Origin: Encephalitozoon hellem ATCC 50504
Taxonomy: Eukaryota > Microsporidia > Unikaryonidae
Direction: 5' to 3'
NCBI RefSeq assembly: GCF_000277815.2
Contig: NC_018474.1
Location: forward strand, 149,234 to 213,233
DNA length: 64,000 nucleotides
Notes under the pieces: model-generated
Told to the model about the DNA's origin: nothing
Databases searched by the model: none
Seen by the model: the letters and a program-made list of their open reading frames with translations, nothing else
Program-made: the position numbers and the translations under genes
Part shown: positions 1-64,000 of the stretch, piece after piece
Numbering within the stretch: the stretch's first letter is position 1
Layout: every line of letters starts with the position of its first letter

Positions 1-226
1 AGATTCTTGAGGTCATATCCATCTGCAGTGCAGTAGGCAGTCACCCTGAACAGATTTGTATCCGGGACAGTGCTTTCCTCCTTCGGCATCATCTCAGGCT
101 CAATCTTCAATGCATATGCATCCTTGAGAGCACGGAGCTCTATCCGTGCTTGCTTTCGACCTCCAGCATTCGGCTCCCTACTTATGTCAGTCAAGTATAC
201 CTTCTGTTTGTTATAGTCCTCAGCCA
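1..226 (-). CDS. DUF155/RMD1-like protein, N-terminal part (cut by window edge)
   Basis: The first 75 codons of a minus-strand gene are visible, from an ATG at 226 to the window edge. The start is supported by a TCCCTAA motif about 11 bases upstream, like the CCC motifs before many starts here. The visible end carries an R-V-T-A-Y-C-T-A-D-x-Y-D-L-K segment. This resembles the start of the DUF155 domain in the yeast Rmd1/RMND1 group, whose members are linked to mitochondria and membranes. The preceding residues are basic and low in complexity. The assignment rests on one short motif, and the rest of the gene lies outside the window. It is 75 bp from the end of the eIF5 gene on the same strand. 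Confidence 0.5.
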
Positions 227-301
227 TAAATGCTTAGGGATAAAATTTTGAGGCTAGAAAACCGCCTCCTTACTTCAAAAGGAGAAAGACGCAATCGGTG
301 T

Positions 302-1147
302 TTATTGGTTCGAGAAGTACTCACTCACTTCCTTCTTGAACTCAGGGGATCTCTTCTTATTTCCTTGGGGCCTTGTAAAATACTTGAAGAGCTCACTTCT
401 TTTGAACATCTTTTCTTCCTCAAGCATCCTCAGATATTCCTGGATCTTTTTCTTTTCGCCTCCGTCTTCGACAATCTCCTCTACTGAGCTCAGAAAAGCC
501 CTCGGTGAAATGAACTCGGTTATCTTCTTGCATTTCTTAATGCCTCCGTCAAACATCAAAACCTCCTTTGCGATTTTTTCATCGGACAATCCATGGTCTT
601 TAAGCAGATTCACAACGTCTTCAGACCTGTCGCAGTCAGACTCCATCAGCCTCCGAATATCGTCTTTGTACTCACTGTCCTCCATCCCAGCAGCACTGAG
701 GTATGTATCATCACGCTCAAAAGAATTCTTCTCCACATCCTTGAGGATCGTTCCACTAAGCTTGGAAGCCTTCACACCGGATCTCTTTCCACATGCTAAG
801 CATTCCATAAACAGCCCGCCATTGTTGACATAGAATGTCTCGGGATTGTTACAGAAAGAGCACATAACAAACCCATCAATGAAATCATATATCAGATCCT
901 GGATTCTTGAGCACTCATACCTCCCATTCACGGCATACCGTCCCTTCCCAGCATCTATCCTGGTGGCTAACTCATAGCTCATGAACTTCAAAATGTATAG
1001 AGGCGACCTTTTGAGAGAGGATCCTATCTCCTCCAGGTTTACAATCACCGTCCTTGTGTTTCCGGCCTTTCCTTCCACCTTGATAACGGCCTTGGGCATC
1101 TTGTAGCGATAGTAAAGATCATTGTTTGTTCTACTTATGTCAATCAT
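302..1147 (-). CDS. TIF5: Translation initiation factor eIF5
   Basis: 281 aa. eIF5 is the GTPase-activating protein for eIF2 in the 43S/48S initiation complex. The N-terminus has the family signature Y-Y-R-Y-K-M-P followed by K-V-E-G-K. A zinc ribbon (C-S-F-C ... C-L-A-C) lies at about residues 110-140, after the F-V-M-C segment typical of eIF5. An acidic C-terminal part corresponds to the W2/HEAT region and is shorter than in yeast eIF5 (405 aa). I start at the ATG at 1147 because it puts the Y-R-Y-K-M-P signature where the family has it; an in-frame start 45 bases upstream would add 15 unmatched residues. The gene is divergent from SPB1, with about 80 bp between the starts. Confidence 0.93.
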   Translation of the reverse strand: MIDISRTNNDLYYRYKMPKAVIKVEGKAGNTRTVIVNLEEIGSSLKRSPLYILKFMSYELATRIDAGKGRYAVNGRYECSRIQDLIYDFIDGFVMCSFCNNPETFYVNNGGLFMECLACGKRSGVKASKLSGTILKDVEKNSFERDDTYLSAAGMEDSEYKDDIRRLMESDCDRSEDVVNLLKDHGLSDEKIAKEVLMFDGGIKKCKKITEFISPRAFLSSVEEIVEDGGEKKKIQEYLRMLEEEKMFKRSELFKYFTRPQGNKKRSPEFKKEVSEYFSNQ

Positions 1148-1226
1148 CTCATAGATGGGAGTGCATACTCCAAGAGATTTACCCATCAACATTCTTCCTT
1201 GATAAAAAAATTGCCGTCAGTCCTTC

Positions 1227-2882
1227 ATGGGTAAGAGCAAGAGCATAGGAAAGACAAGGCTTGACAAGTATTACAATCTTGCAAAGGAAAAGGGATATAG
1301 GGCAAGATCTGCATTCAAGCTTCTTCAGATGAACAGAAAGTACGGGTTCCTTGGGAATGCACATGTTCTTATCGATCTATGTGCAGCCCCGGGATCATGG
1401 TCCCAAGTGGCAGCCCAGGAAATGCCTCTTCGGCGAAAGATAGTCGCTGTTGACCTGGAGCCGATAAAGTTTATTGGAGACGTTGATACGATTGTTGAAG
1501 ACATAACATCCAACGAGTGCAGGCTTAAGCTGCGGGAAATACTTGGGGCGCACAAGGCTGATGTTGTGCTCCATGATGGAGCGCCGAACGTGGGAACCTC
1601 GTGGGAGAACGATGCATTCAACCAGAACCTGCTTGTATTGCACTCGACCAAGCTTGCATCGGAGTTTCTGAAAAAGGGCGGTGTGTTTGTTACAAAGGTG
1701 TTCCGATCGCAGGACTACTTTTCGCTGCACAGCATTTTGGCACAGCTCTTTGAAACTGTCGAGACTTCGAAGCCGCTTAGTTCCCGGAGCCAGAGTGCAG
1801 AAATATTTCTTGTCTGCCTAGGGTTTGTTGGAGAAGAGAATGTTGATTACTCGGTACTTGAGCCTTCTGCGGTGTTTACGGAGATGAAGGATGCAGGAGG
1901 GTACGATGATTTCAACTTCCACAAGAAGTTGAATTTCAGCGAGTTCCTGAAGGAAGATGACCCTGCTGTGTTGTCTGAGATGCTTTCGAAGTACTCTGAG
2001 ATTGTAGTTGACATAGATGAAAAGGATGTGTCCAAGGTTCTTGAGCCCGAGTTTCTGGACATGTTCAAGGACCTCCAGTTGCTTGGGAAAGGAGATATTA
2101 GGAAAGTGCTAAGAAAAAGAAAGAAGATAATTCAAAGTGTAAGAGAGAGAACTATCGAGGTTCCTGATCTGGACTTCCTCAGAGGCAGTGAGAATGTGGA
2201 GGAGGAGGAATTGAAGGAAAAGAGTGTTGAGGAGAAGATAGAGGAAATACAAATGTTGATTGAAAAGAAAAGAAAGAAGGAAGGAAGAAGGGAAAGCATA
2301 TCAAAGAGCGAGCTGGGCGCCGAGTTTTTCTTCAAGGACAGCGTTTTCGATAAGCTGAACATGGTGGGGGAAGATGAGGAAGATGGTGAGGAAAGAGATG
2401 AGCAGGAGATTGAGATCAGCAGCTGCTCGGATAGTCTAGATCTCGATGAAGAAGAGATAATGTGTGTTTCAAGGCTTAAGGAGAATCCCGAGGGGTTTAT
2501 AGAGGACACGATTGATAGATATATCAGGGATCCCAACGAAAAGCTCCCCAACTATCTTCGAGAAGACCAGGAATCCTTCTACTCGAGACCTTCCAAGATT
2601 GAAGAAAGGAGGCTTACAAAGAAGGAGAAGGAGGCGCTCAATAGACGTAAGACAAGGGCAGAGAGGAGAGCAGAGATGTTTATGAAGAATGTTGTGGTGG
2701 ACGACTCAGAGGAAGAAGGGAAGATAGCAAAGAAGATTTACAAATCGTCCTTCAAGAAAACAAAGTCCAAGCCAAGAATTGTGTTCCCAAAGAAGGGAAG
2801 GTGTGGGATTCCACGAGGGAAAGGAAGAGTTGTGACACTGGATAAGAGAATGAAAAAGGATAAAAGAAAAGGGAAACACTGA
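1227..2882 (+). CDS. SPB1: Ribosomal RNA 2'-O-methyltransferase Spb1 (FtsJ family)
   Basis: 551 aa. Spb1 methylates 25S/28S rRNA in the nucleolus and is needed for 60S assembly. Residues 1-200 are an FtsJ/RrmJ domain: R-L-D-K-Y-Y and K-G-Y-R-A-R-S-A-F-K near the start, the SAM-binding motif D-L-C-A-A-P-G-S-W, the acidic D-L-E-P, and H-D-G-A-P-N-V-G followed by K-V-F-R carrying the catalytic lysine. A long charged middle region is rich in Glu and Lys. The C-terminus keeps the family's basic tail (R-R-K-T-R-A-E-R-R-A and G-R-C-G-I-P-R-G-K-G-R-V). Yeast Spb1 is 841 aa, so the middle is compacted. The ATG at 1227 gives the conserved M-G-K start. Confidence 0.92.
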   Translation: MGKSKSIGKTRLDKYYNLAKEKGYRARSAFKLLQMNRKYGFLGNAHVLIDLCAAPGSWSQVAAQEMPLRRKIVAVDLEPIKFIGDVDTIVEDITSNECRLKLREILGAHKADVVLHDGAPNVGTSWENDAFNQNLLVLHSTKLASEFLKKGGVFVTKVFRSQDYFSLHSILAQLFETVETSKPLSSRSQSAEIFLVCLGFVGEENVDYSVLEPSAVFTEMKDAGGYDDFNFHKKLNFSEFLKEDDPAVLSEMLSKYSEIVVDIDEKDVSKVLEPEFLDMFKDLQLLGKGDIRKVLRKRKKIIQSVRERTIEVPDLDFLRGSENVEEEELKEKSVEEKIEEIQMLIEKKRKKEGRRESISKSELGAEFFFKDSVFDKLNMVGEDEEDGEERDEQEIEISSCSDSLDLDEEEIMCVSRLKENPEGFIEDTIDRYIRDPNEKLPNYLREDQESFYSRPSKIEERRLTKKEKEALNRRKTRAERRAEMFMKNVVVDDSEEEGKIAKKIYKSSFKKTKSKPRIVFPKKGRCGIPRGKGRVVTLDKRMKKDKRKGKH

Positions 2883-2991
2883 CTTCACAGATTGTTCTTA
2901 GCGATGTGCATCTCATTAAAATCAAGTTGGTTTATTTATAGGGATTTATGCCTTTTTTTCGATACCAAAAGATCGATTTTATTTCAGATGC

Positions 2992-3456
2992 TCATTCATT
3001 ACCTATGCTCGATGATATAGCCATTGCACACACAAGCCCGAGAAGCCCAACAACCTCTCCGAAAATCAGTATCAGGAAGAATATACTGTTGAATTTTTTC
3101 TGCTGGGATCTTGTAACACATGCAACCTTTGCCGAATGACCTATTGAGTATCCTGCAACACCCGAAGACACGCCGTTGACCACACATGCGCTTAGAACCA
3201 AAAGACCATCCTTAAGAGACTCAATCTTCTTATCATACACCATGAAGTATAGGATTACAGAGTACATTGTTGGTGCCGTAATGAAAATGATTGGAACCAA
3301 GGAATAGGTGGTATTAACAACACTTTCTGCTGCCTTACATATTCCTTCAGATCCTGCTATGAACCCCAGGCCTCCGCCTATTGCAGAAAGAGATATCATC
3401 AGTCCAGGACCTAGCTTCGAGATCATTAAGCTTAGTGTCTTGTCGTCCCACTCCAT
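2992..3456 (-). CDS. VMA3: V-type ATPase proteolipid subunit c
   Basis: 154 aa, about the usual size. Subunit c forms the membrane rotor ring of the V-ATPase and carries protons. Four hydrophobic helices are visible. The first is Gly-rich (L-S-A-I-G-G-G-L-G). The fourth contains L-I-L-I-F-G-E-V-V-G-L-L-G, whose Glu is the proton-binding carboxylate. The V-N-G-V-S-S-G-V-A-G-Y segment matches helix 3. I start at the ATG at 3456; the frame runs 14 codons further upstream with no family match. Microsporidia lack respiring mitochondria, so a V-ATPase would serve vacuolar, Golgi or spore compartments. Confidence 0.88.
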   Translation of the reverse strand: MEWDDKTLSLMISKLGPGLMISLSAIGGGLGFIAGSEGICKAAESVVNTTYSLVPIIFITAPTMYSVILYFMVYDKKIESLKDGLLVLSACVVNGVSSGVAGYSIGHSAKVACVTRSQQKKFNSIFFLILIFGEVVGLLGLVCAMAISSSIGNE

Positions 3457-3568
3457 GTATACCCTTGTTTTATTTTGATAAATATTTTTAGTAAACAAAG
3501 TTTTGAATCAAAACAGCCTGTGCCTACCAGATTGGAGATTACTAAATGGAAGGCGGGCAGGATGTCCC

Positions 3569-4030
3569 ATGAAGAGAAGTGAGTTTCTCGAGATGTTTGA
3601 AAAGACGGATGGCGGGTTGTTTGTGCCAAAGGATCAATCGCAGAACTGGTGCCGGCATTTTGGAATGAAGAGGGGCAAGGTGCTGTATCTATGCGAGGAG
3701 GATGTGCTGTATTTGTATGATAGAGAAGCCAAGACGGAGTATCCTGTAAGGGCAAAGGCTTACTTTTTCGTCAGAAACAGCTGCTACAACCTTCTTCCTG
3801 ACGAGGGGGGCAGGCTTTTGCTGTATAAAAGGCATAAGAACTTTAATAGGAAGAAAGACAGGCCTATCTGCCCCATGAGATATGTGCTGAGAGATGAGTA
3901 CATTGAAGACATAAGCCTTGACACGAAAGACGAGGTTGTCTGTGTGCTTTCCGACGATGTGTTTACTTTCCTAAGAGTCAAGGAGATCGAGAGACTTGAT
4001 TCTGAAACGCCGGAGAGTCTGAAGAAGTAG
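3569..4030 (+). CDS. Possible tRNA-splicing endonuclease accessory subunit (Sen54-like)
   Basis: 153 aa from the ATG at 3569, which directly follows GTCCC; an upstream in-frame ATG at 3503 lacks this signal. Residues 20-50 (W-C-R-H-F-G-M ... L-Y-L-C-E-E-D-V-L-Y-L-Y-D-R) resemble the N-terminal part of Sen54-type subunits, in which a glutamate-rich L-x-x-E-E-A-L-Y-L-L element precedes the nuclease-like fold. The following A-Y-F-F-V-R-N ... L-L-L-Y-K-R-H segment resembles the core of the Sen fold. No clear catalytic Tyr/His/Lys triad is seen, as expected for a structural subunit. The similarity is weak, and an unrelated Encephalitozoon protein is possible. Confidence 0.35.
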   Translation: MKRSEFLEMFEKTDGGLFVPKDQSQNWCRHFGMKRGKVLYLCEEDVLYLYDREAKTEYPVRAKAYFFVRNSCYNLLPDEGGRLLLYKRHKNFNRKKDRPICPMRYVLRDEYIEDISLDTKDEVVCVLSDDVFTFLRVKEIERLDSETPESLKK

Positions 4031-4090
4031 GTTTCATTACCCCCAAGCCTCATATGCTTTGATTTTGCCAAGACTCCAGAAGCCCCTGAG

Positions 4091-4852
4091 ATGAGTAGGA
4101 GCGGGCAAGGAGACCAAGGACAGCTGACAAAGACGATAATAGTCACTGGGTTCAATGATCTGAAACACCATGAGGAGGTTAGGGACAGGGTCAAGAAGAG
4201 GTTTGAGGTAAAGGAAAGCTACACAATTCAGAACGATTATAGAGTGCTCTGCATACTCTTCTACGACGAGAGGAAAGCAAGAGAGGCAATTTCTTATCTC
4301 AAGGAATCTGAAGGCCTTTCGTCCTACCACATAATAAGCAAGTACGAGATTCCTAGAGATATGGATAAATGCGATGAGTCCAGGAATCAAAGCACGTTAC
4401 TATTTACCTTTAAGAACTTAGCAGGATCTGTAGACGACAAGGAGTTTTCCGAAGAGGTCTGTAAGTTTGGGGAGGTAAAGGATATCCGATATGTAAAAAC
4501 ACATCAGAGATGTGTGGAGTTCTACGACTCAAGAAGTGCAGTTGCAGCCTTCCATGGGATGAACGAGCTGAAGTTCATGGATGGAGTGATGCAAGCAAAG
4601 TGGGTCTGGGACCTTTCTACAAAAACGAGGTGGGAACTTATAAGACTAACGGATAGCATCCTGAAGGAGTGCAAGCTGGAGATAAAGACACCCACAAAGA
4701 GGGAGAGTGAGGACAGTAGAGAGGAGGTAAAGAAAAAGAGAAGGGCCCAAGAAAGCAGCGGAATGCACACGAAGAACATATTCCTCCAAAGATTTGACGC
4801 CTTTATTGCATCCAACATTGACTATATAACCGAAGGATACATCAGCGATTAA
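4091..4852 (+). CDS. RNA-binding protein with two RRM-like domains (Mei2-like architecture)
   Basis: 253 aa, starting at the ATG at 4091 after AAGCCCCTGAG. Residues 14-85 form an RRM-like unit (T-I-I-V-T-G-F-N, then the RNP1-like V-L-C-I-L-F-Y). Residues 100-175 form a second one (T-L-L-F-T-F-K-N-L, then R-C-V-E-F-Y-D-S-R-S-A-V-A-A-F). The phrase V-E-F-Y-D-S-R-S-A with a following A-F-x-x-M-N-E is typical of RRM2 in Mei2-like proteins. A basic Lys/Arg/Glu-rich linker follows, and there is no obvious third RRM. It probably binds RNA, but the target cannot be read from the sequence. Confidence 0.6.
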   Translation: MSRSGQGDQGQLTKTIIVTGFNDLKHHEEVRDRVKKRFEVKESYTIQNDYRVLCILFYDERKAREAISYLKESEGLSSYHIISKYEIPRDMDKCDESRNQSTLLFTFKNLAGSVDDKEFSEEVCKFGEVKDIRYVKTHQRCVEFYDSRSAVAAFHGMNELKFMDGVMQAKWVWDLSTKTRWELIRLTDSILKECKLEIKTPTKRESEDSREEVKKKRRAQESSGMHTKNIFLQRFDAFIASNIDYITEGYISD

Positions 4853-4945
4853 GCATCCCGGGGCTTCCGTCTCAGACTGAAGAGAGGATGTGCTTACTGA
4901 AGAGTTTGAATAAAAAGCCAGAAGTAAATATTTAATTATAACTTC

Positions 4946-5341
4946 TTATTTCTTCTTCATTGTCTTGAGAGGCTTCTTAGGTCTTAGATCTTTGCTGTCG
5001 CACTTCCTACATTTCTCTGCAGACTTTCCAGACCTTGCGTAGCATCTTCGGCAGATCAAGCAGTCGTTCTTCTCTCTCATTGCCATAGCCCCATCGTTTT
5101 CAGACATGTTTCCTCCTCCTCCAAGAAGCTTGGGTTGCATTATAATTGTATCGAGGTTCCTTATGCCGTAGCTTGCCACTGTTCTTAAATCCTCTAGTAC
5201 CTTAGAGTTGTGCTGTAGAACCATCGCTGAACAATCAAGCCCGCAGATGTTTCCAGCAAGAGCCTTTAGAGACAGAACCAACTGTGAAGGCTCAGCCTGA
5301 ACAAACGAGGTCTTTCCACCAAACCTCACGCCAATCTGCAT
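4946..5341 (-). CDS. RPL40: Ubiquitin-like/ribosomal protein eL40 fusion
   Basis: 131 aa. The C-terminal ~55 residues are eL40: two Cys pairs (C-R-R-C-Y-A-R ... C-R-K-C) and the R-P-K-K-P-L-K tail, a zinc ribbon of the 60S subunit. The N-terminal ~78 residues start M-Q-I like ubiquitin and have ubiquitin-like length and hydrophobic spacing. They are extremely diverged: the canonical lysine positions and the L-R-L-R-G-G junction are gone, replaced by a four-glycine stretch. It is probably cleaved at the glycines to release eL40, with the N-terminal part acting as a folding chaperone domain rather than a working ubiquitin. The upstream side has AAATTTTT and GCCCTTT on the coding strand. Confidence 0.85.
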   Translation of the reverse strand: MQIGVRFGGKTSFVQAEPSQLVLSLKALAGNICGLDCSAMVLQHNSKVLEDLRTVASYGIRNLDTIIMQPKLLGGGGNMSENDGAMAMREKNDCLICRRCYARSGKSAEKCRKCDSKDLRPKKPLKTMKKK

Positions 5342-5360
5342 TCTTAAAGGGCAAAAATTT
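5342..5360 (-). promoter_or_regulatory. Ribosomal-protein type upstream signal of RPL40 (AAATTTTT + CCC)
   Basis: Read on the minus strand, AAATTTTT (5353-5360) is followed by GCCCTTTAAGA and then the ATG. The same pair of signals precedes the uL22, eL37 and uS5 genes in this window. CCC-like initiator motifs and AAATTT-like signals are known for microsporidian genes. Confidence 0.55.
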
Positions 5361-5422
5361 CCAAAGTAAAATCTGCACGGTAGCCAGCCATTTCGGAATA
5401 TATACAGGTAAAGTCATTTATT

Positions 5423-5677
5423 CTATTCGAAGACTCGTTGACAGACCCAGAACACACGGCACATGGGGCACACCTTCCTCTGCTGTAGCCACAGAGCTAT
5501 GCAATGCGAATGGAATGTATGTTTACACTTACCTATGCAGGGCTTACACTCCATGGGATGCTTGCATTTTATGCACATCTGGTCAAAGCTCTGCTGGCAT
5601 ATCCCGCATATGTCGCTCTCTATGTCCCATTTCCAGTTATAAACGGGATAGACTTTCTTGATTTTTATTTCCACCAT
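5423..5677 (-). CDS. APC11: RING-H2 protein Apc11, anaphase-promoting complex subunit
   Basis: 84 aa, the usual size of Apc11. It would be the catalytic RING subunit of the APC/C ubiquitin ligase, recruiting an E2 to drive cell-cycle transitions. The sequence begins with a beta strand, a Trp-rich turn (Y-N-W-K-W-D-I) and C-G-I-C. It continues with the extra zinc-binding insert C-x-K-C-K-H-P-M-E-C-K-P, then G-K-C-K-H-T-F-H-S-H-C-I and C-P-M-C-R. The paralogous Rbx1/Roc1 is the main alternative. The short N-terminus without an Rbx1-like extension and the W-K-W-D start favour Apc11. Confidence 0.75.
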   Translation of the reverse strand: MVEIKIKKVYPVYNWKWDIESDICGICQQSFDQMCIKCKHPMECKPCIGKCKHTFHSHCIALWLQQRKVCPMCRVFWVCQRVFE

Positions 5678-5816
5678 TCTGTTAGGTAAGTCTTAAGATT
5701 GTGGGGAGCTACTTTGGGCAGAAGATAAGGCCGAAAATCTCTGGTGCACAAGGACCGCATGTTCCAGGCTAAAGGGTGGCGAGAGCAAGCTAATTGCGGC
5801 TGAAGATAGCAAAATG

Positions 5817-5869
5817 AAAATTTTGCACAGCAGGCCTCCACAAAGAAGGCGAAAAAAAGTAGCCCTAAA
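5817..5869 (+). promoter_or_regulatory. Upstream signal of RPL17 (AAAATTTT + CCCTAAA)
   Basis: AAAATTTT lies at 5817-5824 and CCC at 5863-5865, giving GCCCTAAAATG at the start codon. This is the same arrangement as at RPS2 (GGCCCTTAAAATG) and RPL40. Confidence 0.55.
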
Positions 5870-6421
5870 ATGGGGATTAAGTACAGCTACGAGATACACG
5901 ATCCTTCGAAGGCTGTGAAGGGGAAGATCGACAATGCGAAGGTAAGCTTCAAGAAGACTAGGGAGACTTGCTCCACCCTGAGAAAGAGAAAGGTTGTTGA
6001 TGCGATCCAGTATCTGAAGAACGTCCTTAACAAAACTGAGTGTGTCCCCTTTAGAAGATACAACCGTGGCTGTGGGCAAACACACCAGGCGAGGAAGTTC
6101 AGCATCCCTAGAAGAGAGATTGTGAAGGCCAATGGAGAGAAGGTGATCAAGAGAGGACATGTTCAAACAAGAGGAAGGTGGCCGAAGAAGTCAGCAGAGT
6201 TTGTGATTTCCCTTCTTGAAAACCTTAAGGAATTAGCAGAGGCAAAGAACCTTGATTTGGAGAACTTAGTGATAACGCACATCCAAGTTAACAAGGCACC
6301 AAAAATTTTTGGCAGGACTTTCCGAGCTCACGGAAGAGTGAATCCATTTAACAAAAGTCCATGCCATATCCAGGCCGTTGCCGAAGTAGTTGGAACCAAC
6401 GATGTTAGCATTGAGGCCTGA
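5870..6421 (+). CDS. RPL17: 60S ribosomal protein uL22 (L17)
   Basis: 183 aa, matching eukaryotic L17. uL22 lines the peptide exit tunnel. Family segments are clear: V-S-F-K-K-T-R-E-T near residue 27, [13 protein letters not shown] near 60, [10 protein letters not shown] near 105, and I-Q-V-N-K-A-P-K ... [12 protein letters not shown] near 145-160. The region around residues 80-100 is longer than in yeast. The start at 5870 has the CCCTAAAATG context. Confidence 0.95.
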
Positions 6422-6481
6422 GCCAACTTATCATTAAAGGCTTTCTTTTTGATTTTTATTCGTTTCTGAAGGCCCTTGCTG

Positions 6482-7354
6482 ATGTTGAACAATAAGGGAA
6501 GAAGATATTGTATGGGGGGTGGATCCAAGCTGGGAACACTAAAGGAATATGGGTTATTTGAGGATTCTGACGTGAATGTTCCTTTGGGCTCCATAAGCAT
6601 GCTGGATAACAAGAGAGGTGAAGATGGTGTGAAAGAGGCGAGCAAGGAGGAGCTTCTAAGGGACGATATTGAGGGTTTGTTTATTGATGGAAGGCCCAGG
6701 TATACAGAAGGCAAAGACGGAGAAAGGTTCAATCCGTACGAAGACAATTCAGGCACGGTAGTTTGTCTGAAGCAGGATGATTTTGTTGTTGTTAGCGGGG
6801 ACACAAGGCATTCATCTGAAATGGTTATAAATTCGCGAGAGATGTCTAAAATATTCCGGATTGGAAATTTCTTTCTTACTGGAACGGGATTCTATGCAGA
6901 CAGCCACGAGGTCTATGTGAAAATGGAATACGAGATACGGCAGTATGAGGTAGACGGGCCCATCAACATCCACAGTGCTGCAAATTTACTCTCCAAGATT
7001 CTCTATTCAAGAAGATTCTTCCCATATTACTCGTACTGTACTCTGAGTGGGTTTGATAATGGAAAGCCTTATATCTATGCATATGATCCTGTGGGGTCTT
7101 TTGAGTCTGTGACATGTGAGTGCAATGGAAGTGGGAGAAGTATGATACAACCTCTGCTAGACTCTTTTATTGACAAGAAGAACTGGCACAATGCAGAGCA
7201 AACGCAATTAAGCCAAGAGGATTGTGTAAGACTTATTGCCAAGGCATTCGCTTCTGCAGCTGAAAGAGATATAAAGACAAAGGATAACCTTGAGATCTAT
7301 GTGCTAAGGGAGAACAAAGTGGTGCATAAGGTTCTTCCTTTAAGGAGAGATTAA
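6482..7354 (+). CDS. PRE7: 20S proteasome subunit beta-6
   Basis: 290 aa. This is a non-catalytic beta-ring subunit of the 20S proteasome. The mature-like part begins near residue 85 with F-N-P-Y-E-D-N-S-G-T-V-V, the beta-6 signature. It continues with V-V-S-G-D-T-R-H-S-S, R-F-F-P-Y-Y-S-Y and Y-I-Y-A-Y-D-P-V-G-S, all typical of beta-6 (yeast Pre7, mammalian C5). The first ~80 residues are an acidic, unmatched extension longer than usual propeptides. The frame can be extended upstream by a TTG, but the first ATG is at 6482, preceded by GCCCTTGCTG. Confidence 0.88.
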   Translation: MLNNKGRRYCMGGGSKLGTLKEYGLFEDSDVNVPLGSISMLDNKRGEDGVKEASKEELLRDDIEGLFIDGRPRYTEGKDGERFNPYEDNSGTVVCLKQDDFVVVSGDTRHSSEMVINSREMSKIFRIGNFFLTGTGFYADSHEVYVKMEYEIRQYEVDGPINIHSAANLLSKILYSRRFFPYYSYCTLSGFDNGKPYIYAYDPVGSFESVTCECNGSGRSMIQPLLDSFIDKKNWHNAEQTQLSQEDCVRLIAKAFASAAERDIKTKDNLEIYVLRENKVVHKVLPLRRD

Positions 7355-7454
7355 AAGATTGTTGTCTTGTGCTCAGACTTTTTCTGCATTATCTAAGATC
7401 CTCTAATTTTCGTGTGATTTTTAGTGAAGTAAAGTTATCCCCAAGGATTTGTAG

Positions 7455-9317
7455 ATGAATTTCTTGTTTCCCATGCTCTTTTCGTTTGTGTGTTCTGAAA
7501 GCTTAGGGATTCGGTATGAGGATGTTATCAGCAAGTGGGTCAGCTATGAGAAGAGAAGGATGGCCGATAGGCCACTTGGTACAGTACCCTCTACGTTTAC
7601 TATCAGGGATGGAATTGTGGTTGGTAGCAAACATTTAAGCTCTAGGGCGATATGGAATCCGCTAGAGATGTTTGAAAATGACTTTGAAGGGATATACTGC
7701 GAAGGAGTTGAAAGCATCGAAGAGAATGGGGAAAGAAGATATCTGATTGAGGGCTATGAGACGGCTCTGGATGCTTCTGGAGTTAATTACTTGTGCTTGT
7801 CGACGGCGATTAGGCCCCTGCATATTAAAAGAGAAGGAATCACAAAAGTTGCAATTGGATATAGAGGGTATTTTGACGAGGCCCAGGCAAGAAGTCTAGG
7901 GGAATGTCTTTCTGGGATTCTAGATGGGGCGGAGGTATGTGTTATTCCTGAATCTCTTTGTGGATTGGTGTCTAGGACGGAGCATATTGTAGAAGACGGC
8001 ACTCTGTATTGCATGGTGATTACGATGACGGGAAGAAAGACTGTAGCTTCGCTCTACAAAATGGAGGTGAAGGACAAGAAGAGGATGTTTAGCAACTTGT
8101 TCCACGAATATTTTGACGGGGTATCTGATTGGGATATCCAGAAGATAGTATATGATCACATAGAGAAAACCCTTCGGAAGTATGTTTCCAGTAAGGAGGG
8201 CATTTCGGACACGAACAGAAATGTGACCTTCTATCCTCGAATGAAAGATTCGGAGCTCTTTGAGCTAAAGATAGACATGAGACCTATATATAAGGAAATC
8301 AACAAGGCATTGAGATATAAGAGCATAGTTGAAAGCGTGAAGATTGTTAATGGAGTTAGCGTGGTCGATTGTGAGGAGAATGTGAGGTTTGTGATAGAAG
8401 CGCCTGTGTTTGATGTTCGGGAGATCCAGAGGAGGATTGAGGGGCTTGTGAATGGAGGCAAGCGGCTTGACGTCATCGAAAGCATGAAGAAGAAGATCGG
8501 GGAAGCGATTGGAGAGGGGCAGGAGTATTCTGTAATGATAAGATCCAAGTTCTATGAAAACCCTATTTTTGACAAGATTCTCGGGCCTCTCTCTTCGAAG
8601 GACATTATAAAGCCTGAGGATATTGAGAAGGGGGCGGCTAGGGCCATGAGGACTGAGTACAGTATCACTGACCCGAAGGTCTTACGTGTTAGTGGGGACA
8701 GTAAGAGTGGAAAGGCTTATGTTGACGAGATCAGGCTAAGAAAGAGTATAAGAGAAATACTCGATAAAAAAAAAGGAAGAAGACTCAGGGATATTTTCGA
8801 GGAGGTATCTGACTCATGTGTAGAGGGGGAAGATGAGATTTTTGCAGAGATAAATGATCTTAATGGGATCCGAAGGGCAGTGAGCAAGTGGAAGGAGGTG
8901 GAAGCAAAGGATGCAAAAATCAAGATGGAAAGGGACCTAAGGGAGAAAGCACTGAGGGACTTGAAGGAGACGATCACTTCGACTGAAAAGCTGGGCAAGA
9001 GCAACCCCGAGGTGTGGAACGATGGACTGAAAGATGAGGTGTCGAAGGCATTAGAACACTTGAATATTATGAATTCTGACGATAAATACAAAAAGGAAGA
9101 CATTGAAGAGGTTGAATTTGATCTTATTATTAGACGCAAAAGCCTATTTAATGCATATGAGGAAAGGATGAAGAAGGAAGCTGAAGAGAAGGAGAAAGCT
9201 GAGAATGAGAATAAGCAGGAGGACATTGTAGATGATGGAGAGAAAGAGGAAGCTGGGGCAGATAGGGATATTGGGGAAGGCCAGGAGTTTTCTTTTGAAA
9301 AAAAGGCCGAGCTCTAG
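7455..9317 (+). CDS. Highly divergent ER-targeted Hsp70/Hsp110-like protein
   Basis: 620 aa. A signal peptide is evident (hydrophobic residues 2-14, then S-E-S). Residues 105-190 resemble the actin-like ATPase fold of Hsp70/Grp170: A-I-R-P-L-H-I-K-R-E-G-I-T-K-V-A-I-G-Y-R, a following E-A-Q-A-R-S-L, and I-P-E-S-L where Hsp70s have N-E-P-T-A. Near residue 385 D-I-I-K-P-E-D-I-E-K-G-A-A-R-A recalls the P-D-E-A-V-A-x-G-A-A segment. The N-terminal phosphate loop (I-D-L-G-T) is missing. The C-terminal third is charged and helical, as in Lhs1/Grp170 and Sse1. It ends in K-A-E-L, close to an ER retrieval signal. Nucleotide-exchange or holdase activity is an inference. Confidence 0.5.
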   Translation: MNFLFPMLFSFVCSESLGIRYEDVISKWVSYEKRRMADRPLGTVPSTFTIRDGIVVGSKHLSSRAIWNPLEMFENDFEGIYCEGVESIEENGERRYLIEGYETALDASGVNYLCLSTAIRPLHIKREGITKVAIGYRGYFDEAQARSLGECLSGILDGAEVCVIPESLCGLVSRTEHIVEDGTLYCMVITMTGRKTVASLYKMEVKDKKRMFSNLFHEYFDGVSDWDIQKIVYDHIEKTLRKYVSSKEGISDTNRNVTFYPRMKDSELFELKIDMRPIYKEINKALRYKSIVESVKIVNGVSVVDCEENVRFVIEAPVFDVREIQRRIEGLVNGGKRLDVIESMKKKIGEAIGEGQEYSVMIRSKFYENPIFDKILGPLSSKDIIKPEDIEKGAARAMRTEYSITDPKVLRVSGDSKSGKAYVDEIRLRKSIREILDKKKGRRLRDIFEEVSDSCVEGEDEIFAEINDLNGIRRAVSKWKEVEAKDAKIKMERDLREKALRDLKETITSTEKLGKSNPEVWNDGLKDEVSKALEHLNIMNSDDKYKKEDIEEVEFDLIIRRKSLFNAYEERMKKEAEEKEKAENENKQEDIVDDGEKEEAGADRDIGEGQEFSFEKKAEL

Positions 9318-9440
9318 AAGCGAATTAAACCTGATTTTATTTATATTGTATGTTGAAGGACAAGTCTCTGTGGGCTAGACCTTCTGGGCTTTTTACTTAG
9401 GTATTTTGATAGATAAAAACAATAGACCCTTAGAGATTAA

Positions 9441-12400
9441 ATGGATGGGAGCCGAGAAAGATACGAGGCTGAGATGACAAAGAAGCTGGATGCATTCAAG
9501 ACTGCAAAGGAGTGGTCTGACTTTATTTCTCTGCTAAGCTCCCTAGATAGCACCATCAAAAAGTTCTCGTTACCGGAAATTCCAAAGAAAAAGCTTTTGT
9601 TCAAAAGGCTGAACCAGTGTCTAAACCCAGTTCTTCCTGCAGGAATACACAACAAGACTTTGGAGACATACTCCTTGGTATTTGAAAGGATTTCAAAAGA
9701 GAATTTTCTGAAGGAGTTTGACTTTCTGACGTTGGGACTCTTCACCTTTTCTGCACATTGCAGGATTCTTGTGATCAATTCCTTTCTAGACCTTATAGAA
9801 AGATACATTGTTCCGCTGGGAAAGGACGTGGAGATGTATTGCACAAGCATACTTATTGGGCTTCTTCCGCCCATGGAGTTTGAGTCTGGAGAGCACTATG
9901 GCCGAGCACATCTCATAGTTACTGAATTCAAGTCCTTGATTTCTCCCGATGTGTTTTATTCTTCGATGTGGAGCATTCTTCTCAATGACGAAAGGCTTAG
10001 AACATCTGTTGTGAACTTTATGCTGAGCATGAGCTGGGAGGAGCCGATGGTATCCAACCCAAAGCTTGTTACAAGAGCGCTGTGCGGAGGGCTTGGAAGT
10101 GAATCTACGCTAGTTGTGAGGAATTGTTTGGACCTTTTGATATTTATATTTCCCGATAAGGGCCACATTCGTTCTGAGGACGAGTTAGATGATCTTACTG
10201 AAGCGGTGATCAAGCTATTTGTGAAGAGAGATCTCTCGCTCAACAAGAGGATATATGGATGGCTATGTATGATGGATAGTTTCAGCGAGGCGGATGTGGT
10301 CTTGCTGAGCAGAGTGCTTAAGAGGTTTTTGGACAGGAGAAGTGCTGAGGATATTCAGCTTTTCTTTAGAATTATGATGACGTTACAAGACAAAGGGAAG
10401 CTTTGCGAGAAGATTATGGAAAATCTCCTGTTTAATGTTCTGAACTGCCTTCGGAGGTATGAGAAAAGCGATACAAAGGAAACAGCACAGCCCGATGTCT
10501 TTGAAGAAAGGCAGTGCGAGAGCATTGATGTTGAGAAGATTGCGAAGGCATTTTTGACTACAGACCTGGATTCTATATGGAAGATATTCTATCTCCAGCT
10601 GAGAAATGCCCTCAATAATGCTAAGGAAAAGATGCTACTGGACACGAACCTAATTGATGATGAAGAATTAAATGACAGTATGATGAGGGAGGAGATGTAC
10701 AGTATGCATTCGATGTCATTGATTCTTAACGAAGGCCAGGAATCTCTGGCAAGAGGCAACAGTGCTGACAGTCCTGAAGATGGCAACTCAATCGAGAAGG
10801 CTTGCCTATCTGACAGAAGAGATTCCTGCGAAGATGTGGGATCTGAGAAAGGATGCCTAGCGATAAGAGGGCCCGGAGATGAAAGCCCCGGGAATGCGGA
10901 GGACATCAGCAGCCCGACGCAGGTTCTCAACTTCATAAGATTTGCGATGGATAATTATTCTGCAGTGGATTCCGAGGTTTTCCAATACCACCTTCCTTTT
11001 CTAGTCCACCTGGTTCTCTCTGATTTTTTACTATTTGACTCCCAGATTCTTTTCTCTTTCCTAGACTTTAGCGCGAAGATGATGAAGTTCAAGGAGAGGC
11101 AGGTTGAGGGAGGGAAGAACCTACAGAGGCTTATTGGGAAATTCTATCTCGAAGAGGATACTAGTGTGCTGGAGGACATTTCGTCGACGATACTATATAG
11201 TATTTCTGACAAGATTGGAAGAGTTATTGAGAGTGACGTCGGGCTATCTCTACCCCTGATGACCACCTTTATCAAGATCTATGGGGTAGATGCTCTTCCC
11301 AACGGTTTTATTCAGAATTACCACGGTCTTATTATGGGATCTTCCAACAAGCTCATAAAAGAGCACCTTGAGGTGTACAAAATAATAGACTGCACCCGGC
11401 TTGACTCTACGGCTATGTTCAATGTTTTATGGAGAAGATTCTGTCATATAGAGATGGATCTGTATTTTGAGGGACTGAAGGAGCCTGGGACGGATGATGG
11501 AATACAAAAGACGCCTGGGAAAAGTACTCACGACATACCTAGAAGGAATTCCACGAGCAGGTTTTTCAGTACTGGGAAAGGCCCTGATCGCAGAATGCTA
11601 ACTGAGCTTTTGTGGAGATACAACATTATTTTTGAGGGAAGCTTTGAAAGGCTCCTTCTGAGAATGATTGGAGAGAGAGAGATGGAAGAGATCAGCTACT
11701 TCCTTCTTCTCAAGCTCGAGAACTTCCCCGGGAACTTTGACTTTTTGGAGCTATATTATATCATTAATTGCAAGCTTGATTCTGATGACCCTGTGCTTGA
11801 CACGTTTCTCTGCTCCTTGGTCTATTTTGACGATATTTTCAAGTTTCTACTGAAGAAGCTAGAGGACTCTAATATCCAGGCGAATGATTTTCTTTTTGCT
11901 GAATCCATTGACCTCAACCAGATATTTGGTGTGTTCAAGTGCATTAAGAATCTCCTGAGATACTCCAAGGGATTCAAATCCATGCTTATGGACTCTACAG
12001 AGAAACTGTATTGCAGGGCTCTTCCATTGGAGGGGGGTGTACCGCCTAGGGAGATACTGTATAAGATACTTGTGCACCTGCTTGTGAACAGAAAGGAGTA
12101 CGACGAAAGGGATGCAAATCTTGAGATTGTTAAAGTTCTCGAAGCTCTTGTGGAAAGCGGGGTTTTGGAAAGCAACGTGATGAACACAGTGGAGCTTTCA
12201 AAGGTTGTGGATGTAGCAAAGGAGAACAGGGGGGACCCTGCGATTGTTCTGGGGATTGCGCCCTTGATTAGGCATAGCGGGAATGGTACAGCAATCCAGG
12301 ATGTGTGCAGCATACTTGACAGCCGGTGCTTTTATTATCATGAGCTCTTAGGGTTTGTCTTTTCACTAACCGACAGGCTCCAGAGGAAAGTGCTTTCGAA

Positions 12401-14129
12401 TGTGCTGTCTTCGTTGGAAAACGAGGACTTTGCGCTTATGATTGTTTACGAAACCATAATCAGCATACTGGCTAAAAGAGGAGCAGAGGGAGAGCTTCCT
12501 GGGTTTATAGACAAAAGCATGAAGTTTATTTTTGAGTTTTTTGAAAACCAATACATTGATCCTGATAATGAGGAAGGAAGCAGGGAGATAGGCAAGGTGG
12601 CCTGTACACCTCAAAAAGACAATCAAGGGGAGATTTTATCCATGAGAAGTGGCATTGACCTGCTGGAAATGAGAGAGGGATGCGATGTAAGGATTCGGGC
12701 CTTGAAGTTATTGACTGCAAAGAAACTGTCAGCCCTGTTCTACAAGAAGGTGCCGATCAGGTTTGTTGAAATGATTCTTGGGAACCCACCGTGCATCCCG
12801 TTTCTGAAGTCGGTTGACTTTAGGGAGCAGCTCTATGTATCTATCATGAATCTCTATTCGACGAATGCTGTGAAGGTATTCAGGTTTCTAACTGTGCTGA
12901 ACCAAGTTATGAGTCCTCAGGAGATGAAGGGGGTTTTCAACAGGTCAAAAGGTCTTCTCGAAAAGATCTCATCCTACCGTGTTGGGGTCGACTACTCGCC
13001 TCTGAACTTTGTGCTTGACTTTCTCTTGTCTCCTGATCTCAAGGAGGATAGTCAGACTCTCATTCAGACAGCCATCCTGAACTCCATATATTTTGTACAG
13101 AAGAGATTGGATCTGAAGATAAGAAGCGCCGAAGGGGGATACGAGGACGAGATTAGAGTGCTTGAAAAGATAACGGATTTCAGATTTCAGGGCGCAGTCC
13201 TCTCTGCAATTCCAAGTCTGATTACGGCGATTCTCACCTTTATCAACTCAAGCTGCATCAACCTCAAGAACACTGGGATTGACTTTCTCACAAAGCTGAA
13301 CGAAAGAGGCCTTGAGGTGAGGTACTGGAAGAAAGAGTTTGTGGAGATTTTCCACACGCTTGACTTCTTCACATATGGTTTATACAAGAAGTCAAATCTC
13401 ATGAAGAAGGTTGTGTCTGAAGACCCTTCCTTTATTAACGATCTTATTGTCAGGCTAGACAGCGGATTCTTTGTTTCGCAGGCTTCTGATGCCAACAACA
13501 AGACCCTTGTGCTGAAGAGGATCTCGTACATCATATTTTCTGCGCCCTACAATTACTTCTCAGGCTTCTCTCTGAAACTTATTGAGAAGATAGCAACGCT
13601 GATAAACTATCCTTCGTCAAAGGTCAGGAGGGAGGTGTTTTTTCTCTCAAAGATGCTAATCCTCAAAATCTCGCACGACAAGCTGATCAATCTATATCCC
13701 ATTCTTTTGTATGACATTGGCATAATGGTCGAAAGCCCTGACTTCGAAGACATGCTACTCCTTGCAGAAGTGCTGAAGTTGCTGGACATTGTGTTTCTGT
13801 TGAATACGCCACAGTTTTCTGAGGCCAGGGTTGTGTTTCTTGGGCCGAGATGCAGCTCATTGATAGAATGCAAAGGCCAGATGTCTGGGTTAAAGGGTTT
13901 GGGGAATTTGCTCAGTGCAAAGTACAAGAAGGAAATGCCAAGCAAGATTAGAATGCCTCAGAAGAAGATTCCATTTTTTGTGACTGGAAAGGTGGGAGCT
14001 GACGAGATGATAGACTTCACAAAGAATGCACTGCTGTACTACAACTGGATTGACGAAAACTGCTCTGAGATTGACTATGAGTGCCTGTTCAGGTTGGTTT
14101 TGGAGGAGTTTAAGGAAGTGTCTGAATAA
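9441..14129 (+). CDS. DOP1: Dop1/Dopey family protein
   Basis: 1562 aa, the largest gene in the window; yeast Dop1 is 1698 aa. Dopey proteins are large helical scaffolds that work with Mon2 and the flippase Neo1 in endosome-Golgi trafficking. The N-terminal ~250 residues match the Dopey_N domain: F-K-R-L-N-Q-C-L-N-P-x-L-P-A-G-I-H-N-K-T-L-E-T-Y, then G-L-L-P-P-M-E-F-E-S and the repeat-like helical segments. Residues 420-490 are a polar low-complexity linker. The rest is Leu-rich alpha-helical with no recognisable catalytic motif. Retention of so large a protein in a reduced genome suggests an essential trafficking role. Confidence 0.85.
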   Translation: MDGSRERYEAEMTKKLDAFKTAKEWSDFISLLSSLDSTIKKFSLPEIPKKKLLFKRLNQCLNPVLPAGIHNKTLETYSLVFERISKENFLKEFDFLTLGLFTFSAHCRILVINSFLDLIERYIVPLGKDVEMYCTSILIGLLPPMEFESGEHYGRAHLIVTEFKSLISPDVFYSSMWSILLNDERLRTSVVNFMLSMSWEEPMVSNPKLVTRALCGGLGSESTLVVRNCLDLLIFIFPDKGHIRSEDELDDLTEAVIKLFVKRDLSLNKRIYGWLCMMDSFSEADVVLLSRVLKRFLDRRSAEDIQLFFRIMMTLQDKGKLCEKIMENLLFNVLNCLRRYEKSDTKETAQPDVFEERQCESIDVEKIAKAFLTTDLDSIWKIFYLQLRNALNNAKEKMLLDTNLIDDEELNDSMMREEMYSMHSMSLILNEGQESLARGNSADSPEDGNSIEKACLSDRRDSCEDVGSEKGCLAIRGPGDESPGNAEDISSPTQVLNFIRFAMDNYSAVDSEVFQYHLPFLVHLVLSDFLLFDSQILFSFLDFSAKMMKFKERQVEGGKNLQRLIGKFYLEEDTSVLEDISSTILYSISDKIGRVIESDVGLSLPLMTTFIKIYGVDALPNGFIQNYHGLIMGSSNKLIKEHLEVYKIIDCTRLDSTAMFNVLWRRFCHIEMDLYFEGLKEPGTDDGIQKTPGKSTHDIPRRNSTSRFFSTGKGPDRRMLTELLWRYNIIFEGSFERLLLRMIGEREMEEISYFLLLKLENFPGNFDFLELYYIINCKLDSDDPVLDTFLCSLVYFDDIFKFLLKKLEDSNIQANDFLFAESIDLNQIFGVFKCIKNLLRYSKGFKSMLMDSTEKLYCRALPLEGGVPPREILYKILVHLLVNRKEYDERDANLEIVKVLEALVESGVLESNVMNTVELSKVVDVAKENRGDPAIVLGIAPLIRHSGNGTAIQDVCSILDSRCFYYHELLGFVFSLTDRLQRKVLSNVLSSLENEDFALMIVYETIISILAKRGAEGELPGFIDKSMKFIFEFFENQYIDPDNEEGSREIGKVACTPQKDNQGEILSMRSGIDLLEMREGCDVRIRALKLLTAKKLSALFYKKVPIRFVEMILGNPPCIPFLKSVDFREQLYVSIMNLYSTNAVKVFRFLTVLNQVMSPQEMKGVFNRSKGLLEKISSYRVGVDYSPLNFVLDFLLSPDLKEDSQTLIQTAILNSIYFVQKRLDLKIRSAEGGYEDEIRVLEKITDFRFQGAVLSAIPSLITAILTFINSSCINLKNTGIDFLTKLNERGLEVRYWKKEFVEIFHTLDFFTYGLYKKSNLMKKVVSEDPSFINDLIVRLDSGFFVSQASDANNKTLVLKRISYIIFSAPYNYFSGFSLKLIEKIATLINYPSSKVRREVFFLSKMLILKISHDKLINLYPILLYDIGIMVESPDFEDMLLLAEVLKLLDIVFLLNTPQFSEARVVFLGPRCSSLIECKGQMSGLKGLGNLLSAKYKKEMPSKIRMPQKKIPFFVTGKVGADEMIDFTKNALLYYNWIDENCSEIDYECLFRLVLEEFKEVSE

Positions 14130-14212
14130 AATGTGTGTATGTCTGTGGATTGTTTTTATTTTTACAAAGACTCTGAATAACACATATAAGGTGTTGGGCC
14201 CTGTCGCGGCGA

Positions 14213-14545
14213 ATGAGAGATGCTATAGCTGTCTTCAAAAGGAAAAGAAAGATATACTCGATGGGACCTTTTGATCCGCTGATTTTAGATGCAGTGGCCG
14301 GGCTAGAGGAGATGGCAAGAAGTGCATACGAAGACGAGCTCCTTTACATTGAAGTGAATGGGTGGATGATCAGCACGCTTTCTGGAGTTGACGGAGTCCT
14401 TGTTATCCTAGTAAGCAGAAGAATAGACATGGAGAAACTGAAGTATGTATATGAGTCCTACCGCATATGTGTGGCCTACGAAAACATGAGTCTGATGGAC
14501 TTTCTTATAGGGATGTACGATACAAAGGCCAACAATGAAAAATAG
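14213..14545 (+). CDS. Small conserved-looking protein of unknown function
   Basis: 110 aa from the ATG at 14213, with a GGGCCCTG motif about 12-18 bases upstream. The sequence begins with a basic stretch (F-K-R-K-R-K). It then alternates hydrophobic and charged residues (W-M-I-S-T-L-S-G-V-D-G-V-L-V-I-L-V), which looks like a small alpha/beta domain, perhaps longin- or roadblock-like. I do not recognise the family. It sits between DOP1 and RPL37 on the same strand. Confidence 0.5.
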   Translation: MRDAIAVFKRKRKIYSMGPFDPLILDAVAGLEEMARSAYEDELLYIEVNGWMISTLSGVDGVLVILVSRRIDMEKLKYVYESYRICVAYENMSLMDFLIGMYDTKANNEK

Positions 14546-14588
14546 TCATGTGTGGAACATTTCAAATGGCTTTGGAAAGGTTAATAAA

Positions 14589-14614
14589 AAATTTTAGGGG
14601 ATGAGCCCAAGGAA
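14589..14614 (+). promoter_or_regulatory. Upstream signal of RPL37 (AAATTTT, GGGG, CCC)
   Basis: AAATTTT (14589-14595), GGGG (14597-14600) and CCC (14606-14608) precede the ATG at 14615. An ATG at 14601 is a decoy: it runs into a stop after six codons whether or not the intron is removed. Confidence 0.5.
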
Positions 14615-14916
14615 ATGGTAAGTTGGTTTTTCTGATTAATTTGTAGAGCAAAGGTACAGCTAGCTTCGGAAAGAGAAACAAGAGAAACACGGAGATGTGC
14701 AGAAGATGCGGGAGGCAGAGCTACCATAAGCAGAAGAATTCATGTTCGTCCTGTGGATATCCGAATCCAAAAATGAGAAATCCGGCATCCATTAAAGCAA
14801 GGCGCAGACGTACTATTGGAACTGGAAGAATGAGATACATGAAGAGAGAGCTGAGAGCAGCAAGAAATGGGCACCAGGGAAACCCAATACTGAGGGCACT
14901 CTGGACTAATAATTAA
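14615..14916 (+). CDS. RPL37: 60S ribosomal protein eL37, interrupted by a 29-nt intron
   Basis: 90 aa after splicing. Exon 1 is only the ATG (14615-14617); exon 2 runs from 14647 to 14916. Joining them gives the canonical eL37 start [11 protein letters not shown]. The rest has the zinc-binding C-R-R-C-G and C-S-S-C-G-Y-P pairs and the [12 protein letters not shown] segment. Without splicing, the frame from 14615 reads through intron sequence and loses this start. A shorter unspliced product from 14695 would lack the conserved basic N-terminus that contacts rRNA. The intron is therefore well supported. Confidence 0.93.
14618..14646 (+). other. Spliceosomal intron, 29 nt, in RPL37
   Basis: The sequence begins GTAAGT directly after the start codon and ends TTTGTAG. 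A branch-like CTGATTAAT lies a few bases before the 3' splice site, so branch point and acceptor almost touch. Very short introns near the 5' end of ribosomal protein genes are known from Encephalitozoon. Confidence 0.9.
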
Positions 14917-14981
14917 AGTGGGTTCTTCTCTGTTTTGATCTTTAGTGCTTTATTTAAAATGTTAGGCGCTCTGGCCCTAGG

Positions 14982-15695
14982 ATGAATTTGTTATTGATTG
15001 GATATGTAGTCGGGAAAATGATTGCATATGAGTCTGAAAGGGTCTTAGAAAAGCCCAGCGGCTTGGACGTAGCGAGGACGGTTTCCGATGGAAGGCTAGA
15101 TCTTCACCTTTACTTTAGGGAAGTTGAGGATGCCATGGAAGACCCGCCGTTTTCACTGCTTATACAGAAACTCAAGAGAATCTCTGCTTTTGTTATGGAA
15201 AAGGGAGACAAGGTCTATCGGATTGTTCCTTTTGAATCGATTGAGATAAGTTTCGAAAACGGAAAGAAGAGTTATGGAAAGTTCAATGATATGGTGAATA
15301 TGGGGAATGAGGTGGTTGTGACATATGCTTGCAGTGGACACGATACGGAAGAAGGAATATACACGACAATAACAATTATTTTCACGCCTTCTGATGAGGA
15401 AGAAAGAATAGAAAAGATTTATAGTGGATGGTCTGATTCTTGTCTTTTAAAGGTCTCGACTCCAAAGCTGAAGGTCAAGCACAAGAAAAAGATTTTGTCC
15501 ATGTATCTTGAAGACCTTGGAAACAAGGAGCTAGATGATAAGGACATGGGGCATTGGGTGGATGGAGCTAGTTCCAGTGGAGAGAGGGTTGATGGAGACA
15601 GGATTCTCAAAGAAGAGATGGGCATATTTGAGGAGGTTGAAGACAAAGATGAGGGAGACTTGAAAGAAAACCTAGTCAAAAGCAGGTCGCCCTAA
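14982..15695 (+). CDS. Hypothetical protein with hydrophobic N-terminus
   Basis: 237 aa, starting at the ATG at 14982 after GGCCCTAGG. The first ~14 residues (N-L-L-L-I-G-Y-V-V-G) could be a short signal peptide or anchor. Residues 40-165 look like a beta-rich globular domain (alternating strands such as V-V-V-T-Y-A and Y-T-T-I-T-I-I-F). After K-V-K-H-K-K-K the C-terminal ~60 residues are acidic and probably disordered. I recognise no family. Confidence 0.6.
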   Translation: MNLLLIGYVVGKMIAYESERVLEKPSGLDVARTVSDGRLDLHLYFREVEDAMEDPPFSLLIQKLKRISAFVMEKGDKVYRIVPFESIEISFENGKKSYGKFNDMVNMGNEVVVTYACSGHDTEEGIYTTITIIFTPSDEEERIEKIYSGWSDSCLLKVSTPKLKVKHKKKILSMYLEDLGNKELDDKDMGHWVDGASSSGERVDGDRILKEEMGIFEEVEDKDEGDLKENLVKSRSP

Positions 15696-15762
15696 GGATG
15701 CTTATGCAAAATTAAATATTTGACACGCTTCTTTGTTGTGGCTCTCTATATAAGAGTGGTAA

Positions 15763-15833
15763 GGGTCCTTAGTATAATGGTAGAACACTTGGCTTCGGAC
15801 CAAATAGTCCGGGTTCGAATCCCGGAGGACTCG
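15763..15833 (+). tRNA. tRNA-Arg (anticodon TCG)
   Basis: 71 nt. The acceptor GGGTCCT pairs with AGGACTC, with one G-U. The anticodon loop CTTCGGA gives TCG. The T arm is CCGGG-TTCGAAT-CCCGG and the discriminator is G. No CCA is encoded and there is no intron. A pol III stop of five T follows at 15836-15840. Confidence 0.93.
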
Positions 15834-15888
15834 TGTTTTTATCATACCTTCTTTACAAGCAAAGAACGCTGCCGTAAAAATAGTAGCT

Positions 15889-16623
15889 TTATTTCCTCTT
15901 GATCTTGCTTTTCTCTCTTATGTGAGAGGTTATCTTTTCCCCGATGCTCATGTTTTCTCTTGCCTTCAATGCTTCTATATCTCTTTTGTATCCCTGCTCC
16001 ATCTCAAGGACTTTTTTGCTTGACTCCGGACTGATAGAATCGAAAAGGGCTAAGAAATCACGGGCAAACTCTGCATTGCTAAGAAGAGGCAGGCCTGCCT
16101 TCAGAAAAACCAAGCTCTCGAAATCTAGCGGCTCCTCAATATCTTTGGGGGCATAGCTTATAAAGAAGGTTGACACTTGGTACTTCTTGATGAACTCAAT
16201 ATGCTTTTCTCCAAGAGATCCATATGCTTTGTATCCAGGTATATTTGCAAGCAAACATTTCTTAGTATACTTCAGCCCATAATGTTTCAGCGGCAGGTTC
16301 TTTTTGAATACATACATGCACGGTGTCCTAATATTCAACTTCCCTGTCAGAATGAAGTTCTCCTTCGGCACAGGTCCAAGGAGATAGCTTGGGCAGAAGT
16401 CTCTTCTAAGAGTAATTATTCCACATAAATATTTTAGGCTTTGACTCCCGGAGAGTTTCAGTACATATTGATGGATAGACAAGTATTCCTCGCTGCTCTC
16501 TTCAAAGTAACTCCTAAATGGTTCCAGAAGCAAGGCCTTCTGCTTCAATTGCTCTCTCTTTCTCTGAGAAAGTAAAAAGCCAAGCACAAGAACTAAAATC
16601 ACAATAACCATGTCATACAACAT
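15889..16623 (-). CDS. ER membrane protein, probable CCDC47/DUF1682 family
   Basis: 244 aa. I start at the ATG at 16623, which directly follows GCCCTG; the frame extends upstream to 16695 toward the tRNA-Lys gene. Residues 5-20 form a single transmembrane helix followed by basic residues. A globular part contains L-R-R-D-F, a Y-V-F-K-K-N-L-P segment and hydrophobic strands, comparable in order to CCDC47 (L-x-R-x-D-L-L ... Y-V-F-A-x-x). The C-terminus is Lys/Arg/Glu-rich and ends K-R-K, as in CCDC47. That protein binds ribosomes at the translocon and helps multipass membrane proteins fold. The match is moderate and partly architectural. Confidence 0.45.
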   Translation of the reverse strand: MLYDMVIVILVLVLGFLLSQRKREQLKQKALLLEPFRSYFEESSEEYLSIHQYVLKLSGSQSLKYLCGIITLRRDFCPSYLLGPVPKENFILTGKLNIRTPCMYVFKKNLPLKHYGLKYTKKCLLANIPGYKAYGSLGEKHIEFIKKYQVSTFFISYAPKDIEEPLDFESLVFLKAGLPLLSNAEFARDFLALFDSISPESSKKVLEMEQGYKRDIEALKARENMSIGEKITSHIREKSKIKRK

Positions 16624-16700
16624 CAGGGCAGCGTTGGAATAACATGAAATGTGCACAGGGATCATGCCTGTTAAATGAACACATCTGAATGCCACCCTGA

Positions 16701-16773
16701 ACCCTGTTAGCTCAGTTGGGAGAGTGCTGGACTTTTAATCCAAGGGCCGCGGGTTCGAGTCCCGCACAGGGTG
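16701..16773 (+). tRNA. tRNA-Lys (anticodon TTT)
   Basis: 73 nt. The acceptor ACCCTGT pairs with ACAGGGT. The D arm contains TAGCTCAGTTGGGAGAG. The anticodon loop CTTTTAA gives TTT. The T arm is GCGGG-TTCGAGT-CCCGC and the discriminator is G. A five-T pol III stop lies at 16778-16782. Confidence 0.95.
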
Positions 16774-16828
16774 TACCTTTTTCACAACAAACAGAATGGC
16801 TTGGATGTAAAATGCTTTTTTAATGTTT

Positions 16829-17494
16829 TCATCGCAGCAAATACTTACAGTACTCCACTAGCTCAACCATTTCCTCGCATTTTGTTCCAAAGTCACTCTC
16901 CAGTTCACTCAACTTTTTGCTTAAGCTGGAGACCTTCTTCCTTTCCTCCTCATACATCCCCTTTATCTCTTCAACTTTCCCAGCCAAAAACTCTATTCTT
17001 TCGTTGCTCACTCTCTGAAGTGCCTCTATCTTGTCTTCACTTGCAAACAGATCTCTTTTTAATGCCTGGATATAGCTCTTGAGCCTGTACTCATTAGACC
17101 TCAGCCTCTCTATCTCTTCATTCATGACAATGCTTTCTAGAAGAGCTTTTTCCTTTTCATTTCTTTCAAGCACATACGTAAGGGTCGCATCGTAGTTCTT
17201 CAGCATTCGGCTGTACTCCTCCTCCTTCCTCTTAAGATCCTCTATCATTGTTTTGCTGGAGGCTAGTTCAGAGCATGACCTCTCATGATCCGATCTCTTC
17301 ATCACAACGACCTCCTCGTCTAAATGGCCAGACGCACTCTTGTAGTCTTGCATCTCTTCGCTCATGTTTATTGAACTTAGGGGAACCGCAGATTCTTCAA
17401 CTGGAGCACGGGTGCCAGAAGATATGCTCATTATCATCGAGCTTAGGTTTGCAATGGAGTCAGAGAGATACTTCACAAACCTCTTCGATTCCAT
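16829..17494 (-). CDS. Coiled-coil protein
   Basis: 221 aa. The start at 17494 follows GACCCATT. The first ~70 residues are Ser-rich and polar. Residues 75-215 show continuous heptad spacing with many Glu, Lys and Leu (E-D-L-K-R-K-E-E-E-Y; L-S-K-K-L-S-E-L-E-S-D-F), so a long coiled coil is likely. There is no signal peptide or membrane segment. The arrangement resembles a TACC-type or other cytoskeletal protein, but no family motif is visible. Confidence 0.6.
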   Translation of the reverse strand: MESKRFVKYLSDSIANLSSMIMSISSGTRAPVEESAVPLSSINMSEEMQDYKSASGHLDEEVVVMKRSDHERSCSELASSKTMIEDLKRKEEEYSRMLKNYDATLTYVLERNEKEKALLESIVMNEEIERLRSNEYRLKSYIQALKRDLFASEDKIEALQRVSNERIEFLAGKVEEIKGMYEEERKKVSSLSKKLSELESDFGTKCEEMVELVEYCKYLLR

Positions 17495-17529
17495 AATGGG
17501 TCTCTCCTGCAGGCCTTTAAATCTTCGGC

Positions 17530-17540
17530 AAAAAAAGAAA
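17530..17540 (-). terminator. Pol III terminator of the 5S rRNA gene
   Basis: On the minus strand, immediately 3' of the 5S gene, a TTTTC stretch is followed by seven T residues. Confidence 0.75.
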
Positions 17541-17658
17541 AGTTACGGCACCCGGGATTCCCGAGTGGTCTCCCTCCTCAGTACTATCCGAGCTCGCACA
17601 GGCTTAACTTCGGAGATCTGACGAGTTCCGGTGCTTTTCCGTGGATATGGCCGTAACT
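17541..17658 (-). rRNA. 5S ribosomal RNA
   Basis: 118 nt. On the minus strand the ends AGTTACGGC and GCCGTAACT form a perfect nine-pair terminal helix. The interior carries CCATATCC, AAAAGCACC, the loop C element AAGTTAAGCC and the GGGTGCCGTAAC end typical of eukaryotic 5S. It stands alone between two protein genes, close to two tRNA genes, so it is dispersed rather than part of an rDNA unit. Confidence 0.95.
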
Positions 17659-17792
17659 GTCACTCACCAGAATCACACATAAATACCATCTCAGAGACTC
17701 AAGAACAATAAACACCCTGTTTTCTCCATCGTCATAAAATCTATTCTATCTTTAATAGATTTAATATAATCAACCAAGTCTAGCCGAGGAGC

Positions 17793-20700
17793 TTATGTCC
17801 TCTCCAGTGAATCTCCCCCTGCTCTACCTCCCCTCTTCCCCTCATCAAACACCCTGCTAATTAAAGGCTGAGCTACAAACACTGCAGCCGCAATCAAAAA
17901 TATAGAGATAAGAACTAGTCCAACCTCAAACCCACTTGTCCTCACAAACTTGTATTCTTTCAGCCATTGGGATGTCCATTCAGGAAATGCATACACTGCC
18001 ACCAAAAGAGAAGCGCTTACAAGAAAAGCAAAGGAGATGAAGGCCTTGAACAATACATTGCTTCCCAAGCTTTGTCTGTGTGGAAACCATTCGCTCAGAT
18101 ACACGCCATTGAAAATATAAATAAACGTCATGGCAAAGAACACAAGCTCAGCCCCAATCGACTGGTCACACATAACAGAGCTTGCATCGCCGTAGCAAGA
18201 CAGAGCCAGGAGAATCAGGCCCTCAAAGGCTATAGTTGTCCAAAAAGGTATAAAATCTCTTTTTGGCAAGAGAAACGCGTCTGGACGGCTGGGAAATAAC
18301 TTATCGGATGCATCGAAGCATGTCAGCATATATGTGACAGGAACTGACACAAACAGGTCCGTGTGCATCGTTTGTATATCGCTCAAAAAGTTCTTCCTTA
18401 AAGAGAGAAAGAGAAGCCCTAAGTACGAAATCACACAGGAAGAGACAACATACTTGAATGTGCCAACAGACGTTACAAATGCCGACCTCCCCTCCTTGAT
18501 CAGATCCAGGGCCGAGCCTATGTCGGCGGATGTAAAGTTGGCTGCAAGACTAGCTTCGTTCTGCGCTAAGGCTAGGCCAACATCTGCACTGCTGAGTGCC
18601 CCGCTGTCATTTGCACCGTCTCCGCAAAACATTGTGACCTTCCCAATCGCCCTCAGATTCTCTATAAGAGCCTTCTTCTGCCCAGGGTTGAACCTGGCAA
18701 ATATAGCTCCTTTCTCAAGGATAAATTGGAAGTAATGTGTGTTTCTGAAGAAGTCAAACTCCCTTCCTTCGCATGCAACAACAAACTCATTGTTTGAAAC
18801 CCTATCATTCCCCCTATACAGGCTCAGTTTCACCTTGTCAAAGGTAAACTCCTCTTCATCTCCAACGCAGAGCCAGTCAACATCAAAGATGGACTTTGCA
18901 TTCTCCTCGAGGACAGGGAATATCACAGGAACAAACTCCTCCACGATCCTGCACTCCCTCCCCACAGATATCGCAGTTAGTATGTTGTCTCCAGTACACA
19001 TAATACTTCTTATATTTGCCTCGTTGAGCTCCTCAATGGTTCTTTTCGAGTTTGCCTTGAGCTTATTCGAAAACACTATAAGAGCAAGAAACTCCATCCC
19101 ACACTCGTCCGCAGCCCTGTCAATGCTTTTGCCTATCTCCTTGTATGCCAGAGATATTACTCTATATCCTGCCAAAGAGTATTCCTTAGCCTTTTCTTCA
19201 TATTCCTTTGGGCACTCCTTCAAAATCTGCTGGATGGACTCGGGAGATCCCTTTGTAAACACATACTTCTTACTTCCAACATCCACCACAACACTCATCC
19301 TTCTTATATTCGAGTCGAACTCATAGGTCTTCATAATCACTGCATTGATCCCACCGTCCCACTCTTCCTTGCATCCATCGCCCAGATTATGATTGCTGAT
19401 CCCATCGATATCAAGGACCACCGGCGAAGTATCCTTACATTCTTCATAGACACCTCCATCCCCAACAGCAAACTTGTTTCCATAGATCTTGTCTTTCTGG
19501 TAGTATACCATTTCTTCGCTGTCGTTGTATTCCTTTAAAATGGGCCCGTATATCTTATTCTGTCCCCCAATAACTACCATTCTTGTGCTTTCGTTCTGAA
19601 CAAGCTTCGAAGAGGAGAAGATAAACATCTTCAAATCAAGGGTGTCTCCAGAGTACCTTCCATCCAGCTCATACACCAAATGGCATGTGCTCAGCCCAAT
19701 CCTAACAAGCATGCTAACCTTGTCAATGTCATCAGCCGGCTCGCTGAGATCATCAATGAAAAGGAGATCAAGCCCATCACATGTTAGTGTTCCAGTCTTG
19801 TCAAACACAGCCGTGTCTATCCTTCCGGCTAGATGTATCTTGTTTAGGTTGTTACAGTAGATGTTCTTCTTGATCAGCTTTCTGTAGCACAGTTGGGCCC
19901 CGAGTCTTAGATATGTTGGAAGCGCAGGGTTGGCTAGTGTAAAAAACAAGTCAAGATTGTACACAAGATTCATCCTTGAATCAAGCTCCATAGCCCTGAA
20001 AACATATCCCATCACAACTGAAATAATCACTCCAATGCCTACAATGCCAAATATAATTGTCTCGGCTTCCTTTATGAATCTGTTGTAAACAGGCTTTGAG
20101 TTGATCATGTTCTTTAGAATCTGCCCGCGCGCAGTTTGAAATCCAGTTCTAAGAACCATCCCAATAGCAAAATTCTCGGGAACATGCATAGAGTCAACCA
20201 CCCCAGCGGCCCTCTGCTTATTTTTGCTAGTGAGACTTCTAACCCTGCAGAGATTTTCGTTTCTTGGATTGGTAAATATCGGTACAGTATTGATGCTCTT
20301 TAGAACATCTGTTCCAGAGTAAACAGTGCAGGGCTGCTCAGCATTCTTGTATATGGGGACCGCCTCCCCAGTAAGCAGACATTCATTTGTTATGGCATCA
20401 CCCCTGATAACAAGAGCATCGCATGGAAACTCCTTACACGGCTCAATGTAAATTATGTTTCCAGGATATATGTCCCGGCTGTCCACACACACAAACTTTC
20501 CTCCCCGAAGTATCCTGACAGTCCTCTTCTTCACAAGCTTCCTCATATTAATCGAATGCAAAATCTCCTCCCAGTTTGTAAACACAAATGAATACATCAT
20601 GAGTATTCCCATCACAAATGCGTATTTCGTGTACTCAATAAACCTCCACACAAATAGGCATATCACATTCGATAGAAATGTGATACTGAACATGTTTTTA

Positions 20701-21218
20701 AGAATTATCCCGGAAATGCTTGGAATCGGGAGGTTTGTGATGTTTTTTCCATAGAATATGTTTCTTTGTATAGCCTCTGCTCTCTCAGTCTCCGGAGACT
20801 TCGAAACCTCCATACTGTAAAGCTCCTCAAAATCCCTGGAAAGCAACTTCTGTTCTGGCGGGACAACAAACTTTCTGGAGACAACATCATATATAAGCCT
20901 AGAAAATTGGGAATCTATTACTCGAGCTTTTCCTCCCTGGGTGTACCTTCTGAGCGAAGGAATTTCGGCAGTGTCATAAAAAAGAACATTGATAAACTCC
21001 CTCTTTCCATTCTGCGATGTTATTATAGCACAATCCGCCTCAGAAAGGCTACAAGGCGAACTAAGCAGAAAATGTTTGACGCTGGGTAGATATCTACATA
21101 TCATATAGACTCCCCCCAGGCTCAATACGCAAAGAGCATTATAGAAACGTGTCGATATTCTTCTCTTCCTCCCCTCAATGCTTATGAACGGCCTTTCCTG
21201 CTTAATTGCCACAAACAT
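17793..21218 (-). CDS. P5-type ATPase, P5B-like (ATP13A2/Ypk9 group)
   Basis: 1141 aa. The first ATG is at 21218 with GAGCCCCTGAAA just upstream; the frame extends to a GTG at 21236. All P-type core motifs are seen: L-T-G-E-A-V in the actuator domain, D-K-T-G-T-L-T with the phosphorylated Asp, K-G-S-P-E for nucleotide binding, C-T-G-D-N, and G-D-G-A-N-D-S-G-A-L. The fourth membrane helix carries N-P-A-L-P, the P5B signature, rather than the P-P-E-L-P of P5A/Spf1. P5B pumps export polyamines or related cations from lysosome-like compartments. The actuator has Ala where many pumps have Ser (T-G-E-S). About ten membrane helices are visible. Confidence 0.88.
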   Translation of the reverse strand: MFVAIKQERPFISIEGRKRRISTRFYNALCVLSLGGVYMICRYLPSVKHFLLSSPCSLSEADCAIITSQNGKREFINVLFYDTAEIPSLRRYTQGGKARVIDSQFSRLIYDVVSRKFVVPPEQKLLSRDFEELYSMEVSKSPETERAEAIQRNIFYGKNITNLPIPSISGIILKNMFSITFLSNVICLFVWRFIEYTKYAFVMGILMMYSFVFTNWEEILHSINMRKLVKKRTVRILRGGKFVCVDSRDIYPGNIIYIEPCKEFPCDALVIRGDAITNECLLTGEAVPIYKNAEQPCTVYSGTDVLKSINTVPIFTNPRNENLCRVRSLTSKNKQRAAGVVDSMHVPENFAIGMVLRTGFQTARGQILKNMINSKPVYNRFIKEAETIIFGIVGIGVIISVVMGYVFRAMELDSRMNLVYNLDLFFTLANPALPTYLRLGAQLCYRKLIKKNIYCNNLNKIHLAGRIDTAVFDKTGTLTCDGLDLLFIDDLSEPADDIDKVSMLVRIGLSTCHLVYELDGRYSGDTLDLKMFIFSSSKLVQNESTRMVVIGGQNKIYGPILKEYNDSEEMVYYQKDKIYGNKFAVGDGGVYEECKDTSPVVLDIDGISNHNLGDGCKEEWDGGINAVIMKTYEFDSNIRRMSVVVDVGSKKYVFTKGSPESIQQILKECPKEYEEKAKEYSLAGYRVISLAYKEIGKSIDRAADECGMEFLALIVFSNKLKANSKRTIEELNEANIRSIMCTGDNILTAISVGRECRIVEEFVPVIFPVLEENAKSIFDVDWLCVGDEEEFTFDKVKLSLYRGNDRVSNNEFVVACEGREFDFFRNTHYFQFILEKGAIFARFNPGQKKALIENLRAIGKVTMFCGDGANDSGALSSADVGLALAQNEASLAANFTSADIGSALDLIKEGRSAFVTSVGTFKYVVSSCVISYLGLLFLSLRKNFLSDIQTMHTDLFVSVPVTYMLTCFDASDKLFPSRPDAFLLPKRDFIPFWTTIAFEGLILLALSCYGDASSVMCDQSIGAELVFFAMTFIYIFNGVYLSEWFPHRQSLGSNVLFKAFISFAFLVSASLLVAVYAFPEWTSQWLKEYKFVRTSGFEVGLVLISIFLIAAAVFVAQPLISRVFDEGKRGGRAGGDSLERT

Positions 21219-21507
21219 TTTCAGGGGCTCTTGCACCCGATCGATTTTTTAGAACGATCATTTCTCTGAATAATTAAGGAGATTTTCCTAAAGCTTCCTA
21301 TTCTCAGGAGTGCTTCCAATGCGATGCTTGATCCGGATGCACAGGCTCCATTGCAAAAACCATGGGCACACAGACCTCTTTCCCAGATCTTCAAATTTCT
21401 TGCCGGTGTAAATTAATAACATCCCATGACTTTTTTGTATGAATAAAAGTATCAACTGTTAATTGGGCAATGAATAAATAAAATACAATTAAGAAATCCA
21501 AAGTAGG

Positions 21508-22311
21508 ATGGCTGATATAGATAGAGCGATTAACATTTTTGGTTTCTCCAATACAATGCACAACATACTTAACCAAAGAGACAAGCTCTTTGGATCCAGC
21601 AAGACGTTTCTATTTACGCTTTTCTCCTGTGCTTCAGTTATGATATTTCAAGGAGAAAATTATAAGAACTTGTGCTTATCGGTGATAGTCGGGCTATGCA
21701 TGATGGCTGTTGATCAAAAGGTGCATGCAAGACTCTTGGGGACTGCTGCAGAGCAGAAGGGAATGCACTCGGCAATAGTGAGCTTCCTGAACAAGATTCT
21801 TGTAAGTGAAATACTGTTTTGCAGTGTATGCTTTCTGATTGCAGTTACAATCAATATGTGTATGATTCCTATTACTTGGATTTTTGCAGCTTCTGTAGGC
21901 GTGTCTTTCTTCAAAAAAACCTTTACTGAGGACTTAACAATGGTGAGCATGAGCAATCTTCTTACTCATCTGGGATTCTTGGCAATGTTTGTTGTTTCTC
22001 TTGGGAATCCCCGGAAGTTCCGGATAGTCATATACTCTGTTTTCTTCAGCTTCTCTGGAACAGTTATTTTGTGGATTACCTTGGAGGCGATTCTGAATGA
22101 AAACCTTGGATTTGGACGCGTGTGCAGCATATTTTTCAAGGGAGAGATTGTAGACTTACTAGGGATTCCGGTTCTGTATCCCTTTCTTCTTTTGATGATT
22201 GTCGGGGTTTTCACTCAGGTAAGGATCAATACTTTATTATTTGCCTATGATAGAAGACGCTTTACGTCGATTGTTATTAAGAAAAGTGAAAATAAAGTGA
22301 TAGAAGTGTGA
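21508..22311 (+). CDS. Polytopic membrane protein of unknown family
   Basis: 267 aa with about six to seven hydrophobic segments (for example L-F-T-L-F-S-C-A-S-V-M-I-F and P-F-L-L-L-M-I-V-G-V-F). The N-terminal ~30 residues are soluble and the C-terminus is short and basic. I recognise no transporter or enzyme motif. It lies between the P5B ATPase and tRNA-Ala and has an AT-rich 5' flank without a CCC motif. Confidence 0.65.
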   Translation: MADIDRAINIFGFSNTMHNILNQRDKLFGSSKTFLFTLFSCASVMIFQGENYKNLCLSVIVGLCMMAVDQKVHARLLGTAAEQKGMHSAIVSFLNKILVSEILFCSVCFLIAVTINMCMIPITWIFAASVGVSFFKKTFTEDLTMVSMSNLLTHLGFLAMFVVSLGNPRKFRIVIYSVFFSFSGTVILWITLEAILNENLGFGRVCSIFFKGEIVDLLGIPVLYPFLLLMIVGVFTQVRINTLLFAYDRRRFTSIVIKKSENKVIEV

Positions 22312-22404
22312 GTATTATTGTGTTGATGCATGTTATATTCTATGAAGGGCGGTGCATCGAGCGTTCTCTGAACGATGGAAAGAACACCATTGTAAGCAAT
22401 AAGA

Positions 22405-22476
22405 GGGGAGTTAGCTCAGCGGTAGAGCGCTTGCTTAGCATGTAAGAGGTCATGGGTTCAAATCCCATATTCTCCA
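22405..22476 (+). tRNA. tRNA-Ala (anticodon AGC)
   Basis: 72 nt. The acceptor GGGGAGT pairs with ATTCTCC and contains the G3-U70 wobble that identifies tRNA-Ala. The anticodon loop TTAGCAT gives AGC. The T arm is ATGGG-TTCAAAT-CCCAT and the discriminator is A. A TTTT stop follows at 22477-22480. Confidence 0.95.
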
Positions 22477-22585
22477 TTTTGATATTTTTAACTATGTATG
22501 CAGATTAATGTATATCACTGTAAGCAAAATCGATCTGAAACTATCAAAATCCTCTTGAAACACAGATGCATTTAGAAGATTACAT

Positions 22586-22596
22586 AGTAAACAAAA
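22586..22596 (+). promoter_or_regulatory. AGTAAACAAAA element upstream of a secreted-protein gene
   Basis: This 11-mer lies nine bases before the ATG at 22606. The identical 11-mer lies five bases before the start of the secreted-protein gene at 34108 on the opposite strand. Neither gene has a CCC motif at its start. Confidence 0.3.
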
Positions 22597-22605
22597 ACAC
22601 CGACA

Positions 22606-25161
22606 ATGAGGGTGAATCTGCTAGCAATGCTCATTGCTGCTGTAAGCAACAGAAAAGTTTTTTATATTAATTTAAAGGATGTCAAGTCGGGTGAGGATTT
22701 GCTGAGCCAGCTGTTTGAAAAAGCACACCATCCTCCAGAAGATACAGCAAATGAAGTGTCTGAAGGATCTGGCACAGTATCCTCTATGCATATGTCGAAT
22801 TTGGCCCAAAAATCAGAAGAAAAGGCGCCTTCGCCAGCCGCATCTACAGAACAGAAGGCAGGAGGCCAGAAACAGTCCGGAAACAACGATGCAGCGAAGA
22901 AGAAGCAAGAAGGGGATAAAGAAGCCAAAAAATCCCAGGACAAGGCTAAAAAGGAAGAAAGTAAGCAAAAGAAAGAGGAGCAGAAGCAGCAAAAAGAGGA
23001 AAAGCAGAAGCAGAAGAAAGAAGAACAAAAGCAGAAGAAGGAGGAGCAAAAACAGAAGAAAGAGGAGCAGAAGCAGCAAAAAGAGGAAAAGCAGAAGCAG
23101 AAGAAAGACAGTCAAAAACAAGAGGAGCAGAAGCAGCAAAAAGAGGAAAAACAGAAGCAGAAGAAAGAAGAACAGAAGAAGCAAAAGGAAGAGAAACAAA
23201 AAGAAAAGGAGTCGCAATCTCAAAAGAAAGATGCAAATCAAGAGAAACAAAGGGAAAAAGATAAAAAAAAAGCTGAAAAGGAGGATTCTAAGAAGAAGGC
23301 AGATACAAAGACAGAAGCCAAGAAGGTGGATAAGGAAAAACAAGAGCCCAGTACCATCAGAGATAAAAAAGACAAAGACAAAACATCAACACAAGAAAAA
23401 ACCAGTAGCAGTGATGAGGCCAAACCCAGCACAAAAAAGCTGCAAGAAGAGAAGTCTGCTAGTGCCGAGTCTGGGCCATCCTCCAAAGCCATAGAGTCCA
23501 AAAGCAAAGATGGGATTTCCAGTACCCAGGCCTCTTCAAATGCAAGTATTTCTGGAAGTACTTCAATGGCTTCATCTTTAAACAAATCCTCGTCCATGGT
23601 ACCAGTTTCCACTAGTGCTAGTAGCATGATGTCTACAAGACTGTCTTCAAGTGCTATTGCATCAAGCAGCATAGGATATTCGTCATCAGTACCTCTGTCA
23701 TCCATCATGTCCTCATCTATATTTGGGCACTCGTCATCAGCATCCTTTGCTCCGTCCTCTGTACTGTCATCTGCCATCACATCATCAATAGTATCACAGA
23801 TATCATCCAGCATATCCTACTCCTCAGTTGCCGATGTTCTCAAGAAGGCATCTGAGGTGAATAAGATCAAGAGCCTGAGCTCAGTGGAGGTCAACGATGT
23901 CTTAGGGAAATGCCAGGAGTGTGAGAGGGTAGATCAGGTGCTTGTTTACAAGGATGGAGACCAGTACACCGACTATTCCGGGAATATTAAATTCCAACAA
24001 AAAGATGGTAAGTTGGTTGACAGCTCGGGTCTATTTGTTGGGAAAGATTGTGGATGCTCAAAGGAGGAAATACCTCAAATCGGAAAAATAACTGGGACGG
24101 GACTATATCAAGACCAAAGCGTTAACAGCATAAGTTGCCAGAAGCAGGCCAATGCTATTGACAAATTATATTCGTCTGCAAGCAACATGGCACAAAATTC
24201 AGGAAGCATACCAGGAAAGACACTTTCGGCAGCTTCATCTCAGAATTCAAGCGCTGGAGTGGTATCGAGCAAATCTTCCGGAACAAATTCACAAATTGGA
24301 GGCAGCCAGGGGCCTCAGAGCATGCAGTCAGGGGCTTCAGCAGGAAGTAAACAAGGATCTCAAAGCGTACAATCGGGCTCCTCGGCAGGAAGCAAGCAGG
24401 GGCCTCAGAGCGTACAATCGGGTTCTTCACAGAGCAGCCAAAGTGGTTCCGCCCCTCAAGGCTCACCGTCTAGTCCTTCTCAGCAAGGTGGGCAAGCACC
24501 CCAGGGATCATCTTCTCCTCAAAGTAACGCTCAGGAAAGCCCTGGGATTTCCACAACTCAGCCTATAAAGATCGAGCCTGGAAGCCCTGACTACATACCT
24601 CCCAAGATATCTATAAAAGCAGTTAAAGTTAAATATGGAAACTCATGCGGAGACAGCTCAGGAATTGCGATCAGCTCAGCATTCATACAAGCACCTCCAG
24701 AAAAGGTCACTGTAACAGAGCCAGCAAAGACTGTTACAAAGACAGAAAAGCTTCCACCAGTTACCGTCATAAAAGAGCTAACTGTTGTAGAGCCTCCTTG
24801 CACAATCGAGAAGGAGATATTCATCACACAAGAGCCTGAAAGTATAGTCGAGGAAAAGACTGTTACAAAGCCAACCACGGTTGTAGAATATAAGACTGTG
24901 AATATTACGGCCACCAAAACTGTGGTACAAACAATAGCACCCCCTAATAATTCTGAGGATGGGAAAGTTCCTGTTGCAACATGCACCCTGACTGATGACT
25001 TTAACGAAAAAAAGCCCAGAGAAGATGTTACAACGATTAATACAACCATAGTGGTGGAAGATCCAGAAGATATAGAATGTGAACAAGAATGTGAATGCCA
25101 AGAGGATAACTGCGAGAATCCTTGCGATAAGATAAAATGTGTCTCCAAGGACGAGTTTTGA
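22606..25161 (+). CDS. Secreted Lys/Gln/Ser-rich protein (gene A of cluster)
   Basis: 851 aa. A short hydrophobic start (V-N-L-L-A-M-L-I-A-A-V-S) suggests a signal peptide. Residues ~95-260 are Lys/Gln/Glu repeats. Residues ~270-420 are Ser-rich. Residues ~435-495 form a small domain (V-L-V-Y, T-D-Y-x-G, K-F-x-x-x-D-G-K-L-V-D, T-G-T-G) shared with the gene at 27019. Residues ~565-640 are Gln/Ser/Gly repeats. Residues ~705-790 are Val/Thr-rich with T-V-T-K motifs. The tail holds C-E-C-x(4)-C-x(3)-C. There is no membrane anchor. The pattern suits a spore wall, polar tube or other extracellular matrix protein. It does not match the known small PTP1 or PTP2 layout that I recall, so the function is left open. 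Confidence 0.8.
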   Translation: MRVNLLAMLIAAVSNRKVFYINLKDVKSGEDLLSQLFEKAHHPPEDTANEVSEGSGTVSSMHMSNLAQKSEEKAPSPAASTEQKAGGQKQSGNNDAAKKKQEGDKEAKKSQDKAKKEESKQKKEEQKQQKEEKQKQKKEEQKQKKEEQKQKKEEQKQQKEEKQKQKKDSQKQEEQKQQKEEKQKQKKEEQKKQKEEKQKEKESQSQKKDANQEKQREKDKKKAEKEDSKKKADTKTEAKKVDKEKQEPSTIRDKKDKDKTSTQEKTSSSDEAKPSTKKLQEEKSASAESGPSSKAIESKSKDGISSTQASSNASISGSTSMASSLNKSSSMVPVSTSASSMMSTRLSSSAIASSSIGYSSSVPLSSIMSSSIFGHSSSASFAPSSVLSSAITSSIVSQISSSISYSSVADVLKKASEVNKIKSLSSVEVNDVLGKCQECERVDQVLVYKDGDQYTDYSGNIKFQQKDGKLVDSSGLFVGKDCGCSKEEIPQIGKITGTGLYQDQSVNSISCQKQANAIDKLYSSASNMAQNSGSIPGKTLSAASSQNSSAGVVSSKSSGTNSQIGGSQGPQSMQSGASAGSKQGSQSVQSGSSAGSKQGPQSVQSGSSQSSQSGSAPQGSPSSPSQQGGQAPQGSSSPQSNAQESPGISTTQPIKIEPGSPDYIPPKISIKAVKVKYGNSCGDSSGIAISSAFIQAPPEKVTVTEPAKTVTKTEKLPPVTVIKELTVVEPPCTIEKEIFITQEPESIVEEKTVTKPTTVVEYKTVNITATKTVVQTIAPPNNSEDGKVPVATCTLTDDFNEKKPREDVTTINTTIVVEDPEDIECEQECECQEDNCENPCDKIKCVSKDEF
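22975..23167 (+). repeat. Three near-identical 46-nt Lys/Gln/Glu-coding repeats
   Basis: Copies lie at 22975-23020, 23062-23107 and 23122-23167. Copies 1 and 2 look identical and copy 3 differs by one base. Smaller CAGAAGAAAGAG-like units fill the spaces between them. All stay in frame within the 22606 gene. Confidence 0.85.
24310..24435 (+). repeat. 45-nt in-frame repeats, about 2.7 copies
   Basis: Units start at 24310, 24355 and 24400. They encode G-P-Q-S-x-Q-S-G-x-S-A-G-S-K-Q, and the third copy is incomplete and drifts into a Ser/Gln stretch. Confidence 0.85.
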
Positions 25162-25307
25162 CTGAATAAATTAGGATATCTACTTTAAAGCTTTTATAGA
25201 CTCCAAGCTGGCCATGGCCCGATGATTGCAATCTTCAAACTTAGTTTTTGATATAAAACAATCTGAAACTTACCGGATATAAAGAAAGGCGATATTAAAA
25301 CAAAACG

Positions 25308-26885
25308 ATGATATTAGCCTTGCTTTTGCTTGGAAGTATTGTAAGGGCCGATATATTCGACAATGCCAGCCTAGAAAAAGTTCTAAGTGAAGGCCTGAAG
25401 AGCGACAGCAGTGGTAATTCGGGAGCCAATAGCACCTCTTTATCCCAAGCACCTAAGGAGGAAAAGTTGTCTTCAACCCTTACCGGGGCTTCACCCTCCT
25501 CCTCGTATAGTATACCGTCTGTAAGCCAAGCTTCAATATCGACAGTAACCTCTGGAAAAAAGAATGAAGAGGAAACGCCGATTATAATAATAACTCAGGA
25601 AAACTCAAAAAGCAAAGGAGGAAAAGAACAAGAGGAAAGGATAGCCAGCATTGTGAAAAATGCGATTTCTGGTACTAAGTCTGGTACTAAACCGAATACA
25701 GGATCCGCCATCAAAAAGGAGGCAGAAGGAGGTGAGGAGTCTGGTAGTAGTGAGATTAAAGAGGCATCAGATGGAGGAGACAAGAAAGGTAGTCCAAACT
25801 CCATTGGAAGCACTCTTTCTCCTGTTGTGGCAAATGCCGTTGGAGGTAGTAGCAATTTAGAAGATTCCTATTGGACAACTGTTATTGTCGATAACAAACT
25901 GAGAAAGGTCAAGGTCAATGTCAAGGTCATGACTGTTGTGGAAAGCATCGATGATGCAGTAAAGTGCACCTCCAAAGATGGTGATACAAAAGAAAAGGAA
26001 AAGAAGTTCAATTTCTGGAATAAGGCTGAGGAAAAGTCTAAGGGTGGAGACATTCCTACCACTGTTTCTGTTCCTTATAGCAAAGAAAAGGATTCAAAGA
26101 AAACAACGTCTCAGAGCTCTAAGACTTCCACAAAGAGCAGCAGTAGTGATGGGAAGGCAAAGAAGACTGCTGAGGCCTCAAAGTCCGTCGAGCCTGAGGT
26201 TGCTTCATCCTCTGTTTTGTCTGGAAAAAGCAGCGAATCCAAGAAAGAGTCTGAAAGCACAAGTGCATCTGTGAAGTCTAGCATTGCCAGTGCATCAGAA
26301 AGCACTGGAACTTCGAAGAAAGGCACCAAAGATGAGTCTATCAGCTCAAAGCACAATAAGTCTGCTGGATCTACAAAACCGTTCTCCGAATCATCTACAA
26401 AGCATAAAGCTACAGAAAGTAAGAGCATTACTGAAACTGCCACAAAAGAAAAGAATAAGAAAAAAGAATCTGTGTCAGCAACGCTTTCAAGCCGTGCTTC
26501 ACAAGGGCTTTCTTCGGTGTCCAGCGTGGCATCTTCAAAGAATAAGAAGAAAGCTTCGTCTTCCAAGGAAAGTGCAAGCGCGTCATCCAAGATGCCAACT
26601 TCTAGTATATCTCATAGCTCAAAGAAATCAGGAACATCAAAAGATGCTAAGGACACAAATGCCTCAAAGTCGGAAAAGGAAAGCAAGTCAGGATCGGAGA
26701 AGAAGGAAGTCAATCCCGAGATGAATGAGCTTTTCTATGTTCTTAAAAACATGCCTGGAAAAGTTAGCATCAGCAATCCCGAGGGAAAGATGTTCGTGGA
26801 AGGGAACTTTGTTGCGCTAAAAGAAGAGAAGTTGAAAAACAAGAAATTTAAGTTCTCAGGCTACATCCAAGCAGAACATAGTTAA
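25308..26885 (+). CDS. Secreted Ser/Lys-rich protein (gene B of cluster)
   Basis: 525 aa. The signal peptide is clear (I-L-A-L-L-L-L-G-S-I-V-R-A). Residues 20-180 are polar. A short Val-rich ordered segment follows at ~185-220 (W-T-T-V-I-V-D ... V-K-V-M-T-V-V). Residues 240-470 are Ser/Lys/Thr-rich low complexity with many potential O-glycosylation sites. The last ~50 residues (G-K-V-S-I-S, E-G-K-M-F-V-E-G-N-F, F-S-G-Y-I-Q) look like a shortened version of the small domain of the genes at 22606 and 27019. It lacks the Cys signature at its end. It lies 146 bp after gene A. Probably extracellular; the role is unknown. Confidence 0.8.
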   Translation: MILALLLLGSIVRADIFDNASLEKVLSEGLKSDSSGNSGANSTSLSQAPKEEKLSSTLTGASPSSSYSIPSVSQASISTVTSGKKNEEETPIIIITQENSKSKGGKEQEERIASIVKNAISGTKSGTKPNTGSAIKKEAEGGEESGSSEIKEASDGGDKKGSPNSIGSTLSPVVANAVGGSSNLEDSYWTTVIVDNKLRKVKVNVKVMTVVESIDDAVKCTSKDGDTKEKEKKFNFWNKAEEKSKGGDIPTTVSVPYSKEKDSKKTTSQSSKTSTKSSSSDGKAKKTAEASKSVEPEVASSSVLSGKSSESKKESESTSASVKSSIASASESTGTSKKGTKDESISSKHNKSAGSTKPFSESSTKHKATESKSITETATKEKNKKKESVSATLSSRASQGLSSVSSVASSKNKKKASSSKESASASSKMPTSSISHSSKKSGTSKDAKDTNASKSEKESKSGSEKKEVNPEMNELFYVLKNMPGKVSISNPEGKMFVEGNFVALKEEKLKNKKFKFSGYIQAEHS

Positions 26886-27018
26886 CGAATTAAACATTCA
26901 ATTTCGTACTTCTTTTTATTTATCTCAGGGAAAAAAGCCTTCTGAAACAGCTGAAACAAGTTTCAGAAAAAGACTGCTGTCAATATAAGGACTTAAATAT
27001 GTAATTATCTCCTTTTCA

Positions 27019-27960
27019 ATGAGAACAATCCACAAGTTCGGAATAGCAAGAGTCATATACCTTATTTTGATTTGTAGATACGCTTCTATTTTGTGCCAAG
27101 GGGATGATGAAAGTACCGTTGAAATAGTTCTCTTTAATAATGCCACAGAGAAGATCAAAAGCAAGAGCGATGTGGAGAAAGAACCTACAGCAGAGAACAA
27201 GTCTAAGGAACTTAGAAACATACTAACGGCATTGGTAAGCCATCTTTTGGCTGGAAGCAGACTTAAAAACAACCTTCTCAAGAACTATGATGAGGCTAGC
27301 CAGCTCAATATTACAAAGGGAGACAGCCAGAAGCCTGATGATCCTGGGAAGGCTGAAAAGACTAGCAGCCCTCCACCTCAGGAACCAACTATAGAGATGC
27401 TAGAGAAAATAAAGAGGATCCCTGTAGGGTATAGAACATTCTGCTCCTTCGTTCAGAACCTAGATCTTATCAGGGACAAGCTAAAAAATAGGCCTGGAAT
27501 TAGAAAAATTCAGAATATTTTGGTTTACGAAGAGTATCACCTTACTGATTACTGGGGAAGGCTGAAGTTCAAGAAAGAGGGTGACAAGCTTGTGGACGAA
27601 ACTGGATACTTTGAAGGAGTCAAGGTCAATAGCTTCGAGGATATGCTAACCCAGGGGAGAATGACCAGGACAGGATTTGTCCAGAAAAAGGAAATAGGGG
27701 AGAATGAGGTAAATGAGAATCTAATAACCATGAAGCTCCTTCTTAGTGAGATTGCTAAAGAAAAGAACACCTCAATTCATAACGTGGTTAATGAAGGATG
27801 TAATATGTCTATGGTCGAAGAGCTAGTCTTTTATGGAAATAGCCCATCAGCTCACGATAATGAAATAGTGCATGTCTGTGTGTGCTCTGACTCATTCTGC
27901 AAAGAACCATGCAAAGACATTGTTCCAATGAAAATGGAAAACTTAGAGTTTAGAGATTAG
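27019..27960 (+). CDS. Secreted protein with shared domain (gene C of cluster)
   Basis: 313 aa. The hydrophobic start (V-I-Y-L-I-L-I-C-R-Y-A-S-I-L-C-Q) fits a signal peptide. Residues 30-125 are Lys/Glu/Ser-rich. Residues ~168-216 carry the shared domain (I-L-V-Y, T-D-Y-W-G, L-K-F-K-K-E-G-D-K-L-V-D, G-Y-F-E-G, T-R-T-G-F). A helical region follows. The C-terminus has C-V-C-x(4)-C-x(3)-C, the same spacing as gene A. Of the three it has the least low-complexity sequence and shows the family core best. Size and Lys content recall polar tube protein 2, but I see no convincing PTP2 signature. Confidence 0.82.
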   Translation: MRTIHKFGIARVIYLILICRYASILCQGDDESTVEIVLFNNATEKIKSKSDVEKEPTAENKSKELRNILTALVSHLLAGSRLKNNLLKNYDEASQLNITKGDSQKPDDPGKAEKTSSPPPQEPTIEMLEKIKRIPVGYRTFCSFVQNLDLIRDKLKNRPGIRKIQNILVYEEYHLTDYWGRLKFKKEGDKLVDETGYFEGVKVNSFEDMLTQGRMTRTGFVQKKEIGENEVNENLITMKLLLSEIAKEKNTSIHNVVNEGCNMSMVEELVFYGNSPSAHDNEIVHVCVCSDSFCKEPCKDIVPMKMENLEFRD

Positions 27961-28016
27961 GCTACAGAATAGAAGATAGGGGCCTGACCATCGACATCTC
28001 AAGTAATTAAAAGTAT

Positions 28017-29960
28017 TTAGTTGCTGATAGAGATCCTATCAATGAGCAGGACATCTTCAAGCTCGACTCTCTCATCGGCCATCCTATCCAAAATGTTTTT
28101 GAGTTCATAGAGACCGATGTTCTTGGTAGACTTGGAAGATTTTTCGACCTTACAGAGCCTTACATTTACCTCGTTTGCCCTTGCTTCCTTCTCTCCAACT
28201 ACACATACAAGAGAATATCCGCTTGTTTCAGCAGTTCTTATCCTCTTGTTCAATGTATTGCCATCGTCAATCACATCAACTCTGAATCTACCAAGCACAG
28301 ACCTTATTTTCTCAACGTAGTCAAGATTTCCCATGTTTACGATCGCTATCTGTCTTGGCGATATCCAAAACGGTAACCTCTTTCCAAAGCTTTCAAGAAT
28401 AATGGCAATCATTCTTTCGATGCTCCCGAGGATCGCACGATGTATTATAACGGGGGTCCTGCATTGCCCATCACTGTCACGGTACTTGAGCTCAAATCTT
28501 TGAGGAAGCTGGAAGTCTAGCTGAATCGTTGCGCACTGTATTCGTCTGTCCAGAGCGTCGTGGAGCGTGATATCGATCTTGGGGCCATAGAATGCACCGT
28601 CCCCTTCATTAATCTTAAACACCATTCCACTTTCATCCATAGCCTCGGCAAGAGCCCTTTCTGCTCTGTCCCACTCTTCAATAGACCCCAAGTACTTTTC
28701 TGGCCTTGTGCTTAGTACAAGCTCAAATTTGAATCCAAAGACCCCGTAGACGAAACTCAAGAACTCAAGACACCCTTTGATTTCACTTTTGACCTGATCC
28801 CTGGTGCAGAATATGTGTGCATCGTCCTGCTGAAATCGCCTTACCCTTGTTAATCCTGTAAGAGTTCCACTAAGCTCATTTCTGTGCAAGACACCGAAGT
28901 CTGCAAACCTTAGAGGAAGGTCTCTAAAACTGTGGTCCTGGTGCTTGAACATCACACAATGCCCAGGACAGTTCATGGGTTTCAATGCAAAGTCGTCCCC
29001 TTCAATCATGAACATGTTTTCCTTATAGTTCTGAAGATGCCCGCTTTCCTCCCAAAGCTTTGTGCAGAAAATATTTGGCGTTATAACCTCTTTGAACCCC
29101 CTTTTCCTATATTCCTCCCTCAGAAACTCAATCAACGTGTTATACATGATGGCTCCGTTGGGCAAAAAGAAGCACGACCCTGGAGAATATTTCGAAAAGA
29201 AAAAAAGATCGAGCTCGGTCCCTATCTTCCTGTGGTCTCTTTCTTTTGCCTCCTCTTTCTTCTTCAAATACTCTTCCAGCATGTCCTTAGAGGGAAACGT
29301 GATAGCATAAATCCTCTGAAGAGACTTCAGGCTTGGGTCGTTGAGGAAATAGGCCGAGCTATTCTTAAGAACCTTTACAGCCTTGACAACACCTGTCGAT
29401 CTGATATGGGGCCCCAAGCACATGTCAAAGAAGTCTCCGTTTTTGTACACAGAGCTTTCCTTGTCAACTCCTTTCATAATGAAATGCGTTTTGCAAGGAT
29501 TATCTTTGTAGGCATCAAGGAGTTCCTCTTTGCTCTTAATTACTTTCTCAAACTTATAGTTCTTCTTCATGATCCTTGTCATCTCCATTTCAATCTTTTT
29601 ATAATCTCCAGACGAAATAGGCTCTTTTATGTCAACATCGTAGAAAAATCCTTCCTCAACAGGTGGCCCATGCACTAGCTTTGCGTCGGGATAAAGATTC
29701 ACAAGGGCATTTCCTAGTATATGTGCAGAAGAGTGCCAAAAGATTTCTCTGGCACCGTCATCTTCAAACGTTAGGAACTCTAACTTGCAATCCTTTAGTA
29801 TCTCTGTTGACATGTCAGAGTAAACCCCGTCTATTTTACAGGATATGACGTCCTTTCTGTCTTTGCAATGGTTACAGAGAATGTCATATGGCGTTTCCCC
29901 TTGTTTAACCTCTAGGTTCTTTCCTTCAAACTCTACCTTCAACTTAATCTCATCATACAT
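28017..29960 (-). CDS. THS1: Threonyl-tRNA synthetase, cytoplasmic
   Basis: 647 aa. It charges tRNA-Thr. An N-terminal TGS domain (residues ~1-60, K-Q-G-E-T-P-Y-D-I) is followed by the editing domain with H-S-S-A-H and D-M-C-L-G-P-H, so all the expected editing residues are present. The class II catalytic core has M-N-C-P-G-H-C, R-V-R-R-F-Q-Q-D-D-A-H (motif 2) and H-R-A-I-L-G-S-I-E-R (motif 3). The C-terminal anticodon-binding domain ends the protein. The long N-terminal extension of fungal and animal enzymes is absent. Confidence 0.96.
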   Translation of the reverse strand: MYDEIKLKVEFEGKNLEVKQGETPYDILCNHCKDRKDVISCKIDGVYSDMSTEILKDCKLEFLTFEDDGAREIFWHSSAHILGNALVNLYPDAKLVHGPPVEEGFFYDVDIKEPISSGDYKKIEMEMTRIMKKNYKFEKVIKSKEELLDAYKDNPCKTHFIMKGVDKESSVYKNGDFFDMCLGPHIRSTGVVKAVKVLKNSSAYFLNDPSLKSLQRIYAITFPSKDMLEEYLKKKEEAKERDHRKIGTELDLFFFSKYSPGSCFFLPNGAIMYNTLIEFLREEYRKRGFKEVITPNIFCTKLWEESGHLQNYKENMFMIEGDDFALKPMNCPGHCVMFKHQDHSFRDLPLRFADFGVLHRNELSGTLTGLTRVRRFQQDDAHIFCTRDQVKSEIKGCLEFLSFVYGVFGFKFELVLSTRPEKYLGSIEEWDRAERALAEAMDESGMVFKINEGDGAFYGPKIDITLHDALDRRIQCATIQLDFQLPQRFELKYRDSDGQCRTPVIIHRAILGSIERMIAIILESFGKRLPFWISPRQIAIVNMGNLDYVEKIRSVLGRFRVDVIDDGNTLNKRIRTAETSGYSLVCVVGEKEARANEVNVRLCKVEKSSKSTKNIGLYELKNILDRMADERVELEDVLLIDRISISN

Positions 29961-29988
29961 TTCTAGGGGTAAGTAGATATCACAAAAA

Positions 29989-31191
29989 TCAATTATTCAT
30001 GAGGCTTTCACTTCCGTTCTTTCCCTCTTGGATCCTTTCCACCCCCTCTATTAAAAGACATTCAAGAGCTCTTCCCATAACCTTTGGGATCTCGTGCTGA
30101 ATCCTCCTTGCCATGAACTTAATGCCCCTGTAGAGAGGAACTGCCTGTTCTAAAGGCCCTTCCCTAATAATCTTCCTAAAAGAAAAAGCTAAGATGATTT
30201 TCTGTCTTAAACAAAGACTTCCATCAAAGAAGTCGTTCATGACATCGTCAATGAGGAACTTATAAGACCTCTGAATAAGAGAAGAAACAGCATCAACTTT
30301 GTGCTCTTCACGTCCGTCGTAATTCATTAGAACTTTAAATGCTTCTTTACTTTTATGTTTAAGCATTCTTTCGGTCGCATTTTCGACCAAGTTAGGAAAC
30401 CATCTGAAGCAAGCCTCAATCTTCTCAGTCTCCCTCTCATCTTCAATGAGTTTAACGGCTTCTTGAAAATACTTCGGCCTCCAGCTAGTTTCAAGTATCC
30501 CGAGATCGTTTTCCACTTTTCTATAACACTTAAAAACATCGTTTGGATTCTCAAAGTTCTTTTTTGTGTCTTTTTTCAACACATGCTCCGGTATGTCTTC
30601 AATCATTCTCTGTGCTTCGTTCATAGATTCTATATCAAATTCGTTTGTATTTAGCAAGACACTTGCAACAATAGCTCCATGTTCATAGTATTTTCTGCGC
30701 CCATCACTGAAATGATGCGCAATTCCGGACATGAGGACTTTCACCTCGTCAGAATCTATGTCATGGGTTCTCAATGCCAACACGATGCATTTTGTGAAAA
30801 AAAAGTCGTCTTCCTCGCCAATGCTGACAGACAAAAAAACTGTCGACAATGTTTTGAATAGAATCTTGCTGCTACTCATCGCTTTTATGATGTCATAAGA
30901 TATTTCGGAGCGCTGTTCAATGCAGTAACTCATTAGACATTCTTCCTCGAATTTGTCGTTTTTAATCATCTTTTTCTTCTTTTCGTAGAGAAGTACTTGC
31001 GACGATATGTCTAGATCATCGTAGAAATCTAGAAACTCCGGATGCTTTTTCGTCGGGTTTCTTCTGAGATACAGCCCAATAAAGCCTGTAATGTCCGGGC
31101 ATCTTGCAAGAATATCCTTAATGGACGATGTGTGCCTCTCAGCCTCCTTAACTTCTCTCCTTAAGATGTTCTCCATGGGGATGGACTCCAT
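29989..31191 (-). CDS. TEL2: Tel2-like protein (telomere length regulation/TTT complex)
   Basis: 400 aa, against 688 in yeast. Tel2 with Tti1 and Tti2 helps mature PIKK kinases such as TOR. The central part (residues ~210-330) resembles the Telomere_reg-2 domain: R-P-K-Y-F-Q-E-A-V-K-L-I, then a helix with W-F-P-N-L-V, a run of helices, F-F-D-G-S-L-C-L-R-Q-K-I-I-L-A-F and a trailing helix, matching the F-Y-x-x-x-Y-S-L-x-Q-R-x-x-I-L pattern. The N-terminal half is helical and unmatched. A second start, M6 at 31176, directly follows TCCCC and may be the true one. The match rests on one domain. Confidence 0.55.
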   Translation of the reverse strand: MESIPMENILRREVKEAERHTSSIKDILARCPDITGFIGLYLRRNPTKKHPEFLDFYDDLDISSQVLLYEKKKKMIKNDKFEEECLMSYCIEQRSEISYDIIKAMSSSKILFKTLSTVFLSVSIGEEDDFFFTKCIVLALRTHDIDSDEVKVLMSGIAHHFSDGRRKYYEHGAIVASVLLNTNEFDIESMNEAQRMIEDIPEHVLKKDTKKNFENPNDVFKCYRKVENDLGILETSWRPKYFQEAVKLIEDERETEKIEACFRWFPNLVENATERMLKHKSKEAFKVLMNYDGREEHKVDAVSSLIQRSYKFLIDDVMNDFFDGSLCLRQKIILAFSFRKIIREGPLEQAVPLYRGIKFMARRIQHEIPKVMGRALECLLIEGVERIQEGKNGSESLMNN

Positions 31192-31255
31192 TTATAATAT
31201 CAAGGCTATTTATTAGTTCCAATAAACCGGAGTGTACTCAAGGTATACGTCCTCT

Positions 31256-34108
31256 TTAAACTACAGATTGTGGCGACATCTCCTTTTGGGTTCTAGTAAC
31301 AGTGCTGAGGGATGAGACCTCTATATCATTTACTAGTGGCGCCAGCTTTTCAACAATATCGTCTATAACCGTGTCTTCTGAGACTAATAGACTTTCATCT
31401 GGGATCTTTTTTTCCTTTAACTTATCCACAATCTTATCAATACTCTGTTCTTTGCTTTCTTCAGGGCTCATTGTTCGTGGATATACCGAAGAGGTCGATA
31501 GGTTAGAGTATGATGTAGAGGACTTCTCTTGTGCGTCTAATGACGAAGATGGCCTTTGTGAAATAGAGGCATTTATGCTTGCTGTTGAGAAAAGAGATTC
31601 GGTGCTGTTTGCCATTGTCTTAGCAGGTGTGCTGCTTCCATCGTGAATAGACGACCTCGATATAGTAGGAGATATGGACTCAGAGTTGGAGGTACTTTCT
31701 TTTAAGACAATTCTTTGATCCTGTATATCTCTAAGCTTCAATAACTTACCTCCTATCTGAACAACTTTATCAGTGAATTCATTCAACTTTCTCTCGATAT
31801 TCTTCACACGCTCTTCAACAATAGAGCTTACAGCACTAAGATGCATGCTACTATCAAAGTCCCTTATTACCGTAGTTCTAACAACATCTGTTATGGTTCT
31901 GTGTCTTGTGCCCTTTCCACCGTCCGCAGTTTCAGAATGTGCCCCACTCATATCATTTTTTGTGTCAAGGAAGCTTGCAACAGTTGGGTGCTGCAAGTCT
32001 TTAAATCTTCTCTCCTTTCTAAGCTGCCTTTCCAGGTCAAGCTCTTTCCTACCTGTGGGCTCTTTAAGGAATGAAACTATAGGGGAAAGGGAATGCTGCT
32101 CAGGCTCTCTGTCATTTGAAGATTCAAAGTCCCCTAGAACTGGAGACATGGCTTCGTAAGATTCACTGTTGTTTGTATTATCGTCTTCTAAACCTTTCCA
32201 TAGCCCATCTCCCTTATAGGCCAATGATGAAACCTCTTCTATAATGTCTTCTCTGCTTCGAGTTTTAGTCTTGTTGGCATCAGCAACGTCGTGTGTTCTA
32301 TCCTTCCATCTACCGTCTAAGCTTGATTCTATGCTGTAGGGCATGAGTCTTGACTTAGATCGCCTCTCTTCCTTCAAGCGGGATGCGATACTCTTTTCAT
32401 AAATAGCCCCGTCTCTATACAGTTCATATATTTTCTTCAATGATTCAAGAGCACTATCCTCGTCTCTTTCTTTTCTTCTGGTAGACATCAAAATTTCGAT
32501 AAGATTCTTATATCGTTCTTCGTTTGCCACAATTTTCTGATATATATTGTCCAGTTTCTTTTCATAGCTTTCATAAGATGGCTCTAACCCCTCTTTAGAT
32601 TTAGGATCCAATGGCGTAGGAAGGTAGGGGCTTTTTATCTCTAAAGGATGGATAATAGAAACAGCAGATGTATGGCCTTTGGTCCTTGAGGCTATTTTTG
32701 TGACCGTGGTTGTAATCTCCTTGATCACAGTGCTATTGCCAGGAAGTGCCCTTCTGCTCTCAGAAATAGTGGTACTATTTTTTAGCATGTCAAAAATGCT
32801 TCTTATGAGTTCTCTGGTGTGTTCATCGTAATACGAATTGTTTGTCTCTTTTGTGGGAAGCATTGCTGACGAGGATTTACACGTAGAAGTTGTGCGAATC
32901 CTCTCAACAGTAGTTGTTATTGTTCGTAGCGCAGCGGACACTCTAGAGCTTTGTGATGTCTCACTGGACATTGAGCTTGCACTTCTTGTACTGTTCTGTG
33001 CCGGTATATTAAGGAGACTCTTAATTTTTTCAAGAATCTGAATGTCTATCAAAGTGTTGGCCATCCCGTCAGCCATGGGTTTTCTAGAACTTCTGCTCTG
33101 CACTGATGATGTGATATCAGGCTCTTGGTCCTCAAAGTTTGCACTATTTCTGTTACTATCAGAGTTTCCTACAAACACGGTTTTTAGAATAGTCTTCACA
33201 GTATCGTCAGATCTTTTGCGAGGAGACCCTTTTTGCCTTGTAACAGTTCTAGTTGTCAATATGGTTTGTGTTTCTGTTTTCCTTACTGGCTCGTTATGCT
33301 CTTGCTTCTCAACCTTGGCTGTGGTTGTAGTAGTTGTTATGCTAGTTGTTTTCAGAGTGATTATAGAAACAGAGCCTATGGAGTCCCTTTTAGATGCATT
33401 AAGCCCTTCCTCAGAAGCGGGCTCGAAGGTTTCCTTAATGAATATCGGTATCATGTTGTTTCTCTCTAGAATTATAGGTTCCGAATGGTCGATAGGTATT
33501 CTTGATGGAGCACTTGAGAAAAAAGAGGTATTGTCCATAGCATCCACGTGCGGAGTGGAATATTCAACTGGGCTTTTTGTGCAGATTCCTTCTATTCTAG
33601 GATTGTTGAGAACATATTCATAAAGAATTTTCATATCATCGTTTATACTCGGTTGCTCTTTTGCTCCACGAATCCTATTAGCTTGACTGTACAGGTCACA
33701 AATTTTATACGAAGATCCGTTATAAAAAATGGTATTGCTGTCAGAATCAGAAATCCTTATTGACGGCTTTCTTGCTGTGATATCGTCATTTCTAAGAGTT
33801 TGGGCATTGCTATTTCTTTCAATGTTCTTTTCTATGAACCTAATAAAAGGCCTTTCTTCTTGTTGTAAAATCTTTCTGATGGTCACCACAGACGGCTTTT
33901 TCGTTTCCAGAGTCCCTATAGCTCTAGAGATTCTGTTTCCAGGCACATATGCCTTTAGACAGGAGTCTTTACACCTTTGATCATCAATTCTGCAGTTGCA
34001 GAGCATCTCCTTCGCAGTGTTACCTTCGTTAGCTTGTAGCTTTACGATCTGGGCAGTTACGTATATACCCAAAAAAAGGAATATGACAGACAGCTGAATG
34101 CCAAGCAT
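31256..34108 (-). CDS. Large secreted Thr/Ser-rich protein (gene D)
   Basis: 950 aa. The signal peptide is clear (Q-L-S-V-I-F-L-F-L-G-I-Y-V-T-A). Right after it, residues ~36-50 hold C-N-C-x(6)-C-x(3)-C, the spacing seen near the ends of genes A and C apart from a longer middle gap. Residues 60-190 are a polar region with I-F-Y-N-G-S-S-Y-K-I-C. From 225 to 480 there are many Thr clusters (T-T-T-T-T-T, T-V-T-R, T-I-T-T-T-V-E). The rest is Ser/Arg/Glu-rich with coiled-coil-like stretches (N-I-E-R-K-L-N-E-F). There is no membrane anchor. It is probably a mucin-like extracellular protein. Confidence 0.8.
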   Translation of the reverse strand: MLGIQLSVIFLFLGIYVTAQIVKLQANEGNTAKEMLCNCRIDDQRCKDSCLKAYVPGNRISRAIGTLETKKPSVVTIRKILQQEERPFIRFIEKNIERNSNAQTLRNDDITARKPSIRISDSDSNTIFYNGSSYKICDLYSQANRIRGAKEQPSINDDMKILYEYVLNNPRIEGICTKSPVEYSTPHVDAMDNTSFFSSAPSRIPIDHSEPIILERNNMIPIFIKETFEPASEEGLNASKRDSIGSVSIITLKTTSITTTTTTAKVEKQEHNEPVRKTETQTILTTRTVTRQKGSPRKRSDDTVKTILKTVFVGNSDSNRNSANFEDQEPDITSSVQSRSSRKPMADGMANTLIDIQILEKIKSLLNIPAQNSTRSASSMSSETSQSSRVSAALRTITTTVERIRTTSTCKSSSAMLPTKETNNSYYDEHTRELIRSIFDMLKNSTTISESRRALPGNSTVIKEITTTVTKIASRTKGHTSAVSIIHPLEIKSPYLPTPLDPKSKEGLEPSYESYEKKLDNIYQKIVANEERYKNLIEILMSTRRKERDEDSALESLKKIYELYRDGAIYEKSIASRLKEERRSKSRLMPYSIESSLDGRWKDRTHDVADANKTKTRSREDIIEEVSSLAYKGDGLWKGLEDDNTNNSESYEAMSPVLGDFESSNDREPEQHSLSPIVSFLKEPTGRKELDLERQLRKERRFKDLQHPTVASFLDTKNDMSGAHSETADGGKGTRHRTITDVVRTTVIRDFDSSMHLSAVSSIVEERVKNIERKLNEFTDKVVQIGGKLLKLRDIQDQRIVLKESTSNSESISPTISRSSIHDGSSTPAKTMANSTESLFSTASINASISQRPSSSLDAQEKSSTSYSNLSTSSVYPRTMSPEESKEQSIDKIVDKLKEKKIPDESLLVSEDTVIDDIVEKLAPLVNDIEVSSLSTVTRTQKEMSPQSVV

Positions 34109-34113
34109 ATAAC

Positions 34114-34124
34114 TTTTGTTTACT
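34114..34124 (-). promoter_or_regulatory. AGTAAACAAAA element upstream of gene D
   Basis: On the minus strand this is identical to the 11-mer before the 22606 gene and lies five bases before the ATG at 34108. Confidence 0.3.
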
Positions 34125-34333
34125 CTATTTTTTCTATAGTTTTATTTTGTTTCATGTGTAAAGAACTCAGACCAGAAATGAAGCATTGGAAAGAAGATAG
34201 AGGAGTATCTAGTAAAATGCCCAGATCTTCAGTTCTAGTTTTTTGTATCTGTACTGCACTTTTCTGGTTCACACTCTAAGATCAGAGTATGTAAATAAAG
34301 TAAAACATTGTTTTAGATTATCTATAAAAGCTC

Positions 34334-35578
34334 ATGAGTATTTATTTATATAATATGAGATACATATTACCTCTTCTTTTTAGCTATGTTTTTTCATCAG
34401 AAGCCATAGATGTCTCTTCTAGTCATAAAAAAGGGGTAATAGAAAAGGCCAATGCCGAGATAGCATATCACCCTGGAGGAAGTAACGAGAAGGTCGGTGT
34501 AAAGGGAACACATGTTGAGGCAGATGGGTTGTCTCTTCGAAGGCACACTGACGAGGGAGGGCTTGTCGTATTTTTGGAGCCAAATCCCTATGACGAATGG
34601 AGCTTTTCCTATACCTTTACCAATGCAAAACTTCGATTCCCCCACATAGGCGGTGTATATCTATGGTATACCTCTGATATCCAGGATCAGGGCCTTTATA
34701 GGGGAGGCCACGACATGTTTGAGGGGATCATGGCAGGGCTTGAGTTTAGAGGGTCGCAACCAGAGATAGTTATGGCGATAAACGATGGAAAAACCAATCT
34801 TGTTGGATCTGAGGAAATGACACTATATAGGGATACAATAAATCCAGAACGCCTCAAGGGAGTAAAGGACATCACAGTTAAGGTAATATCTACCGAGAAG
34901 AACTTCAAGGTCGAGCTATATGACGGCGATAGGCTCCTCTATGACAGTTTTAGGTACTATCGTAAGGGAACATTAGCAGGCATAGGATCCGGGAAGTACT
35001 TCAACATTACGTCGTTCTATGATAAAGCACCTTCGGACAGTGTCTACAAACTTAAGGAGGCACAACTATTCCAAAGAACAGAGACAAGCGAGTATGAAGT
35101 CCACAGTGTCCATGCACCACCAGTGGATAAAACACCAAGATCTCCAGACGGAATTTTGCATGAAGACGAAGAAATAAGGCATCTTATTTCAAAGATAGAA
35201 TATCTGAACGAGTATCTCCATCTAGTTGTCGGAGAGCCACACAAATCATCGTTTGATAAGGTTGTGTATGTCCTTTCTGAGCAGCTCAAGACACGTATGA
35301 AGAGCATTGAAGACATAGTTTCGTCAGCAAAAAACAACGGAGGTTCAGAGATGAAGTTCATGAGTTTGAATGAAAAGATGAATGGAATCGACATAAAGCT
35401 TCAAAGAATCCAGAAGTCGTTTGCAGATTTAGATCATGTAGTGAATTCTCTCAAGAAAGATTACAGTCGTAGCTCCAACATTCTAGTTTACATTGTTGTA
35501 GGTATTGGTGTTGCGGGATTTGGACTGGTAGCAATGAAGGAGTACCAGGCCCTAAAGCTTAGGCAAAAGGCCCTCTAA
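34334..35578 (+). CDS. L-type lectin cargo receptor (ERGIC-53/Emp47-like)
   Basis: 414 aa. A signal peptide spans residues ~8-21 (R-Y-I-L-P-L-L-F-S-Y-V-F-S-S); the second Met at 34355 could be the real start. Residues ~40-245 match the legume-like lectin fold: E-W-S-F-S-Y-T-F-T, G-V-Y-L-W-Y-T, G-L-Y-R-G-G-H-D-M-F-E-G-I (a strand with the sugar-site Asp-Met) and G-L-E-F. A coiled-coil region (285-370) and one C-terminal membrane helix (V-Y-I-V-V-G-I-G-V-A-G-F-G-L) follow, then a short cytosolic tail ending K-A-L. Such proteins cycle between ER and Golgi carrying glycoproteins. Its neighbour, gene D, is a possible cargo only by inference. Confidence 0.82.
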   Translation: MSIYLYNMRYILPLLFSYVFSSEAIDVSSSHKKGVIEKANAEIAYHPGGSNEKVGVKGTHVEADGLSLRRHTDEGGLVVFLEPNPYDEWSFSYTFTNAKLRFPHIGGVYLWYTSDIQDQGLYRGGHDMFEGIMAGLEFRGSQPEIVMAINDGKTNLVGSEEMTLYRDTINPERLKGVKDITVKVISTEKNFKVELYDGDRLLYDSFRYYRKGTLAGIGSGKYFNITSFYDKAPSDSVYKLKEAQLFQRTETSEYEVHSVHAPPVDKTPRSPDGILHEDEEIRHLISKIEYLNEYLHLVVGEPHKSSFDKVVYVLSEQLKTRMKSIEDIVSSAKNNGGSEMKFMSLNEKMNGIDIKLQRIQKSFADLDHVVNSLKKDYSRSSNILVYIVVGIGVAGFGLVAMKEYQALKLRQKAL

Positions 35579-35638
35579 GAAATAAAAATCTTGGCCATTC
35601 TGGACGCTTGTATTAAAATAACCGTCAATTTTATCCTG

Positions 35639-36661
35639 ATGAAGAAGTTTTGGGAAGAGATATCGAGGCCATATTTTGCAGTTGCACCTATGGTTGGAAA
35701 CTCTGAAGAGGCCTGGCGTAGACTGTCGAAAAGATATGGAGCAAATATATTTTATACAGAAATGGTACACTGTGAATCGTTTTTACGTGGATCCAGAAAC
35801 CCTGTGAGAAATCAATGGTATACAACATCCCCAGAAGATAGACCTCTAGTAATCCAGATATGCGGAAACTCCCCTGAGGTCATGCTGGAGGCAGCCTTGA
35901 TAATGCAGGATCATTGTGATGCAATTGACATCAACTTTGGATGCCCACAAAGGGTAGCTAGAAAGGGAAATTATGGGGCATATCTACAAGAAAACTGGGG
36001 TTTGACGGAAAAAATAGTGAAGGTGCTATCTACTAATCTTAGCGTTCCTGTATTCTGCAAGATAAGAGTTTTTAAGTCGATAGAGAAAACCGTAGAATAT
36101 GCAAAGATGATAGAAAGAGCAGGTTGTTCTTTTTTAGCTGTCCACGGTAGAACAAGAGATCAAAAAGGAGAATCAATGGGGCTTGCAAGCTGGGATCACA
36201 TCAGGGCAGTCAAAGAAGCCTTAACCATTCCTGTTCTTTCAAATGGAAATATAATGGTCCATGACGACATCTGGAGGTGCTTGGAGTACACGAAGTGCGA
36301 TGGAGTAATGGTCGGGGAGTCCCATCTTTACAACCCTCTTATATTCACAGGAGAGAATAAGCCTTGCCTGGAAATAATTGGAGAATATTTAGATATATGC
36401 ATGAAATTTCCAGGAAGTGCAGATGTAGGGCATGTAAAATCTCACATATTCAAATTGTTGTATAACTATTTCCTCGTAAACCCAGGCAAGCGGCCTGCTG
36501 TTGACTCTTGTAATACCATAGAAAGGTTTCATGAGCTTTATTTGGATCTTGTGGAAGAAATGAGATATACAGCAAGCAAAGAAGGAAATTCCGTGACCTA
36601 TAGAATGAGGCCTCGGCCTATCTCTAATATAACTATAGATGGTGACAGCAAAGGGAGGTGA
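35639..36661 (+). CDS. DUS1: tRNA-dihydrouridine synthase, Dus1 type
   Basis: 340 aa. It reduces uridines (positions 16/17 in the Dus1 class) in the tRNA D loop with FMN and NAD(P)H. The sequence shows the FMN-barrel start F-A-V-A-P-M-V-G-N-S-E, then Q-I-C-G-N-S-P-E, the catalytic loop N-F-G-C-P-Q-R-V-A-R-K-G-N-Y-G-A-Y-L with the active Cys, V-H-G-R-T-R and L-S-N-G-N-I ... V-M-V-G-E. The R-K-G-x-Y-G-A form is Dus1-like. I use the ATG at 35639; the frame extends 48 bases upstream without support. Confidence 0.92.
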   Translation: MKKFWEEISRPYFAVAPMVGNSEEAWRRLSKRYGANIFYTEMVHCESFLRGSRNPVRNQWYTTSPEDRPLVIQICGNSPEVMLEAALIMQDHCDAIDINFGCPQRVARKGNYGAYLQENWGLTEKIVKVLSTNLSVPVFCKIRVFKSIEKTVEYAKMIERAGCSFLAVHGRTRDQKGESMGLASWDHIRAVKEALTIPVLSNGNIMVHDDIWRCLEYTKCDGVMVGESHLYNPLIFTGENKPCLEIIGEYLDICMKFPGSADVGHVKSHIFKLLYNYFLVNPGKRPAVDSCNTIERFHELYLDLVEEMRYTASKEGNSVTYRMRPRPISNITIDGDSKGR

Positions 36662-36695
36662 AAAATATATCTCTTTATAGAAGCCCCTCAACCCA

Positions 36696-37280
36696 ATGGC
36701 TGAGAAAGATATTCAAAGTCTAATAGAGGAAGAGAAGGCTATCAGAAGGGATCTAGAGGTTTGTGAAGAAACCTTAGAGAACATTGGTGCGTTAGCTATC
36801 CGCATACAGTCATTTTCAAGGTCTGTATCCTGTCTAGACCCCGAAGATCCTGAGACCGAAATGCTGTCTAAGCAAGCTGATTTGTTTAATAAGTCTATCT
36901 CGAGGCTTGGCAGCCGGAGGTCGAAGAGGAGAAATGCAATAAGGGAGGAGATGGCTAAGTCTAAAGCAAGCACAGAAAAGGAGTACATGGAGAATACAAG
37001 CATACCACAGCCTATTAGCGATGATGACTTCTTTTCCTCCAGTACGAAGAGGATAAACGATGTGCTGATGAATGCCATGGATGCATTTGAAACGGTCAAA
37101 AGGCAGAATGTATATATAAACAGAACGAGTGAAAGAATAAGGGCTGGATTGAGCCGCATAGGCCTCAGCAAGCAGCTTATTGACCAGATTGACAAAAGGT
37201 ATTTATCAGACAGAGTACTTTTCATGGGAGGAATTGTTTTACTTGTTATCATGTTCTTTCTTCTTAGGTTTTTTTTATAA
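36696..37280 (+). CDS. BOS1: Qb-SNARE, Bos1/membrin-like
   Basis: 194 aa. It is a tail-anchored SNARE for ER-Golgi transport. The N-terminus is a helical Habc-like region. Residues ~125-175 are the SNARE helix, ending R-I-G-L-S-K-Q-L-I-D-Q-I-D-K-R-Y-L-S-D-R, which parallels the Bos1/membrin pattern L-G-L-S-x-x-x-I-x-x-I-E-x-R-x-x-x-D-K. A C-terminal membrane helix (I-V-L-L-V-I-M-F-F-L-L-R-F-F-L) anchors it. Gos1 is the alternative Qb family. The start follows AACCCA. Confidence 0.65.
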   Translation: MAEKDIQSLIEEEKAIRRDLEVCEETLENIGALAIRIQSFSRSVSCLDPEDPETEMLSKQADLFNKSISRLGSRRSKRRNAIREEMAKSKASTEKEYMENTSIPQPISDDDFFSSSTKRINDVLMNAMDAFETVKRQNVYINRTSERIRAGLSRIGLSKQLIDQIDKRYLSDRVLFMGGIVLLVIMFFLLRFFL

Positions 37281-37343
37281 AGTCTCTCTTTGAAGTCATA
37301 ATAGGGCCTAAAGATTAAATCTCTATCAGTTCTATTTCTAGAT

Positions 37344-38072
37344 TTACAGTGCACTATCCTTCGCCCTGTTCTGTCCAAGTAGTCTATCAATCCTCTGAAC
37401 TATTTTCTTTGTATTGAACTTAAATTTGGATTTTCTCATAGCCTCTAGCAAGTAGGAAGCCTTCTTAAATGCGGCAGAAACGATCGAATATCCTCTTCTG
37501 TACTCTCCTTTCGATAGCTTCTTTGTTGACAGCCATTTGATTTCCTCAATTTCCTTTCTAGTTTGTGCTTCAAATGGAAAGTTCTGTTTGACATTGAATA
37601 CAAAATATAATGTAATTTTATCGAATATTGTTATTGGGAGATTGCATATCTTGTTCTGTACATCGTATCCAGTTTCCTCGTAGACTTCTCTTATGGCACA
37701 GCTTGTACCGTCCTCGTCCATGCACTTCTTTCCTTTTGGAAAAGAGTAGTTCTTTGTTTTCTTTTTCTCCTTGACAGCCAATACATAGGAAATATTTGAG
37801 TCCACAAGAATCGCTCCATAAACCTTTACAGACTGCCTGTACTTAACAAAGCTTCGGAGTGCCTCTTCAATATTTACCCTTATACCGATATGATCCAAAA
37901 GCTCCCTGCTGAAGTCTGCAAAAGAAATGTCGGAGATCTTGTAATTATCTATTAGAAACCAATGCGCTTCTTCCACCGCAAAGAACAGACGCTCTACGGC
38001 GTTCCTCTCCTGGTCTCCCAAGCCTACAAGGAATCTTGATGCTATACTATCCAAAATGTTCTCCGGGATCAT
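37344..38072 (-). CDS. DCP2: mRNA decapping enzyme Dcp2
   Basis: 242 aa, the conserved core only; yeast Dcp2 is 970 aa. It removes the 5' cap to start mRNA decay. Residues 1-70 match the Dcp2 regulatory domain (V-E-R-L-F-F-A-V-E-E-A-H-W-F-L). Then comes a Nudix fold with a perfect Nudix box, G-K-K-C-M-D-E ... R-E-V-Y-E-E-T-G-Y-D, and the box B helix at the end. The long C-terminal regulatory tail is missing. The start at 38072 has CCCCAA just upstream; the frame runs further, to 38159, without support. The gene is divergent from RPT2 with 44 bp between start codons. Confidence 0.92.
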   Translation of the reverse strand: MIPENILDSIASRFLVGLGDQERNAVERLFFAVEEAHWFLIDNYKISDISFADFSRELLDHIGIRVNIEEALRSFVKYRQSVKVYGAILVDSNISYVLAVKEKKKTKNYSFPKGKKCMDEDGTSCAIREVYEETGYDVQNKICNLPITIFDKITLYFVFNVKQNFPFEAQTRKEIEEIKWLSTKKLSKGEYRRGYSIVSAAFKKASYLLEAMRKSKFKFNTKKIVQRIDRLLGQNRAKDSAL

Positions 38073-38116
38073 TTGGGGTTTTATGAATTCTATTTTGACA
38101 CAACACAAGCCCTTAG

Positions 38117-39391
38117 ATGAGTGGAGACAAGCCAGAGCAGGAGAATCTTCAGGACACAACTACAATAAACCTGAAGAGACGCAAGAGAGTAAAGGAGAGC
38201 AAAACTGCCTCCAAGCCACCCCAAGTCTATCCACAGATGAAATGTAAGCTAAGGTGTTTGAAGCTAAGAAAGCTGGCACATTTGTTGTCTTTGGAAGACA
38301 ACATATTAAGCTTGTGCGAGCCAGACAAATCCTCTGAGGGATCAAACAGCCAAAAACATGTTGTAGAGCAACTTCGTGGAAGCCCCCTCTCTGTTGGAAC
38401 TCTTGAAGAATTTATCGATGACCATCATGCAATAATTACCACTGGCGTTGGCCTGGAGTACTATGTTAATATCATGTCTTTTGTCGATAAGGACTTGCTT
38501 GAGCCTGGATGCACTGTTCTTTTAAATTACAAGGATAATAGCGTCGTGGGTGTTTTGGAGGGAGAAATGGACCCAATGGTCAATGTAATGAAGTTAGAAA
38601 AAGCACCTTCAGAGACATATGCCGACATTGGCGGGCTTGAGGACCAGATACAGGAGATCAAAGAAAGTGTCGAGCTTCCGCTGACGAATCCAGAGCTCTA
38701 CCAAGAAATGGGAATAAAGCCTCCGAAGGGAGTGATTCTGTATGGACTTCCGGGAACCGGAAAGACCCTCCTGGCTAAGGCCGTTGCAAACCAAACGTCT
38801 GCAACCTTCCTTAGGGTTGTTGGTACAGAGCTAATTCAAGAGTATCTTGGAGAGGGACCCAAGCTTGTGAGGGAGCTCTTCAGAGTTGCGGATATGCATG
38901 CTCCATCAATAATCTTTATTGATGAGATAGATGCAATTGGAGGAAGGAGATACAACACATCTTCTGGAGGGAGGAGAGAGGTTCAAAGAACAATGCTGGA
39001 ACTACTAAATCAACTCGATGGATTTGACACCAGGAATGACATTAAGGTAATAATGGCTACTAACAAGATAGAGGCCCTTGACCCTGCTTTGATCAGGCCG
39101 GGGAGAATTGACAGGAAAATCGAGTTCGGGATGCCAGATGCTGCTACGAAGAAGAAGATATTCGATATCCATACGTCAAAGATGACTCTAGATGAGAGTG
39201 TGAATATTGAATCATTGATAACAAGTAAGGAAGATCTAAGTGGAGCGGACATAAAGGCGATCTGCACGGAAGCTGGAATGATAGCATTGAGAGAAAGAAG
39301 AAAAACAGTCACCATGAAGGATTTCATTTCTGCCAGGGAAAAAGTGTTCTTTTCAAAACAAAAAGTAATATCTGCCGGACTTTATTCTTGA
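38117..39391 (+). CDS. RPT2: 26S proteasome ATPase subunit Rpt2
   Basis: 424 aa (yeast 437). It is one of six ATPases that unfold substrates in the 19S particle. The N-terminus has K-C-K-L-R-C-L-K-L and a coiled coil, followed by the OB domain. The AAA core has G-L-P-G-T-G-K-T (Walker A), [11 protein letters not shown] (Walker B), M-A-T-N-K-I-E (sensor 1) and [11 protein letters not shown] (second region of homology). It ends G-L-Y-S, keeping the hydrophobic-Tyr-X tail that opens the 20S gate. The start follows GCCCTTAG. Confidence 0.96.
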
Positions 39392-39448
39392 ATAAATTGT
39401 TCCCTACCATGTGGACTTATAAAGACATTTGCTTATTACAAGGCGTAT

Positions 39449-39682
39449 TCAATTGAAATTGCGCCCCTGAAATTCTTCTATCCGCTTCAACAATAAACTA
39501 ATCCTGTTTCTTGTAACTGGTTGGTTCCTCCTAGTTCTCTGCATGTACAGTTTTATTCTGGCGGATCTGTGGCTTCTGATTCTCTCTATCTCCTCTTCAG
39601 ACTTCCCACTTCTCCTGTCTTGAATTCTTTTGATTTTTTCTTCTTTATTCCCAGCTTTCATCAACTTTAGGCCAGATCCCAT
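39449..39682 (-). CDS. FYV7: Fyv7-like rRNA processing protein
   Basis: 77 aa, half the length of yeast Fyv7 (151 aa). The end (M-Q-R-T-R-R-N-Q-P-V-T-R-N-R-I-S-L-L-L-K-R-I) closely matches the Fyv7 C-terminus, in which T-Q-R-T-R-T-G-Q-P is followed by a helix ending L-L-D-K-I. Fyv7 is a small-subunit processome factor. The N-terminus is very basic and helical. The ATG overlaps the stop of the POP4 gene by one base (TAATG on the minus strand). Confidence 0.55.
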   Translation of the reverse strand: MGSGLKLMKAGNKEEKIKRIQDRRSGKSEEEIERIRSHRSARIKLYMQRTRRNQPVTRNRISLLLKRIEEFQGRNFN

Positions 39683-40146
39683 TATTTTTTTATAAACCTG
39701 TTGGGCTTCATTCCAGATCCAATAAATATGTATTCTATTCCGTCGTGGATGACTATGAAATCAGTCGTTTTCTTCAAATAGGTCTTCACCGAATCGTCCT
39801 CTAAAACAACAATTATGGAATTGGCTCGTTCTTCAATTATGATGCCAGTACTTCCTCCTACGATTTTAATTTCTGCACCAGTTAGTTCACACATGTATAT
39901 CTTGTTCACAAAGGCGGATGGATTCATCGATCCTTTCAGTGCTGTCAGATAGTCTGTGAACATCTTACCTATCTCAACAAAATCTCTGTACTTTATTTTT
40001 TCCCTTTCGACCTTAGGTATTGCCCTATTCTTTTGCGACTTTTTCGAAGTTTTAGCGCTTTTATTTGTTAGTGAAAATGGTTGGGAAAGTGCCCTGATGG
40101 TTTCTTTTCTCATGTGTGCACCGTAGTGATCCTCCACGTTGAACAT
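39682..40146 (-). CDS. POP4: RNase P/MRP protein subunit Pop4 (Rpp29)
   Basis: 154 aa. Pop4 binds the RNA of RNase P (tRNA 5' maturation) and RNase MRP (rRNA processing). The N-terminal third is basic. Residues ~80-150 form the Sm-like barrel: L-T-G-A-E-I-K-I-V-G-G-S-T-G-I-I-I-E-E, S-I-I-V-V-L-E-D-D-S-V-K-T-Y-L-K-K and I-F-I-G-S-G-M-K-P-N-R, following the archaeal/eukaryal Rpp29 order (L-x-G-x-x-V-x-V-V ... G-x-x-G-x-V-x-x-E-T ... R-P-x-x-R). It implies that an RNase P RNA is encoded elsewhere in the genome. Confidence 0.85.
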   Translation of the reverse strand: MFNVEDHYGAHMRKETIRALSQPFSLTNKSAKTSKKSQKNRAIPKVEREKIKYRDFVEIGKMFTDYLTALKGSMNPSAFVNKIYMCELTGAEIKIVGGSTGIIIEERANSIIVVLEDDSVKTYLKKTTDFIVIHDGIEYIFIGSGMKPNRFIKK

Positions 40147-40200
40147 TTTATGCTTATGCTTGTCTGGGGCTAAAAAATATGCTATGCTGCATTGAATCTC

Positions 40201-40470
40201 ATGGAGAAAAAGAATAAGGACCTAGCTAAAGAAAATACAGAACTTAAGAGAAAGATATCGACCATGAAGAAAACCGAGGAAGATCTGCTCAAAGACAGAA
40301 TAAAGAAGGAATACTTTGGGTTTAGAATGCATAAAAAGATTTCTGGAGAGCTTGAGAAAAATATTGCAGCCATAGAGAATGTGCTAGATAGCCTCAAAAG
40401 ACTCAGTGTGGAGATTCCAAATAGAGGGCATAGCGAGGTCTTGAAGGACAAGAGGAATCTGAAAGAATAA
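40201..40470 (+). CDS. Small coiled-coil protein
   Basis: 89 aa from the first ATG at 40201; the frame extends three codons upstream to a TTG. Residues 1-60 are strongly helical and charged with leucines at heptad-like spacing (L-A-K-E-N-T-E-L-K-R-K-I). The C-terminus is polar. There is no membrane segment or known motif. The size suits a small subunit of a larger complex such as a kinetochore or spindle component, but nothing identifies it. Confidence 0.5.
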   Translation: MEKKNKDLAKENTELKRKISTMKKTEEDLLKDRIKKEYFGFRMHKKISGELEKNIAAIENVLDSLKRLSVEIPNRGHSEVLKDKRNLKE

Positions 40471-40537
40471 CAAAGAAGTTTAGTAATGCTATTCTCCATT
40501 TAGAATAAATTTCATCTTACATTTAGGGCCCTAGTCA

Positions 40538-41962
40538 ATGTCTGTGGCACAAAAGATAGTAGAGACTTTGAAAGTAAGGGATGAAGTAAGATCTACGGAA
40601 ATTGATGCACCATATTCGGAGACACACGGTGCATTGATAAGCCTTGAGAGCAAGGGAATATGTAATGTGAGAAAGGAAGAGTCATATGAGGAAATTCTAA
40701 CTCCCGAGGGAGAGGAGATTGAAAAAAACGGTAGCCAGGAGTATCTGTTGTTTAAGTCCATAGGAAAGGATGGGATGAGCATTGATGAGCTGGGAAAGTA
40801 TGAGCTGGGAAAGATGAATGCATTTAAGAACAAATGGATAAAAAAGAGGGGTGACAAAGTTTTCAGAAACATAGAGGAAGTCGAAGACATGATCCGAAAT
40901 ATGGTTATCAGTATGAAAAGAGGAGATGCAACTGAAGAGGAGATAGAGATACTGAGAAAAAGAAAACTAGTGATTAGGAAGAAAAATGTCGTATTTGTCG
41001 CAACCAAGGGGCCTATGTTCTTTGACAGTGCCTCCTATGCTACTGAGCTGACATCTGAAATGATTCTTGATGGGACTTACAAAGGTCTGACCTTCAAGCA
41101 CTACAACTTCAACACAAAAGGGAATACTCCCCAAGGTGGATCGATACACCCTCTTATGAAAATAAGAGAGGATTTTAAAAGGATATTCATTGAGCTAGGT
41201 TTCAGCGAGATGTCGACGAACCAGTATGTAGAATCGTCTTTTTGGAACTTCGATGCATTGTTTCAACCTCAAAACCATCCATCTAGAGATGCGCACGATA
41301 CATTCTTTCTTTTGAATCCAGAGCTTAGCTCAGACTTCCCGAAAGATTATCTTAACAAAGTTAGCGAAACCCATTGCGGGGGAAAGTATGGGTCTTTAGG
41401 ATACATGAACAGCTGGGATGTTAGGGAGGCACAGAAAAACATACTAAGGACGCACACGACGTCTGTAAGCACCCGAAATCTATACAAACTTGCAAGCGAG
41501 GGGTTTAGGCCGGTGAAGCTCTTCTCGATTGATAAGGTTTTCAGAAATGAGAGTATTGATGCAACTCATCTGGCTGAATTCCATCAAGTGGAAGGATTGA
41601 TAGCTGGAAAGGGTCTAAACATAACGCACCTCATGGGAATCCTTCAAGAGTTTTTCAATAGGTTAGGGATGCGTGATATCAGATTTAAGCCAGCATATAA
41701 TCCATATACAGAGCCCTCGATGGAAGTGTTTGGGTACCACAAGGGAATGAATCGGTGGATGGAAGTTGGAAATTCAGGGGTATTCCGACCAGAAATGCTG
41801 GGTCCTATGGGATTTGATTCTGATGTAAGTGTTATTGCTTGGGGGTTATCTTTGGAAAGGCCTGCCATGATAAAGTATGGCTTGAAAAACATTCGGGAAC
41901 TTGTTGGGCACAAGGTTGACATTGAATTTTCGAGAAAAAGTGAAATATGTTTCTTTGATTAA
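40538..41962 (+). CDS. FRS2: Phenylalanyl-tRNA synthetase alpha subunit
   Basis: 474 aa. It carries the catalytic core of the alpha2-beta2 enzyme. The N-terminal winged-helix DNA-binding-like domains (residues 1-150) are shortened. The class II core begins near residue 190 with H-P-L-M-K-I-R-E, the family P-L-x-x-x-R signature. It continues with Q-P-Q-N-H-P-S-R-D-A-H-D-T-F (motif 1 region), F-R-N-E-S-I-D-A-T-H-L-A-E-F-H-Q-V-E-G (motif 2) and W-G-L-S-L-E-R-P-A-M-I (motif 3). The start follows GGGCCCTAGTCA. Confidence 0.96.
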   Translation: MSVAQKIVETLKVRDEVRSTEIDAPYSETHGALISLESKGICNVRKEESYEEILTPEGEEIEKNGSQEYLLFKSIGKDGMSIDELGKYELGKMNAFKNKWIKKRGDKVFRNIEEVEDMIRNMVISMKRGDATEEEIEILRKRKLVIRKKNVVFVATKGPMFFDSASYATELTSEMILDGTYKGLTFKHYNFNTKGNTPQGGSIHPLMKIREDFKRIFIELGFSEMSTNQYVESSFWNFDALFQPQNHPSRDAHDTFFLLNPELSSDFPKDYLNKVSETHCGGKYGSLGYMNSWDVREAQKNILRTHTTSVSTRNLYKLASEGFRPVKLFSIDKVFRNESIDATHLAEFHQVEGLIAGKGLNITHLMGILQEFFNRLGMRDIRFKPAYNPYTEPSMEVFGYHKGMNRWMEVGNSGVFRPEMLGPMGFDSDVSVIAWGLSLERPAMIKYGLKNIRELVGHKVDIEFSRKSEICFFD

Positions 41963-42007
41963 ATGCTTACCTATGTTATTATGTATTACGAAGCTCCCCT
42001 GGATTGA

Positions 42008-44809
42008 ATGTTTTACTTGAGCAGAGCTGTTATAAACACAGATTTATATACGAAGGTATTGTGCATTTTATCGAGTGTATGCTTCGTGCAAACCTCATCA
42101 GTAACCATTTATAACATTAACTGTAGAAGGCTTATATATGCCAAGAAGATAGAGTTTTTCGATGTGATAAAGTCTGCAGCTGTTGTTGGTGATCAAATTC
42201 TCATTGTTTTCAACGGATATCTTGTGTTTCTAGATAAGGATCTTAATGAAAGGATCCGACACAGATTTGGCAGATGTTCTATAGATTATAGACAGGTGGG
42301 AGCATACATTGCACATGGGAGGAATAGCATATGTCTTGCATCCTTTTTTGGAAGTATGGTCTTTTACTCTTTTGAAGACAGGTTGGAATCTCCTATTGAA
42401 CACTTTGCAGACGAAAATACCATTTTGGATCTTAAGGCGATAGAAGGAACAAAACGTTATCTTTTGTTGGTGAGGAATTTAAATGGGGTGTTTGCAAGAA
42501 TTTATGAGCACAAACCTGAGATGATAAAGATGTTGAGAGAGATAAATGTTCCTGGAGGATACATTGCCGTCCCCTTGAAAGATAGCTTTGCTGTATTTTC
42601 TCCAGACAGGGTGTTTTTTTTCAAAGATGGTGATGAGATTGAGGTTTATAAGATCTCTCAAGGATTATCTGGAGACCTAACTCTCATTAAGGCAGACGCA
42701 GGGCATGAATGCAAAGACATATCTGAAGTTAAACTATTTACGTGCTATACATCTCATTGTGATAAGGGTTGCTCGCTGATGCTAATAGCAAATGAAGAAG
42801 GAGAGCTTTTTAGCCTTAAGTGCACTGAAATGTTGAAGCTAGAGTATATTGGGAGGATAAATCCCTCTAAGGATATAGAAATGCATTCTTCGGGCTTTTT
42901 AGTATCTGTGGGCTATAATTCAGACAACTGTGTATACTTTATAATGAAAGAAGGAGAGGTATGGAGCCTCGAGCTAGTTGATGCGATTGAAACGATCAAA
43001 GGATTGTCCACGTCAGCAATAACGTTCGATGGGCTGCATCATGTATATGTTTCAGACGGGCATTACATTGGAGAGATTGCCGAAAAGGAACCCTTTCACT
43101 TATTAAATGAAGTGAGGCTTTTTGAAGAAGGCAAAGAAAAGGAAGTAAGAGGTACATTTAGCTGTAGAAAGTCTATGTGTATACAATATGACGATGAAGT
43201 ACACTGCTTTCTCTTGGAAGGAGAAAAGATGGCGAATCTATATAGATTTACAGCCAAAGACGAGATAATCGGGTATTTTAGGGTTGGGAAGGATGATTTC
43301 TATATGATGGCAGGGTTGGTAATGATTTGTAACAATGAAAACGGAAGTGTGGTTGCTATTAAGGAGCATAGAATTGACTATGATGTGTTTTCAGGAAATA
43401 GCCAGCATGTGTTTGTTGGATATAGGAACAGAATAACCAGACTTGATTCCTCAAGCTCAGAAGATATTGAAATAGGGTTTGTAGTTAAGGAAATGGAGAC
43501 GAGCGAGAGGTATTTGTTTATACTGACAGGAAAGAGGGTCCTTAGGGTATATGGAATAGAAGACAGAAGATTCGTATTTATCCAATCGTTCCGTTTTGAT
43601 GTAATGTTTTTGTCTTTGTTTAATGGGTTCCTCTACACAATTGGAACTGAAATACATAGATTTAAGATCAATGAAGATGGATCGCTCTCACTTCCCATAA
43701 GAGTAAGAGAATATGGCCAACCTATTGGAAAAAAGGAAGGTGTTGTAATTTTCGAAGAGAAAGTTGTAGATTTGGGGCGCGAGAGAATTCTGGATATTGA
43801 TGGGTGGAAGAGTGTTTTTCTGGGAGATAAGGTGGTGATTGCCGATGGATGTGGACTAAAAATTTATGGATATAAAAAACACAGAGTGTTTGCAACCGAT
43901 GTAATGAGTGGGAAGGGAGAGTACAAGATCATAGGTAGAGAGGCTGTATATATCGATAACAATTCTGATGGCTTTAAGATAAAAAGGTTTGATGGGTCTT
44001 TGGTGGTTGAGGGCTGTGGGAATGCTATAGAGTTTTCTTCTTCGGAATATCAGATTGTCTCTGCATATGCTAGAATTTATGACAAAGAAGGTGCCAAGAG
44101 CAAGTATTTCTTGAAAGTATACAAGAATGGAGGTCTTCTCTACGATTTTGAAATATTCGGAAAGATTGAGGTAATTACAGTTAATGGAAAGGAGGTCTAT
44201 TGTAGCATCGAGAACAACCTATATTGTTATGAGATTGGTGTGAAAACACTTCTCAAAAAGTTCAAAGTGGCACTTCCATCAAGAATAACCAAGATGTGCA
44301 CTGGAGAAGATAGGCTATTTGTTGGAACAGAAAAGAACTCTGTGTTTGTGGTGAAAGATAGAAGAATTGTCTGTAGAGAACGGATTCCAAGGCACGTGAT
44401 GGCTTTAGAAAGTATGGATGATGGATGTCTGGTGGTAGGCGAGCGGGTGGGAAATGTAGTTATAATGAAGATAAAGGATGACTCTCTAGTTTCTGTAGCA
44501 ACAATTTTTATCAATGATATGCCTATCCAATTTGTTTCTCAAGATAAGGTTTTTGGAATATGCACAAGTGGGAAGGTTATTGAAATCATAAAGATTGACG
44601 AGGAGTTGTTTGAGTTCCTTGAGCAGATTGGGCAAAAGATATCGGAAGCCTTGAATAAGCCTTTTTTTCAACCTTTCAGAAGAAACAGATTCATTAGCTC
44701 TGAATATATTAGAGAATTCGTTAATCTTAGTGAGCAGCAAGTCAAAAATGTGCAGCTGAAAACTGGCATAGATGTTGAGAAGATGCTTGAGGTGATCAGC
44801 ACTATTTGA
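42008..44809 (+). CDS. RSE1: SF3b complex subunit Rse1/SF3B3-like (CPSF_A superfamily)
   Basis: 933 aa, against ~1200-1360 in other eukaryotes. It is probably a three-propeller scaffold of the SF3b part of the U2 snRNP. The N-terminus (M-F-Y-L-S-R-A ... I-E-F-F-D-V-I-K-S-A-A) parallels SF3B3, where the first blade ends V-F-G-V-I-R-S-L. The body has repeated beta-propeller strands with periodic hydrophobics. The end (R-I-P-R-H-V-M-A-L then L-S-E-Q-Q-V-K-N-V) fits the CPSF_A domain and its terminal helix. Related DDB1 and CPSF160 proteins share this fold, so the exact paralogue is less certain. An Hsh49-like gene at 49967 supports the SF3b reading. Confidence 0.6.
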   Translation: MFYLSRAVINTDLYTKVLCILSSVCFVQTSSVTIYNINCRRLIYAKKIEFFDVIKSAAVVGDQILIVFNGYLVFLDKDLNERIRHRFGRCSIDYRQVGAYIAHGRNSICLASFFGSMVFYSFEDRLESPIEHFADENTILDLKAIEGTKRYLLLVRNLNGVFARIYEHKPEMIKMLREINVPGGYIAVPLKDSFAVFSPDRVFFFKDGDEIEVYKISQGLSGDLTLIKADAGHECKDISEVKLFTCYTSHCDKGCSLMLIANEEGELFSLKCTEMLKLEYIGRINPSKDIEMHSSGFLVSVGYNSDNCVYFIMKEGEVWSLELVDAIETIKGLSTSAITFDGLHHVYVSDGHYIGEIAEKEPFHLLNEVRLFEEGKEKEVRGTFSCRKSMCIQYDDEVHCFLLEGEKMANLYRFTAKDEIIGYFRVGKDDFYMMAGLVMICNNENGSVVAIKEHRIDYDVFSGNSQHVFVGYRNRITRLDSSSSEDIEIGFVVKEMETSERYLFILTGKRVLRVYGIEDRRFVFIQSFRFDVMFLSLFNGFLYTIGTEIHRFKINEDGSLSLPIRVREYGQPIGKKEGVVIFEEKVVDLGRERILDIDGWKSVFLGDKVVIADGCGLKIYGYKKHRVFATDVMSGKGEYKIIGREAVYIDNNSDGFKIKRFDGSLVVEGCGNAIEFSSSEYQIVSAYARIYDKEGAKSKYFLKVYKNGGLLYDFEIFGKIEVITVNGKEVYCSIENNLYCYEIGVKTLLKKFKVALPSRITKMCTGEDRLFVGTEKNSVFVVKDRRIVCRERIPRHVMALESMDDGCLVVGERVGNVVIMKIKDDSLVSVATIFINDMPIQFVSQDKVFGICTSGKVIEIIKIDEELFEFLEQIGQKISEALNKPFFQPFRRNRFISSEYIREFVNLSEQQVKNVQLKTGIDVEKMLEVISTI

Positions 44810-44855
44810 GATCCATCCTTGAAATATTTGAAACAAGAAAAATAGCCCATTTGAA

Positions 44856-45401
44856 ATGTATAAAGTCGAGCCTATGCTTCCTAGTGACGTCTTCTCGTTA
44901 GACTGGATAAACCTAGATGAAAAGTCAGAAAGCTTTCCATTGAGCTATTATCTTTACTATCTAGTTAACCATGCAGAAGATTGCATTGTTATTCCCTCTG
45001 AGCCAGAATATAAGACATCCTTTACTTACAAGAGGAATGTGTGTGCATATATGATAGGAAAATTGGAGGAAAATGGTGAATTCATAAATGCACACATCTC
45101 TGCCGTCTCAGTTGCACCTTCTTATAGGAGGAATCGTTTTGGAAAGCTTTGCATGGGAATTATGGAGAAAAACGGGGATATTTATAATGCACATTTTGCT
45201 GACTTGTATGTTAGGGAAGGAAACATAGCAGCAATTGAATTCTACAAAAAGCTAGGATATGTTGTTTATAGAAAGGTGTTCAATTACTATATCGAGGGTA
45301 ATGGAGAAAATGCCCTTGACATGAGGAAGTCATTAGAAGCAGACAAAAACAAGGCATGTATGATAAGGGGTGCAGACATTCAGGCCTCCGAACTAAAATA
45401 G
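44856..45401 (+). CDS. NAT3: NatB N-terminal acetyltransferase catalytic subunit
   Basis: 181 aa, the usual size. NatB acetylates nascent proteins that begin Met-Asp, Met-Glu or Met-Asn. The start has the family pattern M-x-x-V-E-P-M-L-P-S-D-V-F and N-L-D-E-K-S-E-S-F-P-L-S-Y-Y-L-Y-Y-L. The acetyl-CoA loop is V-A-P-S-Y-R-R-N-R-F-G-K. The D-L-Y-V-R-E-G-N-x-A-A-I-E-F-Y-K-K-L-G-Y segment and the Y-Y-I-E-G-N-G-E-N-A-L-D-M-R-K-S-L end are typical of Naa20/Nat3. GCCCATTTGAA precedes the ATG. Confidence 0.93.
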   Translation: MYKVEPMLPSDVFSLDWINLDEKSESFPLSYYLYYLVNHAEDCIVIPSEPEYKTSFTYKRNVCAYMIGKLEENGEFINAHISAVSVAPSYRRNRFGKLCMGIMEKNGDIYNAHFADLYVREGNIAAIEFYKKLGYVVYRKVFNYYIEGNGENALDMRKSLEADKNKACMIRGADIQASELK

Positions 45402-45497
45402 CCAGTGATTAAATATTTGGATAGTAACACCTAAAATTTTCCATCGACTTGGATCCATTTATCACAACAGTTTCCTTCTTATTATCTCCGACGCTCC

Positions 45498-48176
45498 TTA
45501 TAAAGACTTTTTGTACCTTACAAACTCATCGAGACTTGCAAAATTCTTACCTTCGTACACAAGATAATCTTCCACAGTGATATACTCTTTGCGATTATAT
45601 CCATCACGATACATCATGCAGAGTTTTCCCGGATACTTTTTGCTGAAACAAAAGCCATATCTTATATAGCTTCCCCCTTGGTTAAGGTACTCCAGGAGTT
45701 TTTCTTCATCTTCAAAGTAATACTTATGACTTTTTATACTCTTAAAGTTTGTAAGCATTTTTTTGGCTGTTCTAGATATGAATTCGTCTAGGTCATCATA
45801 TGAATCTTCCTTGTAGTAATACTTTTCTGCCTCCTGTATCTTTATGTGGACATATATGTCATCAGATACCTTTAGAACCACCACAGGGGATCCATCTCTC
45901 CTACTTCTTCTTAGAAGTATGGAAGAAGAATTATCTCTGAGATATCTTTCAGATTCCTCGCTGTTAAAATCCTTAAACAAGGGATGTGTCATAAAGCGGG
46001 AGTGATGAGGTTTCTTTTCTGAAGTAACAATGTTTGCTGTGTATGATAATAAGAAGTCATTCATGTACTGGATCTTTACAGTTACCAGTTGATTTAAGAA
46101 AAGCTCTTCTTGATCCCTGTGCTTTTTTATGTATATGGCTGCAGAGGTGGAATCAGAACTCAGGAGATAGTACGTGGGTCCACACTTCGAAATCCTCCCT
46201 TCTATTATCTTTCCAATCATGTCTGGCCCAGATCCTGTTAGTTCTTCGAAGATAAGATGGTCAGGGAGGCCAGAATATATCGATCTATCGCTATCCAGCA
46301 AAGTCTTATAAACGTTGATAGCCATAGGGTCTTCGAGTTTCTGGATATTAGAATCAGAAATCCTCAGGATCTCTTTATCGTTACTTAATGCCTTCTTTAC
46401 TGAGTCAACGGCCTTTCCACCGACAGATTCTTCATTGCACAAATCTGTACACAGCCTCCTCGCAATGCCGTAATTCTTTGGATGGACCGGCGTAGAATCC
46501 AGCACTTCATTCCTAGAACCTCTGGGAAGCACTTCAGGGTATATCCTGAGATATGTTGTAAGATTGATGTATTCTTCTTCACTTTCACACAGATCCTGAA
46601 GATCTTCTAGCTTTGCTACATATTTCAGATTAGATAGGCTATCCCTTAGAGTATCACTAATTGGGATGAGCGACAGTAGGCCTTCCTTTCTTTTATTGTT
46701 AAGAAGGTAATTCACGTCAACTCCGACTATCGATATTGCGGTTAGAATTCCTCTTTTTATAGTCTCGACCATTAGATTTCTGGGTAAAACCTCTTGGATA
46801 TACATGATGTTCTTATTTAGCATGTCGCTGTACTCAATCTCAGGGCATTGTATCAGCCTTGCTATGTTGTAGCAAAACGAATAGGTGCCCTCCGATTTCA
46901 TTTGCCCGATTTTGTTCTCGACATAAAGAGGATTCCACTGCGAAAGAGTCTTCATCAAATATCTGATAGATGTAGTAAATCCGCTAACTGCAGTGCAACA
47001 GGGGTTAAACTCCCCAATAAACTTCAGAAGCTCGTCCTCCTCTTCTTCCCTAACAGTTGTACAGTCGACCAGATCCCCTTCAAAATTCACAATGACTGCT
47101 TTGAGGTACTTCTTTTCTTTTGTAACACCACACACATGTGTCCCTTCTCTTTTGATTCCTATCGATCCATTTACTATTCTGTCAACAACTTCAGTAAAAA
47201 CATTCTTTTTTGTTTCTTCAAGCCTCATCTCCTCAAGAACCAAAGGAATAATCACCTCTTTACTTACTTTTTCTATTGAAGAGCGCACTATCCTTTCTCG
47301 GCATCTATTCCAAGGATCGTCATATGAAATATCGCTCAAATAGAAGTCTACTAGGTTTTTCCTTATGATATCATCTCTGACCTGAAGCTCATTTTTATCG
47401 TTTCTTATCCCGTGATTCTTAAAAATCATGTATAGAGCACTTCTGAACAAAGGATGCAGAGAGATTCTTTGAACCAGTTCGGATTCATTATCAAACCCTA
47501 AAAAAGAGGAAGAATCCTGAGGTTCATGAATCCTCTTCTTCATTCTTATATTCTCACAAAAGTCTTCTACAGAAAGTAATTCCTGAGGAAGCTTAAGATC
47601 TTTTTGCAAGTGCTTTTTATATCTAGAGTACCACTTAAGAGCATGGACGATTTCAATATTCTGAAGAAGTTCGTCATCTCCATACTTTTCATTTATCTTC
47701 TTTTTCAGGCCCATAAATTCCCTGTATTCATTAAAAATGTCTACAATCTTGTATCCTTCTTCAATTCCAATATCTTCAACAGAGTTGTGCAACAGCACAA
47801 AGTGAATGCTGTATCCCTTCCCTAATAGCTCAATAACTTTCTTGAGCGACTCAGAATTAACTTGCATACTATTCATTGCATATTCATATACCTTGTTTGG
47901 ATCAATGGATTCATCTTTCGGCGTTACCAAATCACCATCGGCAATCCCTTCATCCAACTCTCCTCGTTCGTCTTCAAGAACGTAGCCATACTCCTCTCCT
48001 GTACCAAAAATTTCAAAGAATAAAGAGTCTCTGTCTCCATAGTCGATGGAAGAGATGCTTTCCTCAGAGGCGGCATTGTCGTCCTCCTCAAAAAGATCCT
48101 CAAGCACACGTTTCTTTACTGTCTGACGCCCCCTCCTACTTATGTTTATAATTTCCTCCTCGCTGGAATCACTCAT
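45498..48176 (-). CDS. SPT6: Transcription elongation factor Spt6, compact
   Basis: 892 aa, against 1451 in yeast. Spt6 is a histone chaperone that travels with RNA polymerase II. The N-terminus is acidic (D-S-S-E-E-E and E-E-D-D-N). A helical Tex-like core and YqgF-like domain occupy residues ~130-470, then a helix-hairpin-helix region with R-L-C-T-D-L-C-N-E-E. An S1 domain lies near 655-715. The C-terminal part is the tandem SH2: R-F-M-T-H-P-L-F-K-D-F-N, S-I-L-L-R-R-S-R-R-D-G, V-L-K-V-S-D-D-I-Y-V-H-I. The first SH2 keeps the phosphate-binding Arg in L-L-R-R-S. The C-terminal linker is short. Confidence 0.9.
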   Translation of the reverse strand: MSDSSEEEIINISRRGRQTVKKRVLEDLFEEDDNAASEESISSIDYGDRDSLFFEIFGTGEEYGYVLEDERGELDEGIADGDLVTPKDESIDPNKVYEYAMNSMQVNSESLKKVIELLGKGYSIHFVLLHNSVEDIGIEEGYKIVDIFNEYREFMGLKKKINEKYGDDELLQNIEIVHALKWYSRYKKHLQKDLKLPQELLSVEDFCENIRMKKRIHEPQDSSSFLGFDNESELVQRISLHPLFRSALYMIFKNHGIRNDKNELQVRDDIIRKNLVDFYLSDISYDDPWNRCRERIVRSSIEKVSKEVIIPLVLEEMRLEETKKNVFTEVVDRIVNGSIGIKREGTHVCGVTKEKKYLKAVIVNFEGDLVDCTTVREEEEDELLKFIGEFNPCCTAVSGFTTSIRYLMKTLSQWNPLYVENKIGQMKSEGTYSFCYNIARLIQCPEIEYSDMLNKNIMYIQEVLPRNLMVETIKRGILTAISIVGVDVNYLLNNKRKEGLLSLIPISDTLRDSLSNLKYVAKLEDLQDLCESEEEYINLTTYLRIYPEVLPRGSRNEVLDSTPVHPKNYGIARRLCTDLCNEESVGGKAVDSVKKALSNDKEILRISDSNIQKLEDPMAINVYKTLLDSDRSIYSGLPDHLIFEELTGSGPDMIGKIIEGRISKCGPTYYLLSSDSTSAAIYIKKHRDQEELFLNQLVTVKIQYMNDFLLSYTANIVTSEKKPHHSRFMTHPLFKDFNSEESERYLRDNSSSILLRRSRRDGSPVVVLKVSDDIYVHIKIQEAEKYYYKEDSYDDLDEFISRTAKKMLTNFKSIKSHKYYFEDEEKLLEYLNQGGSYIRYGFCFSKKYPGKLCMMYRDGYNRKEYITVEDYLVYEGKNFASLDEFVRYKKSL

Positions 48177-48273
48177 TTCAAGGACTTCTTAAAAATGGGT
48201 TTAACAACAAAACATTCTGGGATACTAATCATCAAAAAGATTCTTATGTAAGAAGCAAATCCGCTTTTATTGT

Positions 48274-49014
48274 TTAAACACGGCTTTTGTCGAGCTGGTT
48301 GAGGATATCGGCAAACTCCAATAGTGGATTCAGTGTTCTTGGTTTCTCTTCCCATTGGTCTGGAAGAATCATTGATGACGTTGCTTCAAGAGCTGCAATG
48401 GAAGCTTTGGCAAAATTTTCTGTCGTTGAGGTGGCTCCAGAGGATATCGTGTAAAGATCCTTGATCCCTGCAAGCTCAAATATCTTCTTATTAACACTTC
48501 CGGATATAATCCCTGTTCCCCTAGGTGCAGGAATCACTCGAACAATGGAGGTTCCGCATTTACCAGATCCCTTGCAGGAAATAGTGTGAGGCTTTCCTTG
48601 GTCTCCATCCCAAAGTCCTAGCCTTACAGGCCTAATTGCACACTTGGCTCTAGCTATAGCCCCTCGGATTGCAGATGCAGCTTCTTTCGATGCCTTAGTC
48701 CCAAGACCAACATGTCCATTTCCATCTCCGACCACAACCACAGCCTTTATCCTAGTTTTCTGTCCGGCCCTTGTCTGCTTCTGAACAGACTTAATGGACA
48801 ATACTTCCTCCTTTATCGAGTTTCCGCATAGCATGTCAACTATCTCCGGCTCACGAATCACATGAGAAAACTTAAATATTTGGTCCAGAGACGTTATCTT
48901 AAACATCTTCACCAGCCTCCCAACGGCCGTCTTTGGTACCCACTCACTCTCCTCTTTTCTAGGAAATGGCCTGCCTGGATTTCTCTTTTCAATACTCTTT
49001 TCAATACCTTCCAT
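48274..49014 (-). CDS. RPS2: 40S ribosomal protein uS5 (S2)
   Basis: 246 aa. uS5 lies at the mRNA entry channel and affects decoding accuracy. The start is followed by [13 protein letters not shown] and I-T-S-L-D-Q-I-F. The S5 signature [20 protein letters not shown] and [12 protein letters not shown] follow, then the C-terminal P-R-G-T-G-I and [13 protein letters not shown] segments. It lies 97 bp from SPT6 on the same strand. Confidence 0.97.
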
Positions 49015-49044
49015 TTTAAGGGCCTAGATGAGAGCAAAAAATTT
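49015..49044 (-). promoter_or_regulatory. Upstream signal of RPS2 (AAATTTTTT + GGCCCTTAAA)
   Basis: On the minus strand AAATTTTTT (49036-49044) precedes GGCCC (49020-49024) and TTAAAATG. It matches the arrangement at RPL17 and RPL40. Confidence 0.55.
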
Positions 49045-49132
49045 ACTTCTGCTGCACGGAGAGTCTCCAGGCATTAGGATTATTTTATATCTAAATATTC
49101 AAAATGCGAAATGTTTTGAATAAACAATAGAT

Positions 49133-49354
49133 ATGAAATGCAGAAAGGCCTGCACGAAAGCCCTTTTGTCCCTTTCATTAACTCCAGCTGGAAAAACAAT
49201 AGACAGTTTTACTAGGGATATAAAGCTAGTCAGGGACAATCCTGCACTCCTCCAAACGTTCTATGAATATATTTCTATAAAATACGGCGTTAGATGCGAG
49301 GTGGGAATTGGCCTAGTGGAAAGAATGATAATGGTGAACAGCTTTAAACAGTAA
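49133..49354 (+). CDS. Short hypothetical protein
   Basis: 73 aa from the ATG at 49133. The sequence is helical with Lys and Cys near the start (K-C-R-K-A-C-T-K-A) and a hydrophobic face (L-L-Q-T-F-Y-E-Y-I). It has no membrane helix or motif. It fits neatly between RPS2 and the VPS9 gene, ending 25 bp before it, which argues that it is real. I do not recognise it. Confidence 0.45.
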   Translation: MKCRKACTKALLSLSLTPAGKTIDSFTRDIKLVRDNPALLQTFYEYISIKYGVRCEVGIGLVERMIMVNSFKQ

Positions 49355-49379
49355 GTGAGGTAAGCTTAACTTTAGACTT

Positions 49380-49931
49380 ATGGACATAGACGACCCTACC
49401 AATGATCTTGTGAACAAAAAAATTCTTTTGTACAGATGGATCGGTCCAGAACATCTAGAAATCGAGAATGTAGAGAAGAATGTGCTAGAGAATATTTCTG
49501 AAGGATTTAAGGGTCTTTCTTTTCTCCAAACACCAACGGAAAAGATATCTTGTATAATGAATATCATAGAAAAGCTATATGAATCCATTGGGAGAAATGA
49601 GGGACAGGACAAGATTCTTCCATCCATTATCTATTGCATTATAAAGTCATCGGTCCCTAACATGTACTTGGAGGCCAGGTTCATGGTTCTTTACAGGAGG
49701 AAACACACTGAAAAATGCAATGAGAGATGCAATCATGGGCTTAACATTGAAGTCGATTGTGAATGCCTTCTTAATAGGATATATGACGAGAGAGAGGTGA
49801 GCTATTATTTGACATCGGTGCAAGCAGCAGTGGATTTCATAAGGAGAATGGAGTTTTATGACCTCAAAATAAGCGAAGGTGAATTCTATCGAAACATAAT
49901 GGATGCAATGGAACTTGTAAGAGATAGCTGA
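49380..49931 (+). CDS. Minimal VPS9-domain protein (Rab5-type GEF)
   Basis: 183 aa, essentially one VPS9 domain. Such domains activate Rab5/Vps21 GTPases at endosomes. The sequence has K-I-S-C-I-M-N-I-I-E-K-L-Y, then the core D-K-I-L-P-S-I-I-Y-C-I-I-K-S-S-V-P-N-M-Y-L with the Asp that enters the Rab switch region. The trailing E-V-S-Y-Y-L-T-S-V-Q-A-A-V-D-F-I matches the usual Y-Y-L-T-x-x-x-A-A-x-x-F. The Tyr in P-N-M-Y-L is also conserved. RIN, ubiquitin-binding and other accessory domains are absent. A Cys-rich insert (C-N-E-R-C-N-H ... C-E-C) inside the domain is unusual and might bind metal. Confidence 0.85.
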   Translation: MDIDDPTNDLVNKKILLYRWIGPEHLEIENVEKNVLENISEGFKGLSFLQTPTEKISCIMNIIEKLYESIGRNEGQDKILPSIIYCIIKSSVPNMYLEARFMVLYRRKHTEKCNERCNHGLNIEVDCECLLNRIYDEREVSYYLTSVQAAVDFIRRMEFYDLKISEGEFYRNIMDAMELVRDS

Positions 49932-49966
49932 GAGGGGCTTTTTACTTGCATATACTGTTTCCCCTG

Positions 49967-50428
49967 ATGGAAAGAAACATAGCTAACGAAGAACACAAGC
50001 TTTTTATAACTAACATTCCAACCAGGGCTAAAAAGCAATTAGTCTACGAATTACTCACACAAGTATCAAAGATTGACCATCTTTATTACAATCAAGACAA
50101 GGGATATTGCTTTGTGAGTTACAGAACACATCAAGAATTGGAGTATACTTGTAAAGTTCTTCAGGGTGTTAAACTGTATGGAAAAAGACTATATCTCAGT
50201 AAAGTTGAAGAGCAGGCCAGAGTTGTGGTTAGAAATTTAGGCCAGGAGATAGATGAGGTTTTCCTTTGGGACGTTTTCAGCAAGTTTGGGGCGTGTCACG
50301 TGGAGATGGAGAGTGAAGGCCTGGGGATTGTTGTATATAGAAAAAAGGATTCTGCTATCAGAGCTGTAAATGTGGTAAATGGAAAAGTCATAGGATATTC
50401 CAAGGTGCTTGCAGAGATTGATAAATAG
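49967..50428 (+). CDS. HSH49: SF3b subunit Hsh49/SF3B4-like, two RRMs
   Basis: 153 aa from the ATG at 49967, which follows TTTCCCCTG; the earlier frame start at 49946 has no such signal. RRM1 (residues ~10-80) has L-F-I-T-N-I-P, G-Y-C-F-V-S-Y and the SF3B4-like V-K-L-Y-G-K-R-L-Y. RRM2 (~85-153) has V-V-V-R-N-L-G-Q-E-I-D-E-V-F-L-W-D-V-F-S-K-F-G, close to SF3B4's [20 protein letters not shown]. In SF3b it contacts pre-mRNA near the branch site. Other two-RRM proteins are possible, but the R-N-L-x-x-E-I-D-E phrase is telling. Confidence 0.72.
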   Translation: MERNIANEEHKLFITNIPTRAKKQLVYELLTQVSKIDHLYYNQDKGYCFVSYRTHQELEYTCKVLQGVKLYGKRLYLSKVEEQARVVVRNLGQEIDEVFLWDVFSKFGACHVEMESEGLGIVVYRKKDSAIRAVNVVNGKVIGYSKVLAEIDK

Positions 50429-50479
50429 AGCCATAATACAATATCGGTTTTTATAGTTGTTGAGACTTAGTAAAAAATC

Positions 50480-52837
50480 TCATTCATATGCATCCTTATC
50501 TACTACATTCAAGCCAAAAGCCTCTTCCTTTTTCTTCCTTTCTGAAAATGCTTTCACTGCATTCATGAGACATTCTCCATAGTTTACATCACCAGTATCT
50601 GTTGTGTTCAGCTTCAAGTCATGACTCATATCGACAGTTAGAGACTTGATTTGGTCTATAAATCCATCTACGCTTCGTGGTTTCAGGAAGTAAGCATCGT
50701 ACTTGAGATACTCTTCTTGCTTTTCAAGGAGATTCTTGATTGCTTCATATTTTTGGAGTAGCTCTGAGCCAGGGAAAGCTTCTTTAAAGGCATTATGTAT
50801 TTTCTGAGATTTAGCTATCACATTAATAGCCTCACTCAGCCTTGACTTTAGATTTGAAAGTTCCTGATAATCCAGATAAATTCTTTCCATCTCATGTTCT
50901 CTGAAAAAGCTGCAAACTTCACCAGGAAAAACGAAGGGCTGTTCTTGGTCTATAGTGCCTCTTCTGTCTTGAAGTGTCTCTTTCTGGCCAGGATGATGCT
51001 GAGTTGATGTTGTGTTGTTGTATTCAGTGCCTTCTCCTTTTTCATGCATACTATAGCTGTCTCTAACCTTTTCAGTAGAGTTATCAGATGGAATTGGCTC
51101 AGAATTTATATTGTAGCGTGTATCCTCTTTGAACCATAGAGAGTTGTCTGCTCTTTTTTGTAGCCTGGGAGGGTCTGATGAACATGGTAGAGAGTCTTCC
51201 GGAAAGAAATTTCTAAATCCACCAGGGGACCATGAAGAAGGAGAATTGGGCTTATATCCTCCAGCATCTACTGAGAAGTTGCCTTCTTCTTTTTTAGATG
51301 AGGAAAGGTATTCTGTGTTTTTCTTTGGGTCCTTATTTCTACGCAAAAACTCATCATATGGAATCCGGGGATTTTCGCCCGGCGAGTTAAACATCCACTG
51401 ATTAGGATTCTCTGGTACAGAAAAGACTTCTTTCCTGTCTATTCCGGGGCCTAGATGTCCAGGGTTTCGTGCACCATGAAAATAAGGTTGATGCTGAACT
51501 TGTTGGTTAAAAAATATTGGTGGAGGTTTTACTGCCCCTTGCCCAGAGTTTGGATAATGTCTGTCAAACGTTGGTGAGTTTATCATCCACTCAGCACTAG
51601 GGCTATTTCTGTTTTGAGGTGGAATTGAAAACATATTTACAGGCCTACCAGGGGGGTTCTGGTGAGAAAATCCACCAATAGTATCAGAAGTAGAAGGTAA
51701 GTGGTATCCCTGGCCATTTATCATTCTAGAAGGATGCTTATGGCTTGGAATTGAATGATTTGAGGGACCAAAGGTCCCTTGGTTTCCATATACAGGTTTT
51801 CCTGAGAACGGGAATGCATTCATATTTCCCGGATTTTGATATGTCGGAGAGGACACACGGCCAAACTGTTGTGGATACTGTAAATGAGTAAATCCTCTTC
51901 CATTAAACACACCACCTCCGGGAAGCTTACTTTGCTGTATTTCACCAAAATTCATATCAATGGTAGATTTAGAAAGAGCTTCGTCTTTGTGCCTTACATT
52001 GGGATTTCCTCCTCCATAATCGAAGCGACTGAATTCAGGATTGAATCCTTGATTTGCATATCCGTATGACTGGGATGGCATGCCCTGGTGGTTTCCCTCC
52101 CTTTGCATATAAAAATTCCTTTGACCAGGAATGTTTTGAAAATCCTTTCTGTTAACAAAACTATAAGAGCCTGCTTCTGCTTGAGGCCTCCTGAAAAATA
52201 TGGGGTTTCCGGGACTGTTTGAAAATCCCTCTCCACTAATTGCGTGGCCCATGGAGTCGTGAAGAGAGCCCTGAATATTACATGAATTAGATCTTCCTCT
52301 AGTGCTACTTTCCATATCTCGATCATTGAATCTAGCGATATTATCTGATTCTTCAAGACCGTGATTCCGAGTTATTCCTATGATTTCAGGAGGTGCAAAT
52401 CCATCTTGCTTGCCAAAAAGTTGTTTATTTTCTGTAAATAGCTGCTCAGACAACCTTCTTTCTCCTCTTTCAAATCTACCATTTCCATAAGTATAGTCTT
52501 GCCTGGAAGTTTGAGTTTCTCCAGAAGCGTTTACAAATTCTTGCCCCTTGGCAGCTTGAGGCTTGGTGTACATATAAGCCATTGCTTGCTCTTGCATGTT
52601 TTTCCCTCTTCCATCATTTTTATTCCTGTTACTTACAACTCTTTCAATCCTCCGAAACCTTTCACCCATGCCTCTCAGGTACTCTTCCTTAGAAGAGCTT
52701 TCTTCATATATTCTCTGCTCAGCCCTTATTGCTGCCTCCTTTATCTGCACAGGCGTATATCCAGGGAAGATGTTCGACTCCTTCAATGCAATAAATAGCT
52801 TGAGAATCATCTGCTTCCTTTCTTCTTGAGATAACAT
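50480..52837 (-). CDS. Large Asn/Gly/Pro/Ser-rich protein with Med15-like KIX domain
   Basis: 785 aa. Residues ~5-70 resemble the KIX domain of Mediator Med15/Gal11: R-K-Q-M-I-L-K-L-F-I-A-L, then E-A-A-I-R-A-E-Q-R-I-Y-E-E-S-S-S-K-E-E-Y-L and a final helix. The middle (residues 90-610) is low complexity with N-P-G, F-S-x-P-G-N and Q-G-Y phrases, as in many transcription co-activators. The last ~150 residues are helical and more ordered, and may be a Mediator-binding end. It lies next to the MADS-box gene, a plausible transcription partner. The call rests on the N-terminal domain. Confidence 0.5.
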   Translation of the reverse strand: MLSQEERKQMILKLFIALKESNIFPGYTPVQIKEAAIRAEQRIYEESSSKEEYLRGMGERFRRIERVVSNRNKNDGRGKNMQEQAMAYMYTKPQAAKGQEFVNASGETQTSRQDYTYGNGRFERGERRLSEQLFTENKQLFGKQDGFAPPEIIGITRNHGLEESDNIARFNDRDMESSTRGRSNSCNIQGSLHDSMGHAISGEGFSNSPGNPIFFRRPQAEAGSYSFVNRKDFQNIPGQRNFYMQREGNHQGMPSQSYGYANQGFNPEFSRFDYGGGNPNVRHKDEALSKSTIDMNFGEIQQSKLPGGGVFNGRGFTHLQYPQQFGRVSSPTYQNPGNMNAFPFSGKPVYGNQGTFGPSNHSIPSHKHPSRMINGQGYHLPSTSDTIGGFSHQNPPGRPVNMFSIPPQNRNSPSAEWMINSPTFDRHYPNSGQGAVKPPPIFFNQQVQHQPYFHGARNPGHLGPGIDRKEVFSVPENPNQWMFNSPGENPRIPYDEFLRRNKDPKKNTEYLSSSKKEEGNFSVDAGGYKPNSPSSWSPGGFRNFFPEDSLPCSSDPPRLQKRADNSLWFKEDTRYNINSEPIPSDNSTEKVRDSYSMHEKGEGTEYNNTTSTQHHPGQKETLQDRRGTIDQEQPFVFPGEVCSFFREHEMERIYLDYQELSNLKSRLSEAINVIAKSQKIHNAFKEAFPGSELLQKYEAIKNLLEKQEEYLKYDAYFLKPRSVDGFIDQIKSLTVDMSHDLKLNTTDTGDVNYGECLMNAVKAFSERKKKEEAFGLNVVDKDAYE

Positions 52838-53025
52838 AGGCTAAAAATATTCCTTTTTTTTATTGTGTTAATTCATCTCGGTATGGGGCCTGTCACTCGC
52901 AAAGCCAAGCAAATATTCACGTATTTATGAGGCATGGAGAAGATAGAAAGTTTTATATATATCAGGATAAAGTCGTTTTATTTAACATAAGGCCATCAAG
53001 TACTCATAAACGCTTCCGAATAAGG

Positions 53026-53658
53026 TCAATGCTTCTCTCTAGATTCGTCCAATGGCTCTGTCCTTCCATATCCTTTGTTTTCAGCATTCTGTCTCTCACT
53101 TTCCTTAGAGAAATTAGGTTTATAAGGCGTTCCTTCAGGTCTATTCAAACAATTCTGTATAATGTCCTCGTGCTCCGTTATAATAGGCTTTAGCTTTTCT
53201 GTTGCAAAAGTAAATACATGCCCACTTTCACTTGCAACAAGCAGAAGAATCTCCGTCCCCGTAAGCACATTCAGCTCATATGCTTTCTTCATTATGCCTC
53301 TCTTTCTTTTGCTAAAGCAAACACTCCTTTTGTTCTTTCCAGATATATATTCAAGTTTTATCTTTTTCTTTCCATGGCTCTTCCCCCGAGGTTTTTCAAA
53401 CATAATCGGATGCACTTGCTCTTGCACAAACCCTTGTGGCATCATTCCATTATTGTGAAACTGGGGCATGGAATGGCTGTAATAGTTATATTGCTGATCA
53501 AATGTGTAGTTCATGTTCTGAGGTATCCAATGCGGATACGAAAATCCCTCCGGAATATTCTCATTAATTCCGTATGGAGGGATATTATACTCTACCTCCC
53601 CTCGAATCTGGGGGTTGCTCTGCTCTTCTTTCTTTCCATATTTTCTGTTCTCATCCAT
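53026..53658 (-). CDS. MADS-box transcription factor (SRF/Mcm1 type)
   Basis: 210 aa. Residues ~97-155 are a MADS domain of the SRF class: K-K-K-I-K-L-E-Y-I, R-S-V-C-F-S-K-R-K-R-G-I-M-K-K-A-Y-E-L-N, L-T-G-T-E-I-L-L-L-V-A-S-E-S-G-H-V-F-T-F and T-E-K-L-K-P-I-I. G-T-E-I-L-L-L-V fits the SRF/Mcm1 dimer strand. The N-terminal ~85 residues are Asn/Tyr/Pro-rich and probably disordered. The C-terminus is short and polar. It would bind CArG-like AT-rich sites; targets are unknown. The start at 53658 has GACCCTTTAAGGAA upstream. Confidence 0.92.
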   Translation of the reverse strand: MDENRKYGKKEEQSNPQIRGEVEYNIPPYGINENIPEGFSYPHWIPQNMNYTFDQQYNYYSHSMPQFHNNGMMPQGFVQEQVHPIMFEKPRGKSHGKKKIKLEYISGKNKRSVCFSKRKRGIMKKAYELNVLTGTEILLLVASESGHVFTFATEKLKPIITEHEDIIQNCLNRPEGTPYKPNFSKESERQNAENKGYGRTEPLDESREKH

Positions 53659-53914
53659 TTCCTTAAAGGGTCAAAATTCATCTTTCTAAAGAAAGGCCCA
53701 TCCAATCAGGGCTTATAAACACCCAAAATAAGAAGATGATTTCCTTAGTCCCTAACAGAAAAGGAGTCTTAAGGGTGCTATTCAAGCACATAACTTAATC
53801 TTCCATTTTTGAAAAATACTTAATGTATTATATTTCCATTTATCCTCATTTATACTAGGGTTACAATCCCACAAAAATGTAAAGTTTAATATCAAATGGA
53901 CATGTCCCTTTTCC

Positions 53915-54382
53915 TCAAGAAATTATCCCTAGAGAATCATCGTTCAAGGTTCCAACCGCATATATCTTAGTGGAGTCTATCTTAGTCCCAATAATCTTTA
54001 ATCTAATCATCACATCCTTCGTTATTTCGTTTTCCAGAAGAAAGTTTGGTATCTGATGGTTCGATATAAACACTGTCAGCGGTCCAACAGATGCAAAGAC
54101 ACCCATTTTGTTTGTCTCAACAACGTTGGCATCAATTATTTCACCTTTAAATGGCTTTAACGTAAGGGCCTTGTACTTAACCGTAAATATGGTTTCTCCT
54201 GTTAGAATAATTCTACTTTCACTTATTTCGTCTATACTGAGAACCATAACTACATATCCGCTGGAGCTGCATGATCCTTCAACCTTAGTCAGTAAGTATT
54301 CCTCTATAAGCGTTTGTATGTTTGGACCCAGATAGCTCGGGCTCAAGTGAATGTTTTGTACAAAGTCTCTCACAAAAAACAT
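53915..54382 (-). CDS. RPB7: RNA polymerase II subunit Rpb7
   Basis: 155 aa (yeast 171). With Rpb4 it forms the polymerase II stalk. The N-terminal ribonucleoprotein-like half begins M-F-F-V-R-D-F-V-Q-N-I-H-L-S-P-S-Y-L-G. The C-terminal OB half contains P-F-K-G-E-I-I-D-A-N-V, M-G-V-F-A-S-V-G-P and R-L-K-I-I-G-T-K, as in Rpb7. The paralogues Rpc25 and Rpa43 differ in the opening residues. AACCCTTAGAGAA precedes the ATG. Confidence 0.9.
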   Translation of the reverse strand: MFFVRDFVQNIHLSPSYLGPNIQTLIEEYLLTKVEGSCSSSGYVVMVLSIDEISESRIILTGETIFTVKYKALTLKPFKGEIIDANVVETNKMGVFASVGPLTVFISNHQIPNFLLENEITKDVMIRLKIIGTKIDSTKIYAVGTLNDDSLGIIS

Positions 54383-54494
54383 TTCTCTAAGGGTTTTCTT
54401 GTCTATCCTTTAAAGCCATATCCTGATATATATATAAAGTAGTACTTTTCCCGTCGATTCGAGACCCCAAGAAATAATTTGTTAGCACAGGCTT

Positions 54495-55112
54495 TTAATG
54501 ATACATCACCATCTCCCTCTCTTTCTCTGCAAGCCCGCATTTCTTGTAGAATTCCAAATTCTTTGGATCGCACACCAGAGCAGTCTTGTAGCATCCCATT
54601 TCTTTAGAAATCGAAATTAATGCCTCCAGTATATCTCTACCAATGCCTTCCCCTCTCCTTTCTTTTAACACAACTAAGTCTTCTATGTGCCCCTTAGTAA
54701 CACATCCCCTGATGAATTTCTTTTCAATAAATAGAGTTCCGCTTCCAATAACTTTTTCAGCCCCAGGGTCATACGCAATTATTATCTTATAGCATCCTTC
54801 TTTGCATAAGGATCGATACCTTTCTTCAAATTGCTTCTTTGTGACTACACCAGGCTTGGTCAATTGGTTCATGCAATCAATAAATCCCTTTTCATAATCA
54901 TTTATGTCAAGGCCCCTCAAAATGTACTTATCTTTTCTTATTATTGGAATATCACTCATACCTAAATCCTGAGTGCTGATATTAGAAGCTTGCTTATCTG
55001 ATCTGTGGCTATAAGGCTTTCTGTTACCAGAAAGACTGTCTGCCAAGAATAGAAGAACAGTAAGAGCTGCAATGGCACCAACGGTAAATAAAACTTGATC
55101 TCTTCTTTTCAT
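54495..55112 (-). CDS. GNA1: Glucosamine-6-phosphate N-acetyltransferase with an N-terminal membrane anchor
   Basis: 205 aa, against about 159 in yeast. It makes N-acetylglucosamine-6-phosphate for UDP-GlcNAc and hence chitin, a major endospore component. The acetyltransferase part (residues ~60-205) matches Gna1: L-R-G-L-D-I-N-D-Y-E-K-G-F, G-H-I-E-D-L-V-V, R-R-G-E-G-I-G-R (acetyl-CoA loop), G-C-Y-K-T-A-L-V-C-D-P-K-N-L-E-F-Y-K-K-C-G. Unusually, residues 8-24 form a hydrophobic helix (V-L-F-T-V-G-A-I-A-A-L-T-V-L-L-F-L), so the enzyme appears membrane-anchored, with a polar linker before the domain. Confidence 0.88.
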   Translation of the reverse strand: MKRRDQVLFTVGAIAALTVLLFLADSLSGNRKPYSHRSDKQASNISTQDLGMSDIPIIRKDKYILRGLDINDYEKGFIDCMNQLTKPGVVTKKQFEERYRSLCKEGCYKIIIAYDPGAEKVIGSGTLFIEKKFIRGCVTKGHIEDLVVLKERRGEGIGRDILEALISISKEMGCYKTALVCDPKNLEFYKKCGLAEKEREMVMYH

Positions 55113-55200
55113 CTACAAAATGTGGGTAAATTTTCTTCAAGGTTTTCGAAGATTCATCCCTTCAATTTTTATTGGTGCACATATAGGAGAATATATAAAT

Positions 55201-55219
55201 AGTTCAGAGCTTCTGAACT
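55201..55219. repeat. Perfect inverted repeat next to a start codon
   Basis: AGTTCAGA (55201-55208) and TCTGAACT (55212-55219) are perfect reverse complements around a 3-nt spacer, one base before the ATG at 55221. Confidence 0.7.
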
Positions 55220-55220
55220 C

Positions 55221-55682
55221 ATGAAATTATTACAAGTTCTTGTTGTATCGAGCGTCATATTTCTGGTAACATTAGTCATAGTGACTTACGAAGTACTTTC
55301 TAGCCGCGAGGAGGAATGTAATAATGGAAAGATAAATTCGCGGAACAATCATGGCGAACAGCTGACCAAAACTCAGCAGATAATCAGATCACTTTTCAGA
55401 GTAGTCACAGGAATGGCAATAATAAAGATTATAAAAGGCCTCTTCTTTCCAAATAATGGCAGATCAAATGGAGGAACTCAAGCCTCAGGATCTCAGGCGA
55501 GTGCCCCACCATTTAGTGAAGATGATTCCTTAAGTTATATTCCAGATAACCACATAGGATACCGCTATAACAACAACTCTGATCCTCCACCTTATAGTCC
55601 ACCTCCATCATATAATTCTTTACCGCGTTATGGTGAGACAATAAAATGGTATAATTCGTCTAGCAAGAAGAGTGGCAGGTAA
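55221..55682 (+). CDS. Small single-pass membrane protein with PPxY motifs
   Basis: 153 aa. Residues 3-26 are a hydrophobic helix (L-L-Q-V-L-V-V-S-S-V-I-F-L-V-T-L-V-I-V), either a signal anchor or a signal peptide. A second hydrophobic stretch lies at ~67-80 (V-V-T-G-M-A-I-I-K-I-I-K-G-L-F-F). The C-terminal 40 residues are Pro/Tyr/Asn/Ser-rich, with P-P-P-Y and P-P-S-Y motifs that could bind WW domains such as those of Nedd4-type ligases. I recognise no family. Its spacer to GNA1 is divergent. Confidence 0.6.
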   Translation: MKLLQVLVVSSVIFLVTLVIVTYEVLSSREEECNNGKINSRNNHGEQLTKTQQIIRSLFRVVTGMAIIKIIKGLFFPNNGRSNGGTQASGSQASAPPFSEDDSLSYIPDNHIGYRYNNNSDPPPYSPPPSYNSLPRYGETIKWYNSSSKKSGR

Positions 55683-55785
55683 CCTTATTAATTAGTAAAA
55701 AAAGATATAATATTCTTCTAAAGCCTCTATCAGACTTGTTAACAAGTTTTAAAAAAAATGAAAATGCCGTTGTATATGAGACATT

Positions 55786-55977
55786 ATGCGAGTCTTACTG
55801 GTAATATTGATATTAGCAGCGGCAATTGTTCTTATAGTGACCATGACGGTCGTCCTTGAGAATATAGACAGAAAGTCGGAGGATGAATCAGAAGATTCAT
55901 TTGATGGTAATTATCCATGTCACAGTGAGAAAGAGTCTGGAAATTCAGAAAACCATCTACCTGAGTCCATCCAGTGA
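55786..55977 (+). CDS. Very small membrane-anchored or secreted protein
   Basis: 63 aa. Residues 3-23 form a hydrophobic helix (V-L-L-V-I-L-I-L-A-A-A-I-V-L-I-V-T-M-T-V-V). The remaining ~40 residues are acidic and Ser-rich with one Cys. The layout repeats that of the preceding gene: N-terminal helix and polar tail. Small size makes this less certain. Confidence 0.45.
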   Translation: MRVLLVILILAAAIVLIVTMTVVLENIDRKSEDESEDSFDGNYPCHSEKESGNSENHLPESIQ

Positions 55978-56171
55978 TCCTCTAGATAAGAACGAGATTT
56001 GTTAGTGCTGTGATGGTAAAAAATGACCGATGCATTAAACTACATGCTTATTATTAGAAGTATAAAGATGGAAAATTTTTTACGAACAGACTTACTTTTG
56101 TGGTGATCTTTATTAAGTATTGAGCTAATATAAAGTAGCCATTCATCAAAATGAAACCACATAAACCTTGT

Positions 56172-56678
56172 TTAAAATAGAATTATTTCGTTTCTCCTCA
56201 GGAGGTCCATCACATCATCTAATGGGGCAACAAAGAAGTCCCCTTTGAACATCTCTAATAGCTCTCCATCTATCATTACACCGTTAATGTCGGAGCAGCA
56301 ATAAAATCCAACGAACTCGTTCCTTTTAGGAAACTTTTGCTCTGCAATATATATATCTCTTCCTTTTAGCAGGCCAATGTACTTATCATAAAAACTCACT
56401 TCTCTTTCAGATAAGAGTGATCTATCTAGATATAAGTTTGTACTTAGCTTCTTCAGTCTGACTTGTATATACTCCTTGATAAAAAATTTTACTCTCTCTA
56501 GTTCTAACTCATATATATTCCTTGTTATCGTTTTTCCTAGGGATTTTACTTCCTCAATCCTCCTTGAAATTGCATCTAAAAAGTATTCTACTGGGCGTGA
56601 GGCATATGGAAGTAATCTTTTTGCAGCCTTCTCATTCCGATATGCAAGAATGAGATCACTTAATGTAGGCGACGGCAT
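56172..56678 (-). CDS. SLD5: GINS complex subunit Sld5
   Basis: 168 aa (yeast 294). GINS joins Cdc45 and MCM in the replicative helicase. The N-terminal half shows the Sld5 pattern: L-I-L-A-Y-R-N-E-K-A-A-K-R-L-L-P-Y, then a helix and E-L-E-R-V-K-F-F-I-K-E-Y-I-Q-V-R-L-K-K-L, and L-L-S-E-R-E-V-S-F-Y-D-K-Y. The C-terminal beta domain ends G-D-F-F-V-A-P-L-D-D-V-M-D-L-L, as in the GINS B domain. GAGCCCCTCCT precedes the ATG. Confidence 0.82.
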   Translation of the reverse strand: MPSPTLSDLILAYRNEKAAKRLLPYASRPVEYFLDAISRRIEEVKSLGKTITRNIYELELERVKFFIKEYIQVRLKKLSTNLYLDRSLLSEREVSFYDKYIGLLKGRDIYIAEQKFPKRNEFVGFYCCSDINGVMIDGELLEMFKGDFFVAPLDDVMDLLRRNEIILF

Positions 56679-56718
56679 AGGAGGGGCTCACAAATCAAAA
56701 TAGTCTGGAACCCTCGGA

Positions 56719-57642
56719 ATGATTCTTGTAACACACGATAAAAAGTTCCATTTGGATGAGGTTCTAGCAACTGCTGTATTGCTTAAGATATACCCAGACT
56801 CAGAAATAATCAGAACAAGAAATCCAGCAGTCATAGAGACTGGAGACATAGTGTACGATGTTGGGGGTTTATTTGATCCTAAGACTAGTAGATACGATCA
56901 CCATCAGGAGTCGTTTGGCGAAACCTTCAACTCGAACCACAAGATAAAGCTAAGCAGTTCCGGGTTAATTTACAAGTATTATGCAGAAAAATTTCTAGAA
57001 ATATACGGAATTACTAAAACAAATGAATACTTCCAAAGAGTACTGGAAGAAGTCTATACGGCTTATTTTATGTCCGCAGATGCAATTGACAATGGATACG
57101 AGATTTTTGGGGAGATCGTTCCACGATCTCTTTCACACATCGTTGAATCATTCAATGCTTTAAGCTTTTCTAGCAGTGAGGATGATGAACAGAACAAAAG
57201 ATTTCTAGAAGCCGTGAGGTTTGTTTCCAAGGATTTAGATAATTTCATGCATACAATAGTTAATGGGTGGATTCCGAATTATAAGTATTTGGATAAACTG
57301 ATAGCAGATTCTGATGGAGACATTTTGTGTGTTGATAAGTATTGTTTTATTGACGTAATTCCAGAAATAGAGAAGAAATATAAAAAGGATATCAGATTTG
57401 TACTAAACAAAAGAGAAAGCTCAGTAACCATTCTTGCCGTCCCTAGAGAAAGAAAGCACTTTAGGTCGAAAGTTCCTTTAAAAAAAGAATGGAGAGGACT
57501 CGCCGGAAGCAAACTAGAAGCTATTTCTGGAATTGAAGGATGCAATTTTGTGCACGCATCCGGCTTTGTAGGCTCCAATAGAACCGTTGAAGGTGCAATG
57601 GAGATGTGTAGAGTGTCAGTCGAGACATATTGCAAAGAGTAG
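56719..57642 (+). CDS. MYG1: Myg1-family DHH-type nuclease
   Basis: 307 aa, the family length. Myg1 is a 3'-5' RNA exonuclease found in nucleus and mitochondria of other eukaryotes. Metal-binding motifs of the DHH-like fold are seen: T-H-D-K-K-F-H-L-D-E near the start, V-Y-D-V-G-G, and Y-D-H-H-Q. Downstream S-S-S-G-L-I-Y-K-Y, M-S-A-D-A-I-D-N-G-Y and the C-terminal E-W-R-G-L and F-V-H-A-S-G-F follow the Myg1 order. The start has GAACCCTCGGA upstream. Confidence 0.93.
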   Translation: MILVTHDKKFHLDEVLATAVLLKIYPDSEIIRTRNPAVIETGDIVYDVGGLFDPKTSRYDHHQESFGETFNSNHKIKLSSSGLIYKYYAEKFLEIYGITKTNEYFQRVLEEVYTAYFMSADAIDNGYEIFGEIVPRSLSHIVESFNALSFSSSEDDEQNKRFLEAVRFVSKDLDNFMHTIVNGWIPNYKYLDKLIADSDGDILCVDKYCFIDVIPEIEKKYKKDIRFVLNKRESSVTILAVPRERKHFRSKVPLKKEWRGLAGSKLEAISGIEGCNFVHASGFVGSNRTVEGAMEMCRVSVETYCKE

Positions 57643-57762
57643 ACACCATTGGTGACTTAAATTAAAAAATGTATAAATGAAATCAATATAAAATCTTATG
57701 ATTATATATTCCAAAATTTCCATTTTAGTTAAAAACGACAGTATCACAGGGGATACTTTAAA

Positions 57763-59061
57763 ATGAAGAGGTCTAGTAGCATTGCATCCAGCATCAATAA
57801 TGGCCAAAGATTACATTCAGTACATTTAAATAGGGAAATGGGATTTCCCTTTCCAAACATTAGCTACGAAAGTGATCTTTGCACAGAACTTCAAGAGAGG
57901 TTTACAGAGATAAGAGAATTGTTTAGAGGGATGAGTCTTATCAAGGACATTGACAATGATACGCTTGATAAATCCAAAACTGTTCCCTTTTTATCTACAA
58001 GGCTTTTAGAATGTGCTCAAAACGTTATAAAGATAGCTGATGAACTTTTGAAGAGTGCAGAGGTTTCAGATGATGATTTAAAATCGTTTGGAGAACAAAT
58101 CAAAAAAGTTAAACATGAATTTGAAAGAATCAACACTGAATTTTTTAAACGGAAATATACGGGTAGAGAAGAAAAATCCAAACATCATTGCATTTCTTTG
58201 ATCAGAGAATTGATTGGAAAATTTGAAGAAATCGAAAAGGAACTTAAGAGAAATAGCACTGAAAACATTTCAGAAGACGCGAAACAAGATAAACAGCTTA
58301 AAAGCTCTTTTTTACATCGGAGCAGTTTCACGGAATTTTTCGCCAAAAAAAACACTAATTCTCCTTTTCTAAATAGTTTTCTTATGACGTATTGCATTAT
58401 ATGTTTAGGACTAATTGCATTTTTAGGTATTGCTAAAGGTGCTGAAAAGTTCGAAACAATAATAGAGAGTACAAAGAAAGTGGCATGTATTATCTCTATT
58501 CTTGCCCCCATCATATATGGAATATGGATACTAACATATGAAAATTATAACGGAGGAATAACCCCAGTACTAGGTAGAAACTGGAGTGTAATTGGCTCTA
58601 TGTTTCCCATGCTCCTTGGACTTAGGGAAAATAGAATAAAAGAGATATCAAAAGGAAAGGACAACATAGAAAGTTGTGCAGTAATGGTAGCCATGAGTGT
58701 GATAATAATATGTGGTCAGACATTCGGAAAGATGAATAAAAAGATGCATGGTAGACAAATAGTTGTATTTGTGATAGGAAACATATTGATGGGATTAGCA
58801 TATATAACAAATCACTTTATGCTTTCGGTTGAGAATAGAAATAATTTTATTTCTCTTGGATACATTATGTTTGCGCTTATGTTGTGCTTCATAGTTATCA
58901 TAGGGAAAGGAGGGAAGATGGAAAATCAAAAAAACCAAGGAATAGAGTGGCTAGACTTATCTCAATGGGTTATGAGTTTTATATTTGTTATCCTTGGAAT
59001 TCAGAATATTGAATCATACTCTTTTTATTATGCTCAAAATACACTAAAACAGTCCGTTTAA
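57763..59061 (+). CDS. AT-rich gene for a membrane protein with a soluble coiled N-terminus
   Basis: 432 aa. Residues 1-205 are soluble, helical and charged. Residues ~208-420 contain about six or seven hydrophobic helices (for example F-L-M-T-Y-C-I-I-C-L-G-L-I-A-F-L, V-A-C-I-I-S-I-L-A-P-I-I-Y-G-I-W, I-M-F-A-L-M-L-C-F-I-V-I-I). I see no transporter motif. The gene is visibly more AT-rich than its right-hand neighbours and lacks a CCC start motif, like the membrane protein gene at 21508. It may belong to a lineage-specific membrane family. Confidence 0.65.
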   Translation: MKRSSSIASSINNGQRLHSVHLNREMGFPFPNISYESDLCTELQERFTEIRELFRGMSLIKDIDNDTLDKSKTVPFLSTRLLECAQNVIKIADELLKSAEVSDDDLKSFGEQIKKVKHEFERINTEFFKRKYTGREEKSKHHCISLIRELIGKFEEIEKELKRNSTENISEDAKQDKQLKSSFLHRSSFTEFFAKKNTNSPFLNSFLMTYCIICLGLIAFLGIAKGAEKFETIIESTKKVACIISILAPIIYGIWILTYENYNGGITPVLGRNWSVIGSMFPMLLGLRENRIKEISKGKDNIESCAVMVAMSVIIICGQTFGKMNKKMHGRQIVVFVIGNILMGLAYITNHFMLSVENRNNFISLGYIMFALMLCFIVIIGKGGKMENQKNQGIEWLDLSQWVMSFIFVILGIQNIESYSFYYAQNTLKQSV

Positions 59062-59163
59062 CATAACTTTAAATAAAATAGTTATTTAATCATGTGTCTT
59101 AGCACTACTGCAGTTCGATGCATTATTTTCTCTATGAAGATCCTATCGAGGCCAAAGCTAAGT

Positions 59164-59367
59164 TTATTTAATTTTTGACTCTGTCTTGGTAAACGACTTG
59201 TCTATCCTCTCCTCCACCGTTCCGTCGCTCCTGGCCTTCCTTCCGCTCATCAGCCTTGGGAAGGTTTTTACCGCTGCGATCACAACCACAGAGACCAGGA
59301 GGCCTATCGAAAGCGTGTGGAGAGCCGTGATCATGCTGCTTCCGTCAATGCTGGGGAAAAGCACCAT
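59164..59367 (-). CDS. Small single-pass membrane protein
   Basis: 67 aa from the ATG at 59367; the frame can be extended to 59436, which would overlap the start of the divergent gene at 59376. Residues ~13-32 are a membrane helix (L-H-T-L-S-I-G-L-L-V-S-V-V-V-I-A-A-V). The tail after P-R-L is basic, then acidic and polar (E-E-R-I-D-K-S-F). It may be a small subunit of an ER or mitosomal membrane complex. I do not recognise it. Another start at 59334 is possible. Confidence 0.45.
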   Translation of the reverse strand: MVLFPSIDGSSMITALHTLSIGLLVSVVVIAAVKTFPRLMSGRKARSDGTVEERIDKSFTKTESKIK

Positions 59368-59375
59368 TCTGTAGG

Positions 59376-60347
59376 ATGGATGCCGGGATGCACTTAATAG
59401 CTTGTTTGATGTGTGCTGCAGAGGCTCATTGGACACCTGCTGGCGCTTCTGACCACTCGTTCTGCGGCCCGGGCCTGTCAGGCGAGTGGTTTAGTGGCGC
59501 GGAGGGGTGGGCCCTAGAAATGGGACGACTGTGGAGGGCGGCAAGGAGCTGGGCCTCAGTGTTTGGGCGGAATCTCTGGAGAGAGTTTGATGGGAGCGAG
59601 GAGCTGAAGGGGGCCTGTGAGAGGATGGCAAGGGGGTGGATGGGATGCAGGGATGCTGTTGAAGACACGCGTCTGTTCAGGGTTGGAAGGAGGATGATGG
59701 AGGTGTCGAGCAGCGTGATGAGGGCCTCTGATGCCTCGATTGGGATTGCGCTTAGGGCCGGAGGAGGCCTACTGTGCCGGCGAAGGGAGTTCCAGAGGAG
59801 ATTGGACATGGTGTTCAGGATTCCGCAGTACTACGGAGGGGTGAGGAGTTCTGGGCCGTCTGTGGCAGCCAAGGATGGGAGTGGGGAGTGTTTGAGGAAG
59901 AGAGGGGGGCTGGTTGAGTACAGGGGAAGTGTGATGAAGAGGATATGGAGGCTCTGCTCTGTGGTTAAGTCCCGTCTGTCCTCTGACGAGAGGGCCATAG
60001 AGGAGATTGAGAACAGGTGTGTGGGGGAGATACTTAGAGGTCTGGGGTCCGAGCCGGTGAGTGGGCTGTGCACAGAAGAAGGGATGGAGGACTTGAAGAA
60101 TCTGGCCCTTGAGGTGGGAGGAGGAAGAGATGTGTGGACGACGGACATCAGGAATACCTCGACGTCTGGGAGTGTGGCAAAGGGGATGTTTGAGTGCGAG
60201 TTTGAGGCTGAGATTGCAACTGGGGATAGGATGTGTGTCGGGGGCGATAGACATGTGTTTCTCATTCGGGGGAGGTTTGTGAATGGTGCGGGGTGTGAGG
60301 ATGGAGGGTGGTATCTCTCTTCACTTGCCTGGACTCGGATAGGATGA
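59376..60347 (+). CDS. Putative secreted lineage-specific protein
   Basis: 323 aa; the first ATG is at 59376, but the Met at 59388 gives a cleaner signal peptide (H-L-I-A-C-L-M-C-A-A-E-A). The body is rich in Arg, Gly, Ser and Trp and looks mostly helical, with scattered Cys. DNA here is GC-rich and G-biased. It resembles no family I know. Position and composition suggest one of the fast-evolving protein families found toward Encephalitozoon chromosome ends. Long open frames on the other strand are discounted. Confidence 0.5.
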   Translation: MDAGMHLIACLMCAAEAHWTPAGASDHSFCGPGLSGEWFSGAEGWALEMGRLWRAARSWASVFGRNLWREFDGSEELKGACERMARGWMGCRDAVEDTRLFRVGRRMMEVSSSVMRASDASIGIALRAGGGLLCRRREFQRRLDMVFRIPQYYGGVRSSGPSVAAKDGSGECLRKRGGLVEYRGSVMKRIWRLCSVVKSRLSSDERAIEEIENRCVGEILRGLGSEPVSGLCTEEGMEDLKNLALEVGGGRDVWTTDIRNTSTSGSVAKGMFECEFEAEIATGDRMCVGGDRHVFLIRGRFVNGAGCEDGGWYLSSLAWTRIG

Positions 60348-60365
60348 GACGTAGAACAGTATAAT

Positions 60366-60734
60366 TTATTCGTTGTAAGCAAATATAACCTTTGGGAACT
60401 TACTTTCTCTTGCTCTTTGCCTCCCTGTCTTTCTTTTGAGCTGGTCCTTTGTGAGGGCCTGTCTCTTGGCCCTGTTGAGCTTGGGCCTAAGGACCTTCGG
60501 AAGCTTGTGGACCGGGGTTCCCCTGTACTTCTCGACGACCTCCTGGAGAATCTTCTCGCGTCTGACGGTGAGGATGCGTGCCAAGTTCTTCCTGGCTGTC
60601 CTGATGTCGTCCTTGCCGACGTCTCCGCTGTTCTTCTTCTGGCGGAGGCGCGCCAGCTCTGCCTTGACCTCGTTAGCCTTCTCCTCAAGCTGCTCAACAT
60701 CCAGCTGCCTGAGATCTGATGCCTCGATCTTCAT
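60366..60734 (-). CDS. RPL35: 60S ribosomal protein uL29 (L35)
   Basis: 122 aa, the usual length. uL29 sits near the exit tunnel and helps dock SRP and the translocon. The start M-K-I-E-A-S-D-L-R is followed by the helical hairpin with E-L-A-R-L-R-Q-K-K, then I-R-T-A-R-K-N-L-A-R-I-L-T-V and Y-R-G-T-P-V-H-K-L-P-K-V-L-R-P-K. I start at 60734, directly after GCCCTA; the open frame continues upstream without family match. Confidence 0.95.
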   Translation of the reverse strand: MKIEASDLRQLDVEQLEEKANEVKAELARLRQKKNSGDVGKDDIRTARKNLARILTVRREKILQEVVEKYRGTPVHKLPKVLRPKLNRAKRQALTKDQLKRKTGRQRARESKFPKVIFAYNE

Positions 60735-60832
60735 TAGGGCTTCTGATGCAAAAAGATTTGAACGCAAAAATCGTGCTTGGGGAGCGAGGGGTGGAATATG
60801 CGTGTCTGGCAAAGGACATTTATTGGCTTGGG

Positions 60833-61039
60833 TCAGGGAGGGGCGGCGACAAAGAGGATGTTTTCCCCCCTCAGAAAGAGGACCTTGCTGTGGGAGCCCT
60901 CTACGGACGAGTGTGTCAGCATGAGGTTTATGTGCTCGTCGAACCCCTCGAGGATTCCTGCATAGACCTCTCCGCTCTTTGTCTTTATTTCGACCCTCTC
61001 GTTCAAGTACATCTTCAGGAAGCAGAACGGGTCGAGCAT
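60833..61039 (-). CDS. LSM3: Sm-like protein Lsm3
   Basis: 68 aa, against about 89-102 in other eukaryotes. Lsm3 is a member of the Lsm1-7 (mRNA decay) and Lsm2-8 (U6 snRNA) rings. Sm1 is seen as L-N-E-R-V-E-I-K-T-K-S-G-E-V-Y-A-G-I-L-E-G-F-D-E-H-I-N-L-M-L; Sm2 as V-L-F-L-R-G-E-N-I-L-F-V. It ends A-A-P-P, like Lsm3's V-A-P-P. The insert between Sm1 and Sm2 is shortened. Other Lsm paralogues cannot be fully excluded. Confidence 0.75.
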   Translation of the reverse strand: MLDPFCFLKMYLNERVEIKTKSGEVYAGILEGFDEHINLMLTHSSVEGSHSKVLFLRGENILFVAAPP

Positions 61040-61137
61040 GGAAGTCGTGGGGCCTCTGGAAAATTTTGTTATTGGGGATGTGTGAGGAGGCTGTGGACGG
61101 AGGTTTCTGGATTTATGGGGGGAGTGTGCAGCCCTTT

Positions 61138-61626
61138 ATGAGGTATTTGGAGTTGAGCTGCATATCGAAAACAAACAAACTCTTCCAGAAGCTTCAGGAC
61201 CTCAACCCTCTTCTGAACATCGAGATGGAGGCATACTCCTGCAAGTCGAGCAGGAAGCAGAGGATGGAGATGCATGTGGAGAAGCCGCTCAGGTATCTTG
61301 TGTCTGCACTTGAGCTGCGGTTTCCGGACTATGACTTCTCTGGGGAGTCGTGGAGGTCTTTTTCGCGGAAGTCGATGGGGGAGGTTGTGAACGAGGTTGC
61401 GTACTCGATAAGCACTGTGCACAAGAACAACTCTGATGTGAAGGAGTTTGTGGGGTTTCTTGAGGTGATTCTCCACAAGTCTGTTGACCTGAGTGAGTGC
61501 ATGATATTTTCGTATGAGAACAGGATGGGGCCCTTTGAGGACTGCTTCTGGTACTTTTCGTTTCTGTTTTTCAACAAGAGGCAGAAGAGGGTGGTGATGC
61601 TGAATGCGTTTATGAACAGGAACTAG
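61138..61626 (+). CDS. MAF1: RNA polymerase III repressor Maf1, compact
   Basis: 162 aa; yeast Maf1 is 395 aa. Maf1 binds Pol III and shuts down tRNA and 5S synthesis under stress. The first block (L-N-P-L-L-N-I-E-M-E-A-Y-S-C-K) matches the family's box A. The C-terminal block has F-P-D-Y-D-F-S, C-M-I-F-S-Y-E-N, C-F-W-Y-F-S-F-L-F-F-N-K-R-Q-K-R-V-V, the box B/C pattern. I start at 61138, where GCCCTTT lies just upstream; the frame extends to 60979 without support. The acidic phosphorylated linker of the yeast protein is absent. Confidence 0.87.
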   Translation: MRYLELSCISKTNKLFQKLQDLNPLLNIEMEAYSCKSSRKQRMEMHVEKPLRYLVSALELRFPDYDFSGESWRSFSRKSMGEVVNEVAYSISTVHKNNSDVKEFVGFLEVILHKSVDLSECMIFSYENRMGPFEDCFWYFSFLFFNKRQKRVVMLNAFMNRN

Positions 61627-61742
61627 TGTAAATATGGATGTATTAAATAGTTTGAGTCTAGATGTGTGTGTGTGAATAGGTTTCTGTGCACAATTTATGT
61701 GGCGGGATGCAAATATGTATGTATGATAGATGCCCATAGGAT

Positions 61743-62591
61743 ATGAATAGAGCCGACAGAGGGAGTGTGTTAGAGTGCAGCACAGTTTTTAGTTCTAAGA
61801 GGAAAGCGAAGGATGGGGAGGGATACGATGTGGGCTCTGAGTGCCCACATGGTTTTAGCCTAGAGCTGGAGTCTGAGTCGTCTGAGGCAACGGATGTGGG
61901 GATTCTGCTATTTTTTATGACTGTTCTTGTAACGCTCTTCAAGAATCCATTAGCAGATTTGTTTGGAGGCTTTGCGATTGAGGCTGTTGGGGTTGTGAAT
62001 CTGGGGTACCTGGTTCATTCGACGTTTCTGAAGCTATGTGCTAGGGCTGTGGATTTGAGGGAAGATTCGTGGAAGAGCAGTCTAATGGTTGTGCACTTGT
62101 CCTTGCATCTGGTGGCGATTGAGGCGATTGGAGTTAGTATCTTTAGTTCTAGAGGAGGATCAAGGATGCTTATGAATAACCTTTGTAGGAATCCGCTGGG
62201 GATTTTTGTTGCCTTGATACATATTCTTCATGGGCAGGATGCCATGGAGCTTAAGTATAGCAATTATGTCTGCGGGAGTATACTGAGTGCTGCTTGGACT
62301 GTGGTGTTTGTTGCGAGCTATAACTATGAGCACGATATGAGTGATAGTCTAGTGAGACATATTTTCCTGTTTATGTTCCTTCATGTGGTACTGTATAGCA
62401 TGGAGAATGAGATTGTCAAGAGTTTAAGGATTTCGAAGAAGAAGTTGAGGAAGATCCAAGGGTTTGCAAGGATAATACCGTGCATAGTGTGCAGTGTAGC
62501 AGGGTACTATATGCTGGGCAGGATACTCACGAAGCGACTCTCGTACATGGAGATGGGCAACTCTGATTTATCATTCTCATTCTTATTTTGA
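61743..62591 (+). CDS. Polytopic membrane protein, lineage-specific
   Basis: 282 aa. About 45 polar residues are followed by six to seven hydrophobic helices (G-I-L-L-F-F-M-T-V-L-V-T-L-F, V-V-H-L-S-L-H-L-V-A-I-E-A, H-I-F-L-F-M-F-L-H-V-V-L-Y). The C-terminus is hydrophobic (S-F-S-F-L-F). I see no transporter or enzyme motif. Position among unusual genes suggests one of the polytopic families expanded in Encephalitozoon, but similarity to a named family such as DUF2463 was not evident. Confidence 0.6.
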   Translation: MNRADRGSVLECSTVFSSKRKAKDGEGYDVGSECPHGFSLELESESSEATDVGILLFFMTVLVTLFKNPLADLFGGFAIEAVGVVNLGYLVHSTFLKLCARAVDLREDSWKSSLMVVHLSLHLVAIEAIGVSIFSSRGGSRMLMNNLCRNPLGIFVALIHILHGQDAMELKYSNYVCGSILSAAWTVVFVASYNYEHDMSDSLVRHIFLFMFLHVVLYSMENEIVKSLRISKKKLRKIQGFARIIPCIVCSVAGYYMLGRILTKRLSYMEMGNSDLSFSFLF

Positions 62592-63104
62592 GATATTGGG
62601 GTGTGTGCTGTGGAAGTAGTTGAATAAATTGATGGAGTGCTTGTGTTTTTTGGGCGAGTATGCAGGTGTTTGCTTGTGAGATGGAGTGTGGGATGCGATG
62701 AAGGCTGCATGCATCTTTGTATGAGGAGAGTGGATGCCTGGTGTTCTTTGGATACCTCTTTTAGGCAGTTGAATGATTGGAACCCGATGGACACATGGCG
62801 ATGAGTGGAGGGTCAGGAGATTAACTGAAAGGTTTGCTTTAGAAGGGAAGCGAGCGATGGGGTTAGGAAGTTCATAAGATGGTTGAAAAGGTTTAATGGC
62901 AAGGACATTGTAGGAGGTGGAGTGATTAGTGTGTGACATCGATAGTCTGGGTTTATTGTATGACTGGGATCGGTTGTAAGAAGGTACGGTGTGTGTTTGC
63001 ATATTATCTGGATTGATGAGGTTGTAAACGATGTGTATAGCCAATGATGTTTGGGGGAATGGAGGAAAGGAGAAGGCACTAAGGCGAGTAAAGGAGTGTG
63101 GCCC
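62592..63104. other. 513-bp intergenic region, no gene recognised
   Basis: This is the longest spacer in the window. The plus strand is strongly rich in G and T and poor in C. All plus frames are broken by stops. A 153-codon open frame on the minus strand looks like a by-product of this bias. No tRNA, repeat or motif was found. It could be a decayed gene. Confidence 0.6.
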
Positions 63105-64000
63105 ATGAAGCTTGGAGTGCTACAAGCAATGATTCTACTTGGGTGGATGATCTGTTCTTCGTCGATAGAAAGCCATAAGGTTGTCAAACTAAGAGGGTCT
63201 GAAGGATGTATACTGTTTCCGATAATTTTTTCTGGAACCAATGCGATTGCACTACCGACCACGAGGCTCAAGGATGTTCGGAGGGGCGGAGACGAAGAGA
63301 TGTATGTTAAAGAGTTTATCGGTTGTATTGGGGACATGGTGCTGTCATTTACTGCTTTTGATATATGTTGTGAAGGGGACGGGGTGTTTGAGGCTGTGTT
63401 TGTAAGGGAGATGAAGAAGCACCTGCAGAAGGTGTCGAATGATGCATTGAGTGTATATGCAAGAGGAAAAAGCACTCTTAGCGAGGTGCTATTGATGGTG
63501 TACGATAGATTGTTTGAATGCGATGTTCGGGATGAGGGAAAGAGAAGGATGACGGTGTTTGGAAAGTGCCTTATTTCTGAGGCTGATAGAATGATTCGTG
63601 AGATAGGCGATGATGTAGATGAGAAGGAAAGGGAGGAGAGAGAGAATTTTTGTAATGTGATCAAGAAACGTGGAGAGAAGTGTTGCAATTTAAAGATGTG
63701 GAAGCGTATAGTTTATGCTGAAAGTGTAGTGTGCAATGCGTCTGTGAGTCTGTATAATAAGCTTTCTGGTGAGGAGCTTTTGGGGTTGTTGGCTGAAGGA
63801 TGCATGAGAAAGGATTTTAAGGAGGAAGGAGTTAGCGAGGAGGAGCTTAACGATAGAGGATATATGGAATACAGTATTGTTGACATTAAATTATTTCTAG
63901 ATACATATATTAAGCACGGGTGTGAAGTTGTGGAAGAGATAGTTAGGCAGATGATGCTGGGGAAGGATGGAAGGGAGATAGATTCTAAGTATGTTGAAAA
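63105..64000 (+). CDS. Putative secreted protein, 3' end beyond window
   Basis: At least 298 codons, open to the window edge. The ATG at 63105 follows TGGCCC. The start is a signal peptide (L-G-V-L-Q-A-M-I-L-L-G-W-M-I-C-S-S-S). The body is helical, charged and Cys-containing, with D-A-L-S-V-Y-A-R-G-K-S-T and a Lys/Glu-rich stretch (E-K-E-R-E-E-R-E-N). Size, signal peptide and location recall the DUF1609/DUF1686-type secreted families of Encephalitozoon chromosome ends; this is an impression, not a demonstrated match. Confidence 0.6.
   Translation, partial: MKLGVLQAMILLGWMICSSSIESHKVVKLRGSEGCILFPIIFSGTNAIALPTTRLKDVRRGGDEEMYVKEFIGCIGDMVLSFTAFDICCEGDGVFEAVFVREMKKHLQKVSNDALSVYARGKSTLSEVLLMVYDRLFECDVRDEGKRRMTVFGKCLISEADRMIREIGDDVDEKEREERENFCNVIKKRGEKCCNLKMWKRIVYAESVVCNASVSLYNKLSGEELLGLLAEGCMRKDFKEEGVSEEELNDRGYMEYSIVDIKLFLDTYIKHGCEVVEEIVRQMMLGKDGREIDSKYVE

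Follow-up and report, generated by a model that had tools for sequence, protein, structure and literature searches.

The window analysed here is a stretch of 64,000 nucleotides, corresponding to positions 149234-213233 of contig 7 in the assembly of Encephalitozoon hellem, which comprises 2,251,784 bases on 12 contigs. A previous inspection of this stretch, made without database searches (in the following the sequence-only reading), had placed three neighbouring genes for secreted proteins here, and at their coordinates three intact frames are indeed found on the + strand, which are referred to as genes A, B and C (Table 1). The loci of A and C are separated by a single gene, B. Upstream of gene A are found a minus-strand gene encoding a P-type ATPase, in which a P5-ATPase domain is recognised, and a gene for a protein bearing strongly hydrophobic stretches. 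The downstream neighbour, which also lies on the minus strand, was read as a threonyl-tRNA synthetase.

Table 1. Features of the three-gene locus, with positions counted from the first nucleotide of the window.
Feature	Position	Strand	Description or basis
Gene A	22606..25161	+	851-aa secreted-type protein, open frame
Shared domain in A, residues 440-510	23923..24135	+	hhalign against C, shuffles, protein search of own genome
C-terminal cysteine motif CxCx4CxxPC of A, residues 829-840	25090..25125	+	motif scan, tail profiles
Gene B	25308..26885	+	525-aa secreted-type protein, Ser/Lys-rich, two conserved blocks; alignment of 11
Conserved block of B, residues 185-215	25860..25952	+	identity 0.63 to 0.97 against six B homologues
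B residues 496-521, possible shortened counterpart of the domain in C	26793..26870	+	profile tests
Gene C	27019..27960	+	313-aa secreted-type protein, open frame
Shared domain in C, residues 162-230	27502..27708	+	beta-rich in model; profile comparison, shuffles
C-terminal cysteine motif CxCx4CxxPC of C, residues 287-298	27877..27912	+	14 of 14 C-family sequences

Composition and conservation of the three genes

All three proteins begin with a hydrophobic N-terminal stretch, in agreement with the signal-peptide-like starts that had been proposed for them; these calls come from a hydropathy scan and not from a trained predictor. Past the start, the maximal 19-residue hydropathy does not exceed 1.6 in A, B or C, i.e., no membrane span is seen. 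The start of gene A is weak in E. hellem (best mean hydropathy 1.35), and the A relatives P0016 and P0017 have plain hydrophobic starts. The proposed richness in Lys, Ser and Glu applies to A (S 17.0%, K 14.0%, E 9.3%) and to B (S 22.1%, K 15.6%, E 9.3%), but in C it is limited to Lys and Glu (9.9% each) and does not extend to Ser (6.4%). Protein A consists of K/E/Q-rich repeats, a Ser-rich stretch, the domain described below, a second low-complexity stretch, a V/T-rich part and a Cys-rich tail.

Ten homologues were obtained for gene B and 13, with the own record excluded, for gene C, and the aligned families comprise 4 (A), 11 (B) and 14 (C) sequences. From the C family the window's own record (P0001) was left out, and the near-copies P0002 and P0003, which are E. 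hellem records identical to C by 100% (over the aligned length) and 97%, were kept. In the homologue searches with A and B, scores were calculated for those 7994 and 7992 candidates, respectively, that had the most words in common with the query. As this covers only part of the candidates, nothing can be concluded from the fact that no A orthologue came up in any other named species of Encephalitozoon.

The arrangement of the genes recurs in related species. Going by record names, the Ordospora pajunii tags HK407_08g13280, 08g13290 and 08g13300 correspond to A, B and C, and B and C are represented by Eint_071520 and Eint_071530 in E. intestinalis and by EROM_071460 and EROM_071480 in E. romaleae. 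For seven of the ten B homologues the longest contig matches that of a C homologue in size, which fits linkage as far as the records alone can tell. On these data, B is a conserved gene in linkage with C.

A domain and a cysteine motif shared by A and C

The segment which A and C had been claimed to share is real. In a profile-profile comparison (hhalign, 4 A against 14 C sequences) the two stretches listed in Table 1 align with an E-value of 1.4e-14; they are 33% identical across 69 columns and define a domain some 70 residues long. When the comparison was repeated, an E-value of 7.1e-14 and a score of 83.5 were obtained, a score which none of 400 column shuffles reached (best shuffle 22.8). 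The sequence-only reading had staked its claim on mutual HMM matches, and between the A and C families these are present in both directions: every one of the 14 members of the C family is matched by the A profile, at E-values between 2e-19 and 5e-9, with the divergent relative P0014 being the member nearest to it, and the C profile matches all four A-family sequences (E 2.5e-16 to 9e-12). When the window was divided into its 323 stop-to-stop segments, strong matches were confined to A and C, with reciprocal E-values of 9e-11 and 1e-13, the next-best segments following at E 0.8 and 0.03.

Protein-level searches of the entire genome, performed with C, P0014 and the A domain as single-sequence queries, returned A and C and one weak match on contig 9 (E 0.005, query P0014). 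The latter runs antisense to another frame, presumably that of pyruvate dehydrogenase E1, and was taken as chance. None of the 58 pattern-matching stretches on viral contigs encodes a relative. Outside the domain, no similarity was observed among the N-termini of A, B and C (the respective scores are attained in 77, 189 and 32 out of 200 shuffles) or between the parts of C and A that follow the domain (70 of 200 shuffles).

A further feature common to A and C is the cysteine motif CxCx4CxxPC near the C-terminus. Its spacing is equal in both proteins, and among the 323 reading-frame segments of the window these two alone contain it. Within the A family the spacing is x4 in two of the four sequences and x5 in the other two. 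Six cysteines are invariant in the C family (n = 14) and twelve in the A family (n = 4). The tail profiles of A and C match more weakly than the domain (their score is attained in 3 out of 400 and in 3 out of 200 shuffles), and taken by itself the tail motif is of only modest significance in profile tests. A looser form of the motif, CNCRIDDQRCKDSC, is present in a secreted-type gene at positions 31256-34108.

For C, a structure was predicted with AlphaFold from 14 sequences (mean pLDDT 67.6). The block means range from 83 to 94 for residues 141-270, which form a confident core of the model, and from 33 to 55 for residues 1-120. The blocks covering the shared domain (residues 161-230) have means of 90 to 94, and the domain is predicted to consist mostly of strands. 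A Foldseek search with the whole C model yielded no PDB match at E 0.001 among the 135 rows listed up to E 10 and no viral match at the same threshold, and the VIA-align rows were confined to the low-confidence N-terminal part. The identity between C and its E. cuniculi counterpart amounts to 46% over residues 1-120 and to 82% over residues 121-313; judging from such alignments, the low-complexity arms evolve faster than the folded half.

That the domain is undescribed, as had been suggested, holds within the scope of Pfam: A and B have no match at E 1, and C has one match below the cut-off (E 0.077). At E 0.1, none of the 4 A-family and none of the 11 B-family members match Pfam, and the C-family members give stray weak matches only, the best of them (E 0.013) in one of 14. 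Two other matches were put down to low complexity and rejected: protein A matches SMC_prok_B at E 2.5e-05 with 22.3 bits, where the cut-off is 567, and positions 60-140 of the A profile match Nop58 at E 0.0007.

In a tree of the domain, calculated from 18 rows of which 16 are different (the near-copies P0002 and P0003 were kept) and rooted at the midpoint, the A side and the C side are parted by a branch with a support of 100/100. As judged from the alignments and the tree, A and C are ancient paralogues which descend from one ancestor. Since both sides of the tree hold Encephalitozoon as well as Ordospora, the duplication should predate the split of the two genera, a date which we infer with a midpoint root. 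The A proteins of E. hellem and O. pajunii share 69% identity over residues 425-515, compared with 33% between A and C.

Gene B as family member or linked neighbour

Gene B has two conserved blocks, residues 185-215 and 466-525. The sequence-only reading regarded it as the third member of a tandem-duplicated family, with a shortened version of the domain at its very end. Whether B is a true member is a separate matter from the location of the three proteins, and we consider it doubtful. The idea draws on a gapless match of 26 columns between residues 496-521 of B and residues 197-222 of C (E 0.0006 to 0.009). In two tests of B against C (E 0.0016 and 0.00056) none of 400 column shuffles each reached the score; against the C core profile one of 800 shuffles did so and against the joint A + C profile none of 800. 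With full-length B the match to C stays at the same place (E 0.0047 and 0.0092), reversed B scores lower than B, and the gene is located adjacent to A and C. However, the comparison of A with B does no better than chance, its score being attained in 265 out of 400 shuffles. HMM searches of the 323 window segments also argue against membership, as C is not among the ten best for the B profile and B not among the ten best for the A and C profiles. The cysteine motif is absent from all 11 members of the B family, each of which contains no or one Cys. The model of B is poor (mean pLDDT 35.2, no residue above 70, about 50 in the stretch 496-521), and it shows strands at 494-502 and 513-521 with no helix between them, whereas C has a short helix there.

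The middle of B exhibited no similarity to the A core or the C core (199 and 66 of 200 shuffles reach the scores). A comparison of the V/T-rich part of A with the middle of B beat all 200 shuffles, but was dropped as it covers only 6 columns. Of the shortened domain, what stands is the 26-column match to C, which beats nearly all shuffles; the similarity of B to A is at chance level. Likewise, two of the three genes, A and C, are shown to form a tandem-duplicated family, with B as a doubtful member. On this point the sequence-only reading was too confident, and gene B may merely be a linked neighbour between A and C.

Possible roles at the spore and the host interface

Knowledge of the proteins from which microsporidia build their spore and injection tube is incomplete, and these proteins diverge rapidly from one species to the next. 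Several of the described ones have features in common with the proteins studied here. Among the polar tube genes, ptp1 is reported to form a cluster with ptp2 and ptp4 with ptp5, and PTP1, PTP2 and PTP7 to be released only when DTT is used (PMC10229552). With the PTP1/PTP2 and PTP4/PTP5 pairs of Encephalitozoon, as far as they are described there, the present locus shares clustered genes for secreted proteins, invariant cysteines and a biased composition. It differs from PTP2 in that A, B and C do not match the Pfam PTP2 family PF17022 at E 1; the same model finds PTP2 of E. hellem on contig 6 with 129.5 bits (cut-off 27). PTP4 of E. hellem is EHEL_071080. Like PTP6 of Nosema bombycis (PMC7493173), the proteins are secreted-type, partly Ser-rich and without a known domain. 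The Encephalitozoon relatives of PTP6 named in that text bear chromosome-8-type tags (Eint_081680, EROM_081710), which are not the B and C tags given above. The locus tags or tag prefixes of A, B and C, those for E. hellem and E. cuniculi being guessed from neighbours, were absent from the main texts searched. Compared by sequence with the PTP2 model and by tags with PTP6, A and C make up a new family of secreted-type proteins whose general kind is already familiar.

The explanation which we regard as most likely, if with slightly less than even confidence, is that the proteins serve a structural purpose in the spore wall or the polar tube. Such a location is inferred here by analogy with the clustered tube genes and the DTT-dependent PTP1, PTP2 and PTP7. 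In its favour count the homology of A and C, the invariant cysteines, the lack of hydropathy values above 1.6 past the start, the faster change of the arms and the clustering of the genes; the missing match to PF17022, the small size of the A family (4 sequences) and the modest significance of the tail motif count against it. In this view A and C go back to a duplication that preceded the divergence of Encephalitozoon from Ordospora, and they lie in a conserved cluster which also holds the secreted-type gene B. The proteins would be routed through the secretory pathway, disulphides would form between the invariant cysteines and the shared domain would bind a partner or itself, with the charged and Ser-rich arms acting as extended, perhaps O-mannosylated, spacers. 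A more specific version, which we deem unlikely but worth stating, is that the domain serves the microsporidian infection apparatus as an assembly module that has gone unrecognised, and that A and C, along with B, are missing constituents of wall or tube which are joined by this domain and locked by the CxCx4CxxPC tail.

Ranked below this structural explanation, and rather improbable, is the alternative that A, B and C face the host while the parasite grows, either on the sporoplasm surface or in the parasitophorous vacuole, the domain binding a host molecule. The signal-peptide-like starts and the lack of an anchor in the hydropathy scan would be in line with this, and SSP1 (EHEL_111090), a protein with a signal peptide from a cross-linked polar-tube preparation of E. 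hellem, is reported to be located on the sporoplasm and at the periphery of the vacuole (PMC6703431). However, the slow change of the folded half of C (82% identity to E. cuniculi) fits a structural part at least equally well. An enzymatic function of C, as suggested by homologue records bearing the names putative geranyltransferase and putative guanylyltransferase, appears very improbable: our guess is that these names stem from the Encephalitozoon telomere-to-telomere work, in which functions were partly inferred from structural homology (PMC10158259), but they are mutually inconsistent and without support in the searches made here, C having no Pfam match over the cut-off, no sequence of a solved structure below E 0.6 and none of the 135 Foldseek rows at the threshold given above.

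E. hellem is a human-infecting parasite, and the conserved secreted-type cluster together with one confidently modelled domain provides named candidates for a look-up in spore and polar-tube proteomes. With their signal-peptide-like starts, A, B and C are comparable with SSP1 and the 22 signal-peptide proteins from the cross-linked polar-tube preparation, 18 of which were carried forward to antibodies; these proteins come from the same species, carry a signal peptide and have unknown domains (PMC6703431).

Repeats and C-terminal end of protein A

The in-frame tandem repeats within the gene of the secreted-type protein A (see table) could vary from strain to strain. Protein A ends with the residues KDEF (25147-25158, + strand), which resemble an ER-retention signal. 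However, as all three relatives of protein A exhibit other endings, this motif probably occurs by chance.

Repeats of gene A and a further secreted-type gene
Feature	Position	Strand	Characteristics
Tandem repeats, gene A	22963-23208	+	in-frame; K/E/Q-rich; units 21 to 87 bases
Tandem repeats, gene A	24307-24422	+	in-frame; S/G/Q-rich; unit 45 bases
Fourth secreted-type gene, near A, B and C	31256-34108	-	950 aa; S/T-rich; start strongly hydrophobic

Gene C and the fourth secreted-type gene

In public records, gene C (27019-27960, + strand), a paralogue of A, is named putative geranyltransferase (E. hellem) or putative guanylyltransferase (E. cuniculi), neither of which was backed by searches against Pfam, solved-structure sequences or, using Foldseek, the PDB. 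Close to its N-terminus, the 950-aa protein of the fourth secreted-type gene contains CNCRIDDQRCKDSC, a loose form of the cysteine motif of A and C (CxCx4CxxPC).

Base composition at the window end

In the block 60001-64000, GC content climbs to 0.469, whereas the remaining blocks of the window range from 0.381 to 0.443. This block also exhibits a strong GC skew (0.365), and the two features perhaps reflect the approach to a subtelomere.
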